Assembly: GCA_018666555.1 (NCBI GenBank)
Contig: JABIZD010000021.1
Location: forward strand, 1 to 64,000
Origin: Gammaproteobacteria bacterium
GTDB lineage: Bacteria; Pseudomonadota; Gammaproteobacteria; Pseudomonadales; Azotimanducaceae
Reading direction: 5' to 3'
DNA: 64,000 nt
Position 1 is the stretch's first letter. Every line of letters starts with the position of its first letter. The notes under the pieces are model-generated. The model saw only the letters and a list, made by a program, of their open reading frames with translations. It did no database searches and was not told the DNA's origin. Made by a program: the position numbers and the translations under genes. Shown here in pieces: positions 1 to 64,000 of the stretch.

Positions 1-937
1 CTGTCACAAAGTAGGCCTCTCCATCAAATAGGCAAAAACAGTCTGGGTCAGCTGCTGCAGTGGCCGTTAGATCTGCGTTAAACATCTTGTACTCGCCCTC
101 AATGGTCACTGCACTGCCATTATCGAGTGCTTTCTCAAACAGCACATCAACGATAGTGGCATCAAAGTCGCCAGGTTCAGCTGCACTACCAGTACCGTTA
201 GCCTGTGATTGATAACTCAAGCCGACCGTAAAGATGTCTCCACCACCGCCAAAATAGGTACTGCTGGTGTAATATCCAGGATTCTGTTCCTTATCCAGGA
301 AATGGAAAGCAAGTCGACCAGAAAATAGCAGGTTATCGTCCTGATTCGGGCCACCATCAACGCCGTCAAAAAGACCCGCCGCATATTGCAGTTTTCCCTT
401 GCTTCCCCAAACAGTAACGCCATCATCACGGCCCAGTAACCCGGCCTGGCCAAGCTGGTCAGAAGGCAAAAGAGGAACCGTATACTGATTCCAGCTGAGA
501 CCGTAATACGGTCCGTTCATTTCAATACGATCTGCAGGAGTCAGCATTCGACCAACCCATACATTGAATGCATCACTGAACTCCAACCGGACTATTGCAT
601 CCAGCACACCGATATCTCCTGCTGCACCAATCGGGTCATTATCGTCCTGACCAAATACACAGCCCTCGCATTCCGTATTAAAAGTAAACTTAACCGTATC
701 ACTTGCCTGTCCGTTTACGTAAAGACGCATACTCTGGATATTAAAATTAGACGAAGCATCAATCCCATTGGGCGCCCCATCTTCAACCCGAGTAAAACCG
801 GCGCGCAGACCCGCACCAACACTAATACTTTGATTATCACCAAACTCGATTGTTCCTCCTGCCATAGCCGCCGGCACAAAGAAAACCAATTTCAAAACTG
901 AAAGGCAAAACCCTGCCTTCAATAATAAGTACCTCAT
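1..937 (-). CDS. Porin-like outer-membrane protein (3' end beyond window)
   Basis: The frame is open from ATG at 937 to the window edge, about 312 codons with no stop. The N-terminus is a typical signal peptide: basic start, hydrophobic core, then AMA-GG as a likely cleavage site. The mature part alternates polar and hydrophobic residues and is rich in Gly, Asn, Asp and aromatics (for example NGPYYGLSWNQY and GRDDGVTVWG), as in the phosphate-selective/OprP-like porin group, so a beta-barrel channel in the outer membrane is likely. A CEGC pair near residue 75 is unusual and could form a loop disulfide. A clear ribosome site (AGGGGAG type) precedes the ATG. It is divergent from the catabolic operon at 1722 and may import that substrate, which is inference. 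The exact porin family cannot be fixed from a partial gene. Confidence 0.75.
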   Translation of the reverse strand, partial: MRYLLLKAGFCLSVLKLVFFVPAAMAGGTIEFGDNQSISVGAGLRAGFTRVEDGAPNGIDASSNFNIQSMRLYVNGQASDTVKFTFNTECEGCVFGQDDNDPIGAAGDIGVLDAIVRLEFSDAFNVWVGRMLTPADRIEMNGPYYGLSWNQYTVPLLPSDQLGQAGLLGRDDGVTVWGSKGKLQYAAGLFDGVDGGPNQDDNLLFSGRLAFHFLDKEQNPGYYTSSTYFGGGGDIFTVGLSYQSQANGTGSAAEPGDFDATIVDVLFEKALDNGSAVTIEGEYKMFNADLTATAAADPDCFCLFDGEAYFVT

Positions 938-993
938 AAAACTAACTCCCCTTAACTTAGAAACTTCAATTGAATCCAAATCTGGAATCAATA

Positions 994-1081
994 CATGACC
1001 TGTACATGATCTCTACATGACCTCTCCATGACCTCTACATGACCTTTACATGACCTCTACATGACCTTTACATAACCTTTT
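994..1081. repeat. Eight-copy 11-bp tandem repeat in porin leader
   Basis: Eight contiguous units of 11 bp follow the plus-strand pattern CATGACCTCTA with few substitutions (CATGACCTGTA, CATGATCTCTA, CATGACCTCTC, CATGACCTTTA, CATAACCTTTT). The period is close to one turn of B-DNA, so each unit presents the same face of the helix. The array lies between the porin start codon and a sigma-54-like promoter, so most of it should be transcribed into the porin leader. It is far too short-unit and spacer-free to be CRISPR. Confidence 0.95.
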
Positions 1082-1096
1082 GCAACGACCATGCCA
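1081..1096 (-). promoter_or_regulatory. Sigma-54-like (-24/-12) promoter for porin gene
   Basis: On the minus strand the sequence TGGCATGGTCGTTGCA fits the RpoN consensus TGGCAYG-N4-TTGCW, with GG and GC at the required spacing. The predicted start is near 1070, which gives a leader of about 133 nt containing most of the 11-bp repeats. No activator site was identified. This is a sequence match only. Confidence 0.5.
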
Positions 1097-1700
1097 GTTC
1101 TCAATCACCTCGCTAAAAGGACGGAAGAACGTTATCTGTATAGATCTTTTGATTCAGAAATCTGCCCAAATGGCCAATTTTTCTCACCTGCTTGGTGCGA
1201 TTCCAGGCTATTTATAATTTTGCGCCCTGATCTGGTGCGCTTAAGATTCACAAAAAACTAAAGTCCATCAGCAGGATAAATAAAGCACCCATCAGTGATT
1301 CGCAGACTGAATCTGTCTACTCAGCAGTAGCATCACGGCAGCAGAGATTCATGGCTCAGCAAAGCAGGGTTTAGACTCAGCTTGCCTATCCGCACTCTAG
1401 TATGGTGAGGTCGCTAATACTGACAAGGACTATCGCTGGCATATTCGATGATCAAAAAACGCCGCCAAATTCGCCTTACCTGGAATAGCAGCGCAATAGG
1501 AATAACCCCGCAACCAAATAGCTGTAGAGACAAAAACCGAACTTGGTGATACCTTATTGATAACCAATTCTAAGGGCTTACAGCAGGGATCGAAGTCGAT
1601 ATAAGGGTATTACCATGTGAACACAAAATTGCGTAGAATCAGCTACTCAGTAAACAAATCGAGTAATTAGCTGGCAGAAGGGTTTAGGTCTGACCGGATA
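1097..1700. other. Divergent intergenic region, no convincing gene
   Basis: About 600 bp separate the porin promoter from the monooxygenase operon. The only open frame of note, a 56-codon plus-strand frame from 1091, lacks a ribosome site and a recognisable sequence. Promoters for the plus-strand operon must lie here, but no clear -35/-10 pair stands out. Confidence 0.4.
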
Positions 1701-1721
1701 ATGCTCATGAGAAGAGTCATT

Positions 1722-3224
1722 ATGAAGCAAGTAGACGTCATTATCGTAGGGGCCGGACTTTCAGGCATAGGCGCAGCAGTACATCTGAAAAAAAGCTGCC
1801 CAGGAAAGACTTTTACCCTACTGGAGGGCCGGGATGCCGCAGCCGGTACCTGGGATTTATTCCGTTATCCCGGGATACGCTCAGATAGCGACATGCACAC
1901 ACTTGGCTATAGTTTCAAGCCTTGGACCGAAGCCAAAGCGATTGCTGATGGCCCGGCTATTCGTAACTATGTTAATGAGACAGCCGATGAATATGGCATT
2001 AGGCAACATATCCGTTTTGGCCATCACGTTGATATGGCTTCGTGGAATTCAAAAACATCACTCTGGAGCGTCTCTGCAACCCTCCCGGATGGAACGCAAA
2101 CAGAGGTTACCGCAAGCTTCGTGTTTATGTGCGGTGGCTACTATAACTATGACGAGGGGTATCTTCCGGAGTTCCAAGCAAAAGCGGATTTCAAAGGCCA
2201 AATCATCCATCCCCAATTCTGGCCTGAGGATCTCGATTATGCAGGTAAAAAGGTTCTGGTCATTGGTAGCGGTGCAACTGCAATGACTTTGGTTCCAGCA
2301 ATGGCAGAGCAGGGTGCATCAGTGACCATGGTACAGCGGTCACCAACCTATGTTGTTTCCCGTCCGGCTGAAGATGCTCTGGCAAACAGTTTACGGCGCT
2401 GGCTACCTGCAAAATGGGCCTACGCCATCACCCGCTTCAAAAATGTCACTTTAAGTGGGATATTTTACAGAAGGATGCGCACTAATCCGCAACAAGCCAA
2501 GGAAACCCTTCTAAAAATGACCCGAGCGCAAATCGGTGACGACATGGTAGACAAACACTTCACGCCTCGTTATAACCCCTGGGATCAGCGCATGTGCCTG
2601 ATACCCAATGGCGATCTATTCAAGTGTATAAACAATGGAACAGCCAAAGTTATCACAGGTCATATCGATCACTGGACCGAAAAAGGAATCAAACTGAAAT
2701 CAGGCGAGCATCTGGAAGCAGATATTATTGTGACCGCAACCGGGCTTAAAATGGTCGTCATGTCCGGCATTGAGTTTAAAGTTGATAACCATGCCATCAA
2801 CTTTCCTGATACTTTCACCTATAAGGGCATGATGTATTCCGGTTTACCCAATATGGCCCAGACGTTCGGTTATATAAATGCCTCCTGGACCTTACGTGCG
2901 GACCTCACTTCTGAATACGTCTGCCGGTTGTTAAATCATATGGATGCAACCGGCCAGAATGTTGTCACACCTACTTTGAGACAAGAAGATGAAAACATGG
3001 AAGCCCGGGACTGGATCGAAGATTTCAGCTCAGGGTATATGCAACGAATGATGCATCTCTTGCCCAAGCAAGGTCACGACCCCTGGCGTAATACCCAGAA
3101 CTACAAGCTCGATAAAGTGATGATCCGGCGCGCGCCTATTGCCGATGATGTGTTGGTATTCAGCGAGGGCCTTGAACAGCAAGCGGAGCTGGCAATAGAA
3201 GAAGCGAACAGGGCTGTAGCCTAG
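1722..3224 (+). CDS. Flavin-containing Baeyer-Villiger-type monooxygenase
   Basis: Class B flavoprotein monooxygenase that should insert oxygen next to a ketone using FAD, NADPH and O2 (cytoplasmic). Two Rossmann motifs are visible: GAGLSG at residues 10-15 for FAD and GSGATA at 182-187 for NADPH. Between them is the Baeyer-Villiger fingerprint FxGxxxHxxxWP at 157-168 (F157, G159, H163, W167, P168). The length of 500 aa and the YPGIRSDSD segment resemble the EthA-like subgroup. I chose the ATG at 1722 because GAGAAGAG lies just upstream; an in-frame ATG at 1701 would add seven residues without a ribosome site. It is first in an operon with an esterase, an SDR and an RraA-like gene. The family assignment is firm; the substrate is unknown. 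Confidence 0.9.
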   Translation: MKQVDVIIVGAGLSGIGAAVHLKKSCPGKTFTLLEGRDAAAGTWDLFRYPGIRSDSDMHTLGYSFKPWTEAKAIADGPAIRNYVNETADEYGIRQHIRFGHHVDMASWNSKTSLWSVSATLPDGTQTEVTASFVFMCGGYYNYDEGYLPEFQAKADFKGQIIHPQFWPEDLDYAGKKVLVIGSGATAMTLVPAMAEQGASVTMVQRSPTYVVSRPAEDALANSLRRWLPAKWAYAITRFKNVTLSGIFYRRMRTNPQQAKETLLKMTRAQIGDDMVDKHFTPRYNPWDQRMCLIPNGDLFKCINNGTAKVITGHIDHWTEKGIKLKSGEHLEADIIVTATGLKMVVMSGIEFKVDNHAINFPDTFTYKGMMYSGLPNMAQTFGYINASWTLRADLTSEYVCRLLNHMDATGQNVVTPTLRQEDENMEARDWIEDFSSGYMQRMMHLLPKQGHDPWRNTQNYKLDKVMIRRAPIADDVLVFSEGLEQQAELAIEEANRAVA

Positions 3225-3325
3225 GCCACAAAGGGTAAAGAAGTCTGGATAAATAACAATGATTGACTCAGGATCATTGTTTCAAGATTCTGACTCCCAG
3301 ATTTTTCCAGGCAGGGGGACTTAAT

Positions 3326-4291
3326 ATGACAATGAAACAGCCAACCAGTGAATTCCTGGCAGGCTTAGCCGCCGCTAACGCAGGTAGACCGTCAAGAAGT
3401 GAGCAGACCCCCGAACAGGTCCGCTTAGGCTACCTGGGATTGTCCAGTATTCTTGGTAATGGACCTGATCTCGAAGAGGTTATCGATAGTCATATTAAGC
3501 AGATTCCCGTTCGCATTTATCGGTCGGAAACTCGAGAAAATGCGCCTTGCGTTCTATTTTTCCATGGTGGGGGCTGGGTCATCGGTGATCTTCAGACTCA
3601 CGATCGGGAATGCCGCAAGGTAGCCCAAGGGGCCAATTGCACAGTAATCTCCGTAGACTATCGACTGGCCCCAGAACATCCTTTCCCCGCAGCTCACGAT
3701 GATTGTCTGGCAGTGTTGAAATACGTTTACCAGCACGCCAGCTCATTGCGCATCAATAAACAAAAAATAGCTTTGGTTGGAGAATCAGCTGGCGGCAGCT
3801 TAACTGCCTTTCTGGCACTAAAAGCCCGGGACCTCGGCATACCGATCATAAAGCAGGTGATGCTTTACCCAGTTACCGACGCGCGACCCTATGCGCCTGA
3901 CAGTGACGTTCAGCCAACTGCATCGGCTCTAAAAAACACCCTCGGCCCCTTGCTTACCCGAGAAACCATGCACTTTTTCCTTCGACATACCTGCGCCGGA
4001 ATCGATGCCTCCGAGGCGTGTAGGGACTGGCGCCTATCTCCTCTGCTGGCAACTGACCACAGCAACCTGGCACCCGCATTTTTGGCCACCTGCGAGTTGG
4101 ACCCTCTGTGCGATGAAGGAGATGCTTACGCTGACAAACTGCAGCAGGCTGGCGTTGAGGTGGAACACAAATGCTGGCAGGGTCAGCCTCATAGCCTAAT
4201 GCAATTTTCAAATGTGCTCGATGCTGGCCAGGCTTTAATGACAGAAATTACTGCTTCCCTCATAGCCGCCTTCAAAAGGACTGACCATTGA
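3326..4291 (+). CDS. HSL-family alpha/beta-hydrolase (esterase)
   Basis: Carboxylester hydrolase of the hormone-sensitive-lipase family, cytoplasmic, 321 aa. The oxyanion-hole motif HGGGW is at residues 80-84, the family segment DYRLAPEHPFPAA follows near 111, and the nucleophile elbow GESAGG is at 152-157 with S154 as nucleophile. A C-terminal Asp (in DPLCDEG) and His (in QPHSL) complete the triad. The start at 3326 is set by GGGGGAC upstream; an upstream in-frame start at 3263 has no such site. The stop overlaps the TTG start of the next gene (TTGA), so translation is probably coupled. Directly after a Baeyer-Villiger-type enzyme, the natural role is hydrolysis of the ester or lactone it makes; that pairing is inference. 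Confidence 0.9.
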   Translation: MTMKQPTSEFLAGLAAANAGRPSRSEQTPEQVRLGYLGLSSILGNGPDLEEVIDSHIKQIPVRIYRSETRENAPCVLFFHGGGWVIGDLQTHDRECRKVAQGANCTVISVDYRLAPEHPFPAAHDDCLAVLKYVYQHASSLRINKQKIALVGESAGGSLTAFLALKARDLGIPIIKQVMLYPVTDARPYAPDSDVQPTASALKNTLGPLLTRETMHFFLRHTCAGIDASEACRDWRLSPLLATDHSNLAPAFLATCELDPLCDEGDAYADKLQQAGVEVEHKCWQGQPHSLMQFSNVLDAGQALMTEITASLIAAFKRTDH

Positions 4292-5085
4292 GCCCGAAGG
4301 TAGCGTTTGTCACTGGGGGTGCTCGAGGAATCGGCCTGGCAATCGTACAGAAATTCGCAGCCTCTGGATTCAACGTCATGGTAGGAGATCTCGGCAGTAG
4401 CCAATCCCAGTGGAATTATGCCCTAGCCAGTGCAGACGACCTGGCCAGCGTCAAAAGCACTACCACAGAAACTGAAATCGCTGCAGTTGAGTTAGACGTT
4501 ACCCAGGAGAGCAGCTGCAAAAATGCCATTGCCGCTACCCTCAAAAAATTTGGCAGACTGGACGTCCTGATCAATAACGCAGGGATTGTTCAGTCAGGGC
4601 CGCTTGAGGAGTTTTCAGAACAAGACTGGGATCAGGTATTTGCCGTCAACAGCAAGGGCCTATTTCTCATGTCAAAAGCTGCCCTTGAACCTTTAACTGC
4701 ATCAGGCGATGCTGCCATCATTAATACAGCTTCCATAGCCGGAAAAAAAGGCGTTCGCAATATGGCTGCCTACTGCGGGTCGAAATTCGCGGCCATCGGC
4801 ATTACCCAGTCACTGGCTGCTGAGTTTGCACCCAGACATATTCGTGTCAACGCCATCTGTCCTGGCATCGTAGGCACTGCCATGTGGCTCGAACACCTGC
4901 TGCCCAGCAATACTCTGGACCAACAAGATAAACAAACTAACTTTGAAGAGGCCGTTTCGAGCATGATTCCCCTTAAGCGGGCACAATCAGCCGAGGATAT
5001 GGCAGATGCCGCGTTCTATCTGGCTACTGCTAGGAACGTCACGGGCGTGGCGCTGACCATTGCCGGTGGCATGGAAATGAACTAA
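4288..5085 (+). CDS. Short-chain dehydrogenase/reductase
   Basis: Classical SDR, 265 aa, NAD(P)-dependent alcohol/ketone oxidoreductase. TGGARGIG near residues 9-16 is the dinucleotide-binding loop, NNAG lies at 96-99, and the catalytic Ser149, Tyr162 and Lys166 (YCGSK) are all present. An acidic Asp (VGDLG) at the end of the second strand region favours NAD. It starts with TTG, overlapping the stop of the preceding hydrolase, with AAAAGGA seven bases upstream. An insert of about 20 residues after the second strand is longer than usual. In this operon it could oxidise an alcohol to the ketone used by the monooxygenase. Confidence 0.9.
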   Translation: MSPKVAFVTGGARGIGLAIVQKFAASGFNVMVGDLGSSQSQWNYALASADDLASVKSTTTETEIAAVELDVTQESSCKNAIAATLKKFGRLDVLINNAGIVQSGPLEEFSEQDWDQVFAVNSKGLFLMSKAALEPLTASGDAAIINTASIAGKKGVRNMAAYCGSKFAAIGITQSLAAEFAPRHIRVNAICPGIVGTAMWLEHLLPSNTLDQQDKQTNFEEAVSSMIPLKRAQSAEDMADAAFYLATARNVTGVALTIAGGMEMN

Positions 5086-5097
5086 CAGGAGAATACA

Positions 5098-5784
5098 ATG
5101 GACCTAAATGCTGATACTTTTGAAGCGCTCATCAAGCTGGATACACCTACGATATGTAATGCGCTGGAAATTGTAGATCCAAGTCGTCGAACTCACGGCT
5201 TTAATATACGGCCATTTTTCTGCGCCCATCCAGAACTACCTTCAACCCTGGCTTATGCAAGAACAGCAAGAATCAGAGCACAACATGCCCCCGTAACGAA
5301 AGTGGACAGCATCGGTTACTACACTTATATAGCCGAAGGTGGACCCATACCCAGCATCATCGTTATTGAAGATCTCGACTCCACTCCTGGCTATGGCGCT
5401 TTTTGGGGTGAGGTAAATACTAACGTGCACTACGGCCTCGGCTGCCAGGGTCTGATCACTAACGGTAGCATTCGCGACTTAACTGATGTGCAACCAAAGT
5501 TTCAAATGCTCGCCGGTATGGTTAACCCATCCCACGCCTGGGTTCATGCTGTTGACTGGGGAACGCCTGTCACCGTTCATGGTATGGAAGTGGTTGATCA
5601 GGACCTGATCCATATGGATCAACACGGTGCCGTCGTCATTCCGGTCAACGCGGCGGCTGATATCGTCGCTGAAGCGGAACGCATCGGTAAACGAGAAAAA
5701 ATATTAATTGATGCAGCCAAGCAACCTGGCTTTAGCGTCGCGCATATAAAAGCTGCCTACCAAAGTATGGCAGAAATACACTAA
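5098..5784 (+). CDS. RraA-like / HMG-aldolase-type lyase
   Basis: Member of the RraA-like family (older name dimethylmenaquinone methyltransferase-like), 228 aa. The family includes 4-hydroxy-4-methyl-2-oxoglutarate aldolases and oxaloacetate decarboxylases as well as RNase E inhibitors. The segment GEVNTNVHYGLGCQGLITNG is followed by SIRD (Arg126, Asp127), the anion- and metal-binding signature. The C-terminal QDLIHMDQHGAVVIP segment matches the usual GDxVxxDxxGVVVxP. A strong AGGAGA precedes the ATG, and only 12 bp separate it from the SDR, so it is the last gene of the operon. The catabolic setting favours a retro-aldol or decarboxylase role over RNase E control; this is inference. Confidence 0.8.
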   Translation: MDLNADTFEALIKLDTPTICNALEIVDPSRRTHGFNIRPFFCAHPELPSTLAYARTARIRAQHAPVTKVDSIGYYTYIAEGGPIPSIIVIEDLDSTPGYGAFWGEVNTNVHYGLGCQGLITNGSIRDLTDVQPKFQMLAGMVNPSHAWVHAVDWGTPVTVHGMEVVDQDLIHMDQHGAVVIPVNAAADIVAEAERIGKREKILIDAAKQPGFSVAHIKAAYQSMAEIH

Positions 5785-5923
5785 ATTCCGATCGGCTAAG
5801 TTAAACAGCGCAATTCTCTTGCCTAAATCCGGGCCATTATTGGTTCAGCAGACCGTTGAGGCAGAGCGCCTGCGGCTTGAACCCGCTGGCTTAGGCCATT
5901 TAACCTCAACTGTCTTGACCCGG

Positions 5924-6400
5924 TTAACCGGTTCGCCGGGCATTAAGAAATTTTATCAAGGTAAGCGTCTCTTCTGGGTCCATCCTACCCACCGGTGAAT
6001 TGCTATAGGTAGAAAACATTACCTTACCTTTCCTGGTCAATAGAAATTCGGTCGGTTGGATGAACTCCTGGCGGTCATCCCACCAGGCACCCAGAGCATC
6101 TGCCTGCGGCCTGGTGACACCGTAGGCAACCGGAAACTTCAGAGATGCAGCTACCTCAGACGTTTTTTCCTGACTGTCCACAGCGGCAGCGAGGATGGAA
6201 ACACCTTCTGCTGAGAACGCTTCACGGCGCTCTTCATAGCCGGACAACAACCGGCGACAATAAGGTCACCAATGGCCCCGGTAAAATAATATGATAGTCA
6301 GTGGCGTCGATAGATCCGAAGGCAGGCTGATGCTGCCACCCTCAGTCAATTGTAAAGACATTTCCGGGAATTGGCCTCCCGAAGATAATGGCTCAGACAT
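5924..6400 (-). CDS. Peroxiredoxin-like selenoprotein (in-frame UGA = Sec45)
   Basis: Read through one TGA at 6266-6268, this is a 158-residue thioredoxin-fold, AhpC/TSA-like redoxin. The segment before the TGA ends FYRGHW and the segment after starts PYCRRLL, so the codon falls exactly on the first Cys of the family motif RGxWCPYC, giving a U-x-x-C redox pair (U45, C48). Both halves are in one frame and neither has another lesion. The ATG at 6400 has a perfect AGGAGG eight bases upstream, which would be odd for a dead gene. A GC-rich hairpin starts 10 nt after the TGA. Downstream segments such as EFLLTRKGKVMFSTYSNSPVGR fit the family to the end. The likely role is reduction of peroxides or disulfides in the cytoplasm. 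The alternatives are a recent nonsense mutation or a late start that loses the active site. Sec decoding needs selABCD elsewhere. Confidence 0.75.
6239..6268 (-). promoter_or_regulatory. Candidate bacterial SECIS hairpin after UGA
   Basis: On the coding strand the TGA (6268-6266) is followed after 10 nt by GCCGG (6255-6251), a seven-base loop TTGTTGT (6250-6244) and CCGGC (6243-6239). A perfect five-pair GC stem whose loop starts about 15 nt after UGA is near the spacing known for bacterial SECIS elements. If a U-U mismatch closes the stem, the inner loop is TGTTG with G in its second position, also as expected. Position and form agree; SelB binding is not shown. Confidence 0.6.
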
Positions 6401-6582
6401 GAAATGTTCCTCCTATTTCAGCCGTGTTGTGACCTATCGTGACCTCGCGCCCGTCAACCGCTGGCCATTATTCCCGCTACGGCTTGCTGCATCGGCTCAA
6501 GCTAACTGAACCTGGCAGCGAAACTATGTTAGTACGCCAATGCACATGAGTGCACCACTAATCCTTGCTGCTTTACTAGAGG

Positions 6583-6936
6583 TTAATGTGCCACTTCTTC
6601 AGATTCCGGAATCTGTTCCAGAAAAATAACCTGCCGGGCATCCGAGGACTCCTCAAAAATTACCCACACTTTCATACCGGGAACCAGTAACTCCAGAGAA
6701 CCGGCACTCGAACCCAACAGTTGAACCTCAGAGGCATCATCACCTATATCAGTAAATCGATAGCGATAACCACTGATATTAGCTTCTCGTGTTTCTAGAA
6801 ATATCGTCTGAATTACACCAAAAGTATCAAAACCCTGCCCCGCTGATTGAACTTCAGCAGCCCAGCTTTTAGGTGGCGATAATCCAAATTGAGCGACCAT
6901 CATCAAGCTCATCATCAATACTCGCATAGGGTTCAT
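6583..6936 (-). CDS. Small exported protein coupled to PilY1-like gene
   Basis: A 117-residue protein with a clear N-terminal signal peptide (Met-rich hydrophobic stretch ending SWA-AE near residue 27). The mature part of about 90 residues alternates beta-strand-like segments (VIQTIFLETREANISGYRYRF, then SLELLVPGMKVWVIFEES) and could be a small beta-barrel or OB-like fold. Its ATG overlaps the stop of the PilY1-like gene by four bases (ATGA), so the two are translated together. I do not recognise the family. The coupling suggests it helps export or stabilise the PilY1-like protein, or acts in pilus assembly in the periplasm; this is inference. Confidence 0.7.
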   Translation of the reverse strand: MNPMRVLMMSLMMVAQFGLSPPKSWAAEVQSAGQGFDTFGVIQTIFLETREANISGYRYRFTDIGDDASEVQLLGSSAGSLELLVPGMKVWVIFEESSDARQVIFLEQIPESEEVAH

Positions 6937-9900
6937 GGTGAAACCTTAAGTCGTTTCCAGGAAAGACGCCCGGTATTGGGTCCGAAGGAAGTATTAGTAA
7001 GTCTGACCTCCAGTGACTGATCACTCAATTGTGTTACCCGGCTTTCGCCAAAAAATGCAGCATCGGTCGGTACTGCTTCATCGAAACGAGTGGCTAAAAC
7101 GATATCACTATCTATCTCATCTCCCGAGTCAAACAACCCATCATTATTCAAATCAAATACGCCGTTACTAATACAGTTGCCATACCCACCTTGATTCCCA
7201 TAGCCAGCAACAGCAGGCGAAAAGCCACCCCCTGTACTAGGACAAAATGCCAGAGCAAAGCCACCAGTACTTGATTCGCAACTGGCGGCAGCACGCGGCG
7301 CTATACTATTAACGAACGCAACGCCGCCTCTTAACTGGATGTTACGTACTGCCTTTTCGCCTGGAAATTCTATTCCGACTTCCAAACCAAAGGCCGGTAC
7401 ATCCAGATCGTTATACCAACCCAGAACACCTGATGCCGAATCCGCAGAATCAGTAGGCACAGCATAAACAACAGGATTGGAGCTCAAAGTCCTACCACAG
7501 GTAAAACTGGTACCAGAACTGGTTTCGATATTCCCACAGACGTTGGTGTATTCCTGCTCAATCAATTGCGCTTTATTTATGACGCTATTGCCTAATCTAT
7601 CCCAAAGGCCATATATACTCTGAACGCTGGAATCAGCTCGGTCGGAATTTCTGACATAACTACCCGTGCCAAACATAACAATGAACCCATCCTCGTTGGG
7701 GTGGTTAATGACAACGGGTTTATTAATAGCCGGTTGAGGTATCGAATCATAACTCGCTTCAAAAATCTTGGCGACATTCCATTGCTGATAAACCTGTGTT
7801 CCAGACTTGCATTCGCCTAGTCCTCCAGAATGTGCATCGCCAGATTCAAGATCCGCACGACAAAGATCAAATCGATAAAAATTACCTTGGGCATCACCTG
7901 CGTATATATAATCAACTGAGCCGTTTGAATCGACGTCTATTCCCCTGACTGCCCCTAGTCCATTCGGAATCCCAGCAAATGGGCCACTACTAGTCACGCC
8001 AAACCCAGTATCAATCTTCACGAAATCTTGATCATTAGCGCCACATGAGACGGGTAGAGCACCAGCAGCCCCATGAACAATATCAGGGTGACACCAAATG
8101 CCATCTCGACCCCGTGCCGCGAACAGTACAAATAACTTTGCAATGCCAGCGGTACTATTAAGGCCATTGCCAAAAATTGAGACCCATTCTCGTTCGCCCT
8201 GACTATCGGTTACGTTACTCATCGCCAAAACAGGAGCACTGAAGGAATAACCCAGATCTTTAACCAATTGGGGTGTCGCCTGGGAATCGCGCCTTCGCAA
8301 CCCTGCGCTGTTCAATAAGGGATTTCCATTAACATCGACAGGATAAGTATCGTCCGAATCGGTGAATTCCCAGTAAACCAATTCGCCTGCATTTGCCTCG
8401 GTCATTCTAACTGGATCAGTCACATCCAAGGCGAACAGGCCCTTACCGCCAGCACCATATCCACCCACAAGTACCGTTCGCCAGCTTTTTGATGAGGTTC
8501 CACTGGATCCGGCTGGCCGACCTATAAACATGTCATCTAACGCAGGGGTCGCATCAACCAGATACTTGTGGGTGTAATTAAAATCCAGTAACTCCTTTAT
8601 CTTATTATTAAAAGTACCTGTTTGAGTTGCATCTGAAATAAACGAAAATACTTCATCACCAGTCGCCGGGTTAAAGACATGCAACATACCATCGTTGGCA
8701 GCGACATAGATTCGACTGGCTCGATTTGCCTTGCTGACCTTGAAACTCTCATAACTATTCTCGCCCTGCGGGTAGGGGCCCCGATTCCTCCGAGAACGAT
8801 TCGGTGGACCAACGAAAACCGGAGCTGAGTTAACTATATCGCCTAAACGTCCATTCGTGCTGGGTCTTTCCCTGAATCGACCTGCTGGCCGTTCATTAAC
8901 CACACTTCCCCTGAAGTAGTCGATGCGCTTATCTATCTGGACGGTATCAATATCGGTATCATTGGCATCCAGCATGATATTAAACTGGTCAGCAGTTAAA
9001 TTAGCCCTATCAAAGGCTACGCCTTGATTATCTACAGGACTAAAAGTGACCATGTTCCTGTCACTTGGCTCAATGTCGTCGAGTTGCTCAGCACCGCTCC
9101 AGAGCGTTTCTGTGATCAATCCATCGTCACCAAACGTCTGGGCGATGAGATCACCGGTTTTATCACGAATATTATAAAAAGCACGATAAACAATTGCCTG
9201 GTTCTGAATTTCCTGGGAATTGAAACTGACCGCACTGGCTGCACCAATACCTGAGGAGAACTCTTCAAATGCAGCATTTAAGCGCGTTTCCAATTCAGTA
9301 GGATTTTTTGCATTTAGCAGCGCACCACGACCATTCAGTGCGGCATGTCTCAAATCATTATTTTTACCTTCACTGGTGTCTGGATAACCCCAGTTAAAAC
9401 TCTGCGTAAGGTCTTCCGGCAGACTGCCCAGACTATCTTCCAATCCAAAAGCAACAACAAAGGTTGACATATGCTGGTGCATTTTATCGTTTGGGAAGGC
9501 ATTTGATGGTGCGTGTTGCGTGTCTCGATCAGTCACCGGGACATCATCATCTAGCAATGGATGGAGGTCGGATTCATAATAATACATGGCAACATCTGCC
9601 AGACTCCTATTACAGTCCCTGGAATTGTTACCACAACCTGCAAACTGTCCCTGGTCAAACAAACTAGCGCCTGATCCGGTTAACGTCTGATTACCATCTG
9701 AATCAGCATTACCAGTGATCTGAGGATCACTTCCATTCCAGAATCCATCGGTAATCAGTAGAGTATAATTCTGCTGGCAACTACCCAATGGCGCCCCAAG
9801 GATTGGGCATCCCCCCGGGCCATCACCTGGACTACCCTGTTGGCCCATAATATTAGGGCTCTGACAACGAAAGTACTCTCCCGCTCTGGCCAACGATCGC

Positions 9901-12278
9901 CGCAATGGTGTTCCACCATTCGAACTGGTGTTAAATAAGGCTTGCAGCATGGTCCTCTTTTGCCCGGTCAAAGGAGACTCATTAAAATCAGCTATGGGCA
10001 CATTGTTATTGGTGCCATTCAAAGTGGCATACCCGACCCTGAGGTTCTCAGCAGCACCAAAAACCTTACCTAAAGCTGATTTAGCTGCAAATTCTCGTGA
10101 TCGAGCAAAGGTATAAAAATTAGCAAAATTTTGTTTCTCCTCAGCCAGGGTACAAAACCCAGCGCCAAGGCAATCAGACCTAGTTTCCGCTTTCGGATAG
10201 GTATCACTACCATCATCGTAGCCCAATGGATAGGCGCCGGCCTCGGAAGCCCCTGTTTCGCCTTTAATCTGCACTAAACGACCTTCAGTACAGGGGTCAT
10301 TAGGTGCAGTTATCGGCGAAGGTCCATCTATGTATTGATAGGTCTGGGCGAGATTTCCATTAACCGTATCTCCTATGCTGGTACTATCCGGACATTGTGA
10401 ATTGTCATCGACGTCAGTCCACACATAATATCGTGCCAGATTGTCTGTAGATAAATTGGTAGTCTGATAATTACCAGACACATAAGGGTTCCTGATGGCA
10501 CTGGTGAAAACTGAATTGATGAAGGGCTGGCCCTGCCGGTTCAACCCTACCCAAGGGTCATAACGGACAGCAGGATCATAATATATCTTATTAAAATCTT
10601 TATTTTGAATTCGCCACAGGCCTTTACCAGGCTGATTTTCCTCCCTCTGGGCAGTCCACCTATTCCAGTAACTGTTACCTGGGAAGTGCATATATTTTTT
10701 TGAGTAGGAACAGGAGGTTCTGGTCCGTCTTCTATGACGATAGGTTCGGCAGGTTTCCACCGCCGCCACGCCTGAATTAGCCACGTCATCTGTCATGATG
10801 TCCCATACCATACTGCCAGAGTCATCCTGTACCACCAATACATTTGGTGTAGCAGAAATGCCGATTTCCAGCGGAGAGTCCGCCAGGTCATAATCTGTCT
10901 CCAGGACCTCTGAGACTGAGCCTGCACTGGCACCATCGATAGGATTAACCTGAATCGTAAAGTGATTATTGAAGCTGCAATTAGCCGACGTACGGGGCGC
11001 GCCAACGACGCACACATTGGTATCGCAGACATCAAACTTGATAACAACCGAACCGGAAAAACTGGCTGGCGGCGTGAAGGTTATGTCTCCATTACCGCAA
11101 TAAGGTGGGTCAATAGCGCCTACATTATTATTGTTTGTATCGACGCCCGTTGCCGACAATATGGAAAAGTACAAATCTTGCATGTCCGCGCAGGTATCAA
11201 CGCCAGGGTCACAACCCAGACCATCGTAGATGGTATTGTCTTTATCAAACACTCTCGCAGCGAGGCCAAAATCACCCAGGCCATCGTTTTCATAGCGGCC
11301 ATTCCAGGTCTTGGATGTGCCTTGCAACATGGTGCCATTCAATCCGGCTACAATGTTCGGTGGATCATTTACTGATACCACCGTCACTGTCACCGTTGCT
11401 GAAGACTGCTGACCATCAACATCCTCAATCGTATAGGTAAAGGTATCCGAGCCATTAAAGTCAGCGCGGGGTTCATAGGTAATCTCAGGGCTATTCTGGC
11501 CGGGCGTAAATAGTCTATCTGAGTCACCATCCACACAATTGCTACAGATAACCCTGTTCACCTCAAAACCGTTGCTACCCCCTCGGTTTACAATGGTTCC
11601 GCTGGATGCATCCAGTACCACCTTCAGGGGATCTGTTTCATCCTCGCATTCTGGGTCTTCCAAGGGAGAGGGAGAACATTCCACCCAGACCTCGTCGCCT
11701 TCTGGGTCCTTAAAACCAGTCGCCAGACTGATAATGGTATAAGGTGGATCACCGATTGCATCATTGAGTAATAACGTTAGCTGACTCACCCCAGAATCCT
11801 CTGCCACACTGAACTGGTCATCAACTGCCAGCGGCACTCTATCGATATCATTACCATTTATAGTCATGGTCACGGTAGAAGAGGCTAGTGCCTGACCATC
11901 ACTATCGGAGATGCTGTAAGTAAAAGTATCTAGGCTGGTTTCACCAAGCTGCAGGGCATGAAATGTCGCTGAGGTCGATGCATCATACAGAAAGGAACCA
12001 TTGGTATAGACCGTTAAACTGGCACCAGAGGCTAAAACAAGCTGACTGCCAAGTAATTCAGCCGAACCCTGAATCTCGCTGACCTCAAGCGTCTGGGTAT
12101 TACCATCGTTATCGGTATCATTTTGTAATAAACCCGGTGCTGCCTGGTTCAATGCAGCATTCTCATCAAGCTGATAACTGTCGGCAACTGAGCTGGGCAG
12201 CGCAGCATAAACGAAATGGCTAAACAGCAAAGTTAGCAAGAAAAGCCATTTAAAGGTTTCGAACACTGAGAGCCCCAT
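6933..12278 (-). CDS. PilY1-like pilus-tip adhesin with cadherin-like N-terminus
   Basis: A 1781-residue exported protein. The signal peptide covers roughly residues 1-25. Residues about 28-310 hold tandem cadherin/VCBS-like modules (DENAALNQAAPGLLQNDTD; later ADFNGSDTFTYTIEDVDG). Near residue 483 a von Willebrand A-like segment starts with the metal-site motif DDSGSM. From about 1188 the C-terminal PilY1 beta-propeller follows: RIYVAANDGMLHVFNP, LVDATPALDD, GGYGAGGKGLFALDVTDP and IDVDSNGSVDYIYAGD (calcium loop near 1446). A second calcium-loop-like DLNNDGLFDSGDEID lies near 1706. PilY1 proteins sit at type IV pilus tips and act in adhesion and surface sensing. Many paired Cys suggest disulfides. 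No minor pilin genes are adjacent, which is unusual. The cadherin-like modules are additional to the core of the family. Confidence 0.88.
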   Translation of the reverse strand: MGLSVFETFKWLFLLTLLFSHFVYAALPSSVADSYQLDENAALNQAAPGLLQNDTDNDGNTQTLEVSEIQGSAELLGSQLVLASGASLTVYTNGSFLYDASTSATFHALQLGETSLDTFTYSISDSDGQALASSTVTMTINGNDIDRVPLAVDDQFSVAEDSGVSQLTLLLNDAIGDPPYTIISLATGFKDPEGDEVWVECSPSPLEDPECEDETDPLKVVLDASSGTIVNRGGSNGFEVNRVICSNCVDGDSDRLFTPGQNSPEITYEPRADFNGSDTFTYTIEDVDGQQSSATVTVTVVSVNDPPNIVAGLNGTMLQGTSKTWNGRYENDGLGDFGLAARVFDKDNTIYDGLGCDPGVDTCADMQDLYFSILSATGVDTNNNNVGAIDPPYCGNGDITFTPPASFSGSVVIKFDVCDTNVCVVGAPRTSANCSFNNHFTIQVNPIDGASAGSVSEVLETDYDLADSPLEIGISATPNVLVVQDDSGSMVWDIMTDDVANSGVAAVETCRTYRHRRRTRTSCSYSKKYMHFPGNSYWNRWTAQREENQPGKGLWRIQNKDFNKIYYDPAVRYDPWVGLNRQGQPFINSVFTSAIRNPYVSGNYQTTNLSTDNLARYYVWTDVDDNSQCPDSTSIGDTVNGNLAQTYQYIDGPSPITAPNDPCTEGRLVQIKGETGASEAGAYPLGYDDGSDTYPKAETRSDCLGAGFCTLAEEKQNFANFYTFARSREFAAKSALGKVFGAAENLRVGYATLNGTNNNVPIADFNESPLTGQKRTMLQALFNTSSNGGTPLRRSLARAGEYFRCQSPNIMGQQGSPGDGPGGCPILGAPLGSCQQNYTLLITDGFWNGSDPQITGNADSDGNQTLTGSGASLFDQGQFAGCGNNSRDCNRSLADVAMYYYESDLHPLLDDDVPVTDRDTQHAPSNAFPNDKMHQHMSTFVVAFGLEDSLGSLPEDLTQSFNWGYPDTSEGKNNDLRHAALNGRGALLNAKNPTELETRLNAAFEEFSSGIGAASAVSFNSQEIQNQAIVYRAFYNIRDKTGDLIAQTFGDDGLITETLWSGAEQLDDIEPSDRNMVTFSPVDNQGVAFDRANLTADQFNIMLDANDTDIDTVQIDKRIDYFRGSVVNERPAGRFRERPSTNGRLGDIVNSAPVFVGPPNRSRRNRGPYPQGENSYESFKVSKANRASRIYVAANDGMLHVFNPATGDEVFSFISDATQTGTFNNKIKELLDFNYTHKYLVDATPALDDMFIGRPAGSSGTSSKSWRTVLVGGYGAGGKGLFALDVTDPVRMTEANAGELVYWEFTDSDDTYPVDVNGNPLLNSAGLRRRDSQATPQLVKDLGYSFSAPVLAMSNVTDSQGEREWVSIFGNGLNSTAGIAKLFVLFAARGRDGIWCHPDIVHGAAGALPVSCGANDQDFVKIDTGFGVTSSGPFAGIPNGLGAVRGIDVDSNGSVDYIYAGDAQGNFYRFDLCRADLESGDAHSGGLGECKSGTQVYQQWNVAKIFEASYDSIPQPAINKPVVINHPNEDGFIVMFGTGSYVRNSDRADSSVQSIYGLWDRLGNSVINKAQLIEQEYTNVCGNIETSSGTSFTCGRTLSSNPVVYAVPTDSADSASGVLGWYNDLDVPAFGLEVGIEFPGEKAVRNIQLRGGVAFVNSIAPRAAASCESSTGGFALAFCPSTGGGFSPAVAGYGNQGGYGNCISNGVFDLNNDGLFDSGDEIDSDIVLATRFDEAVPTDAAFFGESRVTQLSDQSLEVRLTNTSFGPNTGRLSWKRLKVSP

Positions 12279-12652
12279 AAATTATTCAAGTAGACTACTG
12301 TTAAATGGACTGCTATCCCTTTGCATTTACAAAAAAGTTAATTCATTAGTTTACGCAGTATCATTCGATTCAAGGCGGTCGATAATAAAATCTGATTAAT
12401 CACTTAAAGTAACCGATTCCTCTAGCAAACACGGCTCACCTATCAGTGCGCTGACCAACCCTAAATTCGACGCCATAAAAAAATAGGGTCCAAACATGTT
12501 AATTTTTTTTAATTGAAAACACAAATTAGCGACTCAGTTGCGAAAACACCCTGAGTCCAGACTATCGTAACTCTAGGCTAACTGACATCCATGTCTTGAT
12601 CGAACAATATCATGTTATACCTGCCCAAGCGTTGTCGATTTATAGTCACTAT
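12279..12652. other. AT-rich intergenic region upstream of PilY1-like gene
   Basis: About 370 bp with no open frame of interest. It should carry the promoter of the PilY1-like gene and the 3' end of the serine-hydrolase transcript. A poly-A/poly-T stretch lies near 12478-12512, but I see no hairpin next to it good enough to call a terminator. Confidence 0.4.
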
Positions 12653-13915
12653 TTAATCGATCAGCGCTTGGTAGACTCGGCTTCTTAGTTCTCTTCTGAT
12701 TGGATAAGTAGAAGAGGGTATCAACTGGGTTAAAAAAATGACAAACATTTCTTCCTCAGGATCAAGCCAGAAAAAAGTGCTGGCAGCACCGCCCCAATGA
12801 TGTTCACCTACTGAGGCGATAATATTTGCCTTTGCAGGGTCCAATACGACTGCCCAGCCTATACCAAAACCGATTCCTTCATAGTTTGTCTCACTCCACA
12901 CCGGCTGACCCATTGATGCCAAATCACCATTATCAGGTAACTGGTTCAGCCGCATGAACTCAACCGTCTTTCTTGACAGCAATCTGTTGCCATCAAGTTC
13001 ACCCTGGTTCATCAACATCTGGCAGAAACGCGCATAATCTCCCATTGTCCCAACCAGGCCACCGCCACCCGAAAGAAATTCCGGCGTTTCAAGGTAGCTG
13101 CTCTGAGTCGCAGACTCAACGAGACGTATTCCCCCTGGACGATCTTGGTGATTAATTCCACCAGCACCAACGTTGGCCATAGTCAAGCCAGAGGTGGGCC
13201 CATACAACGCCGCAAATCGATCTACTTGATCTGCTCGCACACTGAAACCCGTATCATTCATTTGTAGTGGGTCGAAGATATGATGATGAAAAAATTCTGC
13301 CAACGACTCTCCTGACCAGAGTTCGACTAGCCGACCCAACACGTCAGTGGCGACACTATAGTTCCATTGCGACCCAGGCTGACAGAGCAGAGGAATGCCA
13401 GCCAGCAAGTCGACCCATTCCGCCAGGTTAAAACTGCGACCTTGATCCAGACCCCGGTTCCGGTATTCAGCATCAATAACATTCTGGTGCATGAAACCAT
13501 ACGTGAGGCCAGCAGTATGGGTCATTAATTGTCGGACCGTCATTGGTGTCTTCTGTGGTACCGATTGACTGATATCTCCGCCTGACCAGACCGGCGTATG
13601 TGCAAAAGCCGGAAGGTATCTCGACACCGGATGATCTAACTGAAAACAACCTCTTTCATACAGCATCATCGCAGCAACGGTGGTAATCGGTTTGGTCATT
13701 GAAAACATGCGTACCAGCGTATCTTCGGCAAAGGCTTGTGACGGTTCCTTCCTAGCGTCTCCAGTTGCCTCCAAAAATGCCACTTCACCTCGTCTGCAGA
13801 TTAGCAGGCTTGCGCCTGCTATTCGCTCACTTGTAACCTGCTGCTCAAGCCAGGCAGATACCCGACCCAGTCTTTCCTGGTCTAAGCCTACCTTTCCAGG
13901 TGCTACTATGTTCAT
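12653..13915 (-). CDS. Beta-lactamase-fold serine hydrolase (family VIII esterase type)
   Basis: About 420 aa, related to class C beta-lactamases and family VIII carboxylesterases (EstB type). The nucleophile motif S-M-T-K is at residues 72-75, the catalytic Tyr lies in WNYSVATDVLGR near 186, and the C-terminal HHWGGAAST near 371 is the family's replacement for the KTG box. There is no signal peptide, which fits an intracellular esterase rather than a secreted beta-lactamase. ATG at 13915 and TTG at 13918 are both possible starts behind a weak GAGG. The next gene on the same strand, an acyl-CoA dehydrogenase, lies 160 bp upstream. A second gene of this superfamily sits at 48012. Confidence 0.88.
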   Translation of the reverse strand: MNIVAPGKVGLDQERLGRVSAWLEQQVTSERIAGASLLICRRGEVAFLEATGDARKEPSQAFAEDTLVRMFSMTKPITTVAAMMLYERGCFQLDHPVSRYLPAFAHTPVWSGGDISQSVPQKTPMTVRQLMTHTAGLTYGFMHQNVIDAEYRNRGLDQGRSFNLAEWVDLLAGIPLLCQPGSQWNYSVATDVLGRLVELWSGESLAEFFHHHIFDPLQMNDTGFSVRADQVDRFAALYGPTSGLTMANVGAGGINHQDRPGGIRLVESATQSSYLETPEFLSGGGGLVGTMGDYARFCQMLMNQGELDGNRLLSRKTVEFMRLNQLPDNGDLASMGQPVWSETNYEGIGFGIGWAVVLDPAKANIIASVGEHHWGGAASTFFWLDPEEEMFVIFLTQLIPSSTYPIRRELRSRVYQALID

Positions 13916-14073
13916 CAAGTTGCTTGCCTCTTAATTTAAAGACCCCGTGCCCATAAAAAGCGCTGCCCAGGCAATTTCGCAGAGTTGGCTCTACAGCTTT
14001 CTGCCAGCCAACCTGGTGTTACTGCAAACCGTCGGCAAGCTCTCTTATATTACCTCGTCTTTCCGGTTCCTGA

Positions 14074-15372
14074 TTACCAGGCTTCGACTTCCCGTTCAAT
14101 CAGATGACCCACCTGGTCAAGTGCTGCACTGCGCAGGTTTGGCAAAGTGTACTTGGGGAAGAGCTCATCAGTACCCTCGTAATCTCGCAATACCTGTCTT
14201 GCCAACGTGACCTTATGAACCTCTGTTGGACCATCGGCGATACCCATGACATAAGAGCCCAGTAACATGCCAGAAAGAGGCAGCTCGTTAGAGATCCCCA
14301 GCGCACCATGAACCTGAATGCATCTGGAAACGACATCATGATAAACCTTAGGCATGGCAGCTTTAATGGCAGCAATATCCTTTCTTACTTTCATGTAATC
14401 ATTGTATTGGTCGATTCTCCAGGCAGTGCGTAATACCAGCAGCCGGAATGATTCCATTTCTATCCACGAATCAGCAATCTTCTCCTGCACCATCTGTTTG
14501 CTGGCGAGTACTTCTCCTTTGGTATTACGCGACAGCGTTCTCTCACACATCATGTCAAAGGCACGACGAATCTGGCCTACGGTACGCATGGCATGATGGA
14601 TCCTGCCTCCACCCAGTCGAGTCTGCGCAACCGCAAAACCTTGGCCTCTGGGTCCAAGGATATTGCTCTTAGGAATTCGCACATCGGTATAACGAACATA
14701 GGCATGTGAGCCATGGCCAGGTGGTTCAGCACCGACACCTACATTGCGGACAATGTCTACCCCCGGCGTATCCGTTGGTACCACCAGCATACTGGCCCTA
14801 CCATGGGCGCTTGCTTCCGGGTCCGTCACTGCCATCACAATGAGAAAACTTGCATATCGAGCATTTGATGAAAACCATTTTTCGCCATTGATGACGAAGT
14901 CATCTCCATCCTCTACCGCCATACATTTGAATTGCGTTGGGTCTGCACCACCTTGTGGTTCGGTCATCGAATAACTCGATGCTAGTTCACCGTTGAGCAA
15001 GGGCTGTAAATATCGCTCTTTAATCTCATCAGTACCATAATGTGCAAGGATTTCGGCATTGCCGGTATCAGGCGCCTGACAACCAAAAACAACTGAGGCA
15101 AATCTGGACTGGCCCAGAATTTCGTTCAGTAGAGCCAGTTTCAACTGGCCAAAACCCAGGCCGCCCAACTCCGGGCCCAAATGGCAAGCCCAGAGCCCCA
15201 TTTCTTTTACTTCCTGCTGAAGCGGCCGGACACATCTTATGAAATCCGGATCCTGATACTCCATCGCCGAACCGAGCACCATGTCTAAAGGGGCTACCTT
15301 AGTTCTGACAAATTCTTCCGCCCAATCCAAAAGAACCTGATATTCCTTTTCTGTTTCAAAATCCCAAGCCAT
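14074..15372 (-). CDS. Acyl-CoA dehydrogenase (ACAD10/11-like)
   Basis: FAD-dependent alpha,beta-dehydrogenation of an acyl-CoA, cytoplasmic, 432 aa. Recognisable blocks are YSMTEPQGGADPTQF (FAD/substrate loop), NGEKWFSSNARYA, RLGGGRIHHAMRTVGQIRRA and the C-terminal IADGPTEVHKVTLARQVLRD. The DGPTEVH segment takes the place of the EGT block of medium-chain enzymes, which is usual in the ACAD10/11 group that acts on unusual or branched acyl-CoAs. GAGGAGACGAAA precedes the ATG, a good ribosome site. It is divergent from the SDR at 15533 across a 160-bp promoter region. The exact substrate is unknown. Confidence 0.9.
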   Translation of the reverse strand: MAWDFETEKEYQVLLDWAEEFVRTKVAPLDMVLGSAMEYQDPDFIRCVRPLQQEVKEMGLWACHLGPELGGLGFGQLKLALLNEILGQSRFASVVFGCQAPDTGNAEILAHYGTDEIKERYLQPLLNGELASSYSMTEPQGGADPTQFKCMAVEDGDDFVINGEKWFSSNARYASFLIVMAVTDPEASAHGRASMLVVPTDTPGVDIVRNVGVGAEPPGHGSHAYVRYTDVRIPKSNILGPRGQGFAVAQTRLGGGRIHHAMRTVGQIRRAFDMMCERTLSRNTKGEVLASKQMVQEKIADSWIEMESFRLLVLRTAWRIDQYNDYMKVRKDIAAIKAAMPKVYHDVVSRCIQVHGALGISNELPLSGMLLGSYVMGIADGPTEVHKVTLARQVLRDYEGTDELFPKYTLPNLRSAALDQVGHLIEREVEAW

Positions 15373-15532
15373 TTTCGTCTCCTCTGAAATTCAAACCAAC
15401 GTGGATTAACCACCCTAACTGCCAAAATAAACCCTTCTGCGCCAACAGGCAACCACCTGCTGGATTGAAAACCCACCTTTCAGGTATAGTCTACAGTTCA
15501 TTTGAATATTCACCGTACGAGGAGACCCTAAC

Positions 15533-16309
15533 TTGGTAGATACCACTTTATTTGATTTAACCGGAAAAGTAGCTTTGCTCACCGGCTCTTCCAAGGGCAT
15601 GGGTCAAGCGATGGCTCTAGGCCTGGCCGAGCATGGCGCCAAGGTCGTCATTTCCAGCAGAAAACAAGACCAGTGTGATGAAGTCGCTGCTTTAATCAAT
15701 GAATCTTGTGGGGCTGGATCAGCCATCGCCATCGCCTGCAACATTGGTTACAAAGAGCAATTACAGAACCTGGTAGATGAAACTCACCACCAGCTAGGCG
15801 CCATCGACGTCTTAATCGGTAACGCTGGGGTCAATCCATTTTATGGCTCCATTATGGATATTCCCGATAGTGCCTATAACAAAATCATGGAAAGCAATGT
15901 CCGTTCAAACCTGTGGCTGGCCAAAATGGTAGCACCTGATATGATCGAAAAGGGCAGTGGCTCCATTGCTATCACCAGTAGTACCGGCGCATTTGGTCCC
16001 TCTGAAGTACTCGGCACCTATAATATATCCAAGTTAGCTGACATCGCGCTGGTCCGGAATCTAGCCCAGGAGTTAGGCCCTAAAGGGATACGGGTAAATG
16101 CGATCTGCCCCGGACTGGTCAAGACAGATTTTGCTAAAGCCCTCTGGGATAACCCTGAAGTCGAGAGAAGAGCCAACGAGGTGACACCCCTGAGGCGACT
16201 GGGCGAACCCGATGATTTCAAAGGTATTGCGGTATTCCTTGCTTCATCAGCCAGCAGTTGGATTACCGGTCAGGCATTAACGGTATGCGGCGGCACTAAT
16301 ATGTGGTGA
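15533..16309 (+). CDS. Short-chain dehydrogenase/reductase
   Basis: Classical SDR, 258 aa, NAD(P)-dependent. TGSSKGMG (residues 17-24), GNAG (97-100), a Ser pair at 149-150 and YNISK (Tyr163, Lys167) are in place. An Arg after the second strand (SSRKQ) favours NADPH. It starts with TTG behind GAGGAG seven bases upstream; no ATG lies nearby in frame. The C-terminus ITGQALTVCGGTNMW is typical of 3-oxoacyl-ACP-reductase-like SDRs, with WITGQ before the final strand. It is divergent from the acyl-CoA dehydrogenase, and joint regulation would make sense for a shared beta-oxidation-like route (inference). Confidence 0.9.
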   Translation: MVDTTLFDLTGKVALLTGSSKGMGQAMALGLAEHGAKVVISSRKQDQCDEVAALINESCGAGSAIAIACNIGYKEQLQNLVDETHHQLGAIDVLIGNAGVNPFYGSIMDIPDSAYNKIMESNVRSNLWLAKMVAPDMIEKGSGSIAITSSTGAFGPSEVLGTYNISKLADIALVRNLAQELGPKGIRVNAICPGLVKTDFAKALWDNPEVERRANEVTPLRRLGEPDDFKGIAVFLASSASSWITGQALTVCGGTNMW

Positions 16310-16409
16310 TTTAATTTAAGGGATGCCCAGCTATATTGCCGACCTGTGACTATCTCAGTAATTTGCCTCTCTGGGCGACACCTTTTATTAACTCGCTCAA
16401 CAGTATCGA

Positions 16410-16665
16410 TGGCCTGCCCGCCTGGACAATATAACCAGGCGATGACTGCAATCCTTGTAGATAAGCACTGGCATCAAAACCCAAGGGTCCGTAACGAGCC
16501 TGCACAGCCATAATAAGTTCACGACTCCAATACGACCCGGCGGTGGAAACCCTAATAAAGTACGCTGGTCAACTGTACAGGTAGCAATCCAGCGTTCCAT
16601 GGATTGATCCGGGCGATAAGCAGACCAGGACCAGCGCGGATGCAGTTTACCTATCCATTCACTGT
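16410..16665 (-). pseudogene. Decaying duplicate of PhyH gene 3' end
   Basis: This segment is a near copy of 16666-16930, which encodes the C-terminus of the adjacent phytanoyl-CoA-dioxygenase-like gene. Its frame reads EWIGKLHPRWSWSAYRPDQ like the parent, then diverges after GFPPPG because a four-base deletion (CCAATACGACC against CCAATAACCATGACC) shifts the frame. The parent stop codon is also altered by a T/G change. It has no start signal and no N-terminus, so it is a dead fragment. Confidence 0.9.
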
Positions 16666-16930
16666 TGGCCTGCCCGCCTGGACAATACAACCAGGCGATT
16701 ACTGCAATCCTTGTAGATAAGCGCTGGCATCAAAACCCAAGGGTCCGTAACGAGCCTGCACAGCCATAATGAGTTCACGACTCCAATAACCATGACCCGG
16801 CGGTGGAAACCCTATCAAAGTACGCTGATCAACTGTACAGGTAGCAATCCAGCGTTCCATGGATTGATCCGGGCGATAAGCAGACCAGGACCAACCCGGA
16901 TGCATATTACCTATCCATTCACTGTCGGCC
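16410..16930. repeat. Tandem duplication of about 256-265 bp
   Basis: Two direct copies abut with no spacer. The left copy begins GGCCTGCCCGCC at 16411 and the right copy begins with the same sequence at 16667. The right copy runs out at 16926-16930, where GGCC is followed by TTTTTGAAAG. The sequences flanking the join share only GGCCT, which fits a microhomology-mediated tandem duplication. The copies differ by scattered substitutions and a four-base indel, so the event is not brand new. Confidence 0.9.
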
Positions 16931-17727
16931 TTTTTGAAAGTCATATTGTGCGCAAATCTTCGTGTACCTAGCTTCAGTGGCGTGCCTCTATGCCAGGTAT
17001 CATGTCGATATAAAAGAATATCACCAGGCTGAAACGCTACATACTGTTCACGAGCATATAAGCCCGCTCGCCAGTCGCCTACTTCTGAATCAAGGTCTGC
17101 TAAATATCGTTCTGCCTGGCTTCTATCATTGATAAAATTTTTCCCGGCAATACCCGGTGAATCAATGATTGGCCACTGGTAGGCGGGATCTTCATCACCC
17201 CAGCGAGAAACCACCGCCGTGGAGCCCCCGCAGTCACGATAATCACTCAGGTACAATATCAGTTCTACTGCATCAGGCTGCTGCCACACCGGTGGATGGG
17301 TCAGATAGTGATTCGGGTAATCAACGTGCATTCTCTGATCAGTATTGTCTCGGAGCGCCCCCGTAGCAACACGACCAAATTTTGGCCAGAGGTCAGACTG
17401 GCTTAACCTGATCTCTTTGGTGTCTATCTCTAATAACTGCGAGACTGCCCGCACCAGGTCAGGATGTAGCGTTACTTCATTAAATTCAAAATAACTCGAT
17501 GGAAAAACCAAAGCCCCGGAACTGCCAAAACTGGTCATTTTTTCAGCAGCTTCACTGCCGCCAGCTGGAAACAAATCGCTGGCAATATCGATTAAGGCAT
17601 TAACCAATGATTCCGGTATCAGGCCTCGAACAAAGGTGTAACCCTGACTACGCCATTGCAGAATCTGATCCTGCGACAGACCGGTTTGGGCAGCGCAGGT
17701 TTCAGCATCGATAAAACGTTCAGCCAT
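16699..17727 (-). CDS. Phytanoyl-CoA dioxygenase family protein
   Basis: Fe(II)/2-oxoglutarate-dependent hydroxylase of the PhyH family, 342 aa, cytoplasmic. The metal triad is visible: H-x-D in MHVDYPNHY and a distal His in DTWHRGTPL, followed by the 2-oxoglutarate-binding Arg in RRFAHNMTF. The C-terminal 85 codons lie in the right copy of a tandem duplication, so this gene kept its 3' end while a dead copy lies downstream. No partner gene is nearby: about 180 bp upstream is non-coding, and the neighbour across it is a 58-codon gene. The substrate is unknown; an alpha-hydroxylation of a branched chain is possible. A second PhyH-type protein is at 33786. Confidence 0.88.
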   Translation of the reverse strand: MAERFIDAETCAAQTGLSQDQILQWRSQGYTFVRGLIPESLVNALIDIASDLFPAGGSEAAEKMTSFGSSGALVFPSSYFEFNEVTLHPDLVRAVSQLLEIDTKEIRLSQSDLWPKFGRVATGALRDNTDQRMHVDYPNHYLTHPPVWQQPDAVELILYLSDYRDCGGSTAVVSRWGDEDPAYQWPIIDSPGIAGKNFINDRSQAERYLADLDSEVGDWRAGLYAREQYVAFQPGDILLYRHDTWHRGTPLKLGTRRFAHNMTFKKADSEWIGNMHPGWSWSAYRPDQSMERWIATCTVDQRTLIGFPPPGHGYWSRELIMAVQARYGPLGFDASAYLQGLQ

Positions 17728-17906
17728 GGTTTATCCCTGGAAACAACCGATGTGACAGTTTGCGCAATACTATAGACCGAATACCGGCAACAGATTACGG
17801 GGCTACCATAGGGTTCGTACCCGACCCAGAACGGATGGTAACAGACTCTGTAGCGGAACTACTACGACAACCCAGCTAGTCACCGGGACAATAAAGGTAT
17901 GAAAAT

Positions 17907-17924
17907 ACTGTGCTCAACCACAGT
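17907..17924 (-). terminator. Weak hairpin after the 58-codon gene
   Basis: ACTGTG and CACAGT form a perfect six-pair stem around a six-base loop, a few bases after the stop of the small gene at 17931. On the minus strand it is followed by ATTTTC rather than a true T-run, so termination would be weak. Confidence 0.35.
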
Positions 17925-17930
17925 CAGGCT

Positions 17931-18107
17931 CTAGGCCTTTTTATTGGTAATCCTAATTTGGCGAGAACCATTTTGGGTATCCTGACCGCTGATCCCGGTT
18001 GGAATTTCTTGAATCTTCTTGCCAGACGCAAGAAATGCTTCAGTCTCAGCATTGATTTTTTCTCGAAGGCTCTGTTGAACTACTGCGCCTGTATTTTTCT
18101 TACTCAT
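17931..18107 (-). CDS. Small unrecognised protein, 58 aa
   Basis: A 58-codon frame with coding character: charged N-terminus (MSKKNTGAVV), an amphipathic stretch with AETEAFLASGKKIQEIPTGI, and a basic C-terminus (RQIRITNKKA). The F-L-A-S-G-K-K-I-x-x-I-P-x-G-I segment looks like a folded motif rather than chance. The ATG overlaps the TGA of a seven-codon frame (18124-18104), itself preceded by a perfect AGGAGG ten bases upstream, so a translated leader may couple to this gene. A weaker AGGT lies 10 bases before the ATG itself. No neighbour suggests a job; a small nucleic-acid-binding or antitoxin-like protein is conceivable. Function unknown. Confidence 0.55.
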   Translation of the reverse strand: MSKKNTGAVVQQSLREKINAETEAFLASGKKIQEIPTGISGQDTQNGSRQIRITNKKA

Positions 18108-19174
18108 TTAATTCTACCTGTCATTAGTCTTAAACCTCCTCATCCACAAATTCTTTAAAGTCGCAGCATGACGATCAACTGCTTTACCACTTGCCCAGTA
18201 GCTATCGACTATTCACACAACTGAACTAGCCTTGCATACAAAAACTGGCCTAACAGCAACAAGCAACCCAGAGAGGATACAAGTCGAAAGAATTCATTTG
18301 AATGAAAAAATAGACCCTTACCAGCTTAGGAATCCCGCTTCATACCATCGCCACCTATACCTATCAGCGTTTGTAAAGTGCCCATTAGACCTCAAAGCAT
18401 TCCGCCTTTAATACAAGCCGACTCTGCACTTGATTATGAATCCATGCAAGAAAATGAACACGGGGGTCGCTAGTAAACTCTTGGAATTAAGTATGAACCA
18501 AACTCATCTTAACTTATCGGCGTTTTAAATCACAGCGATGTGCCTGATTAACCCAGGCAATGACTGGCCTATGCGGATTCTCATCTGATTCAGGCAACCG
18601 AGCAAAACCTGCCCATTTCAAGTCACCTCAGATTAAACCCCTTTCAATACCGAATAAATTCAACGACAGATCGAGAAACCCTTCACTGAGGAATTAATTA
18701 GCTGACCGTTAACCTGCAATCAATAAAGCCGTCACTAATAGGTTCATGTTTAAGCAGTCAGTTTTTGCTTACAACGTTAATAAACAGCCTGTGGGTGTTA
18801 TTAGAATGCTGGTATCAGGATGGAGAAGGTTCCTATAGAAGCCTGACTACCACATCATGGTAGATCGATCGCACAAAGGAATCAGCCCTGATAGAAACTG
18901 GACCATATCGTGGGTGGTGATTTAACTGCATCCACTCAGCCGAGCCCACTAAACCATATTATATCCACTAGGATTCTAATTAATCGGCAATTCAGTTACT
19001 CTGATCTGCCTGCAAGCTATCTCAAGACGACCTGATAATTGGATTAGGTCGGGTAAAACTAACTTCTGGAACAAGAGCTCTGGAACAAGAGCTCTGGAAC
19101 AAGAGCTTAATTAAACGAAATTCTCTGAAACCAATCCTAATTAGGTTTTCAGTAGCTAATCAAGGCGCCGGCAC
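18108..19174. other. Gene-poor stretch
   Basis: More than 1 kb without a convincing gene. It holds the AGGAGG/mini-ORF leader of the 58-codon gene (18104-18140), a 35-codon minus-strand frame at 18514-18621 (WAGFARLPESDENPHRP) that could be the tail of an eroded gene, and the short tandem repeat at 19066. The base composition is ordinary and no transposon end is seen. Confidence 0.45.
19066..19107. repeat. Three perfect 14-bp tandem repeats
   Basis: CTGGAACAAGAGCT occurs three times head to tail without mismatch, ending 67 bp before the start of the luciferase-like gene. Identical copies suggest recent slippage expansion. Each junction creates GAGCTC, a palindrome. Confidence 0.95.
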
Positions 19175-20197
19175 ATGACAGCTTTTTCCATACTCGACCT
19201 AGCACCCATTACCCTGGGTAGCACCCCCCGGGATTCACTACACCGCTCCAAAGACCTTATTCAGCATGCAGAAGCCTGGGGATACAAACGTCATTGGGTT
19301 GCCGAACACCACAACATGCAAGGCATAGCGAGTTCTGCTACTTCTGTCGTCATCGGCTATCTGGCAGAAGCAACCAAAACGATCAGAGTCGGCGCTGGAG
19401 GGATTATGCTGCCGAACCATGCGCCTCTGGTAATTGCCGAACAATTCGGAACACTAGCTTCACTTTATCCAGACCGGATAGACCTTGGACTGGGTCGTGC
19501 CCCAGGTACGGATCAATTAACCATGCAGGCATTACGGAGAAACCTGCAAGCGAAAATTGATGACTTCCCAAGGGATGTAGTGGAACTGCAGAGCTTTTTA
19601 AAAGAGGCTCAACCCAACCAGAGTATCACTGCCGTCCCCGGCGTTGGCACCAACGTTCCCCTGTGGATACTCGGATCCAGCCTGTTTGGTGCTCAGTTGG
19701 CAGCCATGCTGGGCCTACCATTTGCTTTTGCGTCCCACTTTGCACCTGCTTACATGCAAGCAGCGATTGATATGTATCGGGATCGCTTCCAGCCTTCTGA
19801 GCAGCTCCAGGTGCCCTATATTATGCTTGGCTTTAATCTATGTGCTGCCGAATCCTCAACAGAAGCAAGCTATCTCCGCTCTTCCTCCCTTCAGTCCTTT
19901 ATTAATCTTAGGCGAGGACAACCTGGACCCCTGCCTCCACCTATCGAAGATTTCGATAACCAGATGTCGGTGTCGGAACAACAGATGCTTTCAGAGATAA
20001 GTCACTGCTCGGCAATTGGCGATGCGGATATGGTGGAGCAACAAATCCAGCAGTTCATTGATCGGACTGGCGCTGACGAACTCATGATAGTTTCGTCCAT
20101 GTTCGATCACCATAAACGGCTACAAAGTTATGAAATCGGTGCAGAAATAATGAAACGCCTGCCAAGCCATTCCAAGCCTGATACAGCCAGCGCTTGA
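19175..20197 (+). CDS. Luciferase-like flavin-dependent monooxygenase
   Basis: Bacterial-luciferase-like (LLM) oxidoreductase, 340 aa, TIM barrel, using reduced FMN from a separate reductase. Markers are [18 protein letters not shown] near residue 32-50, [20 protein letters not shown] near 71-90, and [17 protein letters not shown] near 96-112, all typical of the YhbW/MsnO8-like group. The ATG is preceded only by a weak AAGG. It stands alone on the plus strand, convergent with the SDR at 20246. Possible roles are oxidative cleavage of a hydrophobic aldehyde, ketone or sulfonate; nothing here decides. A second LLM protein of another subgroup is at 36170. Confidence 0.9.
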
Positions 20198-20245
20198 GCC
20201 ACATCCGAGTACTAAGCAGCGTCAATAAAAAAACAGGTTATCGTC

Positions 20246-21046
20246 TCATGCGGGCTCATTAAACATACTGGTTCGACCCCCATCAATAACCAGGTCATGA
20301 CTATTAATAAACCGACCTTCCTCAGAGGCCAAGAACAAGGCACCTTCAGCGATATCTCTGGCTAAACCAGAAAATTTTAATGGTGTGGCTCGAGCAAGAT
20401 TGGCTTGGAGTTTTTGCATTTTCTTGTCGTTTTCCTCAGCGCTGAGGGTATTTGCCCGAGCAGACCCTCCCCAGAAAATCGGTGTCGCAATCGCACCTGG
20501 AGAAATGCAGTTTACTCGAATACCCTCAGGCCCCAGGCGAACCCCGGCTAGCTTTGAGTAATGGGTAAGAGCGGCTTTGACTGCCGAATAAACCAAATCT
20601 CCCTGGTTATCTCGTAACGCCGCCACGCTCGAATTATTAATGATTGCACCGCCGCCTACCGCTCGCATGAATGGAATAGCATGCTTCATTGCCAGGGCGG
20701 CACTGCTGAACAATAAGCGGGTAGCGTAAATAATAGCCTCTTCTTCTACCGCATCGACCAGACCGTGTGTCGGTCCGCCGGCATTATTAAACAAAATATC
20801 CAGCCGGCCAAACCCTGACACCGCATCTTCAATGGTTCGTTTGATATCCGCCTCCTGGGTGATATCGGCGGTCATGAACCGACAATTCTCACCGAGTCTT
20901 GCGGCCACAGCCTGACCTTTGTCAACAGACCTGCCACAAATCACTACACGGGCACCTTCGGCTACGAACAGCTCTGCCGTTGCCTCGCCAATGCCACTGG
21001 TACCCCCGGTGATTACAGCAACTTTCTCTTCAAGACGGCCGTCCAT
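20246..21046 (-). CDS. Short-chain dehydrogenase/reductase
   Basis: Classical SDR, 266 aa. TGGTSGIG near residues 14-21, NNAG near 88-91, a Ser in NNSSVAAL and the catalytic YSAVK are visible. ICGRS after the second strand (Arg) is compatible with NADP. The C-terminus DLVIDGGRTSMF is normal for the family. GGAGAAGCAGGT lies before the ATG. It is 280 bp downstream of the aminotransferase gene on the same strand, so it may be a distal member of the sulfatase/SDR/aminotransferase group, although the long gap argues for its own promoter. Confidence 0.88.
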   Translation of the reverse strand: MDGRLEEKVAVITGGTSGIGEATAELFVAEGARVVICGRSVDKGQAVAARLGENCRFMTADITQEADIKRTIEDAVSGFGRLDILFNNAGGPTHGLVDAVEEEAIIYATRLLFSSAALAMKHAIPFMRAVGGGAIINNSSVAALRDNQGDLVYSAVKAALTHYSKLAGVRLGPEGIRVNCISPGAIATPIFWGGSARANTLSAEENDKKMQKLQANLARATPLKFSGLARDIAEGALFLASEEGRFINSHDLVIDGGRTSMFNEPA

Positions 21047-21328
21047 ACCTGCTTCTCCAATTTTTTCATTTATATAATGTCACTGGGTAATGCCTCGCCA
21101 GCCTTGCTAAACATCTTGCGCAATGGTTCGAATATTTTGTGCCACGATAACACAATCAAACAATGACCGATCGATGCTGACTCTAATCAGCCAGATGCTG
21201 CAGGCGGTTAACTTGACTGCCTCGAATCAACCCAGCAAATTAATCAACAATACCTGGCGAGTATTGAATAGACCTAGTTAGCATCATTTCGATCTACCTG
21301 AGCATGATCATCGCTTTGACTGATCAGC

Positions 21329-22660
21329 CTAGGCGTATTCTGCCAAACTGTCTGCCAGGGCGTTAACCAAACTGGTTATTTCAGCTTGCTCAACAATAAA
21401 GGGTAAGCCTAACTGGATGGTATCCCCACCGTAACGAACGTAAAAGCCTTTCGCCCACATCGCCATTGCTACTTCAAAAGGCCGCTTCAGTGGCTCTCCC
21501 GGATAGGCCTGTAGGGTCAAACCCGCTGCCAGTCCGTAATTTCGTACGTCCGCGACATTGGCACAGTTACCAAGTTCATGTACAGCCGACTCAAAAAACG
21601 GAGAGATTGCCTGGACCCGCTCTATCATGTTCTCCTCTTCCATTACCTCGAGACTGGCCAAACCGGCTGCGCAGGCCAGGGGATGGGCGGAATAAGTGTA
21701 ACCGTGAGGAACTTCCAGAGCATAGTCGGGCGCATCTGTGGCCATAAAGCAATCGTATATGTCTTCTCTGACGATCACCCCTCCCATAGGCATTGCCCCA
21801 TTGGTCAATTGCTTGGCTATATTGATCATATCGGGCTTAACCCCAAATGCCTCCGCGCCGGTATTGGCACCCATGCGTCCAAACGCACAAATTACCTCAT
21901 CAAAAATCAACAAAATGTCATGATCATCACAGATCTTTCTTAATCGCTGCAAGTAACCCACCGGCGGTGGAAACACACCGCCAGACCCGGCCAAAGGTTC
22001 GACGATGACAGCGGCGATGTTTGAAGCATCGTGCAAGGCAATGAGCTCAAGGAGTTCATCGGCCCGTTCTGCACCAAATTCAGGTAGGCCTTTAGAAAAG
22101 GCATTCTCGGGCAGCCAGGTATGGGGCAAGTGATCGGCAGCTACTGACTCACCAAATATTGCCTTGTTACCACCGATACCGCCCACTGAAATACCGCCGA
22201 AATTAACGCCGTGATAGCCCTTTGCCCTACCAATTAATTTAGTCTTACCCGGGTACCCGAGTTTCCGCCAATATCCTCGAGCCAGCTTTAACGAAGTGTC
22301 GGCAGCCTCTGAACCAGACCCACAGAAAAACACTCGATTCAAACCCTCCGGCATGAACTGGGTGATACGCTCAGCTAACTCAAACGCGCCCTTGTGCCCG
22401 AACTGGAAGCTGGGGCTGAAATCAAGCGTTTTGGCCTGCCGGGATATAGCCGAATTAATCTTCTCAATATTGTGCCCGAAACCACAGGTCCATAAGCCTG
22501 ACAGGCCATCAAATATTTTACGGCCGTCAGCGTCAGTGTAATAACTCCCCTCTGCCGCGACCATTAACCTTGGGTCACGCTTGAACTGCCTGTTGCCTGT
22601 AAATGGCATCCAGTAAGCATCCAACTGCGCTTGACTCAGGCCTAATTTATTTTTCCCCAT
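21329..22660 (-). CDS. Class III omega-aminotransferase
   Basis: PLP-dependent fold-type I transaminase, 443 aa, of the omega-amino acid:pyruvate type that moves terminal or non-alpha amino groups. MPFTGNRQFKRDPRLM near the N-terminus, GLSGLWTCGFGHN, FCGSGSEAADTSLKLAR, LIFDEVICAFGR (Asp near 252) and IAKQLTNGAMPMGG (PLP Lys near 281) are the family blocks. It lies 53 bp behind an SDR, itself coupled to a sulfatase. Such an enzyme could aminate a carbonyl made by the SDR, or remove an amine from an amino-alcohol sulfate after desulfation. The direction cannot be read from sequence. Confidence 0.92.
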   Translation of the reverse strand: MGKNKLGLSQAQLDAYWMPFTGNRQFKRDPRLMVAAEGSYYTDADGRKIFDGLSGLWTCGFGHNIEKINSAISRQAKTLDFSPSFQFGHKGAFELAERITQFMPEGLNRVFFCGSGSEAADTSLKLARGYWRKLGYPGKTKLIGRAKGYHGVNFGGISVGGIGGNKAIFGESVAADHLPHTWLPENAFSKGLPEFGAERADELLELIALHDASNIAAVIVEPLAGSGGVFPPPVGYLQRLRKICDDHDILLIFDEVICAFGRMGANTGAEAFGVKPDMINIAKQLTNGAMPMGGVIVREDIYDCFMATDAPDYALEVPHGYTYSAHPLACAAGLASLEVMEEENMIERVQAISPFFESAVHELGNCANVADVRNYGLAAGLTLQAYPGEPLKRPFEVAMAMWAKGFYVRYGGDTIQLGLPFIVEQAEITSLVNALADSLAEYA

Positions 22661-22713
22661 CTTACACCCCGTTCAGTCCCGCAAATAAAAGCTGCTATTC
22701 TAGCCCTTAAAAG

Positions 22714-23511
22714 CTATTCACCATAAATAACTTCGACGATTGGATTCAAATCTGGGCCACGCCTTAAATGATGACCGCCATCAACACTAAGATTTACTCC
22801 AGTAATCCAGGTCGATTCCGGTCCACATAAAAACCTCACCGCGGCAGCTATATCGACGGCTTGGCCATGTCTGTTCAAGGGCATACAGTTCCTGTAATCC
22901 TCATAAACAGCTTCTGTCGCGAGTAGACCTGATGCAAGCTCAGTCTCAACCAGGCCAGGGCAGACACTGTTGACTCGAATCCCTTTCTTGCCAAGCTCGT
23001 CTGCAGAATTCCTCACCAACATGTCAACCGCTGCCTTACTAGTACAGTACGCGCTCATAAAACGGTGGGTTCGCACCCCGGCAATAGAGGAAATTGCACA
23101 GATTGCTCCGCCACCGGACATAGACGCGGCAGCTGATTTAACCAAATAAAAAGGCCCACTGAGATTGGTCTGCATTACCCGCTGCCACTCTGAATCCTTA
23201 ATTTCTTCGATCGGGGCCAGCGAACCGGTGCCCGCATTTGCAATCGCAATATCCAGCCTGCCGCTATTAGCCGCCAGGGCTACCGCCTGTTGTACCGATT
23301 CCTCCTCACCGGCATCACCGACAAAATACTGAACCTTGCCTTTACCGGGCCAGCCCAGCAACTTCTGAGTGGCCGTTTCCAGTTTACTTTCGGTTCTCCC
23401 CATCACGAGAATATTTGCACCATCCTTTCGGAAAGCCATCGCACAGGCGAGTCCAATGCCACTACCACCACCCGTAACGATGGCGTTCATCCCAGATAAA
23501 GGCTGGTTCAT
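22714..23511 (-). CDS. Short-chain dehydrogenase/reductase, coupled to sulfatase
   Basis: Classical SDR, 265 aa. TGGGSGIG, ANAG (in place of NNAG), SSIAG and catalytic YCTSK are present; VMGRTESK after the second strand suggests NADP. The ATG overlaps the sulfatase stop (ATGA), so the two genes are translationally coupled, and the aminotransferase follows after 53 bp. The context suggests oxidation of the alcohol released by the sulfatase. Near its C-terminus GHHLRRGPDLNPIVEVIYGE extends a little past the usual end. Confidence 0.9.
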   Translation of the reverse strand: MNQPLSGMNAIVTGGGSGIGLACAMAFRKDGANILVMGRTESKLETATQKLLGWPGKGKVQYFVGDAGEEESVQQAVALAANSGRLDIAIANAGTGSLAPIEEIKDSEWQRVMQTNLSGPFYLVKSAAASMSGGGAICAISSIAGVRTHRFMSAYCTSKAAVDMLVRNSADELGKKGIRVNSVCPGLVETELASGLLATEAVYEDYRNCMPLNRHGQAVDIAAAVRFLCGPESTWITGVNLSVDGGHHLRRGPDLNPIVEVIYGE

Positions 23512-24995
23512 ATTGCTTCTCCAGCAAGTTCCAGAGCATATTTCTTTTCCAAAAGCTCTGCCGAGCTCGACCTACCGGTTTCTCTTAAACGTTTAAGATA
23601 GTCAGGCAATTGACCGCGAACATGATAAGGACCACCTTCTTTAATTACATTCTCCAGGGGGTCCCTGCCTCTGGCAGCCGCTGGCATCATTTCCGTGTGC
23701 CACGAATCCAATAGAGACAAACCGTCGGTAACCAGTTGCGGGCACGGCTGCACCAGATCAGTTTGTTCATGGGGATCCTTTACCACATCAAACAGCATTA
23801 ATTCATCATACAGATGATAGCCATCGTGTAACGTCTTGATCAGTAAATTATCGCCCCAGCGAACACTCCGCTGGCAGGTCCAGGCTCCCTGCGAGAGAAC
23901 CAGATATTCGCGCCCCAGATCCTTACCAGCTTGAAGACTTTCTGCAAAGCTTTGACCATCCCAGGACCCCGGCGGCTTTCCACCCAGCAATTCAATTAAC
24001 GTCGCGGTAACGTCGATCTGATAGTGCAATGCATCCAGCTGTCGTCCTGTAAAGTCTTCCGAGCCAGGCCATTTTAGGAGCAGAGGTACCCTTGCAGTAC
24101 ACCAATCGGCAGTCTGATGATCTCCATAGACATTGAGTTCACCAAGGGTTTCACCATGATCAGACGACAGCATCACCGCCGCATCATCGAGCAGGTTGCG
24201 ATCGGCAAGTACATTCAAAATTCTGCCGACGTAGGTATCTGCATACAAAACACCGGTATCATAGCCATCAAACATTTTCCTCACAGCACCCATATCGGGG
24301 ATCTCTTGAGGTTGTCGTGGCCAACGCGTAATCGCTGCTGGTTTGGGTGCAAAGCCATTACATTCCCTAGCTGAATGTGGCCCAGCACCATTCCAGTGAG
24401 CAAGGCGAACTTCTTCGGTCAACCAATTCGGTAAGGGCTGGTCTGCAAACGGATCCCCAAAACTGGCCGGGGCTCGATAAGGCGTATGAGGATCCCAGAG
24501 ATGAATATGTAAAAACCAGTTATCTTGGTCGGCATTTCGATTCAACCAGTCCTGGACCAATTCGAAAACTTCATGTGCGGATTCAAGACCAAAGCTGCCT
24601 GGCACCCGAATCACTTCATCAAAGCCAGCATGCCAGTGGAAAGCCGAATGGCGTTGCGCAAAAGAAGAAATACTCACCGTTCGCATCCCCAGGCGCTTGA
24701 GCTGCGTCGGGAAACTGGTTAACTGCAGTTGCGACCAAAAGGCTCTTTCCGGGCCGCCTATGACTGGGTCAGCATCGGTTCCGCCATGATTCACGACCCC
24801 ATTATGTATGCCGAAACGGCCGGTGAGCAAGGCACTTCGACTTGGCAGACACGGTGTGTCAGAGGCATAAACTTCATTAAAGTGTAGGGCCGTTTTTGCC
24901 AGCGCATCGATATTCGGAGACGTATTCCGATGATAGCCATAACAGCCCAGATGGTCTGCTCGCAATGTATCGATATCGATATATACTAGTCTCAT
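23508..24995 (-). CDS. Type I sulfatase
   Basis: Alkaline-phosphatase-superfamily sulfatase, about 495 aa. The active-site motif C-L-P-S-R is at residues 49-53, where C49 would be converted to formylglycine, so an FGE or anSME-type maturase is needed elsewhere. The N-terminal metal site IDIDTLRADHLGCYGY and the later SSDHGETLGE and GDHQTADW segments are typical. No signal peptide is present, so the enzyme should be cytoplasmic and the sulfate ester must be imported. The ATG at 24995 has GAGG nine bases upstream; an upstream GTG at 25010 is less likely. It is first in an operon with an SDR and an aminotransferase. The substrate may be a small sulfated alcohol rather than a polysaccharide, since no carbohydrate enzymes are near (inference). 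Confidence 0.92.
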   Translation of the reverse strand: MRLVYIDIDTLRADHLGCYGYHRNTSPNIDALAKTALHFNEVYASDTPCLPSRSALLTGRFGIHNGVVNHGGTDADPVIGGPERAFWSQLQLTSFPTQLKRLGMRTVSISSFAQRHSAFHWHAGFDEVIRVPGSFGLESAHEVFELVQDWLNRNADQDNWFLHIHLWDPHTPYRAPASFGDPFADQPLPNWLTEEVRLAHWNGAGPHSARECNGFAPKPAAITRWPRQPQEIPDMGAVRKMFDGYDTGVLYADTYVGRILNVLADRNLLDDAAVMLSSDHGETLGELNVYGDHQTADWCTARVPLLLKWPGSEDFTGRQLDALHYQIDVTATLIELLGGKPPGSWDGQSFAESLQAGKDLGREYLVLSQGAWTCQRSVRWGDNLLIKTLHDGYHLYDELMLFDVVKDPHEQTDLVQPCPQLVTDGLSLLDSWHTEMMPAAARGRDPLENVIKEGGPYHVRGQLPDYLKRLRETGRSSSAELLEKKYALELAGEAI

Positions 24996-25056
24996 AAGCC
25001 CGGGCCTCACTCATCTGTTAAACATCATTACAGTGATATTGACACTTCCACTCACC

Positions 25057-25080
25057 ATTGTCAGACCTAGAAGTGACAAT
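25057..25080. promoter_or_regulatory. Inverted repeat, candidate operator
   Basis: ATTGTCA and TGACAAT form perfect seven-base arms around ten bases, in the 156-bp gap between the divergent sulfatase operon and the TPR gene at 25152. A further TTGACA half-like element lies just to the left. This is the form of a dimeric repressor or activator site. No regulator gene is adjacent. Confidence 0.45.
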
Positions 25081-25151
25081 ATGGAAATTTTAACTTCCCG
25101 CTGGTTGCTTGAATCATTAAACTGACTACAGTCTTCTAAATTACCATAGCA

Positions 25152-26306
25152 ATGTTCCGATACGCCGTTTTTGCAGTTCTACTCATAACCCGGATCTGCT
25201 ACGCAGAGCAGATATCACCGTCCCCTGATAACAGTGTCATCAAACAAATCATAGACGCGCGCTTGCTTGGCAATTACGATCTAGCGGATCAGATGGCTAT
25301 CAACATCGAAACCCAGTTTCCTGACCTGGGTACTGGCTATGCACTTCACCTGGGTACGATCAATACTCGACTTTCCTGGGATGGTAGTGACACTCGCTGG
25401 GATACGCCCGTTACTGAAACAGCAAAAAAACTTCTGGCGCTATGCAAACAGGATCAACCAACCCGGCTGCTAATAGCCAGGTCAAAACTCGACTGCGGAA
25501 CGGCTCACTTTTCCCTTTCCTTTGTGGCAGGGCTAAGAGGAAACCTTTATCAGGCCGGCACACAGGGAAGCAAAGCCATCGACAATTTCGAACAGGCTCT
25601 ATCACTCAATCCGGATCTTAACGAAGCCAAGCTGCCCCTGGCCATGGCCTATTATTACGCGGATAACCTGCCATCGTTTGTGAAACTGTTCAGCGCATTC
25701 TTATGGTTCATCCCCAAAGGCCAATCCGACAAAAGCCTGCCTTATTTAAAACAGGTTATCGACGACAGCTCCCTGTATTCCGACTCTGCCAAATTCGTGT
25801 ACAGTGATATGTTACTGCGAGCACGACCCGAGGCAGCGCCTGAAGCGCTGTTGATGTTAAGTCAACTCGCCGAAAAATACCCTGAAAACCCGCGCATCCA
25901 TCTTGCCAACATTGCCGCCATCATTATGTACGGTAATCCCAAAACAGCTAAATCAGCCATCAAAAATTTTTTCTACTACTGTAGCGATGAAGAACCGGTG
26001 TTTGTTTTTTTTGGCAAAATCTGGCAAACCTTCGCGGTTCTCGGCTCAGGCGAAAAACTTGAGCCTGAACTAATCGAGCAAATTCTGGGTCAGGATCCAG
26101 GAAACCTGCCCGATTGGTCATTCGACTGGCTGACACTAACCCAAGGGTTAATACTCAATTATTCAGGCAAGCAACAACAAGCCAGTATTAAATTCAACCA
26201 GGTTCTAAACTCGGCTGATTCAGGCCCGCGCGACTGGATCAGCGAACAAGCCAGGCGGGGCCTTAGCCAGGCACTAGCTAAACCTGCCACTACTACCAAC
26301 GACTAG
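25152..26306 (+). CDS. Exported TPR-like protein of unknown function
   Basis: A 384-residue protein with a signal peptide (cleavage likely after CYA near residue 18). Helical repeats are visible: AIDNFEQALSLNPDLNEAKL is a good tetratricopeptide unit, with further weaker ones (LLMLSQLAEKYPENPRIHLA; QQQASIKFNQVLNSADSG). It is probably periplasmic and protein-binding. The start lacks a strong ribosome site but is the only one that keeps the signal peptide. The stop overlaps that of the convergent lipoprotein gene by four bases, so there is no room for a terminator between them. A smaller TPR exported protein is at 53247. Function not recognised. Confidence 0.75.
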   Translation: MFRYAVFAVLLITRICYAEQISPSPDNSVIKQIIDARLLGNYDLADQMAINIETQFPDLGTGYALHLGTINTRLSWDGSDTRWDTPVTETAKKLLALCKQDQPTRLLIARSKLDCGTAHFSLSFVAGLRGNLYQAGTQGSKAIDNFEQALSLNPDLNEAKLPLAMAYYYADNLPSFVKLFSAFLWFIPKGQSDKSLPYLKQVIDDSSLYSDSAKFVYSDMLLRARPEAAPEALLMLSQLAEKYPENPRIHLANIAAIIMYGNPKTAKSAIKNFFYYCSDEEPVFVFFGKIWQTFAVLGSGEKLEPELIEQILGQDPGNLPDWSFDWLTLTQGLILNYSGKQQQASIKFNQVLNSADSGPRDWISEQARRGLSQALAKPATTTND

Positions 26307-27388
26307 TTCTGCTCAAGACGATACAACTGCCTTAGTAAATTTCGCCAACTTTCATACTGGCCTTCCAGGCTACCTACCAGCTGAATCAACTGTCCTTCGA
26401 CTCGAGTAATCAGCGGTGACAATTCAGCATCGAATGATTGGACCATTTGGCGCAATTCATCTTCATTATTGCGTCGATCCTGAAACTGCCGATAAACTTT
26501 TAACATCGAATCGTAGCGGGCATCGACCCGAGATCTTTTCTGTCCGGATTTTGCTGCCAGGCGGCGATTATAATCTTCGAATTCAAACGAGTTTTTACGC
26601 CAATAAGCGTAAGGCATCTTCATCCGATTGAAGACAATCTGATACTGCTCATCAACACTATCAATAAACTCATATTCACTGTCCCTGATTCTGAGCACAC
26701 GCTTGTACATGGGGTCATCTCTGGCTGGCAAACCCAGCACCGACCACTGCTCCTTCTGGTCATAGTTAATGTATCGCGAAAAAGTTTCCGGCGAGAGAGC
26801 TTGAGCATAGCGAAGTAAGGCCGCATCGATAAGAGAGGAGCGAATATCAGCACTTTGGTTTTGCAGGCTCAGGGCAAGATCATTTGCCATTCGGATATAT
26901 AGATCCTGAAAAGGGTCCTCTGCGGTGACAATTTCATCAGGATAATCTGCCACATTCGCCTGGTCCTCATAAATCTGATCCAGCCAGATACGCCCGAGGC
27001 TATCGCGACAAAGCAGGTGTACTCGAAGCTGGAATCCATCACTCGAGAGGATCCGTCCCTCCAGGGTCAATTCCGCTGTCGGATCAGATTGGGGAACGAC
27101 TCTGACCGCACCCCAGAATCCACTTTCCTCCAGAGCCTGCTTCAATAAATAAGGGATATAGCGGCTTTCTGCAAAGGCCACTGGTTTCATCATCCTGGCT
27201 GTCAAACCGTCTAGTGATTCTCCCTCAAACACAGAAATACTGAGGTTAAGAGCCTGGCTATCATCTTCTGTTTGCGTCGCTCGATGCAATTCAGCCTTTT
27301 CCACAGAAGAATAAACGCTCGGCGATTCGACCTGACTGGTACAGGATACCAGCAGCAATGCCATGACCAGTATCAACCCAAATCTCAT
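26303..27388 (-). CDS. Putative lipoprotein, unknown function
   Basis: A 361-residue protein with a lipobox: MRFGLILVMALLLVSC, so Cys16 would be lipidated and the protein anchored in a membrane. Start at 27388 is set by GGAGGGGACTC; a longer frame from 27439 would bury the signal. The N-terminal half has alternating strands (ELTLEGRILSSDGFQLRVHL) and the C-terminal 120 residues are Arg- and Glu-rich and probably form a coiled helix (DSMLKVYRQFQDRRNNEDEL). Its ATG overlaps the stop of the upstream gene (ATGA), so they form a coupled pair. No family recognised. Confidence 0.75.
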   Translation of the reverse strand: MRFGLILVMALLLVSCTSQVESPSVYSSVEKAELHRATQTEDDSQALNLSISVFEGESLDGLTARMMKPVAFAESRYIPYLLKQALEESGFWGAVRVVPQSDPTAELTLEGRILSSDGFQLRVHLLCRDSLGRIWLDQIYEDQANVADYPDEIVTAEDPFQDLYIRMANDLALSLQNQSADIRSSLIDAALLRYAQALSPETFSRYINYDQKEQWSVLGLPARDDPMYKRVLRIRDSEYEFIDSVDEQYQIVFNRMKMPYAYWRKNSFEFEDYNRRLAAKSGQKRSRVDARYDSMLKVYRQFQDRRNNEDELRQMVQSFDAELSPLITRVEGQLIQLVGSLEGQYESWRNLLRQLYRLEQN

Positions 27389-28059
27389 GAGTCCCCTCCA
27401 ATGGAACACACTTTCCCCTTTCCGAGGATATACTGACATTCGAATGCACCCTTACCTTTCTCAAAGGGTATAAACACCCGATTAACCGAAAAAGCCTGAC
27501 TGACCCCATCAGAGGCCAGCGTTGTTGATATATTAAGGCGACGACCATCGGCTGATTTCACTATTCTATGCTGTATCGCCAAACCCTCTGGTAAACGAAT
27601 ATCAAAAATCAACTGGTCGTTGCGCCAACCACATCTTTCCCTACCAAGCTCATCTCCGGTAATTTCTGTATTAGCAAACTCACAGGCCAACGAAAAATTA
27701 TCCTCCCGGTCAACCAATATATGATTAACATCCTGGCTGATTTCCAGCACCGTGGTTCGCGTAATGAGTTCCGCGAGTCGACCCAAATTAACGATCCCCC
27801 GTAATTCATCCATCGCCCGTATAGCGCTATCTCTGAACTGTGGATCGCTATTGTTAATCCGGCGCTGATAGTGACTCAGGGTCACTTCGTACAAATAACG
27901 CAATTTATCATTTGGATGCTCACTGTTTTCAAAGTCGAGCTCCCAGAAACCATTAAAATCAGGACGATTGGCTGGCTCTGCATGAGCTGCTATAAAACCA
28001 AACAGGAAAAGCACGAGGCCCGCCGCTACGGAGATTATTTGAATCAATTGTTTTATCAA
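27385..28059 (-). CDS. Exported protein of unknown function, coupled to lipoprotein
   Basis: A 224-residue protein starting TTG at 28059 (AAAAGG upstream) with a hydrophobic signal segment ending AAHA-EP near residue 27. The mature region has a lipocalin-like feel: DFNGFWELDFENS at its start, repeated strands, and several Cys (CEFANTEITGDELGRERCGW; FECQYILGKGKVCS) that may pair. Translation is coupled to the following lipoprotein gene. Divergent from the CoA-transferase gene across 77 bp. Function unknown; a periplasmic partner of the lipoprotein is the natural guess. Confidence 0.7.
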   Translation of the reverse strand: MIKQLIQIISVAAGLVLFLFGFIAAHAEPANRPDFNGFWELDFENSEHPNDKLRYLYEVTLSHYQRRINNSDPQFRDSAIRAMDELRGIVNLGRLAELITRTTVLEISQDVNHILVDREDNFSLACEFANTEITGDELGRERCGWRNDQLIFDIRLPEGLAIQHRIVKSADGRRLNISTTLASDGVSQAFSVNRVFIPFEKGKGAFECQYILGKGKVCSIGGDS

Positions 28060-28136
28060 CTTGCCTTTTGGCCTTTCACTTTTTACTCTTCTAGGATTCT
28101 ACAAAAATTGTTTAGTTCCCATCTGGAGCAGGAAAA

Positions 28137-29321
28137 ATGGAATATCCTCTTAAAGATCTCAAAGTCCTCGATTTTTCACGCGTACTTGCGGGACCATTTG
28201 CAGGTAGGTTACTCTGTGATCTCGGTGCTGATGTCGTTAAAGTCGAACCCCCTGAAGGCGACATTACCCGCTACTGGGGCAGAAGTATTGCAGACATACC
28301 TGGATACTACCACCAGCAAAATGCCGGTAAACGTAATATCTGTGTCGACCTGCGGACAGAAAATGCCCGCCACCTGATCTATGCACTGGTTGAAAAAGCC
28401 GACATTCTTATAGAAAACTACCGACCTGATGTAATGGCACGGCTGAGCCTGGATTATGCAACCTTAAAAGAGATTAATCCTGGGCTAATAATGCTGTCTA
28501 TCAGTGGTTTTGGACATAACGGACCCGAATCAAAAAGAGCCGCTTATGCTCCAGTGATCCACGCCGAAGTTGGACTGATTCACAGAAGCTCTAGGAAAGC
28601 AGCAGCGGATGAGCACTCTTTTCGCGATTTGCCCCTTTCCACCGCCGATACCAATGCTTCCCTGCATGGCCTTATTGGCGTTTTGTCCGCCATCATACTG
28701 CGACAGCAAACTAAGCGCGGCCAGCACATCGATATCTCGATGCTAGATGCCACCATAGCCACTGATGATCAACTCCACTACGACCTTGAAGATTCCTGGA
28801 ACACAGGCCCTATAAGCAATGAAATCTGGACATTACCTTTTGCAACTGTATTGATTTCTTCGGATTTCAGAATCATGTTTCGACTACTATGTGAAAACAA
28901 CCATATAACCGACCCATCATTACCGGAGATGGACCTCGCCGAGAAGATCGCTGCCAGAAGAACGACTGTGAACAGTTTTTTTCAAACCCTGCAAACAGCC
29001 GCCTCCTTTGATTCCATTATGAAGCAAATGAACATGGCCTGGGGTCTGGTCCGCGATCCAGCTGAATTAAGACAACAACCTACTGTACAGGCCCGGGGCA
29101 CCATAATTGATATCGACGACAGAGCAGGGGGCACGAGACCCATTACCCAATCTCCTTACCGATTCTCCGATGCCAAAAGTGGAGTTCGTGGACCTGCCCC
29201 CCACCGTGGCGAACACAACGCTCAAATCATGCAAGAATGGCTATCCTGGAATAGCGATGAAATCAATGCACTACATGATAAGGGCATTCTAGTTCATGAT
29301 CCCCAATGGCAGCACCACTAA
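28137..29321 (+). CDS. CaiB/BaiF family CoA transferase
   Basis: Family III acyl-CoA transferase, 394 aa, moving CoA between carboxylic acids through an aspartyl intermediate. The N-terminal block LKVLDFSRVLAGPFAGRLL and LGADVVKVEPPEGD are hallmark, NAGKRNICVDL follows, and the catalytic Asp is probably in STADTNASLHG near residue 171. CTGGAGCAGGAAAA precedes the ATG. It stands as a single plus-strand gene. It would activate an acid for the acyl-CoA dehydrogenases found elsewhere in the window (inference). Confidence 0.92.
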   Translation: MEYPLKDLKVLDFSRVLAGPFAGRLLCDLGADVVKVEPPEGDITRYWGRSIADIPGYYHQQNAGKRNICVDLRTENARHLIYALVEKADILIENYRPDVMARLSLDYATLKEINPGLIMLSISGFGHNGPESKRAAYAPVIHAEVGLIHRSSRKAAADEHSFRDLPLSTADTNASLHGLIGVLSAIILRQQTKRGQHIDISMLDATIATDDQLHYDLEDSWNTGPISNEIWTLPFATVLISSDFRIMFRLLCENNHITDPSLPEMDLAEKIAARRTTVNSFFQTLQTAASFDSIMKQMNMAWGLVRDPAELRQQPTVQARGTIIDIDDRAGGTRPITQSPYRFSDAKSGVRGPAPHRGEHNAQIMQEWLSWNSDEINALHDKGILVHDPQWQHH

Positions 29322-29345
29322 TCAGACACTGTGTTCTGAGCCATT

Positions 29346-30473
29346 TCAGCCATGCGGAGTCACCAGGAATTTTTCTCCTGTGGCCTGCCGTGCGTAAATC
29401 TCGATGCTCTCTCTAGCCAGCATTTGCGGCAATGATACGGATTGAGTGTAATGACTCGCGAAAGTTGTGGTGATTTCATCTGCCACTCGCTGTCGTAATG
29501 ATTCAGCTGCTACCGGTCCAATTTTCTGCAGGAATGGAGTCAATAACCAGCCACCTAAGCCCCATGCCATACCAAAGCTTCTGTTAAAGGTTGTTGGAGA
29601 GCGATCTAGCCCACCATAAATATAAAGCTGCTTGTGCTGAGTCGATCCGTAGCGAGAGAACTCTCCCATTTTAGCCGCCTGAGCCGCCTCCATTGCGGTT
29701 AATACCTGACCGGCCAGCTTACCCCCACCAGTGGCATCAAAGCCGATGGTGGCATTGGTCTCTGTCAACGCAAGGATCAATGATTCCATGAAGCCATCTT
29801 CACTGGAGTCCAGTACATGCTGGGCACCGAGTGATTTCAGTAATTCAACACTGTCTGCTTTTCGGACGACATTGACTAACGGTACCTGGTCCTTCAAACA
29901 GATTTTTACCAGCATCTGCCCCAGATTCGATGCAGCGGCTGTATGCAGTAATGCGCTATGGCCTTCGTCCTTCATGGTCGCAACCATACCCAGGGCCGTC
30001 AGCGGATTGACAAAACAGGATGCTCCCTGGCTGGCTGATACACCTTCATTCATAACCAGACACTGGTTGGCTTTTAATACCCTATACTCGGAATACATAG
30101 CACCGCCCAGGATAGCAACTGTCTTACCCTTCAAATTCTGGGCTGCTTCCGACGCACCTGCTGCAATGACCTGACCTGCACCTTCATTACCCGCAGGCAG
30201 GGACTGATCAGCCCTTGCACCAATCTGTCTCAACAAGCCTTCTGGTACGGGCGCTGTAACCACTGGAAGCGCTGCAGTGCCAGAAAAAGTTGCTTGCGCT
30301 AAATCTGCTGGACCAAATAACAAGCCCAGGTCAGAGGGGTTAATAGGTGAGGCTTCTACCTTGACAAGCACCTCATTTTCACCGGGCTCGGGAAACTGTA
30401 CTTCCTCTAGACTCAAGGTAAGCAGACCTTCTCCTGAAATTTTTGTTCTAAGTTGTAAACCTGTTTCCGACAT
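29346..30473 (-). CDS. Zinc-independent MDR-family NAD(P)H oxidoreductase
   Basis: Medium-chain dehydrogenase/reductase, 375 aa, quinone-oxidoreductase-like. The GroES-like N-terminus (PGENEVLVKVEASPINPSDLG) lacks the Cys/His zinc ligands of alcohol dehydrogenases. The Rossmann segment HTAAASNLGQMLVKIC is the AxxGxxG-like nucleotide site, followed by VNVVRKADSVELLKSLGAQ. A reductase of enones or quinones is likely. Its upstream region carries a 26-bp direct repeat with TATACT in each copy. It follows ppnN by 143 bp on the same strand. Confidence 0.85.
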   Translation of the reverse strand: MSETGLQLRTKISGEGLLTLSLEEVQFPEPGENEVLVKVEASPINPSDLGLLFGPADLAQATFSGTAALPVVTAPVPEGLLRQIGARADQSLPAGNEGAGQVIAAGASEAAQNLKGKTVAILGGAMYSEYRVLKANQCLVMNEGVSASQGASCFVNPLTALGMVATMKDEGHSALLHTAAASNLGQMLVKICLKDQVPLVNVVRKADSVELLKSLGAQHVLDSSEDGFMESLILALTETNATIGFDATGGGKLAGQVLTAMEAAQAAKMGEFSRYGSTQHKQLYIYGGLDRSPTTFNRSFGMAWGLGGWLLTPFLQKIGPVAAESLRQRVADEITTTFASHYTQSVSLPQMLARESIEIYARQATGEKFLVTPHG

Positions 30474-30549
30474 ACTACGTTTCTCCTTTGCCAGTAAATT
30501 CTATATGCGCCCGTAGTTTGCTACTCCAAGCTCCTTCCTGTCTAGCATC

Positions 30550-30601
30550 TTTATAGAATAAGTATAGTTCAGGCCTTTATGGAAAAAGTATAGTTCGGGC
30601 C
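30550..30601. repeat. Two 26-bp tandem repeats upstream of MDR gene
   Basis: Two adjacent 26-bp units begin TTTATAGAATAAGTATAG and TTTATGGAAAAAGTATAG; they differ at a few positions. On the minus strand each contains CTATACTT, close to a -10 element, so the duplication may have doubled a promoter or binding site for the oxidoreductase at 29346. Confidence 0.8.
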
Positions 30602-30616
30602 CTTCTGCTTTAATCA

Positions 30617-31969
30617 TCAGGCCACAATTTCGTAGCAGGCGTGATAATCTGACAATGGTAGCCGCATACGCTGCTGATCGATAAAACTAACCAACATGTG
30701 ATCTATCATTTGCAATAGTTGCGGATCTCCGTGCAGCTGGAAGGGGCCTTTTTCTTCTATAGTGAGAATACCCTGTTCCTTGATATTACCGGCAACAATG
30801 CCTGAAAATGCTCGCCTGAGATTAGCAACCAGAACCGCCGCTGGCTGATCGAGGCTTAAATCCAGTGCTGCCAGATTCTCGTGAGAGGGTACAAACGGTG
30901 TCTGCATATCTTCTGGAATTTTGAGTAACCAGTTATAGTAATAGGCATCATCTTGCGCCTTGCGATATTTCCTCACTTTTCTAATCCCTTTCAAAATGAG
31001 ATTCGCAACCCGGGCGGGCTCACCAATAATAATCTGATAATAGTTGCGTACCGATTTACCCAGAGTTGCAGTTAGAAACGTATCAATCTGCTGGAAATAA
31101 TCCCGCGCCGTCTCTGGCCCGGCAAATACCAACGGGAAGGGCATACCCTGATTATCAGGATGCAGCAAAATCCCAATCAGATACAAGATCTCTTCAACGG
31201 TACCAGCACCTCCGGGAAAGACAACGATTGCATGACCCACCCGGACAAACGCCTCAAGACGCTTTTCTATATCCGGCATGATAACCAGTTCATTAATAAT
31301 TGGATTGGGTGGTTCAGCGGCAATAATCCCGGGCTCTGAAATTCCCAAATATCGGCCCGTCTTATTGCGCTGCTTTGCATGGCCAATCGCGGCCCCTTTC
31401 ATAGGGCCTTTCATGGCCCCGTCTCCGCATCCTGTACAGATATCAAGGCCTCGAAGGCCTAACTCGTAACCCACCTCCTTGGTGTATTCATATTCGCTGC
31501 GCAATATACTGTGGCCTCCCCAGCAGACTACCATTTTAGGAGCTGAATCCGTCTTCAGGACATCTGCATTTCTTAAAATATCAAATACGGCATTAGTGAC
31601 CGATTCACCCGCCTCTGCCGGAATTGCCAGGTGCGAATTAACATATAAAATATCCCTGAGGACTGAAAACAGTAATTGCCGGATCCCATTTAGTATTCTG
31701 CCCTCGACAAAGGCCGTAGCAGGCGCATCAATTAATTCAATGGTAATGCCCCGGTCCTGTTGAAGCAGTTTGATATCAAAGGACTGAAAATTTTCCAGCA
31801 GCTGACGTGCATCATCCGTCTGCGCACCACTATTTAATACCGCCAATGAACAATTTCGATAGAGGTGATAAAGGCCTCCTAAAGAGGTATCCAGCAACTG
31901 ACTGACTTCACGCTTAGAAAGGACTTCCAACTGCCCCCTGGGGCTTAATTTAATATTAACAAATTCCAT
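30617..31969 (-). CDS. ppnN: Nucleotide 5'-monophosphate nucleosidase PpnN
   Basis: Cytosolic enzyme that cleaves the N-glycosidic bond of purine and pyrimidine monophosphates to base and ribose 5-phosphate; in E. coli (YgdH) it is (p)ppGpp-controlled. The 450-aa length matches the E. coli protein. The central Rossmann/LOG domain shows the signature FPGGAGTVEEI near residue 250 and the nucleotide segment GCGDGAMKGPMKGAAIGH. N- and C-terminal extensions, absent from short LOG proteins, identify the PpnN subgroup. A weak ribosome site (GAGAGGTAGCA) precedes the ATG. Confidence 0.9.
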   Translation of the reverse strand: MEFVNIKLSPRGQLEVLSKREVSQLLDTSLGGLYHLYRNCSLAVLNSGAQTDDARQLLENFQSFDIKLLQQDRGITIELIDAPATAFVEGRILNGIRQLLFSVLRDILYVNSHLAIPAEAGESVTNAVFDILRNADVLKTDSAPKMVVCWGGHSILRSEYEYTKEVGYELGLRGLDICTGCGDGAMKGPMKGAAIGHAKQRNKTGRYLGISEPGIIAAEPPNPIINELVIMPDIEKRLEAFVRVGHAIVVFPGGAGTVEEILYLIGILLHPDNQGMPFPLVFAGPETARDYFQQIDTFLTATLGKSVRNYYQIIIGEPARVANLILKGIRKVRKYRKAQDDAYYYNWLLKIPEDMQTPFVPSHENLAALDLSLDQPAAVLVANLRRAFSGIVAGNIKEQGILTIEEKGPFQLHGDPQLLQMIDHMLVSFIDQQRMRLPLSDYHACYEIVA

Positions 31970-32013
31970 TGCTACCTCTCTGCCGAGGGTGGATTATGGT
32001 ACTAAGTGATGGT

Positions 32014-33675
32014 CTACTTTTCATAGATTAGCTGACCGCCAACAATTGTTTTCAAGACTGTGGTCGTTAAAATCTGCTGCTCTGCGATTTTCAAGATGTC
32101 TCGGTCTAACACAACAAAGTCAGCCACTTTGCCTGGTTCAAGACTACCCTTGAATCCTTCCTCAAATGCACCATAAGCGGCATCAGAGGTATAACTGCGC
32201 AACGCTTCAAAGCGGGTCAACCGCTGGCCGGGTTCGTAACCAGCATCCGGCGTACCCGCCAATGTTTTCCGACTCACCAAAGCATAAAAAGAAGCGATAG
32301 CATTAACCGGTTCGACTGGAGCATCGGTACCATTAATCAGGACGGCTCCGCTATCGATCAACGCCCTCCATACATAAGCTCCCTGCTCTATCCTCTGCTG
32401 GCCCAATCGCTTGATAGCCCAGGGTCTATCCGAGCTAAGATGGATACCCTGCATAGAGGCTATCACTCCAAGCTGTCCAAACCGCGGGATATCAATTGGG
32501 TCAATATGTTGCGCGTGCTCAATTCTAAAGCGGACACCACGATCCCTGCCATCAAATAATTCATCAAATACATCAAGGACTTCACGGTTAGCCCGGTCAC
32601 CGATGGCATGTATTCCTACCTGGAACCCATTTTGGTATCCCAGGTGACTGATATCAGCCATATCCTCCACAGGCATGGTAGGTAGCCCGACATGCCCGAT
32701 GCGATCTGAATAAGGCGCTAATAACCAGGCACCCCTTGAGCCAAGTGCACCATCTGCGACAAGCTTAATGGCTCTAATCGTCAACCGATTGTCACCAAGA
32801 CCTATTTCTGGCCCTCTATCCATCCATTTGGATAACAATTCATCATCACCGCCCGAGAGCATGACATAGATACGACTGGTCAGCCGACCCTCAGCTAAAA
32901 ACTGCTTATACAAATCGATCGTCTGCTGTCCTGTGCCGGCATCCTGGAAACTGGTTACACCCTGTTCAGCCAGGTTTTGAAGTGCCAGCATCAGTGCCTG
33001 CTGCCTTTGTGACGCGGACGGTTCAGGAATGATTTTACTCACCAGACGCTGTGCTCGTTCATTGAGTACCCCGGTTGCGCGACCCTGAGCGTCTCGTATG
33101 ATCTCACCATCACCACTGAATCGAGTTGCGTCCTCAATTCCAGCCAGAGCCAGCGCTTTATCATTGACAAAAGCAGCATGCCCGCTGGCGTGAACGAGAA
33201 AGACCGGATTCTCAGAGGAAACCTCATTTAAGGTTCGGTTAGTCTGAAAACCTTCGATCATCTCAATAGGCGCTGGCGTCCATTTGCTCTGATGCCAGCC
33301 TCGCCCCAGAATCCACTCCCCAGGCTCGGCTGAATCAACAGCCCTGGCTACGCTGCCTACCAGTTCATCAAGGTTTTTAACCGTCGTCAGATCTAAACGT
33401 AATTTAGAAAACCCGAGCGACATGAGGTGCCCGTGGCTTTCAATAAATCCTGGAATGACGGTTGCACCTGCCAGATCAACATTAGATTCAACCTGGCAAC
33501 TCTCCACGGCAACTATTCGATCACCCCTCACACACACGGAGGAGTTAACCGTGTTGCTTGAATCTAGGGTATAGACAGTCCCGCTAGAATACAGCGTATC
33601 TGCAAACACCGAGGTCACCGACAAACCTAGAACAAACAAGCCGGGCCATCTGCTGGCGTTGAAAAGTCTTATCAC
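32014..33675 (-). CDS. Exported YtcJ-like amidohydrolase
   Basis: Metal-dependent amidohydrolase of the amidohydrolase-3/YtcJ group, about 553 aa. The signal peptide ends SVFA-DT. The first metal motif is HGH in FIESHGHLMSLG; later come a lysine/glutamate-rich barrel strand, VGIHAIGDRANREVLD and RIEHAQHID, and the final Asp in INGTDAPVEPV. Start: GTG at 33675 has AAGGAA seven bases upstream and places a normal signal peptide at the N-terminus; an in-frame ATG at 33708 would add eleven residues ahead of it. Substrates of this group are poorly known. It sits between PhyH (77 bp) and ppnN (44 bp) in a minus-strand run. Confidence 0.88.
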   Translation of the reverse strand: MIRLFNASRWPGLFVLGLSVTSVFADTLYSSGTVYTLDSSNTVNSSVCVRGDRIVAVESCQVESNVDLAGATVIPGFIESHGHLMSLGFSKLRLDLTTVKNLDELVGSVARAVDSAEPGEWILGRGWHQSKWTPAPIEMIEGFQTNRTLNEVSSENPVFLVHASGHAAFVNDKALALAGIEDATRFSGDGEIIRDAQGRATGVLNERAQRLVSKIIPEPSASQRQQALMLALQNLAEQGVTSFQDAGTGQQTIDLYKQFLAEGRLTSRIYVMLSGGDDELLSKWMDRGPEIGLGDNRLTIRAIKLVADGALGSRGAWLLAPYSDRIGHVGLPTMPVEDMADISHLGYQNGFQVGIHAIGDRANREVLDVFDELFDGRDRGVRFRIEHAQHIDPIDIPRFGQLGVIASMQGIHLSSDRPWAIKRLGQQRIEQGAYVWRALIDSGAVLINGTDAPVEPVNAIASFYALVSRKTLAGTPDAGYEPGQRLTRFEALRSYTSDAAYGAFEEGFKGSLEPGKVADFVVLDRDILKIAEQQILTTTVLKTIVGGQLIYEK

Positions 33676-33785
33676 TATAAGTTCCTTAATATGACAAATG
33701 AATTGCATTAGAAGTATCTAAAAATTAACTCGCAAGTGAGCGCCACCCATCGATAGACATGGTCGTAAGGCCGGCCCCAATATTA

Positions 33786-34988
33786 TTATTTTACTACTAC
33801 CTTCTCGGCTTTGTGCGCCAATTTTCTTACCAGTTTAACCGTAAAATTCTGGTCTAATTTTTCTGCAGGAGAATCCATCGACAACTCGCCCACGCGAATA
33901 TAACTTCCTTCATCCAGTGCGGTACGAAATTGCTTTAAGGCTCCCCAATGGTCATTGACTCGACCCGAGGCACCGAGCCCAAAACCTTCTACCGTGGCAC
34001 CATAAGTCAGCGCTTGCATACCCATGCGATGCAGCAACTTCGGACTTGCAGCGCTGAGTACTTCCGGGTGTACCGATATAATCCAATTTTCCTGCTGCCT
34101 CATCCAGGACTTAACATTACTCATGGTTGCCACAAAGCGTTGACTGGCTGAACGATTGACACCCGTACCATGCAACAGGCGCCCATCAAACAACATAATA
34201 GTACCCGCGGCTGCTTCCAGATTAATCGCCGGCGGTAGTTCACCAATGGCGCCGCCTGAGCCTGCCTCGGCCATCACCCGGTGGCTTGCCGGTATCACCA
34301 GTGTACCGCCATTTTGGTCATCTATGTCCTGAGGAATAAACATGGTGTTGACCAGAGCGGGGGCCTCAAGGGTCTGCCACGGCAGCAAAGGCCCCTGGTC
34401 GATATGCAGACCCTGAGGATACCCTCCTGGATCAGCACCATTAGCAAGAAAGCTATGGCATATCCAGCCTGGACCCAGGGTTTCATTCAGGAGCTGTTCA
34501 ATTAACGGCCCAGCCTGCACCCCATCAGGATGCTGCTCAATACAAAGCGCAAAGCAGGCCCCCTTGTTAACCAGAGAATTAATATACTGACCAGACGGAG
34601 TCTGTTGCTGTACACCCGCCCGCCTTTCAGCTGCCGCCTGGTCCATCAGCCGGTCAAGAAAGACCTTACACTGTTTACTGGACAAGCCATCTCGTATAAG
34701 GCAGTACCCCCATTCAAACAGGTCGGTACGCAAACGATTGATATCCCGGGTTGGCTGCGGTAAATCAATTTTTTCCCAATACTCGTGTTTACGGCCAACC
34801 GTGGTTTGCCAATAATCTCCCTTGGCCTGGCTAAGCGGCTTCCTGATATCTGGCGGGATCAGCCAGGGGTTATTTTTGAACATAGACCGAAATGGTTCTC
34901 TCGAATCCAGAAATTCGCTGTAAATACCGCTGTCAGCCGATGAATGCTGTTTTATATGTGCCAGTGTAAATTCAACAGGTACAGGCAT
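33786..34988 (-). CDS. Phytanoyl-CoA dioxygenase family protein
   Basis: Fe(II)/2-oxoglutarate dioxygenase of the PhyH type, 400 aa, longer than the copy at 16699. HIDQGP supplies the H-x-D pair, GRLLHGTG the distal His, and SASQRFVATM the Arg that binds 2-oxoglutarate. GGAGGGAGATAG before the ATG is a strong ribosome site. It is 43 bp behind the CoA-binding protein gene, so it may share the transcript that starts at the rhodanese gene. The target may be a CoA ester or a free secondary metabolite; nothing decides. Confidence 0.88.
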   Translation of the reverse strand: MPVPVEFTLAHIKQHSSADSGIYSEFLDSREPFRSMFKNNPWLIPPDIRKPLSQAKGDYWQTTVGRKHEYWEKIDLPQPTRDINRLRTDLFEWGYCLIRDGLSSKQCKVFLDRLMDQAAAERRAGVQQQTPSGQYINSLVNKGACFALCIEQHPDGVQAGPLIEQLLNETLGPGWICHSFLANGADPGGYPQGLHIDQGPLLPWQTLEAPALVNTMFIPQDIDDQNGGTLVIPASHRVMAEAGSGGAIGELPPAINLEAAAGTIMLFDGRLLHGTGVNRSASQRFVATMSNVKSWMRQQENWIISVHPEVLSAASPKLLHRMGMQALTYGATVEGFGLGASGRVNDHWGALKQFRTALDEGSYIRVGELSMDSPAEKLDQNFTVKLVRKLAHKAEKVVVK

Positions 34989-35031
34989 CTATCTCCCTCC
35001 AAATTGATTTCATTACCCTCATTATTTTTAT

Positions 35032-35457
35032 CTATAGTAACCCTGTTCTGTGTAATCGAGCATGTTCGATTTTTGTACACTTGTTTTCTACCACCATGAT
35101 ACCTGCACCTTCTAATGACGCTCGCGCCTGCGCATTGTAAATCCCCAGTTGCATCCAGAAAACGGTCGGCTGCTTCGCCTTGGTTTCCTCGACAAACAAG
35201 CCTATACGATCACTTCGCTGAAAAATATTGATGACATCTATGGGTTCAACAATCGCGCCGATTGACGGATAACACGGATACCCAAGGATTTCCTGATAAT
35301 CCGGGTTAACAGGATAAATGTCATAGTACTCAGCAAGATATTTACCGACCCCATGACTGGGCTTGGTAGGATCAGCCGACATACCTACGACTGCCACGCT
35401 TCTGGTTTTTCGGAATACATCTACTATATCCAGATCATTCCCTGGCTCGAGGTTCAT
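35032..35457 (-). CDS. CoA-binding domain protein (YccU-like)
   Basis: Single Rossmann-like CoA-binding domain, 141 aa. SVAVVGMSADPTKPSHGVGKYL near residue 18-39 is the diagnostic loop, with VNPDYQEILGYPCYPSI and VVENKCTKIEH further on; the last includes the family's conserved Cys. Function of this family is unsettled, with suggested roles in CoA sensing or protection by CoA-disulfide chemistry. GAGGGGG precedes the ATG. It follows the rhodanese gene by 52 bp. Confidence 0.88.
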   Translation of the reverse strand: MNLEPGNDLDIVDVFRKTRSVAVVGMSADPTKPSHGVGKYLAEYYDIYPVNPDYQEILGYPCYPSIGAIVEPIDVINIFQRSDRIGLFVEETKAKQPTVFWMQLGIYNAQARASLEGAGIMVVENKCTKIEHARLHRTGLL

Positions 35458-35509
35458 CGGTTACGCCCCCTCATTACTGTTTTTCTCGCAGTAACTGATC
35501 TTTGACGGT

Positions 35510-35938
35510 CTATTCTGGTTTTGGTCTTCGAATCCAGCGGCTAGTCTGGCTGACATCTTCAACTTCCAGATCTTCTTTCTGCCATCCGGAAAATCCTGCT
35601 TCCAGATGAGCGACATTTTCAAAACCCATCTCCTGCAGGGATTTAACGGCCAGAACGCTGCGCCCACCACCGGCACAAAAAACCACGGTCCTGCGATCCT
35701 GTTGAAAGTAATCTCGATAATAGGGACTGGCAGGGCTGGCCCAAAACTCCATCATTCCGCGAGCGCAATGAATCGCGCCAGGGATCGTGCCAAGATCAAC
35801 CTGTTCCTGGATTTCCCTGATATCCAAAAGCAGTAAATTGTTGTTATCTGCCATTTCCTTTTTTAATTCAGCGACACTCAAATTCTCTATATTAGCTTTG
35901 AGCCTTTCTGTCTCCTCGAAAATGTTTTGAATAGCCAT
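35510..35938 (-). CDS. Single-domain rhodanese-like sulfurtransferase
   Basis: Rhodanese domain, 142 aa, with LLLLDIREIQEQVDLGTIPG and the active loop FCAGGGRS, whose Cys would carry the persulfide. The loop holds Gly-Gly-Gly before Arg, a size usual for sulfurtransferases rather than Cdc25-like phosphatases. An N-terminal helical extension of about 20 residues precedes the domain. AAGGAGAGGGT before the ATG is strong. It is first in a minus-strand run (CoA-binding protein, PhyH, amidohydrolase) and divergent from the luciferase-like gene. Confidence 0.9.
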   Translation of the reverse strand: MAIQNIFEETERLKANIENLSVAELKKEMADNNNLLLLDIREIQEQVDLGTIPGAIHCARGMMEFWASPASPYYRDYFQQDRRTVVFCAGGGRSVLAVKSLQEMGFENVAHLEAGFSGWQKEDLEVEDVSQTSRWIRRPKPE

Positions 35939-36169
35939 ACCCTCTCCTTATAAAACCATGTAATCCAGTGATGGATCGTTATCTTAATGCCTAGCCTGTC
36001 TCATCGCTAAAGCTGTACTGTAACAGCCCCGCCCAGATTCAGTAAAACTCAATAGCCTGATTGGCAGCCTTCCCTAACATCCCATGGACTGGTACCTTTA
36101 AAGTCAGGCTCGAGCTAACGATAAGACTAGTTCGGCAGACAAATCGAAGCACTGGATAGGATTAACGAG

Positions 36170-37033
36170 ATGAAAATCGGCATTTTTGCAACTTTTATGT
36201 CACCCCTTGCCACCCCGGATATGATCAAAACATTCGCTCAACAAGTCGAACAGCTAGGCATTGAATCACTCTGGATGGGCGAGCATGTGGTCTTATTTGA
36301 TGAAACAGTTCATCCGTATCCTGGCAGCAGAGACGGTAAAATCCCCGTTCCTGCAGGAGGAGGAATGCTTGATACAGTCTCTACTTTCAGCTTTCTGGCA
36401 GGTTGTACTGAAACCCTGAGATTTGGCACTGGAATTACTCTGTTACCACAAAGAAATCCCGTTTATACCGCAAAGGAATTTGCTACCCTGGACTGGCTGA
36501 CTAAGGGCCGGGTTGATTTCGGCGTCGGTGTCGGCTGGTGTAAGGAAGAAGTTGAAGCCTGTCGGTACACATTTGAGGACAGGGGTGCCCGCTGTAATGA
36601 ATTTCTAATCGTCCTGAATGAGCTTTGGACCCAGCCGGTGGCGGAATTTTCCGGTGAACACTTCAACTTACCCGCCTGCCGCATGGACCCCAAGCCAGTA
36701 CAGGAGGGTGGAATACCCGTTATTATCGGTGGCCATACCCCTGCAGGATTCAACCGAGCGGCTAAATATGGCAGCGGCTGGTACGGGTTTCAACTTAACC
36801 TGGAACAAACAAAAAACATGCAAATAGAACTCAAAGCGGCACTTGAAAAACAGCAGCGTAGCTTAAATGAGTTCGAATTCATTATAACGCCGCCTTATCA
36901 GTTAAGTCGCGATGCGATACTGGCCTATCAAGACCTCGGCGTTGATCGGTTAATCCTGCACCTGGGCAGCCAAAAACCAGACAAAATCCAGCATCGACTC
37001 GATGAGATAAGCAGTCTAATGGCAATATTGTGA
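36170..37033 (+). CDS. Luciferase-like monooxygenase (F420/FMN type)
   Basis: LLM-family TIM barrel, 287 aa, of the subgroup annotated as probable F420-dependent oxidoreductases in actinobacteria (in proteobacteria the cofactor is more likely FMN). Markers are GIESLWMGEHVVLF, LRFGTGITLLPQRNP, and TKGRVDFGVGVGWCKEEVEA, followed by PVIIGGHTPAGFNRAAKYGSGW. ATAGGA eight bases before the ATG. Convergent with the hotdog protein at 37038, leaving only 4 bp between the stops. Confidence 0.9.
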   Translation: MKIGIFATFMSPLATPDMIKTFAQQVEQLGIESLWMGEHVVLFDETVHPYPGSRDGKIPVPAGGGMLDTVSTFSFLAGCTETLRFGTGITLLPQRNPVYTAKEFATLDWLTKGRVDFGVGVGWCKEEVEACRYTFEDRGARCNEFLIVLNELWTQPVAEFSGEHFNLPACRMDPKPVQEGGIPVIIGGHTPAGFNRAAKYGSGWYGFQLNLEQTKNMQIELKAALEKQQRSLNEFEFIITPPYQLSRDAILAYQDLGVDRLILHLGSQKPDKIQHRLDEISSLMAIL

Positions 37034-37037
37034 GCGA

Positions 37038-37892
37038 CTACATGCCTCTGAGGCGATAAATTGCTCGCTGAAAAACCTCCGAAAAGCACTGCCCGGACTG
37101 TTCATCGAAGACGGCCACATTAATATCGCAGAACTGATGGCCCTTTTTACTGAACTCATCAAGCACCTGCATTTCTACAATCACTGAGGTCCCCGGGCTA
37201 ATGGCAGAGTAGTTTTTTGACCTCGTTTCAAGGTGTACCCAGGGGTTCATGGCGGCATTGCTATCAAAAATCCAGTTAGCACAACCGAGAATGAAAGACA
37301 TATTGGCGAAACCCTTAGCATTACCGCGATTATTATCTTTTAACCCTGCGGCAGCCTCACCGGGAAAACGCAAAAGCATTGGCATATGCGCTACGTCTTC
37401 GAAATATCGGGACATTCTGTTATCTTCCTGCCATTGATAGCGAAAAGCATAACAACCTAGATCTTTAAGTTGCTCAAACCAGTCTTTACTTGCTCGAGGT
37501 GGTTGGTATCCAGCTTCAGCAATACCATCACCCCGCCTGATGGGTGCTATAGCCGCTTCCTGCTCCAAACTCACCTCTGCTGTGGCGCAAATCCTACCAG
37601 AAGAATTTAACAATTCGGCTGTATACTGAAATTCACTCTGATCAGTAATCGCTACTGAAAAGTTTTCCCTATCGTAAACCGGTGATCGGACAGCAATATG
37701 CGACCGACCCGTATTCAGCCAGTCTAAGCCCCAGGCTTCTACGGCAGGCTGAGTCAGGTAAGCAGACAAGGTGACGCCGGGAACCAAGCCACCTTTAAAT
37801 CCATAAACTTTGGCAATTCGGTCACCGTGAATCTCATTTTTTGAATCTGGTGACTGATTTAAGGCAACGCCTGTATATCCGGTTACATTCAT
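37038..37892 (-). CDS. MaoC-like double-hotdog protein
   Basis: A 284-aa protein that begins with a hydratase-2-like motif: N-E-I-H-G-D-R-I-A-K-V-Y-G-F-K-G-G-L-V-P-G, the N-x-I-H-x-D...A..G.....HG pattern of MaoC-type enoyl-CoA hydratases with Pro-Gly in place of the usual His-Gly. A second hotdog-like half follows (residues about 150-280, MNPWVHLETRSKNYSAISPG, FCDINVAVFDEQSGQ). AAGGAGGGATCG precedes the ATG. Likely a CoA- or ACP-thioester hydratase in a beta-oxidation route. Whether it is active with the altered motif is open. Confidence 0.7.
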   Translation of the reverse strand: MNVTGYTGVALNQSPDSKNEIHGDRIAKVYGFKGGLVPGVTLSAYLTQPAVEAWGLDWLNTGRSHIAVRSPVYDRENFSVAITDQSEFQYTAELLNSSGRICATAEVSLEQEAAIAPIRRGDGIAEAGYQPPRASKDWFEQLKDLGCYAFRYQWQEDNRMSRYFEDVAHMPMLLRFPGEAAAGLKDNNRGNAKGFANMSFILGCANWIFDSNAAMNPWVHLETRSKNYSAISPGTSVIVEMQVLDEFSKKGHQFCDINVAVFDEQSGQCFSEVFQRAIYRLRGM

Positions 37893-37939
37893 CGATCCCT
37901 CCTTAAGTTACTAATCGCATTAGGTAAGTTACATCGGAA

Positions 37940-38590
37940 TTACGGCTTGGCTTTTTGAAGCCGTGTAGTAAATTTTTTTCGGGTTCGCTCATCAATGGGC
38001 AAATCCAGATATCTACGCAGTTTGTCTTTATTCAATTTATTCAGTGGCCCGGTCTGATCTAAAAACAGTGCCTGGGTTGAAAGGCTATTTTCAGCTCTCA
38101 AACTGTATTTACCTTGCATACCCGCCTTTACTTTTCCAGGTGACAGGACCCGGAAATAAACCCCTGCACGACCAGCCGCAGTAAATAATTTCGGAAACTG
38201 CTGATCCTTCATCTCCGCTGCAAACACATTGCATGGAATCCTCGGCGCCGTTGCTTCCAATACTAATCCACCAAACTCCAGCCGATCACCAATCATAAGC
38301 CCATAATCTGGCAGACCTGACATCGTCAAATTTTCTCCAAAGGTGCCGTTTGGTATTCCACGCTCCAATTCAGCCGACCAAAACGCATAGTCCTCTACTC
38401 GATACGCATAGACTGCTTGATCAACACCACCATGATGACGCGGATTAAGTACATTATCTCCCTCTAAGCCGAGTGAATTTACTGCTACAGCACCCTCAAC
38501 CGGACGCTTACCGATACCCGTCCTGACCTGGCGGTTGCCCACTCGCAGCGTTTTTACCTTACCAACATTAACACTAATTATTTTCATCAT
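37940..38590 (-). CDS. MOSC domain protein (YiiM-like)
   Basis: Molybdenum-cofactor sulfurase C-terminal domain protein, 216 aa, like YiiM, which handles N-hydroxylated compounds through Moco. NSLGLEGDNVLNPRHHGGVDQAVYAY holds the HHGG core, GTFGENLTMSGL the second motif, and ATAPRIPCNVFA the conserved Cys. The C-terminal QTGPLNKLNKDKLRRYLDLP matches YiiM-type proteins. Two adjacent ATGs (38590 and 38587) follow GAGGT, and the second fits the spacing better. Oriented away from aceA. Confidence 0.88.
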   Translation of the reverse strand: MMKIISVNVGKVKTLRVGNRQVRTGIGKRPVEGAVAVNSLGLEGDNVLNPRHHGGVDQAVYAYRVEDYAFWSAELERGIPNGTFGENLTMSGLPDYGLMIGDRLEFGGLVLEATAPRIPCNVFAAEMKDQQFPKLFTAAGRAGVYFRVLSPGKVKAGMQGKYSLRAENSLSTQALFLDQTGPLNKLNKDKLRRYLDLPIDERTRKKFTTRLQKAKP

Positions 38591-38760
38591 ACCTCGGCCT
38601 CATCACCATAGATTACCGACTCTGCGTCGAGTCTTTATCAACCCATTAGGACAAAATTCTTTTAATGAATTTTTGGAATATATTAGTATCCATTTATTCT
38701 TTTTAATATTCTTTGATTATTTGTAAACTTCACCGCTCCAGACCCAACATCACAACTATT

Positions 38761-40398
38761 ATGAATCAAATACAGCAAGTCCCAGAAACTACTTCGTCTA
38801 GCTATAAAGACCAAATCGTATCCATTGAAAAAATACGAAGTCAATATGCTAACACCTGGAAAGGAATTAATTCAGAGTATGCAGCGCGCATGCGCCTTCA
38901 GAATCGCTTTACTACCGGTCTTGAAATTGCCAAGTATACGGCAGATATAATGCGTCAGGATATGCAGGCCTACGATCTTGACTCAGCCAACTATACACAG
39001 TCGCTGGGTTGCTGGCATGGGTTCACTGCGCAACAACTGGCCATGTCAGTTAAGAAACATCGTGGCACCATGAGCAAATCCTATATCTATCTGAGTGGCT
39101 GGATGGTTGCAGCACTGCGTTCTAAATTCGGGCCTTTACCTGACCAGAGCATGCACGAGAAAACGTCTGTTCCAGCGCTGATACAAGAAATCTATCTGTT
39201 TTTAAAGCAGGCAGATGCAAGGGAACTTCGGCACATTTTTGTTGAACTAGATGACGCCCGAGAACGTGGTGAGAATACTGATAATATCATCCAGCGAATA
39301 GACCAATTTGAAACCCATGTTGTACCCATTATTGCTGACATTGATGCTGGTTTTGGCAATGAAGAAGCGACTTACCTCCTTGCCAAGCAGATGATAGAAG
39401 CAGGCGCTTGTGCCATTCAGATTGAAAACCAGGTTTCAGATGCAAAACAATGTGGCCACCAGGATGGTAAGGTGACCGTGCCTCACGAGGATTTCCTGTC
39501 TAAGATTAACGCCATTCGATATGCCTTTCTGGAACTAGGCGTAGAAAATGGCATTATCGTTGCCAGAACAGATTCTCTGGGCGCAAGCCTGACCCAGAAA
39601 ATACCGGTATCAAAGGAAAAGGGTGACCTTGCCAGCCAATACAATGACTTCCTGCAGACCGAAGCAATCAATGACCTATCTGAACTAAAGGAAAATGACA
39701 TTACCATTCACCAGAATGGCGAGCTCGTTAAACCGGTCAGACTTGATAATGGCCTGTATGCGTTCAGGGATGGAACCGGATTTGATCGAGTCGTTCTCGA
39801 CTGCGTAACCAGCCTGAATCATGGTGCGGACCTGCTATGGATCGAAACAGAAAAACCCAACGTCTCTCAAATTGCCGAGATGGTTGATGCAGTGAAGAAA
39901 TATGTCCCGGATGCAAAACTGGTTTACAACAATTCACCTTCCTTTAACTGGACCCTGGCCTTTCGGGAGCAAGTCTATGCAGACTGGAACGCAGCCGGCA
40001 AAGACCTAAGCGCCTACCCAGATCCTCAGACATCACCAAAAGGCCTCATGTCAGTTGATTTTGATCATTCTGAACTAGCCCAGGAAGCCGACAAGCTTGT
40101 ACAGGAATTCCAAAAAGATGCTTCTCGAGAAGCTGGTATATTTCACCACCTGATTACGCTACCGACCTACCACGAAACTGCGCTGGGCACAGATATCCTA
40201 TCCGAAGGCTACTTTGGTAGCCTGGGCATGCTGGCCTATGTTCGAGATGTTCAGCGCCAGGAAATCAGGCGAGAAATGTCGTCCGTTAAACACCAGGACC
40301 TTGCTGGTTCAAATATCGGCGATGATCACAAGGCCTACTTCTCTGGAGAAAATGCACTCCTTGCTGGTGGCAAGGAAAACACTATGAATCAGTTCTAG
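38761..40398 (+). CDS. aceA: Isocitrate lyase (long form)
   Basis: First enzyme of the glyoxylate shunt, splitting isocitrate to glyoxylate and succinate, cytosolic. The 545-aa length and the active loop KQCGHQDGK (Cys near residue 230) place it in the long Pseudomonas-type class rather than the short E. coli type. IIADIDAGFGNEEATYLL is the metal/substrate region. I chose the ATG at 38761 because the family begins near MNQIQQ; an in-frame ATG at 38713 would add a poorly conserved head. No good ribosome site precedes it. A four-copy 13-bp repeat and a strong terminator follow the gene. In a genome full of acyl-CoA enzymes it supports growth on acetyl-CoA. Confidence 0.93.
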   Translation: MNQIQQVPETTSSSYKDQIVSIEKIRSQYANTWKGINSEYAARMRLQNRFTTGLEIAKYTADIMRQDMQAYDLDSANYTQSLGCWHGFTAQQLAMSVKKHRGTMSKSYIYLSGWMVAALRSKFGPLPDQSMHEKTSVPALIQEIYLFLKQADARELRHIFVELDDARERGENTDNIIQRIDQFETHVVPIIADIDAGFGNEEATYLLAKQMIEAGACAIQIENQVSDAKQCGHQDGKVTVPHEDFLSKINAIRYAFLELGVENGIIVARTDSLGASLTQKIPVSKEKGDLASQYNDFLQTEAINDLSELKENDITIHQNGELVKPVRLDNGLYAFRDGTGFDRVVLDCVTSLNHGADLLWIETEKPNVSQIAEMVDAVKKYVPDAKLVYNNSPSFNWTLAFREQVYADWNAAGKDLSAYPDPQTSPKGLMSVDFDHSELAQEADKLVQEFQKDASREAGIFHHLITLPTYHETALGTDILSEGYFGSLGMLAYVRDVQRQEIRREMSSVKHQDLAGSNIGDDHKAYFSGENALLAGGKENTMNQF

Positions 40399-40430
40399 TT
40401 AGACTCAACCGAGCCAGACTACTTCATTTT

Positions 40431-40482
40431 AGTTACTCTGGATAGTTACTCTGGATAGTTACTCTAGATAGTTACTCTGGAT
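40431..40482. repeat. Four 13-bp tandem repeats after aceA
   Basis: AGTTACTCTGGAT is repeated four times head to tail, with one substitution in the third copy (CTAGAT). It begins 33 bp after the aceA stop and ends 18 bp before the terminator hairpin, so it should be in the 3' untranslated RNA. Confidence 0.95.
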
Positions 40483-40499
40483 TGCCCGCTTCCCTACTT

Positions 40500-40526
40500 A
40501 CGCCTCATTTATGGGGCGTTTTTTTT
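40500..40526 (+). terminator. Rho-independent terminator of aceA
   Basis: ACGCCTC pairs with GGGGCGT (one T-G pair) around the loop ATTTAT, followed directly by eight T residues. It is the strongest terminator in the window. Confidence 0.92.
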
Positions 40527-40696
40527 GTCTTTTTGAAATCCCATACAACGGCTCAGTTAACAACCCTGGTTACGATTCAAACTAGACCAAGAAAGCCAAT
40601 TCAACCACTGAACCGGTGCTAAACCTGCCGCCTTTTTACCAGGTTAGACAAATCCCTGCGGTAAGGCACAATAGGCAAACACAGGGAGGATTGTAG

Positions 40697-42226
40697 ATGA
40701 CAGATATCATTATAATCGGAGCTGGTAGTGCAGGTTCTGTGCTAGCCAACCGGCTCAGCGAAAATCCGGACTGGGAGATTGTATTAATCGAAGCCGGGCC
40801 TGATTACGAGCGGGCCAGGGATCTACCTTATGAACTGGTCAATAGTCATCGCAACGCACTGGCCGATCATGACTGGGGATTTCGCTATCAACCAACGCAG
40901 GGGCAGAACGTTTTCTTTCCCAGGGGTAAGGTCGTCGGTGGATCAAGTGCTGTGAATACCACCATCGCTCTACGCGGAATACCAGAAGATTATGAAGAAT
41001 GGGCCGAGCAGGGTAACCCATCTTGGGCCTGGCCTAATGTCTTGCCTTTTTTCAAACGTCTGGAACGAGACCTGGACTTTGCTGATGCTAGTTACCATGG
41101 CGATGCTGGCCCGATCAGTATTCGTCGGTACCCGCCTGAAGAGTTGTTACCACAGCACCAGGCTTTCCTCGACCGGGCAGCGACACTTGGCTACCCCTAT
41201 TGCGAAGATGCTAATAACCCCGATGCTTACGGCGCCGGCCCTCAGCCCATGAATAAGCTGGGGAGATTACGCATATCATGTGCCATAGGATATCTTGCCC
41301 CGGCACGATTTCGTGCTAATTTGACCATCAGGGCGAATACGTCGGTGCGTCGCCTGGTCATCGAAAAGCATACCTGTAAGGGCGTTGAAATTCAGACCCA
41401 GGATGGAAATATAGAGACCCTCTCTGCTTCCCTGGTTATTACCTGCGGTGGCGCGCTGATGTCTCCTCTTCTTTTGATGCATTCTGGTATTGGTCCAAAA
41501 GAGCAGCTAGATCAAAGTGGTATAACAGTCATAGAAAACGAGCCTGGTGTCGGCGAAAACCTCTCAGACCACCCTGCGATATCAGTCGTATGCCAGCTCA
41601 AAAACGATCACATCTCAGATCATGATGCGCCTTTAATCCAGACCATACTTCGTTACACCACGGCATCCGAGAACAAGCGCAATAACATGCAGATTGAGCA
41701 ATTGAGCTATGCAGGAAAATTAGATGGGCCACCCCTATTTGCGATTGCGGCATGCCTGGAATACCAATATGGCCGCGGTCGGTTAACCTTGTCGCCGAGC
41801 CAACCCATGGGCGCACCCATCATTGCAAACCATTTCTGTGAAGATGAAAGAGATCAGGCTGCATTGTTAAGTGGTTTCAAAGATACCATTGAATTTACCA
41901 AGCAAGGTGAACTGGCCAAGATGATCGATACTATTCGATTCCCAGACCAAGGCAGGGATCACAGTGATGACACCCTGACAACTTTATGCAGACGCTTTGC
42001 CGGTAGTGGTTATCACCCCTGTGGTACTGTCAAGATGGGCCCCCGTCAGGATCCCCTGGCAGTTGTCGATGAACATGGTCGCGCTCATCGCATCGATGGC
42101 CTGGTCATTGCCGATGCGTCCATTATGCCGGGTGTTCCTCGAGCCAATACTAATTTAACCTGTATCATGATTGGAGAAAAAATTGCTGCCTATATCAGCC
42201 GGCATCCGGCACAGTATGGCCTCTAA
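40697..42226 (+). CDS. GMC-family FAD oxidoreductase
   Basis: Glucose-methanol-choline oxidoreductase, 509 aa, oxidising a primary or secondary alcohol; close in form to choline dehydrogenase-like proteins. IIIGAGSAGSVLANRLSEN is the N-terminal FAD motif; PRGKVVGGSSAVNTTIALRG is the first GMC signature; GALMSPLLLMHSGIGP the second. SGYHPCGTVKMGP near the C-terminus carries the catalytic His, and GVPRANTNLTCIMIGEKIA closes the FAD domain. GGGAGGATTGTAG precedes the ATG. The next gene follows after 24 bp, so they are co-transcribed. Confidence 0.92.
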   Translation: MTDIIIIGAGSAGSVLANRLSENPDWEIVLIEAGPDYERARDLPYELVNSHRNALADHDWGFRYQPTQGQNVFFPRGKVVGGSSAVNTTIALRGIPEDYEEWAEQGNPSWAWPNVLPFFKRLERDLDFADASYHGDAGPISIRRYPPEELLPQHQAFLDRAATLGYPYCEDANNPDAYGAGPQPMNKLGRLRISCAIGYLAPARFRANLTIRANTSVRRLVIEKHTCKGVEIQTQDGNIETLSASLVITCGGALMSPLLLMHSGIGPKEQLDQSGITVIENEPGVGENLSDHPAISVVCQLKNDHISDHDAPLIQTILRYTTASENKRNNMQIEQLSYAGKLDGPPLFAIAACLEYQYGRGRLTLSPSQPMGAPIIANHFCEDERDQAALLSGFKDTIEFTKQGELAKMIDTIRFPDQGRDHSDDTLTTLCRRFAGSGYHPCGTVKMGPRQDPLAVVDEHGRAHRIDGLVIADASIMPGVPRANTNLTCIMIGEKIAAYISRHPAQYGL

Positions 42227-42250
42227 CACTTCGTTTACGGGAACATCATT

Positions 42251-43738
42251 ATGAACGATTTCAACATCAGGAATGCCACCATCATAGATGGGAGTGGCGG
42301 CCCAGCCAAACAGACTGACCTTGGTATCAAAGATTGCCGTATTGCAGAGATAGGCCAGGTTGGATCTGCTGATAGCGAATTAGATGCTGCCGGAAACTGC
42401 CTTGCTCCGGGCCTTATAGACACCCATGCACACGATGATGGCGCCTTTCTGAAACACCCCGATATGACCTTTAAACTATCCCAGGGCGTCACCACAGTAG
42501 TCAATGGAAACTGTGGCTTCAGTGCCATTCCTTTAGACAACAACGGCGATGTCTCTAAAGGCAGTGGCGGTATCCTGGCCGGGATCGAAAGTGGCTTCAC
42601 CGACCTGGAGGGCTATTTCAGCGCTGTTCTGGCAAGAAAACCGGCGATTAATAACATGATGCTGGTAGGCCACAATACGGTCCGTTCGCTGGTCATGGGG
42701 TCACAGCGGCGGGCACCGTCGAGCAAAGAATTATCAGCCATGGTCGACCACGTTGACAGAGCCATGGAGCAGGGTGCTTGCGGCTTTTCTACCGGCCTCA
42801 TCTACAGACCGGGTCGCTACAGCGAAACTGAGGAAATAATTGAACTAGCCAGGGTAGCGCAGCCATACGGTGGTCTTTATACCACCCATATGCGCAATGA
42901 AGGAGACCGGTTACTTGAAGCCATCGATGAAACCTTGAAAATAGGTAAGGAGGCCAATATCCATGCTCACATCTCTCATCACAAGGCAGCGGGTAAGCAG
43001 AATTGGGGCAAAGTTAAATCTTCACTGGAAAAAATAAACGCCGCATTAGCCACAGGTCAGCAGATTTCTCTGGATGTTTACCCTTACACAGCTGGTAGCG
43101 GCAGAATGATCGAGTATTTCAATCTTGACAATATTAATCGTCAATTGGCCGAGGTTATCAGACTAGCGAGTTGTCCGGCTTTCCGTGAATACGAAGGTCG
43201 CATGCTGAAAGATATTGCTACAGAAAAAGGCATAGACATCGTCCACCTGGTTCATGAGATATTAACCAGCCCAAAAGGTGACCGCACTATCTGCATTCAG
43301 TTCATCATAGATGAAACCGACATTGAAACTAACCTGCGTTGGCAGGATATGATGGTCGGATCCGATGGCATACCAGACCTCAATGGTAGCCCCCATCCTC
43401 GATTATTTGGAACCTTCCCGAGAATACTCGGCCATTATGTACGTGATAAACAACTGCTTAGCCTGACCGATGCGGTTCGGCGCATGACTTCCCTGGCTGC
43501 GTCTACCTTCGGGCTCAACCAAAGAGGGCTGATAAAACAAGGGTATTGGGCGGATCTGGTTTTGTTTAACCCTGATACCGTTGCCGACGCAGCAACTTAT
43601 GATGAACCGAAAAAACTCGCCACAGGGATTGAGGCTGTCTTTGTCAACGGCAAACTCGCTTATCGAAACGGCGAATATACGCAATCCGGGTCTGGACAAA
43701 TGCTGCGATACAAACGAGAGTCCTATAAGGCCCTATAA
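42251..43738 (+). CDS. D-aminoacylase-type amidohydrolase
   Basis: N-acyl-D-amino-acid deacylase family, 495 aa, zinc amidohydrolase. LAPGLIDTHAHDDGAFLKHP contains the H-x-H metal motif, TTVVNGNCGFS the Cys that binds zinc in D-aminoacylase, LYTTHMRNEGD and HAHISHHKAAG further His ligands, and MVGSDGIP the catalytic Asp. HPRLFGTFPRILGHYVR is family typical. It lies 24 bp after the GMC gene. The family also includes related dihydropyrimidinase-like enzymes, so the exact amide is not known. Confidence 0.9.
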   Translation: MNDFNIRNATIIDGSGGPAKQTDLGIKDCRIAEIGQVGSADSELDAAGNCLAPGLIDTHAHDDGAFLKHPDMTFKLSQGVTTVVNGNCGFSAIPLDNNGDVSKGSGGILAGIESGFTDLEGYFSAVLARKPAINNMMLVGHNTVRSLVMGSQRRAPSSKELSAMVDHVDRAMEQGACGFSTGLIYRPGRYSETEEIIELARVAQPYGGLYTTHMRNEGDRLLEAIDETLKIGKEANIHAHISHHKAAGKQNWGKVKSSLEKINAALATGQQISLDVYPYTAGSGRMIEYFNLDNINRQLAEVIRLASCPAFREYEGRMLKDIATEKGIDIVHLVHEILTSPKGDRTICIQFIIDETDIETNLRWQDMMVGSDGIPDLNGSPHPRLFGTFPRILGHYVRDKQLLSLTDAVRRMTSLAASTFGLNQRGLIKQGYWADLVLFNPDTVADAATYDEPKKLATGIEAVFVNGKLAYRNGEYTQSGSGQMLRYKRESYKAL

Positions 43739-43934
43739 ACCAATAATATTTATCCTGCAGCAGCCATGAACGAACCCCAGGCTCTGTTATCCATAAGGAT
43801 TTTGGTTATTCTTAAGACTTAGGGCTTATTATTTGGAATCACTGGCTTGAGCACATACTCTACCAACCGAGGTGTTTTCAAAGTAGGGTATCGATAATCA
43901 CACACAGCACACTGGCATTTGCAGGCAAAACATC

Positions 43935-45113
43935 ATGGCCTATATCGAAAACAGAACCATTCACGACGCCGATTCCCATGTAATGGAATTCCCCGACAAG
44001 ATATTCGAGTTTGTTTCCAGCAAATACCGCGAGGAATTCAGGCCTTATCTCCGAAAACGAGAACAAAGCTGGATTGAAGAGATGAAGATGCTGCAGGATA
44101 ATCCTGAGTACCGCGCAGGAGCTGAGCGTGAAATTATGTTACGTCGAGGTCACAATGCTTTAGGGGCTTTCCGAAAAGAAGACCGGCCTAAAACACTGGA
44201 TTATCTGGGTTTTACCAGTCAATTGGTATTTACCTCTGACGCGCTTGACAATTATGGTCTTGAAACAGGCAAAACCAACCAGCTTGCCTGCGAAGCGGCA
44301 CGGGCCCATAACCGTATGATGGCCGACTTCTGCAACGTTGATGACCGACTGCTGGCGACGGGCTACATACCTCTGGTTGATTTCCAGGAAGCTCCTCGTA
44401 TCGCTACTGAAGCACTGGAAATGGGTTGTAAGGGTCTGGTTATTCCGTCCCGCTGCCCACCCGGGCACAGTCCCAGTCACACCGCATTTGAACCGCTGTG
44501 GTGCATCGCTGAAGAAGCCGGAATACCCATCTTGTTCCATGTTGGTGGAGAACACAAAATGAACCCTGATTACCACAATAATGGCCAGGCACAGGTACTC
44601 GACTTCCATGGTGGTGCTGAGAATTTTACATCGAGTAGTTATATGACGATTCCTCTGTCGGTGTGGCAAACCATGGCTGTACTGATAATCGACGGTGTAC
44701 TGGACAGACATGAGAACCTGAAATTCGGCGCCATTGAGCTTGGCGCCAGCTGGGTACCGAGTTGGATGAGATTTATGGACTCTGGCGTGGCTGCCTTCAC
44801 AAAAGGAGAACAACGCCTTAAGAACCTGTCTGCAAAACCGAGCGAAATAGTCAGGCGTCAATTCCGGGTGACACCCTATCCCCATGAACCAACTGGCTGG
44901 ATTATCGACAACACCGGACCAGAGGTGTGCCTGTTTTCGTCAGATTTTCCGCACGTAGAAGGAGGGAGAAATCCGATGAAACGGTTTGGTGAGGCTATAA
45001 AGGATATTTCCCAGGAAAACCAGACCCGCTTCTACAGAGATAATTTTATCGACCTGATGGGACAGGGCCTTGATCAATCACTGCATGATCATCCATCCCA
45101 ACGTGCAGAATAG
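43935..45113 (+). CDS. Amidohydrolase-2 family (ACMSD-like) hydrolase/decarboxylase
   Basis: A 392-aa metal-dependent protein of the amidohydrolase-2 group, which includes aminocarboxymuconate-semialdehyde and gamma-resorcylate decarboxylases. The N-terminal metal motif is D-A-D-S-H, with the first His replaced by Asp as in many members. Later, PILFHVGGEHKMNPDY has a metal His and FSSDFPHVEGGRNP the catalytic Asp and following His. AGGCAAAACATC before the ATG. It is about 200 bp downstream of the D-aminoacylase-type gene and may belong to the same catabolic group. Confidence 0.88.
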   Translation: MAYIENRTIHDADSHVMEFPDKIFEFVSSKYREEFRPYLRKREQSWIEEMKMLQDNPEYRAGAEREIMLRRGHNALGAFRKEDRPKTLDYLGFTSQLVFTSDALDNYGLETGKTNQLACEAARAHNRMMADFCNVDDRLLATGYIPLVDFQEAPRIATEALEMGCKGLVIPSRCPPGHSPSHTAFEPLWCIAEEAGIPILFHVGGEHKMNPDYHNNGQAQVLDFHGGAENFTSSSYMTIPLSVWQTMAVLIIDGVLDRHENLKFGAIELGASWVPSWMRFMDSGVAAFTKGEQRLKNLSAKPSEIVRRQFRVTPYPHEPTGWIIDNTGPEVCLFSSDFPHVEGGRNPMKRFGEAIKDISQENQTRFYRDNFIDLMGQGLDQSLHDHPSQRAE

Positions 45114-45451
45114 ACCGCTTTAAACCGTTCTGCTATTTCTCGGACTACAACCACAATCTCCTCAGCCCAGGTTCAAGGAACCATTGGCTTTGACTAGCTT
45201 AGCCAAGCGTTTCCCCAACCCTTGACTAAGTCTGCACATCAATTCAGTCGTAAGTGCTGGAAACATTAGCGCAAGCGCCATGGCGCCCATAGACAAAACC
45301 GAACAGCTAACCAGCCTGCAAAAAATAATCTGCTCGATCAAAGTTCTATCCGAAAACTCAAGGCTAGAGACATCATGCATAGTCTGCGTATATTAAAAAA
45401 GGGTCATTAGACCCTTAAATAATTTCTATCCCTTACTACGCAAAACCAGAC
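45114..45451. other. Intergenic region between convergent gene groups
   Basis: About 340 bp. It contains the minus-strand terminator at 45395-45416 and a 72-codon minus-strand frame (45162-45380) without a ribosome site or recognisable family, lying beyond that terminator. I do not count this frame as a gene. Confidence 0.4.
45395..45416 (-). terminator. Rho-independent terminator of acyl-CoA dehydrogenase operon
   Basis: On the minus strand AAGGGTC and GACCCTT form a perfect seven-pair stem around TAAT, followed by a run of T. It lies about 35 bp after the stop of the gene at 45452. Confidence 0.85.
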
Positions 45452-46663
45452 CTAACTACCCGAGGTCGGGATTTCACTAAACGGAATACCTTTATCGACT
45501 CTGATATCCTGGGGCATTCCCAGCACTCTTTCAGCTATAATATTTGCCATAATTTCATCCGTACCACCGGCAATACGAAACCCGGGTGAAGCCATGTAGG
45601 TGGCTTGGAATAGTCCAGCTCTTGCGGACAAATCCTCATCCCAGATAATGCCACTAGCATCCAAAAGGTCTAATGCAAAAGATGCCATATCCTGTTGTTT
45701 GGGTGCACCAACCAACTTACCAATGGAGTTTTCCGGTCCAGGAATCTCTCCTCGCGATAATGCTGTCATGGAACGATAACCGGTAAACTTCAAGCCAGCC
45801 TCTTGTACATACCAATCGGCTAGTTTCCTGCGAACCCCAGCATCCTTGATGGCCGGCTGATCATCTACGTTAGTATTGCTGGCCAACTCAAACACTGAAT
45901 CAAAATTAACCCCACCGCCGCCGCCACCTATGGAGGCACGTTCATTCATCAGGGTAGTCAGCGCAACCTGCCAGCCCTGACCCACCGCACCCAAACGCTG
46001 GGCATCCGGAATCCTTACATCGGTGAAATACACTTCGTTAAAATTTGCACCGCCGGAAATCTGCCGAATCGGTTTAATTTCAATTCCAGGTGATTTCATA
46101 TCCAGGAAGAAATAAGTCAGCCCCTGGTGCTTGGGCATATCCGGATCGGTTCGCAGGACAAGCACGCCATAATCTGAATAATGAGCACCCGAGGTCCAAA
46201 TCTTCTGGCCATTAACGACCCAGTCATCGCCATCTTTAACCGCTCGCATTCGCAATGCTGCCAGGTCAGACCCCCCTGCTGGCTCACTAAATAACTGGCA
46301 CCAGACATGCTCACCACTGGCAAGTGCTGGCATGTACTGTTTATTCTGATCCTCATTTGCCCAAGCCATCATAGTCGGAGCACACATACCCTGGCCGATA
46401 CCAAAAATGCTATCAGGTGTTTTATATTTACCTTGCTCTTGATCAAAAATAACCTGCTCAATGGCGTTAGCCCCACGACCGCCATGCTCTTTCGGCCATC
46501 GTATACAGGCCCAACCTGCATCATACTTTCGCTTCTGCCAGAGTTTTGCCCGCTGAATATGATCCAGGCCTTCCAGTTCAGCATCGGTGGGAATGTTTTC
46601 CCCTAACCACTTGGCAGCTTCGATCCTGAATTCTGCTTCCTGTTGCGTATCTTTAAAGTCCAT
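45452..46663 (-). CDS. Acyl-CoA dehydrogenase, catalytic-type subunit
   Basis: FadE-type flavoprotein, 403 aa. QLFSEPAGGSDLAALRMRA, NGQKIWTSGAHYSDYGVL and FRIAGGTDEIMANIIAERVLG are the family blocks. The usual EGT catalytic position reads AGGT, but TTLMNERASIGGG places a Glu where isovaleryl-CoA-dehydrogenase-like and steroid FadE enzymes have theirs, so this should be the active subunit. GAGGAGAAATTT precedes the ATG. The paired gene lies 21 bp upstream. Pairs like this form alpha2-beta2 enzymes in steroid side-chain degradation; the same is suggested here. Confidence 0.9.
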   Translation of the reverse strand: MDFKDTQQEAEFRIEAAKWLGENIPTDAELEGLDHIQRAKLWQKRKYDAGWACIRWPKEHGGRGANAIEQVIFDQEQGKYKTPDSIFGIGQGMCAPTMMAWANEDQNKQYMPALASGEHVWCQLFSEPAGGSDLAALRMRAVKDGDDWVVNGQKIWTSGAHYSDYGVLVLRTDPDMPKHQGLTYFFLDMKSPGIEIKPIRQISGGANFNEVYFTDVRIPDAQRLGAVGQGWQVALTTLMNERASIGGGGGGVNFDSVFELASNTNVDDQPAIKDAGVRRKLADWYVQEAGLKFTGYRSMTALSRGEIPGPENSIGKLVGAPKQQDMASFALDLLDASGIIWDEDLSARAGLFQATYMASPGFRIAGGTDEIMANIIAERVLGMPQDIRVDKGIPFSEIPTSGS

Positions 46664-46684
46664 AAATTTCTCCTCAACGCCTAT

Positions 46685-47797
46685 TTAGGCCGCTCGATCT
46701 TTTTCTATCGCCTGGATTAACTTCTCCTGCCACACTGCTTCGCTACCAATATTAATTGCCAGCAGCTTCGACCGGCGATAAGGAAACTGACAATCAAACT
46801 CCCAGGTGAAACCCATACCACCATGGGTCTGAATGTTTTCCTTAGAGGCATAGTAATAGGCTTGAATTGCGGCAACCCGAGCCGTGGCTGCAGCGATGGG
46901 TAACTCTTTTGCATCTGTCGCTAACGCCCAGGCACCAAAATAACAATTCGACCTTGCCAGGGTATTTTTCACATAGGCATGCGCCAGTTTATGCTTGATA
47001 GCCTGGTAGGTGGCAATCGGCCGGCCAAATGCAAATCGACCAAGCGCATATTCTTTCGCCATATCCAAAGCTGTATCTGCGCCGCCAACCTGCTCCCAGG
47101 CAAATAGCACGGCGGCTCGGTTATAGATACTCTCCAACAGAACCAAACCTTGTCCCGACTCACCAACAACTTCCGCTGTCGCCTCGGTAAAGCTCAAACA
47201 GGCATGGGATCGACTCGGGTCTAATGTTTTAACACGCTCACAGCCAACGCCGGATTGATTCAATGAAACCAGGCAGACCGTCGGACCTTGATCGCTCTGG
47301 GCCAAGACCATGGCAAAGTCGGCAATATCACCATCAGCTACAGGTATTTTAATGCCCGTCAACTTGCCACCTTTGATTTCTGAGGTCAAACCGCTACCGC
47401 TGGTGGTTCCGGAACCCTCAGCTACGGCAAGACAGCCAATAGCGGAACCAGCCGCTAATTTTGGCAGCCAGTCAGACTTCTGTTCCGCCGAACCTGCTGC
47501 CAGGAGGATTTCTGTTGCCAGATAAACTGAAGAGGAAAAAGGTATTGGCGCTATGGCTTTGCCCAACTCTTCAGCGATGACACTTAACTCCAGATAAGAC
47601 AAGCCGAGACCATCATATTCCTCTGGAATAACGGTTGCTGTCCAACCCATCTCAACTACTTTCTGCCAAAGATCTTTATCAAAAGATTCTTCCCCATCGA
47701 GAATGCTGCGCACTCTCGATGTAGGACAATTGTCCTGCAAAAACCCCTGAGCTTGCTCCCGAAGCATGTTCTGCTCTTCAGAAAATTCAAAATTCAT
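46685..47797 (-). CDS. Acyl-CoA dehydrogenase, partner subunit
   Basis: A 370-aa acyl-CoA dehydrogenase. FSEEQNMLREQAQGFLQDN at the start, FAFGRPIATYQAIKHKLAHAYV in the middle and THGGMGFTWEFDCQFPYRRSKLL at the end are typical of the second subunit in FadE pairs. The GMGFTWE block replaces the EGT catalytic motif. Start at 47797 is set by GGGAGAAGAGAGT; upstream in-frame codons lack any such site and give an Arg-rich head. It is first in the two-gene operon closed by the terminator at 45395. Confidence 0.9.
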   Translation of the reverse strand: MNFEFSEEQNMLREQAQGFLQDNCPTSRVRSILDGEESFDKDLWQKVVEMGWTATVIPEEYDGLGLSYLELSVIAEELGKAIAPIPFSSSVYLATEILLAAGSAEQKSDWLPKLAAGSAIGCLAVAEGSGTTSGSGLTSEIKGGKLTGIKIPVADGDIADFAMVLAQSDQGPTVCLVSLNQSGVGCERVKTLDPSRSHACLSFTEATAEVVGESGQGLVLLESIYNRAAVLFAWEQVGGADTALDMAKEYALGRFAFGRPIATYQAIKHKLAHAYVKNTLARSNCYFGAWALATDAKELPIAAATARVAAIQAYYYASKENIQTHGGMGFTWEFDCQFPYRRSKLLAINIGSEAVWQEKLIQAIEKDRAA

Positions 47798-48011
47798 ACT
47801 CTCTTCTCCCTGATTCCCTTCACTTCGCCAAGAAGGCCCTTCCAATGACCTGCGTTTCCTTCTCCTTCTGGCTGGCTTCAAAAAGTATCATGTTGTCCAC
47901 ACTAACGCCATGGTTGAGATCAAACAGGCCAAGCTATCACCCATCTACCCCGCCTTTTCAAGGGCTGTTTATTAGCTACCCAGCGGAAAGTAATAACCCG
48001 GACAAACAGTG

Positions 48012-49250
48012 CTATCTCCTGACCCAATGGCCATTCGGTGACAAGCGGTAGCCCATACTCTCATAAGTAGTGTTCACCAATTGCTGACCGCGTTCATTGA
48101 GAAGAATACCGGGACCCATTTTATTCATGACATAGCCAAAGGAAATACCAAGTTCAACATCCGCAAAACCCAGACTGCCACCGGCGCCGGCATGACCGAA
48201 TGCACTTGCTCCTAGAATGCATGATTCTATATGGCCCGCAGGTCGGTATCGATTATCCATGGACTTCATAAACCCGTAACTGAACCGACTGGGCATCAAC
48301 AAGGTCATATCCTGTCCGCCCGCTACTTCTGTGGCAGACATCAATTCAACCTGATCTTCACTAAACACCCTGGCGCCATCAAGTATTCCCTTATTAGCTA
48401 AGGGGGCATACAGCCTTGCTAGGGCCCGGGCATTACCGATTCCACCACCTGCACCAAACTCGCATTGATAACTCTCTTTGGAATCTGTCTTATAGCCGCC
48501 ATTATTAAAATAGGCCAACGCCTGAATAGATTTTGGTGCAGCCAGCAGTTGGCGGGTAAAAGGGGCATGCTGGAATCCCCTTTCCGGTTTCCAGCGGTGC
48601 AATCTGGACACCCTGCCATGCTCGGAAACGGGCAGGCCTATCCAGAAATCAAGCCCCATGGGCTCGCCGAAATGAGTTCTGAAAAAAGCACCCAGACTCT
48701 GGCCGGAAACACGCCGAACGACCTCACCAACCAGCCAGCCAAAGGTTGTCATATGATAACCCTGACGGGTACCAGGCTCCCAGAATGGCTCCTCGGCAGC
48801 CAATTGCTCGACCATATAATGCCAGTCCAAATAAGCACCCGTTTTTAATGATGATCGCAGTGCCGGTAATCCTGCAGTGTGATTTAACAACATGGCTATG
48901 GTGATTTTTTCTTTACCGTTCTGGACAAACTCGGGCCAGTAGCTAGCCACTGGCTCATGAAGCAAAATATCACCTTGGTCAAGCAACCGATGTGCACACA
49001 GTGCCGTCGCCGCTTTAGTACAGGAATGCACGACACACAGGGTATCAGTACTCCAGGGTCGATCCTCTCGCTGGGATTGGTAGCCTCCACGCAGATTCAC
49101 CATGGTATTATCACCTCGCATGATGCAAAGATCTGCGCCAACTTCTGCACTGGACCTAAAATTTTCAACAAAGGCATCCAGTACAGGTTCACATTCCGAG
49201 ACACAGGTTCCCTGGATCAAACCGTTTTCAGTCCAGATTTCTCTTTGCAC
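48012..49250 (-). CDS. Beta-lactamase-fold serine hydrolase
   Basis: A 412-aa beta-lactamase-superfamily hydrolase, probably an esterase. The nucleophile motif is S-C-T-K in VVHSCTKAATALCAH near residue 76. The second-motif Tyr is likely in RQGYHMTTFGWLVGEV, and FGHAGAGGSLGFAD is the H-x-G-x-G-G third motif. No signal peptide. It starts with GTG behind GGAG seven bases upstream. The gap to the acyl-CoA dehydrogenase pair is about 210 bp upstream of its stop, oriented the same way. It belongs to a different subgroup from the protein at 12653, which ends with WGGAAST. Confidence 0.88.
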   Translation of the reverse strand: MQREIWTENGLIQGTCVSECEPVLDAFVENFRSSAEVGADLCIMRGDNTMVNLRGGYQSQREDRPWSTDTLCVVHSCTKAATALCAHRLLDQGDILLHEPVASYWPEFVQNGKEKITIAMLLNHTAGLPALRSSLKTGAYLDWHYMVEQLAAEEPFWEPGTRQGYHMTTFGWLVGEVVRRVSGQSLGAFFRTHFGEPMGLDFWIGLPVSEHGRVSRLHRWKPERGFQHAPFTRQLLAAPKSIQALAYFNNGGYKTDSKESYQCEFGAGGGIGNARALARLYAPLANKGILDGARVFSEDQVELMSATEVAGGQDMTLLMPSRFSYGFMKSMDNRYRPAGHIESCILGASAFGHAGAGGSLGFADVELGISFGYVMNKMGPGILLNERGQQLVNTTYESMGYRLSPNGHWVRR

Positions 49251-49337
49251 CGTGAATCTCCAACTTAATTATTGAGCAAGCATACACTGGCAACACAAAA
49301 ACGGTAGAATCCGTGCTCAGATTTATAGGCAAGCGAC

Positions 49338-50579
49338 TTGATTCCAGATCAAAAAGAAACCTCCCTCCGATTTGCAGGCTGGCGCATGGTCGCAGTGGCC
49401 TTCCTGGTCGACTTTATGGCAGTCGGGTTTTTCTTCTATTCATACGGTGTGTTTTTCAAAGCCATCGCTACTGAATTCGGTGATTCAAGATTCGGGGTGG
49501 CTATCGGCATAACCCTGACTCAGGCTGTGGGCGCAGTACTGGCTCCATTCATAGGAAGAGCCTTAGACCGATACCCGCTGAAGCGAATCATGGCCGCAGG
49601 CGCCATTTCCATGGGGCTGGGGTTTTGTCTGGTTAGCCTTGCCGAAACCGCAATGCATTTCTATCTGATCCTTGCCTGCTTTATTGGTTTTGGTGCGGGT
49701 GCCATGGGACAGCTGGCTACCTCAAAACTGGTCAGTAACTGGTTCGTTCTAAAACGCGGCATGGCATTGGGCATAGCGGCAACCGGAATTTCGGTTTCCG
49801 GAGTGATTATGCCTGCGGTGAGTGCTTACCTGGTTGCTGGCATCGGTTGGCGACAGGGATTTTTTGTTTATGGCCTGATTACCTTAATTCTAGTTGTCCC
49901 ATTGGTACTAAGATTCGTTATCTCCCGGCCAGAAGAAATCGGCCAGCTTCCAGATGGAGAAACCGAGAGCTCACGCCTGCCTCGTACCAAAGCACCCCTG
50001 AAGACAGCAGAATTCCTAAACAACCAAAATTTCTGGATTCTGGTTGTCATCATCGGGCTACTGTTCTGCGTTCAAGGCGGTACGCTCATCCATATGGTTC
50101 CACAACTTACCGATCGCGGCTATTCGCTACTGTCGGCTTCCCTTATTGCTTCCTGCACCGCCGCGTTTGGCATTCTCGGAAAGCTCATCTACGGGATGCT
50201 GATAGATCGCTGGGATGTCAGGCACGCGATTTGGCTGGCAATTGCCTTCCAACTATCAGGACAGCTCATGATGCTGTTCACGACAGCCTACACACCCTTC
50301 CTCATCGGCGCCTGCCTATTCGGCTTTGGCATGGGAGGAATAGTACCCATGCAAGGAGCGGTCGTTGGCGCTGCGTTTGGACGAGCATCCTTCGGCAGAG
50401 TAATGGGTGCGATGAGGCCGCCGATGGCAATTTTACACCTGACCGGTACGCCCTTTGCCGGCTGGATATATGACAAAACAGGTAGCTATCAGATCGCCTT
50501 CTTAACCTTTATCTTCCTTTATATCATCGCCGCAATCTTCGTATCCGGTCTAAAAGTAAACACTCGATCTAATCGCTAG
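49338..50579 (+). CDS. MFS transporter (monocarboxylate/oxalate-formate-like)
   Basis: Twelve-helix major facilitator in the inner membrane, 413 aa. Segments such as DFMAVGFFFYSYGVFFKAIATEFG, FIGRALDRYPLKRIMAAG (loop 2-3 motif) and GFGAGAMGQLATSKLVSNWF are typical of the MCT/OFA-like families that move small organic acids. The start is probably TTG at 49338; the next in-frame ATG would cut into the first helix. The 3' end overlaps that of the convergent MATE gene by 11 bp. It is divergent from the esterase at 48012 and may carry the acid involved. Confidence 0.88.
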   Translation: MIPDQKETSLRFAGWRMVAVAFLVDFMAVGFFFYSYGVFFKAIATEFGDSRFGVAIGITLTQAVGAVLAPFIGRALDRYPLKRIMAAGAISMGLGFCLVSLAETAMHFYLILACFIGFGAGAMGQLATSKLVSNWFVLKRGMALGIAATGISVSGVIMPAVSAYLVAGIGWRQGFFVYGLITLILVVPLVLRFVISRPEEIGQLPDGETESSRLPRTKAPLKTAEFLNNQNFWILVVIIGLLFCVQGGTLIHMVPQLTDRGYSLLSASLIASCTAAFGILGKLIYGMLIDRWDVRHAIWLAIAFQLSGQLMMLFTTAYTPFLIGACLFGFGMGGIVPMQGAVVGAAFGRASFGRVMGAMRPPMAILHLTGTPFAGWIYDKTGSYQIAFLTFIFLYIIAAIFVSGLKVNTRSNR

Positions 50580-51969
50580 CTGGCACCTCAACCTCCTGCT
50601 CAGCTCTGATGGTCCGCCGTAACCATACAAAACAGACGCCGGCTGAGACCAAGACCGCACCAACACCACCCATCAAAATACCCTTGTAGCCAAACAGGTA
50701 GTCACCCAGCAATGCAAACGGAATCGACAAAAATAGCATTTGCATGAGAGAAATAACCAAGGGCGGCACAGGTTTTCCAAGGGCATTAAAAGTTGAGTTA
50801 CTAATACCAACGATACCCATTAGACCGATCCCAAGCGGGGTGATCATCAGGTAAACTGCAGCGACCTCGATAACTTCAGGGTCGGAATTAACCAGGCTAA
50901 TGAAATAGGGCCCTGCCAGGAACAACACACAGTACGAGAAAAAACCCCAGCTAAGGGCAAAAAGGTTACTCACTCGCAATGCTGACTTAACCCGAAGATA
51001 TTTCCCTGCCCCCCAATTCTGCCCTATAAAAGGGGCAACGCTCATTGAAACAGCCCACATCACCATTGCCAACATGGTCTCTATACGCGAAGCCACACTC
51101 ATCCCGGCAATCACTACTTCGCCATGACCTGCCAGCAGGCGGGTAATCACGCTCATTGAAATAGGCGAGATTAAATTTGCCAGAATTGCAGGCAATCCCA
51201 CATGCAGGATCTCCCTGCAGGAACTCCAAAAACCTTCAATCTCATATATGAAAAGGTCATCCTTTTTGAAGTAATAGGCAAACATTAAAAAACTAATTAA
51301 ACGAGCGATAACAAAGGCTAAGGCTGCTCCGGTCAGACCTAGCTGCGGAAAACCTGCGATTCCAAAAATGATAAAGGGTCCCAGAAAAATCTGGAATCCA
51401 GCTCCGACGGTCATTAGTAACGAGGGTTTTACTGCATCGCCAGCGGCTCGCATCAAGGTAGAGCCCACCATAGAAATAGCAAATAAAGGAAAGCCAAGTA
51501 ACCATATCTGCATATAGCTAATAGCCAGCGGTAAAACTTGTTCACTGGCTCCCAGCAACCTGAATATCGATTCCAGAAAAGGGTATAGCGAAGCACCGAG
51601 GATGACTGCGAAAACAATTACCAGTACAAAACTATGGGTTATCAATATCTTCGCTGGTCGCAGCGCATTTTCACCGATGCTTCTTGAAACAACAGACGAG
51701 GCACCAATACCCAGCCCCATAGTGACACTCTGCAATGCCATGACAACTGGAAAGGTAAAGCCTAAAGCTGCCAATTCAAGCGTACCTATACTACTGATAT
51801 AGAGTGCTTCAATCAGGTTAGCTCCCATTACAGCAACAAACCCGAGCAGCATGAATCCGGTCAAGCGGCTAAGGTGACGGTGAACAGAACCAGCGACAAA
51901 ATGGCCCGAACCAGGCGTCTTCTTAGCCTGACCCACTTTACTAAAAACCTCAGGAGATACCTTAACCAC
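50569..51969 (-). CDS. MATE-family efflux transporter
   Basis: Multidrug and toxin extrusion (NorM/DinF-like) inner-membrane transporter, 466 aa, two related six-helix halves. GLGIGASSVVSRSIGEN near residue 88 and MVMWAVSMSVAPFIGQNWGAG in the second half are the repeated family motifs. It starts with GTG at 51969; the first 30 residues are hydrophilic and precede the first helix. It probably uses the Na+ or H+ gradient to expel organic cations. The overlap with the convergent MFS gene leaves no terminator between them. Confidence 0.9.
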   Translation of the reverse strand: MVKVSPEVFSKVGQAKKTPGSGHFVAGSVHRHLSRLTGFMLLGFVAVMGANLIEALYISSIGTLELAALGFTFPVVMALQSVTMGLGIGASSVVSRSIGENALRPAKILITHSFVLVIVFAVILGASLYPFLESIFRLLGASEQVLPLAISYMQIWLLGFPLFAISMVGSTLMRAAGDAVKPSLLMTVGAGFQIFLGPFIIFGIAGFPQLGLTGAALAFVIARLISFLMFAYYFKKDDLFIYEIEGFWSSCREILHVGLPAILANLISPISMSVITRLLAGHGEVVIAGMSVASRIETMLAMVMWAVSMSVAPFIGQNWGAGKYLRVKSALRVSNLFALSWGFFSYCVLFLAGPYFISLVNSDPEVIEVAAVYLMITPLGIGLMGIVGISNSTFNALGKPVPPLVISLMQMLFLSIPFALLGDYLFGYKGILMGGVGAVLVSAGVCFVWLRRTIRAEQEVEVPASD

Positions 51970-52207
51970 AAATACATACCCTAAAACATGCCAACAATAA
52001 GACCTTAAGCCATCTGCAGATACCCTCTACAGCCAAACCGGCAAGTATAATCGCCACCTCTCCACAAACAGTATAATCAAGATACCCCCGGCCACTATCT
52101 CAGCCTATAGCTGGGCCTGATAACTGGTTCGGCTGACCAGGCCAATAAATCCTGCAGTCAGCTACCGCTGAGCCTCAACGCCTTATGGATCCGGCCTCAC
52201 AAGCTTT

Positions 52208-53185
52208 TTAGGTACCCGGCCCCAATACCCCATTGAGTACCTCAGCGGATACGTTAGCGCCGGACAGAACAACACCGACAGAATCCCATCGGCTACCTTT
52301 TTGCAGATCTTGCACCAATGCCGCCAGGGGTGCCGCACCAGCGCCCTCCGCCAGGTTATGAGTACACTGAAAATAATCTCGCATGGCATTCTGAATTTCG
52401 TCATCAGTCACTGAAACAATTCCGGCTAGTCCTTCCTGGAGAAAACTTAAAGCCGTGGGATCGGCCTTTCTTACCGCCAGCCCATCTGCGATAGTCTCTG
52501 CACTAACCGTTTCCACGACAGTCCCGGCAGCTATGGAGCGCACATAAGTATCAGCGTGACTGGACACCACGCCGATTACCTCTACACCATGATCGAGCGC
52601 CTGCTTGGCTGCCAGGACACCACAGGCACCCGAACCCATGCCAATCGGCACGTAGATTCGCTGCAGGGACTTTAATTCGCTCAGCATTTCAAAAGCATAA
52701 GTAGCAACCCCTGCCACCAGGTGCCGATGGTAAGAAGGAATCATGTGGTAGCCTTCTTTTTCTGCCAAAGCTTTACAGTAGGCTGCAGCCTCATCAAAAT
52801 CTGAGCCATGCACTATTAGCTCAGCACCGAGTGCACGCATGGCAGCATTCTTATCGCTATTATTAGCTTCGGGAACAACAATGATCGACCTGATGCCCCG
52901 CCTGCTGGCAGCAAAGGCAATACTTTGGCCATGATTTCCGCGCGTTGCTGCGCAGACTCCCTGGATAGCTGACCCCTGCTCTTGTTCGAGCCGGGCAAAA
53001 TAATAAAGGCCACCCCTGACCTTAAAAGCACCCGTCGGATTATGATTTTCGTGCTTGACCCAGGTCTGGGTATTTAACCGCTCATTCAACAATGGCCAGG
53101 TTATTTGCGCCGACGGCTGCATGAACCGATATATCTCCTGAGCAGCACTTGTTATTTCCTCTTTGTCAGGTAATTTCACTTCCAT
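52208..53185 (-). CDS. Threonine/serine dehydratase-like PLP lyase
   Basis: Fold-type II PLP enzyme, 325 aa, without the ACT regulatory domain of biosynthetic IlvA. HENHNPTGAFKVRGG has the PLP lysine K55, ATRGNHGQSIAFAA the substrate loop, and GMGSGACGVLAA the phosphate-binding Gly-rich loop. It is close to catabolic threonine dehydratases and to the ectoine-degradation dehydratase group. AAGGTCT precedes the ATG. It is divergent from the TPR protein at 53247, with only 61 bp between the start codons. Confidence 0.9.
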   Translation of the reverse strand: MEVKLPDKEEITSAAQEIYRFMQPSAQITWPLLNERLNTQTWVKHENHNPTGAFKVRGGLYYFARLEQEQGSAIQGVCAATRGNHGQSIAFAASRRGIRSIIVVPEANNSDKNAAMRALGAELIVHGSDFDEAAAYCKALAEKEGYHMIPSYHRHLVAGVATYAFEMLSELKSLQRIYVPIGMGSGACGVLAAKQALDHGVEVIGVVSSHADTYVRSIAAGTVVETVSAETIADGLAVRKADPTALSFLQEGLAGIVSVTDDEIQNAMRDYFQCTHNLAEGAGAAPLAALVQDLQKGSRWDSVGVVLSGANVSAEVLNGVLGPGT

Positions 53186-53246
53186 AGACCTTTATCAATA
53201 CATGTACCATGATCATTTTACACCTTTGCCGACCCGGGAGTCCGCT

Positions 53247-54101
53247 ATGCCATCTCTGAGAATTTTATGCTGTTTAGTCATCTTTAGCATGCCATGGCCT
53301 GCGATAGCAAATAGCCAAGAGGTCATTCCTGATCAGGATTTTCTAATACTAAAAAACCAGTTAGAAAAGCAAGCTGTTGCCAGCTCGTTAAATACTCAAC
53401 AGCAGTATCAACTGGCCGTCAGTTACTGGCGACTGGGCGCGTTTGACGATGCCCGTTCCAGCCTGAAGAAACTTCTCAAGCAGAAACCTGACCATATAGA
53501 AGCCCACTACCTGAGTGGCCTTGTTTTCCTTTCGCTGGTTGGTGAGGTCAATATATTCAGGAAATTAGGAATGGCAAAAAGATCCCTGGAATCCTGGAAT
53601 ACGGTGCTTACCTTGAACGAACAACATGTTAACGCTCTATATGCAGTGTTCAGTTTTTATCTCAATGCACCTGGGATTGCCGGAGGAGATCTCGAGCTCG
53701 CTGAAAAATTGCTAGCCGATCTAAAAACCATTAACTATCCCTACTATCAGATGGCCTCTGGCCTACTACTGGCCAAACAAGGAAACAGTGAGGCTGCGGA
53801 AAAACTATTAGTCGAGGCATCAACCACGATCGCGCATCGAGCCACGCCGTTATTTCAGCTAGCACAATTTTACTTACAGCAGGAACAATTTATTAAGGCT
53901 TCGGCTACGCTGGAAAAGTATCTACATCAACCAAGATATTGGTCTGACCCAAGCAGAAATTTTATTTTTTTCCTGATGCACCTGGCTGAAAAAGGCCAGG
54001 GAAATAGTCAGGCTGCAAAAAGTTTACTTCAACAAGCCATCGACCTGACTGCACAGCCCGCAGCAAAGGCCCGAATGACCAAGGCTTTAGATGAATTCTA
54101 A
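53247..54101 (+). CDS. Exported TPR protein
   Basis: A 284-aa protein with a signal peptide (RILCCLVIFSMPWPAIANS) and several TPR units: QYQLAVSYWRLGAFDDARSS, then KPDHIEAHYLSGLVFLSLVG, and ATPLFQLAQFYLQQEQFIKA. Start at 53247 is set by GGGAG and the signal peptide; a longer frame from 53163 would overlap the divergent PLP gene and hide the signal. Probably a periplasmic scaffold. It has the same general build as the 384-aa protein at 25152 but no close sequence likeness by eye. Function unknown. Confidence 0.78.
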   Translation: MPSLRILCCLVIFSMPWPAIANSQEVIPDQDFLILKNQLEKQAVASSLNTQQQYQLAVSYWRLGAFDDARSSLKKLLKQKPDHIEAHYLSGLVFLSLVGEVNIFRKLGMAKRSLESWNTVLTLNEQHVNALYAVFSFYLNAPGIAGGDLELAEKLLADLKTINYPYYQMASGLLLAKQGNSEAAEKLLVEASTTIAHRATPLFQLAQFYLQQEQFIKASATLEKYLHQPRYWSDPSRNFIFFLMHLAEKGQGNSQAAKSLLQQAIDLTAQPAAKARMTKALDEF

Positions 54102-54247
54102 AACCGGGGTCACCAACAACCAAGATCAGCTTGAATTACCGAAATGCAGCGTCCAATCCTCAAGACGTGGTCATCACATGAGTATGAGGCGAATTGATTG
54201 AACCCACCCAAACTGGTTCACTGGTTTCAGCGATACCTCTCGAGGTG

Positions 54248-55861
54248 TTACAGACTGTCTCTATATTCCTGTATTTTTGCTGCTGCCTGATTGCCAAAAA
54301 GAAGCTGGCTAGCATCACCAAGTCCTGGTGCCTTAAGAATATCGACTTTGCTGACCACCTGCGCAATTTTAGATCGTCGGCGCAAAAAATCCTCTAACCT
54401 GACAACCATCTCTCGCTCAGCGGCATGTTTTATTTCACAGCGCAAATACTCCGCATTTTCAATGAGTAATTCTGCCTCCCTCGGATCCTGCCTGATACTT
54501 TCCAGCATAGGAATGGCATTGCGACCATAGCGCCGCCAGAGTCTCTGGCTAAGTTGCTCTGAAGATGACAACGGCGTCATCTCATCCAGGCCGAGCAAGC
54601 GAGCTCGATGCATGAATTCCTCACGGATAGAGACATCGGGTTCACCATACCAGCGTTTTTCCGGATACGGCACTGCAACATTTAACTGCTTGACCAGGTC
54701 AACTACCTCGTCACCTACACTCAGGCAGTCGGTCAATTTTCCGCCAAAAATGCTCAGGTGGCAGAGCTCATGATCCGTTTCGATCACATGCTTACGAGAC
54801 AACTTAAACCAATCATCACTATCCACCGGACCCTGGATAGCCAAGGGACGAACACCACAACGTTCAGCAATGATGTCAGCGCAAGTCAATGCCTCGGGTA
54901 AATCCAAAATCGCATTTACATTATCCAGTACAAACTGACGATCCTGTTCCGTGATGACTACGGCAGGCTCAGACACCAGCGTATCCGTTGTCCCAATACA
55001 ACTTCGAGGGCCCATCGGAATCACAAAAAACATCCGACCATCACTGGCAAAGAAGGACAGTACTCGATCACTGTCCGTGATGCTCTTGACGATCAGATGA
55101 ATACCCTTGGAAAACTGATGCCGGTGCTCGGTGACCTGACCAGTTAGTTGATTGTGTTCATCCGCCCAAGGGCCGCAAGCATTAATCAGCACCTTACTGC
55201 TGATCTCGAATCGCTCGCTGGAGAGCTTATCTTCAACCAAGGTCCGCCACTGGCCATGCTCGTGGCTGGATCCAACGGACTCAACGTAATTGACCGCAAT
55301 ACAGCCATAATTAAGGGCATCACGGACAAAATTAAAGACAAACCGAGCATCATTGTCATGCAGATAACAATCCGAGTATTCGACTCCACCGACGCTCTCA
55401 GTGGTATTTATGACTCTCTCACGTTGCTTGATTTCAACGGAACTTAGCCACTTAGGTGGCTTGGTGCGAAACCGACCCATCAACCAATAGAGCAGGGACC
55501 CTAGATAAACAAAAAATGCCGGATAACGAAAGCCACGCCGAACAGTGGCCAAAAACCTGATCTCATGAACCGTGGATGGAAACGCTTTCATTAACCGGTT
55601 GCGACTTTTACACAACTTATTAACCAATAGATAGTCGTGACTTTCCAGATATTTAATGCCACCCCATGCCAGGTTTGATGAGTTTGAACTGGTTGCCCCA
55701 GCAAAATCTCCGCGATCAATCAATGCGACCTTGACGCCACGCGCACTCAGTGCTGCAGCCGCGACGGCGCCATTAATACCACCCCCGAGGATTAACACAT
55801 CATGACGACTCGACCGCAACTTGTTGAGATTGTTGGCTCTTAATTCCACGGTAATGAGCAT
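54248..55861 (-). CDS. glpD: Aerobic glycerol-3-phosphate dehydrogenase
   Basis: Membrane-associated FAD enzyme that oxidises sn-glycerol 3-phosphate to dihydroxyacetone phosphate and passes electrons to quinone. DVLILGGGINGAVAAAALSARG near residues 20-41 is the FAD motif; LAWGGIKYLE, NACGPWADE, FFVIPMGPRSCIGTTDT and the later GGKLTDCLSVGDEVVD are GlpD blocks. At 537 aa it is somewhat longer than the E. coli enzyme, mainly at the N-terminus. No glpF, glpK or glpR is adjacent, so it is outside a typical glp cluster and may be a GlpD-like paralogue. Confidence 0.88.
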   Translation of the reverse strand: MLITVELRANNLNKLRSSRHDVLILGGGINGAVAAAALSARGVKVALIDRGDFAGATSSNSSNLAWGGIKYLESHDYLLVNKLCKSRNRLMKAFPSTVHEIRFLATVRRGFRYPAFFVYLGSLLYWLMGRFRTKPPKWLSSVEIKQRERVINTTESVGGVEYSDCYLHDNDARFVFNFVRDALNYGCIAVNYVESVGSSHEHGQWRTLVEDKLSSERFEISSKVLINACGPWADEHNQLTGQVTEHRHQFSKGIHLIVKSITDSDRVLSFFASDGRMFFVIPMGPRSCIGTTDTLVSEPAVVITEQDRQFVLDNVNAILDLPEALTCADIIAERCGVRPLAIQGPVDSDDWFKLSRKHVIETDHELCHLSIFGGKLTDCLSVGDEVVDLVKQLNVAVPYPEKRWYGEPDVSIREEFMHRARLLGLDEMTPLSSSEQLSQRLWRRYGRNAIPMLESIRQDPREAELLIENAEYLRCEIKHAAEREMVVRLEDFLRRRSKIAQVVSKVDILKAPGLGDASQLLFGNQAAAKIQEYRDSL

Positions 55862-55960
55862 AGCTCAGTATCGAAGCAGTGGATAGTAAAGTACATTAAA
55901 TCGTCGCTTCAATATGCTTTATACTAAGGAGATTAAACACAAATTCGGGGAGCGATCACG

Positions 55961-57043
55961 GTGATCGAGAGCTGGCAACAGAGTATCAAATTCTACGCGA
56001 ACTTCCTCAGTGATAATCTGATTATTCAGGCCAGTGTTGTCATTTTCGGCTTCTGGGTATCAGCCATGCTGATTGACCGCATTATTTCCACCAGTATCAA
56101 GCGCCTGGTAAAAAGAACAAAGTCGAAATTCGATGATGAAGTCATTGAGTACCTTCATCGGCCCTTAGTGTTTTCTCTAGTTCTGGTGGGCCTGGCTAGT
56201 GCGATATTGTTGTTGCAACCCCAACAACAAATCCAAACCCTGATTTTTTCGATTTTTTATACTATTTCGATGCTGGTGTGGACCCAGTTTGTATTAAGGC
56301 TAACGCTGGCAATCCTGCGTAACTATGCCCAGGACCCAGATCGAGTCCCGGTCCTGCATGCTAAAACGCTACCCCTGTTTGAGAACATCGCTTTTATCCT
56401 GATTATCAGCCTGGCAATCTATTTTGTTTTCATCAGTTGGAACGTAGACATGACTGCCTGGCTTGCGTCAGCTGGGATCATTGGTATTGCCGTTGGGTTC
56501 GCTGCAAAAGACACCCTGGCAAACTTGTTTTCAGGTGTCTTCATAATGGCTGATGCACCCTATAAAATCGGCGATTTTGTCGTCCTGGACAGTGGCGAGC
56601 GTGGTGAGATAACCCGTATCGGGATCCGTAGTACAAGAATGTTAACCCGCGATGACGTTGAAGTGACTGTACCCAATGCGGTGATGGGTAATACCAAAAT
56701 TATTAATGAATCCGGAGGCCGGCACGAAAAATACCGAATCAGGGTACAGGTAGGCGTTGCTTATGGCTCCGATATTGACCGGGTAAAAGAACTACTGACA
56801 CAAATAGGTGTGCAGGAACCAAACACCTGCGAGGAGCCAGAACCCAGAGTCAGGTTTCGTCGTTTTGGTCCTTCAGCACTTGAGCTCGAGTTACTCTGCT
56901 GGATCAACCAGCCAGTGCTTAGGGGACGTATTCTGGACCGGTTAAACAGCACCGTATATAAGGCTTTCAAAAATGAAAATATTGAAATCCCCTATGCTAA
57001 ACACGATGTATACATCAAGGCTATGCCTTCTAAACCTGAGTAG
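55961..57043 (+). CDS. MscS-type mechanosensitive channel
   Basis: Small-conductance mechanosensitive channel family, 360 aa, inner membrane. Four hydrophobic helices occupy residues about 18-195, and the pore-lining TM3 signature GIIGIAVGFAAKDTLANLFSG is near 163-190, with ADAPYKIGDFV and the beta domain EVTVPNAVMGNTKIINESG after it. The C-terminal alpha/beta domain follows. GTG start behind GGGGAG. It releases solutes under hypo-osmotic stress. Divergent from glpD across about 100 bp. Confidence 0.93.
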   Translation: MIESWQQSIKFYANFLSDNLIIQASVVIFGFWVSAMLIDRIISTSIKRLVKRTKSKFDDEVIEYLHRPLVFSLVLVGLASAILLLQPQQQIQTLIFSIFYTISMLVWTQFVLRLTLAILRNYAQDPDRVPVLHAKTLPLFENIAFILIISLAIYFVFISWNVDMTAWLASAGIIGIAVGFAAKDTLANLFSGVFIMADAPYKIGDFVVLDSGERGEITRIGIRSTRMLTRDDVEVTVPNAVMGNTKIINESGGRHEKYRIRVQVGVAYGSDIDRVKELLTQIGVQEPNTCEEPEPRVRFRRFGPSALELELLCWINQPVLRGRILDRLNSTVYKAFKNENIEIPYAKHDVYIKAMPSKPE

Positions 57044-57068
57044 CCCCGGTGTATCACGCCTGGCCATC

Positions 57069-57096
57069 AAGCTTTAGCACAAACGTGCAAAGGCTT
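57069..57096. terminator. Hairpin between convergent genes
   Basis: AAGCTTTAGCAC pairs with GTGCAAAGGCTT around AAAC, with one A-A mismatch and a T-G pair. It lies 26 bp after the channel gene and 60 bp after the SDR stop. There is no T-run on either side, so it may slow both polymerases rather than act as a full terminator. Confidence 0.4.
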
Positions 57097-57157
57097 GTCC
57101 CGGTTCAAGATTCAACTATAGCGAGTTGATTAAGACGCTGAACTTTTTACCTTTGAA

Positions 57158-58129
57158 TCAGGCATTATCGAGTGAAGTGATACTACTCAATGCAGAAAAA
57201 TCTAGATCATAGACGTCCTCTGGATTGGCCCGCACTCTGGCATCGAGGCGGTGTGCATCATCCCCTACCAGTATACGCCAGCGTTTTTCTCGGACACCAT
57301 CAAGTATAACTGTTGCAGCCTGACCCGCAGACATCGGGGCATTATCACGGAAAGCGATACCTCTGTCATGGATGCTTTGACGTATCTGATCATCACTCAT
57401 ATTCATGACCCGTTCTGCCATTGGACCTGGTTGGTTCATCATGTTTTCCCGTAACGCTCTGACCTCTTCTTCGGACATCTGCAGGGGTTCCGTGTGGCCT
57501 AATACCTTGCCCGAATTAATGGCAATTGATGTTCCTATATAACCGGGCATGACCACTGAAACAGAAAGATGTGGGGCGTTAATCCGCAGGTCATTTATCA
57601 ATGCTTCACTGAAACCCTTGACAGCAAATTTAGCCGCAGAGTAACTTGTATGCGCTACCCCCGGACCCAGTGACGCCCAGAAACCATTAACACTGCTTGT
57701 ATTGACAATATGTCCCTCTTCGCTATTCAAAAGCATCGGCATAAAGACTCGGCAGCCAAAATAAACACCGTACCAGCAAACCGCAAAGGTTTTCTCCCAG
57801 TCCTGACGATCTCCGGAAACAAAGCCTCCGCCGCCGCCAATACCTGCATTATTAAACAACAGGTGCACAGTAGCGCCATGTAATTGCTCTACTTCCTGCT
57901 GAAAAGTTTGCATCTGACTTTCTTCAGATACATCACAGACATGAATACTTACCTTTACACCACTGGCAGCGCCCTTTAAGCAGATAGCCTGGGATTCACG
58001 CATATTGTCTTCAGATACATCGCACATGGCGACATGACAGCCCAGTCCCGCTAGCTGTTGACACAATTCCCTGCCCATTCCCGTTCCACCACCGGTTACC
58101 ACGGCTACTTTCCCTGAAAACTGATCCAT
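57158..58129 (-). CDS. Short-chain dehydrogenase/reductase, extended C-terminus
   Basis: SDR of 323 aa, about 60 residues longer than classical members. TGGGTGMG near residues 12-19, NNAGIGGGGG, NTSSVNGF and catalytic YSAAK (HTSYSAAKFAVKG) are present; MCDVS after the second strand (Asp) favours NAD. The C-terminal extension (MSAGQAATVILDGVREKRWRILVGDDAHRLDARVR) is typical of the group related to steroid or retinol dehydrogenases. GAAGGGCATT precedes the ATG. It follows the small membrane protein gene by 57 bp. Confidence 0.9.
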   Translation of the reverse strand: MDQFSGKVAVVTGGGTGMGRELCQQLAGLGCHVAMCDVSEDNMRESQAICLKGAASGVKVSIHVCDVSEESQMQTFQQEVEQLHGATVHLLFNNAGIGGGGGFVSGDRQDWEKTFAVCWYGVYFGCRVFMPMLLNSEEGHIVNTSSVNGFWASLGPGVAHTSYSAAKFAVKGFSEALINDLRINAPHLSVSVVMPGYIGTSIAINSGKVLGHTEPLQMSEEEVRALRENMMNQPGPMAERVMNMSDDQIRQSIHDRGIAFRDNAPMSAGQAATVILDGVREKRWRILVGDDAHRLDARVRANPEDVYDLDFSALSSITSLDNA

Positions 58130-58186
58130 AATGCCCTTCTCTAAAAATAATTAACTCAATCTCCAGCAGTCTGCGAACTGAGTTCG

Positions 58187-58594
58187 CTAGTGACTAAACT
58201 GCTGCTTATTTTTTAACAAAAAAACGGCCAATAACACAAACGGCAGCGCCGCCACAGCGCCGAACAAAACACCCCCACCACGAGGATCAACTAAAGCCCA
58301 AACGAACATGCTAATGGCTACCTGCAATACATAAACAGCTGCCCAGGGCCACATCCATGATTTCATCTTGAGGAAGCCAAAGCTTCCTAATGCATAGATA
58401 AGCCAATGCAGGGGTTCGGTTAGTTTCGCCGCCCAACCCGTTAACAGGAACCCAAACCAGACTTCCTGATCTCCAGCAACGGTTTTATAAAACAGGTCAA
58501 AGGGCATATAGATAAAGGTCATATAAAAACAGAACAGCATTAAACCGTTCATCCAAAAAGGTCTTCCCTGAAACAGTGTTTTGGCTGAGGTCAT
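58187..58594 (-). CDS. Small four-helix inner-membrane protein
   Basis: A 135-aa membrane protein with four hydrophobic segments: residues about 14-32, 51-72, 79-99 and 108-126. LTEPLHWLIYALGSFGFLKM and a C-terminal LLKNKQQFSH are notable, and several Trp and Tyr sit at helix ends. Start at 58594 uses AGGGA seven bases upstream; the longer frame from 58672 adds 26 unlikely residues. Likely cotranscribed with the SDR at 57158. Family not recognised. Confidence 0.7.
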   Translation of the reverse strand: MTSAKTLFQGRPFWMNGLMLFCFYMTFIYMPFDLFYKTVAGDQEVWFGFLLTGWAAKLTEPLHWLIYALGSFGFLKMKSWMWPWAAVYVLQVAISMFVWALVDPRGGGVLFGAVAALPFVLLAVFLLKNKQQFSH

Positions 58595-58827
58595 ATTGTG
58601 TCCCTGTGAAGAAGTCCAAGCAGGAGGGTATGTTGACTCGTAAGCAAAATACGGCACGACAAAACAACCCACTATCGGCAGAGTATCACCCTAAATCTGG
58701 GGAAACAAATAGGTCTAATCGGTTAAGACTCTGTAGCAAGGTATCTACAGGTCAACAATCGGCAACAACGTCACGCTAGGGCAACCGTTTCCTGCCTATG
58801 CTGCGACGTCACAGATGGCTCTCGGAG

Positions 58828-60762
58828 TTACCCTTCTATAAAACTCTTTAACTGCTCTGAGCGAGCCGGGTGTCTGAGTTTCCGTAAGGCCTTTGCTTCG
58901 ATCTGGCGTATTCGCTCACGGGTGACCGAAAACTGCCGGCCGACCTCTTCAAGCGTATGGTCCGTATTCATATCGATACCAAAGCGCATACGCAGGACCT
59001 TTGCTTCACGCTCTGTCAATGCAGTTAGAACCTCACTGGTTGTTTCTCGCAAGCCCTCATCAGAAGCATGTTCCATCGGCGATTCAATAGAAGTATCGCT
59101 GACTAGATTCCAAATTGTCGAATCATCATCGTCACCGACGGGCGTTTCCAGAGAAATGGGTTGCTTGGCTACATCAAGCGCTTTTATCACCTTATCCTGA
59201 GGTAGATCCATCCTTAAGCTCAATTCTTCTATGGTTGGTGCACGACCAAGTTCTTGGATCAATTGCCTGTTAAGCCGGTTTATCTTGTTGACCGTCTCCA
59301 TCATATGCACAGGAACCCGTATGGTCCGAGCAAGATCGGATATAGACCGAGTGATAGCCTGGCGAATCCACCAGGTGGCATAGGTTGAAAATTTGAAACC
59401 TCGACGATATTCAAACTTATCAACCGCTTTCATAAGCCCAATATTTCCTTCCTGGATCAAGTCGAGAAAGTGCAGGCCTCGATTCGTATATTTTTTTGCT
59501 ATTGAAATGACTAAACGAAGATTAGCTTCAATCATGTCCTTCTTGGCGGCACGCGTATTCAGGGCGGCTCTATGCAACTGACTATGTATTTCCTTAATAT
59601 CGGTAATTTCCAGATTGGTTTCTTCAGTTACCCGCCGCATTGTTTTTATAGCATGGCGCAGGGATATCCTGTTCGCCGTAATTTTGGCCGCCCAGGGCTG
59701 GTCAGCTTTTTCCAGTCTATCGACAAAACCAAGATCAGTCTGGTGACCTAAAAACGCCTCCAGAAATGTATCCTTGGGCATCTTTGCTCTTTCCACACAG
59801 ATTTGTCTGATGTGTCGTTCCTGTGCACGAATAACCTTCATATCATTCTGGAGAATATTGACAATAGGGTCCATGACTGCAGGGATCAGTTTTAGCAGCG
59901 AGAAAATCTCCTGAAGCGTCACTAGGGCTTTGTTATATTTGGCTGAATCGCGCGTGTTTTTAGTAGCCACTTTACAAAAAGTGTTATAAGCAGACTGGAT
60001 CGCCTTGAACCTGGCAGCAACCAGTTCAGGGTCCGGACCACTGGCGACCTCTACTTCGGGTTCCTCGAACTTGCCGCTTGATTTTGCTTCAGCAATTCGC
60101 GAGGTATCAGGAATTTCCGTTTCAGGGTCCAAAAAGCCAGCCAGGATCGGGCCTATTTCCAGACGGCCTTCTCCCTCATGGTTTTCCTGTAAAGTTCTGT
60201 AATGCGATAGAACCTTCTCAACAGGACCTGGATAGCTGGCAAGTGCCCGCATTGAATCACGAATACCATCTTCGATTCGTTTGGCGATGACAATTTCACC
60301 CTCGCGGGTTAACAGCGGTACTGTACCCATTTCGCGCATGTACATGCGAACCGGGTCCATCGTCTTTCCACCGGTCTCCAGAGTAGTGACCAGCGCTTCC
60401 TCAGAAATCGTGTCTTCTGATGGAACCTCTATTTTGGAATTGTCATCCTTTGGCGCTACTTCCAAAACCACAATATTGATGTCGTTCAGCGCCTGTACAA
60501 TAGTATCGAATTCTTCTGAACCGATAATGCTGTCAGGCAGCGCCTCAGACAGACTGTCCAGAGTCAAATAACCTTGTTGCTTGCCCTTTTCAATCAAGGT
60601 ATTCAGGGTGGCTTCCAAGCCTTCCAGATCTTCATCATCGTCAGTTGCCAGCACAATACGACTGGTTAATATTTCCAGTGCATCAACATCATCGGATGAG
60701 CTTTCTATTGCATCACTCTCAATTATTGAATCAAAATCACCTTCTGTAGTGTGATTTGTCAT
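58828..60762 (-). CDS. rpoD: Primary sigma factor RpoD (sigma-70)
   Basis: Housekeeping sigma factor, 644 aa, directing RNA polymerase to -35/-10 promoters. Region 1.2 begins [20 protein letters not shown]; regions 2.1-2.4 lie near residues 407-480 ([50 protein letters not shown]); region 3 includes [19 protein letters not shown]; region 4.2 ends [20 protein letters not shown] near 615-632. The large non-conserved insert between regions 1.2 and 2 is of gammaproteobacterial type. GGAGCGTTGATAA precedes the ATG. The usual upstream partner dnaG is missing here; instead a 0.5-0.7-kb leader separates it from cysQ. Confidence 0.97.
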
Positions 60763-61474
60763 TTATCAACGCTCCATAATTAATAACGGGAATTATTTTG
60801 AAAGCAGCTATCTCTTGTTTCCCTAAACACCTTCTGACACAACGACCATCATCTAAATAGAAAAACCAAGCAAAAGATTACTGTGGTTTGCCGTTGATCA
60901 TTAGATTTCGGCGTGAGTTTAACACTGAACGAGCCGAACAACACCCGTCAAATGCGACGAAATAAGGCTTTTTCAATGTGTTGTCGTGATTCGGTTGCCT
61001 TTATTACCCGGTTTCCCCATCAGCAAGCCGGACAAAGTCACTACACCAGGCAACAATTAGCAATGAAAATAAGCGCCCTGTAACACCTTGAGCCGACAAT
61101 ATTCGAAAACTCAGCACACTATTCAGCACACTATTCAGCACCATTTTCCTTCCTGAACCGGGCTTACCAGGCCCTGCAACAAAGGTTTACTGGTCATTTA
61201 AGGGCTTCCTAAGGCGCCTTCTAAGGCCAATTCACCGAGGTTTTTCTATTTCTATTCATAGACTTAAAACGTCAAGCTCAATGTCAAGGGTCTTCTGGAT
61301 GAGAAACTTCCATTTTTCTTAGGTATTTATCCCCATAATTAACGAGTATATTCCCATTCCTCACTAGCCCAAGCTGTATGAACAAACAGTATTCTCCTCG
61401 GCAGGACGGATGCACATACAGCTTGGCTAGCTGAGACCAAGCAATCCTTTCCCTTCCCCTGCCGCTTTCCAAGA
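60763..61474. other. Long intergenic region upstream of rpoD
   Basis: About 710 bp between rpoD and cysQ. It contains a TTGACA element on the minus strand near 61277-61286 with no convincing -10 partner, and a 12-bp repeat (TCAGCACACTAT, two copies plus a partial third, 61111-61141). A 62-codon minus-strand frame starts right after cysQ (61284-61472), but it begins with TTG and has no recognisable sequence. The rpoD promoters should be here. Confidence 0.4.
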
Positions 61475-62284
61475 CTACAAAAGCAAATGCTTTTGCCAGT
61501 CATAGGTACTATCTGCAATTACCAAAAAATAAGGGTTTAGCAGGCTATCCTTCTGGTTGTAGAGCAGTGGTTGAAAGTTTAAATCAAGCACCTGACCACC
61601 AGCTGCTTCAACGATCGCCTGAGCTGCTGCTGTATCCCATTCACTAGTAGGTGCAAGCCTGGGATAAAGGTCTGCTTCCCCAGCAGCAATCAAACAAAGC
61701 TTCAGTGAACTCCCCATATTAGTCAGCTTAACTTCAAAATGACTGCGTAACCCGTCTAGCAGACGCTCAAGGGCTTCGGCTCCGTGTCGCCTGCTAGCCA
61801 CCACAACCACCGCATCGTCTTCAGGCTTTGGATGCATCGGCCTTGCATGGATCTGCTTTCTCTGGCCATCTTCAATCATCCAGGCCGTTGGCCTATCCAA
61901 CTGGGTTCCGAAGAAGGTAGTACCCTGCACCGGTACGTGCACTACACCCACCATGGGTTTACCCTCATCGATAAGCGCAATATTAACGGTAAATTCCCCG
62001 TTACGCTGAATGAACTCTTTGGTGCCATCTAACGGATCAACCAGGAAGTACTTGGTCCAGGCACGTCGCTGTTGTAACGATATGGAATCTGATTCCTCTG
62101 AAAGAACAGGGATTTCGGGAAATAATTCACCTAACCGGGCAACAATTATACGATGAGCTGCCAGGTCAGCCTGGGTAAGGGGAGAACTGTCTGATTTTGT
62201 TTCAACATCAATTTCACTGCCCTCGTACACCTCGAGTATGGCTCTACCAGCTTCTTCTGCGATCTGTATAATCGGCTCAAACAC
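61475..62284 (-). CDS. cysQ: 3'(2'),5'-bisphosphate nucleotidase CysQ
   Basis: Removes the 3' phosphate from 3'-phosphoadenosine 5'-phosphate, a by-product of sulfate assimilation; Mg-dependent, cytoplasmic or loosely membrane-bound. The 269-aa protein has the inositol-phosphatase-family motifs: PVLSEESD for the first metal, VDPLDGTKEFI near residue 82-92 and SEWDTAAAQAIVEAAGG near the C-terminus. It starts with GTG at 62284 behind AGGAGAGATGTC. Divergent from the yrfG-like gene across 69 bp that hold a 12-bp palindrome. Confidence 0.94.
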   Translation of the reverse strand: MFEPIIQIAEEAGRAILEVYEGSEIDVETKSDSSPLTQADLAAHRIIVARLGELFPEIPVLSEESDSISLQQRRAWTKYFLVDPLDGTKEFIQRNGEFTVNIALIDEGKPMVGVVHVPVQGTTFFGTQLDRPTAWMIEDGQRKQIHARPMHPKPEDDAVVVVASRRHGAEALERLLDGLRSHFEVKLTNMGSSLKLCLIAAGEADLYPRLAPTSEWDTAAAQAIVEAAGGQVLDLNFQPLLYNQKDSLLNPYFLVIADSTYDWQKHLLL

Positions 62285-62317
62285 GACATCTCTCCTGAAA
62301 ACCTGCTAGATTACTAC

Positions 62318-62329
62318 GGTCTATAGACC
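62318..62329. promoter_or_regulatory. 12-bp perfect palindrome between cysQ and yrfG
   Basis: GGTCTATAGACC is self-complementary and sits in the 69-bp gap between the divergent cysQ and yrfG-like genes, where both promoters must be. It could be a dimeric protein site. No regulator is known here. Confidence 0.35.
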
Positions 62330-62353
62330 ATGGGAAAGTAAATTGGATTGTGC

Positions 62354-63019
62354 ATGCTGGAAAAGATAACCACGTTGTTCCTCGATATGGATGGAACTCT
62401 TCTTGACCTGCATTTCGATACGTTTTTCTGGACTAACCATTTACCTAAACGATTCTCTGAGATTCACGACCTGCCTGCCGAAATAGCCTCTGGGATAGTA
62501 GCCAAACACATGAATATCGCCAAGGGAACCATCAACTGGAGTTCTACTGAGCATTGGTCAAATACTCTTGACCTCAATATTATCGCTCTAAAGCACGAGC
62601 TCAAACATCTCATTGGCTATCGTCAGGGAACTCTTGAATTTTTACGTACGGCTAAAGACAGTTCTATCCAACTCGTTTTGCTTACCGATGCTGACCCCCA
62701 TGTTATCGCCTTAAAAGAAGCTACATTGTGCGAATCCGGCCCTTCACTACTGCAGTTCATGGACAAGATCATATCCAGCGAGGAACTCGGACATCTCAAG
62801 GAAAACTCCTCCTTCTGGCCTTCCCTTAACAAGCTTTTATCCTTTACCGCCGCAACCAGCAGCCTAATTGATGACAATTTGGCGGTATTACAGAATGCCA
62901 GAAATTACGGTATCGAACAGCTCATTGCTGTCAGTCAACCCGACTCAACAAAACCCCAACACAATACCGAACCATTCAAGTCCGTGAATCACCTTAACGA
63001 TTTAATTCCAGTTTCCTAA
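62354..63019 (+). CDS. yrfG: HAD-family nucleotidase, YrfG-like
   Basis: Haloacid-dehalogenase-superfamily phosphatase, 221 aa, related to E. coli YrfG, a GMP/IMP nucleotidase. LFLDMDGTLLDLHFDTFFW has the nucleophile Asp and following Asp; QLVLLTDADPHVIALKE is the Thr motif; SSEELGHLKENSSFW the Lys region; and LIDDNLAVLQNARNYG the final acidic pair. The neighbour is hslR, as in E. coli, which supports the name. ATG at 62354 is preferred over a TTG at 62348. It is immediately followed by hslR, 1 bp away. Confidence 0.85.
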   Translation: MLEKITTLFLDMDGTLLDLHFDTFFWTNHLPKRFSEIHDLPAEIASGIVAKHMNIAKGTINWSSTEHWSNTLDLNIIALKHELKHLIGYRQGTLEFLRTAKDSSIQLVLLTDADPHVIALKEATLCESGPSLLQFMDKIISSEELGHLKENSSFWPSLNKLLSFTAATSSLIDDNLAVLQNARNYGIEQLIAVSQPDSTKPQHNTEPFKSVNHLNDLIPVS

Positions 63020-63020
63020 A

Positions 63021-63404
63021 ATGACCGTTAGACTTGATAAATGGCTCTGGGCGGCTCGGTTTTTCAAGACCAGGGCAAAGGCAAAAAACGCCATAGAAAG
63101 CGGTAAGGTCGACGTTAATCGAACGCGACCCAAACCGTCGAGAGATGTCGTTATCGGTGATTTTCTATCTATCAGGCAGGGTTACGATGATCTAGTCATT
63201 GAAGTCATTGATGTATCGGACAAACGAGGTGGGGCTGCCCAGGCTCAAAGACTCTACCGAGAGACCGAAAACAGCAGACTCGCTCGGGAAGAGGAAAGTC
63301 TGAAACGAAGAATGGCTGGAAACTTCGTCATTTCCAAAACCAGGCCGAGCAAGAAGGGCCGCCGGATGATTCATCAATTCAAAGACAAGAAAAATTCAGA
63401 GTAG
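63021..63404 (+). CDS. hslR: Heat shock protein 15 (HslR), S4-domain
   Basis: RNA-binding protein that recycles stalled 50S subunits carrying tRNA-nascent chains. The 127-aa length and the N-terminal S4 domain (MTVRLDKWLWAARFFKTRAK, then AIESGKVDVN) match E. coli Hsp15; the basic C-terminal tail RPSKKGRRMIHQFKDKK is typical. It begins 1 bp after the yrfG-like stop, so the two form an operon. The E. coli partner hslO is not next. Confidence 0.95.
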   Translation: MTVRLDKWLWAARFFKTRAKAKNAIESGKVDVNRTRPKPSRDVVIGDFLSIRQGYDDLVIEVIDVSDKRGGAAQAQRLYRETENSRLAREEESLKRRMAGNFVISKTRPSKKGRRMIHQFKDKKNSE

Positions 63405-63514
63405 CCATCACTTCAAGGCCGAGCTGCTATAGATTTATTTTATGGCCAGACTGGGGTCCTATTTTTGTGCATCAAAGTGATGTTATGCTCGACGGGATTT
63501 TTTTTAAATGAGGA

Positions 63515-63537
63515 AGCCTGCGGGTCCTAGGCAGGCT
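63515..63537. repeat. Inverted repeat upstream of gshA
   Basis: AGCCTGC and GCAGGCT form a perfect seven-pair stem around a nine-base loop, 110 bp before gshA. A T-run precedes it on the plus strand, so it is not a regular terminator in either direction. It may fold in the gshA leader. Confidence 0.5.
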
Positions 63538-63647
63538 AATTGCGATAAATAACAACCAAAACCAGGCAAACCCTAAAAACCCGGTTGCTGACCCGTCAGC
63601 CAAGCAACTCGACTACTCGGCTTTAATATTTTATGGGAACAGGATTT

Positions 63648-64000
63648 ATGCGGAATGACCGTCTTTTCAGGCTTGCCGACTCTAACGATGCAGAGGCAAT
63701 ATTCACTTTTAACCGAGGTATCGAAAGGGAAGCCCTAAGAATTCAGCCCAGCGGTCTGCTGGCAGATACTGCACATCCAGCTGAATTCGGTTCCAAGCTT
63801 GCACACTCCCTGGTGACGACTGATTTTTCAGAATCTCAACTCGAAATCATCACACCAGTACATACCAGCAGTGAACAAGTACTGACTAAGCTCGAAAAGA
63901 TACACCAGCATGTCTACCAGGGCCTTGAATCAGAACTACTTTGGCCAGGCAGTATGCCGTGTATCCTGCCGGCCGATGAGACGATCCCGCTGGCATATTA
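63648..64000 (+). CDS. gshA: Glutamate-cysteine ligase (N-terminal part)
   Basis: First enzyme of glutathione synthesis, ATP-dependent joining of glutamate and cysteine; proteobacterial class 1. The open frame runs off the window after about 117 codons. NRGIEREALRI near residue 24, TTDFSESQLEIITPVHTS near 56 and LWPGSMPC near 100 are the family signatures. The ATG at 63648 follows GGGAACAGGA; an in-frame ATG at 63633 would add five residues. Glutathione supply fits the thiol-redox protein at 5924, though nothing links them in sequence. Confidence 0.93.
   Translation, partial: MRNDRLFRLADSNDAEAIFTFNRGIEREALRIQPSGLLADTAHPAEFGSKLAHSLVTTDFSESQLEIITPVHTSSEQVLTKLEKIHQHVYQGLESELLWPGSMPCILPADETIPLAY

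Follow-up and report, generated by a model that had tools for sequence, protein, structure and literature searches.

A gene for a peroxiredoxin-like (Prx-like) protein with a UxxC motif lies on the minus strand of the window, which is the whole 64-kb stretch of DNA that was analysed. This marine bacterial redox gene, seemingly broken by a stop, is very probably intact and reads TGA as selenocysteine (Sec). The gene and the features within and beside it are as follows.

5924..6400, minus strand: predicted Prx-like UxxC selenoprotein gene, with a single in-frame TGA, an AhpC-TSA domain above cut-off and TGA in every close homologue
6409..6414, minus strand: AGGAGG Shine-Dalgarno sequence, 8 nt 5' of the ATG
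6266..6268, minus strand: TGA codon 45, predicted to be read as Sec, the U of the W-U-P-Y-C motif
6239..6255, minus strand: H1, proximal hairpin GCCGGTTGTTGTCCGGC, with covarying pairs, at the putative ancestral SECIS position
6215..6232, minus strand: H2, distal hairpin GAGCGC-CGTGAA-GCGTTC, within which CGCCGTGnnGCG is invariant, even at synonymous sites, in 73 homologues
6229-6218: codons +13, +14 and +16 after the TGA, which encode R, R and A in class A homologues

The gene is 477 nt long, from the ATG at 6400 to the TAA at 5924, and its predicted product has 158 residues with Sec at position 45. Re-reading of the minus strand bears out the single TGA of the first-pass annotation: exactly one in-frame stop is present between 6400 and 5924, at codon 45, and it is flanked by FYRGHW and PYC. 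The AGGAGG that was described at the start is also present, and the 108-codon remainder expected under ordinary annotation matches the largest ordinary ORF at the locus (6250-5924). The read-through protein matches PF00578 (AhpC-TSA) at 2.8e-19 (69.7 bits; cut-off 26). When the 64-kb window is scanned for read-through frames that have 20 or more codons ahead of the TGA and 50 or more after it and are not overlapped by a long ORF, the Prx-like gene is the only candidate.

The AlphaFold2 model has a thioredoxin fold (pLDDT 93.5, pTM 0.89), and the best Foldseek matches in the PDB are all peroxiredoxins, with TM scores of 0.80-0.84 for the top matches. The product, a predicted small thiol oxidoreductase, is as modelled peroxiredoxin-like in fold and thioredoxin-like at its active site. 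It resembles the classical peroxiredoxins (6q5v, 3hjp and 5ovq) in fold, and the position of Cys48 corresponds to that of their peroxidatic Cys. The classical PxxxTxxC motif, however, is absent. In a profile alignment to 6q5v, the Pro is replaced by Arg41 and the Thr by Sec45, and the Cys is kept as Cys48. The replacement of the Thr and the Pro rules out a classical peroxiredoxin.

The same description of fold and active site was given for a Prx-like UxxC family in the 2005 Sargasso Sea paper (PMC1088965). The GOS study lists Prx-like 1 (pfam00578, UxxC, 225 sequences; PMC2398784), and the name "Prx-like thiol:disulfide oxidoreductase" is used in PMC13188914. The Prx-like UxxC selenoproteins of these three papers share with the gene the PF00578 domain, Sec as the first residue of UxxC, a thioredoxin-like motif in place of TxxU and an origin in marine bacteria. 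Assignment to GOS Prx-like 1 is made by the pfam00578 match together with the UxxC motif U45-P-Y-C48. The gene is thus a further member of the Prx-like UxxC type reported in 2005 and 2008, and the type named by the first-pass annotation is right.

Other family models are more distant. No NCBIfam model covers the subfamily above its cut-off. The SelL-related redox proteins of NF040769 are only weakly similar to the product (27.8 bits against a curated cut-off of 120) and are rejected as its family. The Cys form with the motif FYRGHWCPYC, which we take to be the cd02970 peroxiredoxin-like family, has the same motif and fold, with Cys for Sec. Distant Cys homologues that align across the domain come from the Chloroflexota, Actinomycetota, Bacteroidota and Cyanobacteria. 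The cd02970 selenoprotein of the 2026 review is UxxS, not UxxC (PMC13188914).

The source genome is a 4.17 Mb draft in 217 contigs and is 97.6% complete. It contains selB (425 bits; cut-off 242), immediately preceded by selA, a tRNA-Sec with the anticodon UCA (49.8 bits against a gathering threshold of 47) and selD. All four components that the first-pass annotation had proposed to look for (selA, selB, selC and selD) are therefore found in the same genome, and with the complete set the organism is equipped for Sec decoding. The selD match (L099, G000:C128:5181-6080) spans about 300 residues within a 733-residue open frame, an arrangement reminiscent of the Ndh-SelD fusions described in PMC2398784. 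The genome also contains a second TGA gene, which is SelW-like with the motif CVQU (L130 1300-1900; G000:C120:22055-22255). When read by eye, the sequence after its TGA is able to pair as a proximal hairpin with the loop GUC.

Homologues were sought across 84,980 species genomes. Codon 45 is TGA in 35 of the 35 nearest public homologues (56-85% identity) and TGC or TGT in homologues from about 53% identity downward. The TGA was said to stand in place of the first Cys of W-C-P-Y-C, and this agrees with the alignment, where homologues have either TGA or Cys at that position. The gene is present in 89 of the 207 genomes of the same bacterial family. All 89 family matches that span codon 45 have TGA there, and one further match is a fragment that begins at residue 69. 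Random stops, which the first-pass annotation had weighed as grounds for doubt, are not seen in these close relatives.

This conservation bears on three other explanations of the TGA. A decaying gene, in which the TGA is a true stop and only a fragment is made, would account for the in-frame stop and for the 108-codon call of ordinary gene finders. A pseudogene is nonetheless very improbable and is already refuted by the TGA conservation, since the 89 matches have TGA at one codon and never TAA or TAG. The frame downstream is also open and conserved as protein, with synonymous variation near background, and the genome has complete Sec machinery. A TGT or TGC misread as TGA might be suspected in a draft assembly, but some 100 different sequences drawn from many separate assemblies share the TGA, a fact that already refutes this reading and leaves it the least probable of the three. 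A pseudogene, a sequencing error and chance can in practice all be set aside. Read-through of the TGA by Trp or by near-cognate suppression, with no Sec inserted, is also highly improbable. The TGA falls precisely where a CxxC motif has its first Cys, a position at which relatives have Cys rather than Trp. A Cys homologue nests within the TGA clade as a Sec-to-Cys switch, and the tRNA-Sec is present together with SelA, SelB and SelD. From sequence comparison, TGA codon 45 is almost certainly decoded as Sec, and we infer that selenium is incorporated into the Prx-like protein. Those checks of the first-pass annotation that were run all favour its interpretation.

The distribution of selB is congruent with this at the level of the order, where selB is present in 4 of 4 gene-bearing genomes versus 27 of 195 across the order (hypergeometric p = 0.0003). 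Within the family, selB is nearly universal (164 of 207 genomes) and so does not track the gene. When gene-bearing MAGs with an apparent absence of selB are checked, 4 of 16 contain selA, in each case close to a contig end. Three of the four gene-bearing genomes that are more than 90% complete and show neither selA nor selB contain a tRNA-Sec with the anticodon UCA. Most apparent absences of selA and selB in gene-bearing genomes look like assembly gaps. In one genome (G305, locus L181), which is 96% complete and contains the TGA gene, selA, selB and tRNA-Sec were looked for and none was found; this is either an assembly gap or a loss of Sec.

Genome G222 contains two copies of the Prx-like selenoprotein gene (L173 and L174). 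For L173, the genome search counted two TGA codons and the alignment showed one in the aligned part. The gene has no match in the phage collection. No neighbouring gene is common to more than 8 of 35 loci, and because the neighbours vary between lineages, the gene context gives no function.

Synonymous conservation and covariation after the TGA are concentrated in the first 54 nt or so, which points to selection at the RNA level. Two hairpins lie in this region. In the window, H1 reads GCCGG-UUGUUGU-CCGGC and starts 10 nt after the TGA. This is the GC hairpin of the first-pass annotation; it does exist, although it is unlikely to be the chief SECIS of this gene. Its loop UUGUUGU is degenerate, with no G in the first two bases, and the core CTGTTAG, which is fixed in class B homologues (defined below), is absent from the H1 of the window. 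H2 has the RNA form GAGCGC-CGUGAA-GCGUUC, with a 6-bp stem, an energy of -9.3 kcal/mol and a loop 39 nt after the UGA. The loop (6226-6221) is CGUGAA in the window and CGUGnn across class A. In the synonymous-site analysis, codons +13 CGC, +14 CGT and +16 GCG are unvarying in 33 of the first 35 homologues, and the amino acids at these positions each have 4 or 6 codons available. It is these codons that make up H2. In the class A lineage, H2 and not H1 is under the strongest selection.

A scan of the region against Rfam gives no SECIS match (one chance match), and RNAalifold alone recovers only parts of the structures, probably owing to the mixing of two alternative elements and to pairs that barely vary. 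The exact H2 motif occurs at three other places in the source genome, none of them after an in-frame TGA.

The 103 distinct TGA homologues that were compared form two groups. The 73 genes of class A, among them that of the window, contain the H2 motif CGCCGTGnnGCG and a loose H1. In class B (30 genes), H1 is fixed as CCGnCTGTTAGnCGG in nearly all members and H2 is absent or altered. The synonymous excess over the H1 codons, +4 to +9, is 0.75 in class B versus 0.24 in class A; outside the elements it is near background in both classes (0.05-0.10; 0.05-0.07 in class A). Codons +13 CGC, +14 CGT and +16 GCG are invariant throughout class A, in part by construction, since class A is defined by the H2 motif. 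The bimodality, the behaviour of H1 and the joint distribution of the two elements are evidence independent of the class definition.

When single-base near-variants are included, 58 genes have H2 only, 29 have H1 only, 16 have both and none has neither, where about 16 with neither are expected under independence. The Fisher test of this distribution gives p = 1.9e-14, computed on related sequences, and a phylogenetically corrected test has too little power, with supported branches yielding just two pairs. In 57 of the 73 class A genes the H1 core has diverged from its conserved form, and in 16 it is kept. In the present data, a changed H1 core is confined to genes with H2.

The amino acids at +13, +14 and +16 are R, R and A in 100% of class A and are variable in class B. 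The RNA element therefore seems to dictate these residues, which suggests that an RNA constraint shapes the protein sequence at the three positions.

Published rules for bacterial SECIS elements fit the two hairpins to different degrees. The bSECISearch consensus has a G at loop position 1 or 2, 16-37 nt between the UGA and the apical loop, a loop of 3-9 nt, a stem of 4-16 bp and an energy of <=-7.5 (PMC13188914). In the fold check that the first-pass annotation had suggested, H1 forms as a hairpin; in the window its loop lacks the required G and fails that rule. H2 in the window meets the rules for loop G, loop length, stem and energy, and its spacing of 39 nt fails by 2 nt. At H2, none of the 73 class A genes passes all rules, owing to the spacing, and 64 pass every other rule. 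At H1, all rules are passed by 22 of the 73 class A genes and by 8 of the 30 class B genes. This fold-based check is strict. In class B the low rate is mainly due to minimum-energy folds in which the upper stem often opens into a larger loop, or to energies that miss the cut-off.

H2 resembles the consensus in that it is a small coding-region hairpin after the UGA with a loop G at position 2 followed by U. It differs in its distance of 39 nt and in the arrangement of two hairpins in series, the proximal of which loses its recognition loop in the class A lineage. The 2026 review states that some bacterial SECIS elements fail the model, which indicates distinct classes (PMC13188914). In a limited literature search, no two-hairpin or relocated bacterial SECIS was found.

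H2 is probably the functional SECIS in this lineage, as judged from the conservation described above. The alternative is that the gene encodes a selenoprotein with H1 as its SECIS and that H2 is kept for another RNA or DNA reason, such as pausing, mRNA stability or a binding site. Consistent with this alternative are the customary distance of H1 from the UGA, the covariation of its pairs, the formation of its stem in most class A genes, its fixation in class B and the retention of its core in 16 class A genes. The alteration of the core in the remaining 57 class A genes argues against it, as do the low pass rate at H1 in class A and the missing early G in the loop of the window. An unrelated function of H2 would also not explain why the core departs only where H2 is present. 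A SECIS at H1 in class A is thus unlikely.

In a tree rooted with the Cys homologues, class B is basal and paraphyletic and class A is nested. The H1 core undergoes about 16 changes on this tree. Weak support for several inner branches leaves the number of hairpin gains and losses uncertain. Within class A, L125 retains the class B H1 unchanged, and its H2 is altered synonymously (CGT CGT GAA GCC). Its sisters, L105 and L110-L112, bear H1 and H2 together, and L112 has one change beside the H1 core. A gene with TGC at codon 45 (L054, 3001-3447) sits among the TGA genes, and both its H1 and H2 sequences are gone. This is likely a Sec-to-Cys replacement with loss of both hairpins.

It is moderately likely that the SECIS of one orthologous gene relocated from the proximal H1 (loop about 17 nt after the UGA) to the distal H2 (39 nt), with a living two-hairpin intermediate, the old stem turned into a spacer and the new element dictating amino acids. 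At least one reversal, L125, is visible under relocation.

Taken as a whole, a UxxC selenoprotein in which SelB recognition has moved from H1 to H2 is quite likely the best explanation of the comparative data. In class A, SelB carrying Sec-tRNA-Sec would bind the GU-containing loop of H2 and deliver Sec at UGA 45. The H1 stem, having lost its recognition loop, would shorten the path from the UGA to H2 to about 22 nt (39 nt minus the 17-nt hairpin). Binding of SelB to the GU of H2 with H1 as a spacer helix is suggested by conservation. In the ancestral form, as in class B, SelB would bind H1 itself, with the genes that bear both hairpins as the probable intermediate stage. At the active site of the protein, attack on the substrate would come from Sec45, and Cys48 would then resolve the selenenylsulphide, which thioredoxin or a similar reductant may then reduce. 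The SelW-like gene, which is the sole other TGA gene examined in the genome, is a counterpoint in that it appears to use a proximal hairpin. Together with the lack of an H2 motif at any other in-frame TGA in the source genome, this means that distal recognition has no second gene in its support.

Proteins of this type have been on record since 2005. The way in which the decoding signal is laid out in this gene appears to be new and has good comparative support. Misannotation of selenoprotein genes is routine, and a common definition of bacterial SECIS elements has been elusive. If the proposal is true, the relocated SECIS would be a bSECIS layout of its own, one that rule-based searches now in use would miss. 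In one gene family, two alternative elements occupy the same transcript in related genomes, intermediates included. Comparison of these natural variants, whose differences are mostly synonymous, may test what SelB requires in distance and loop. The family also offers a concrete case in which an RNA decoding signal seemingly constrains protein sequence.
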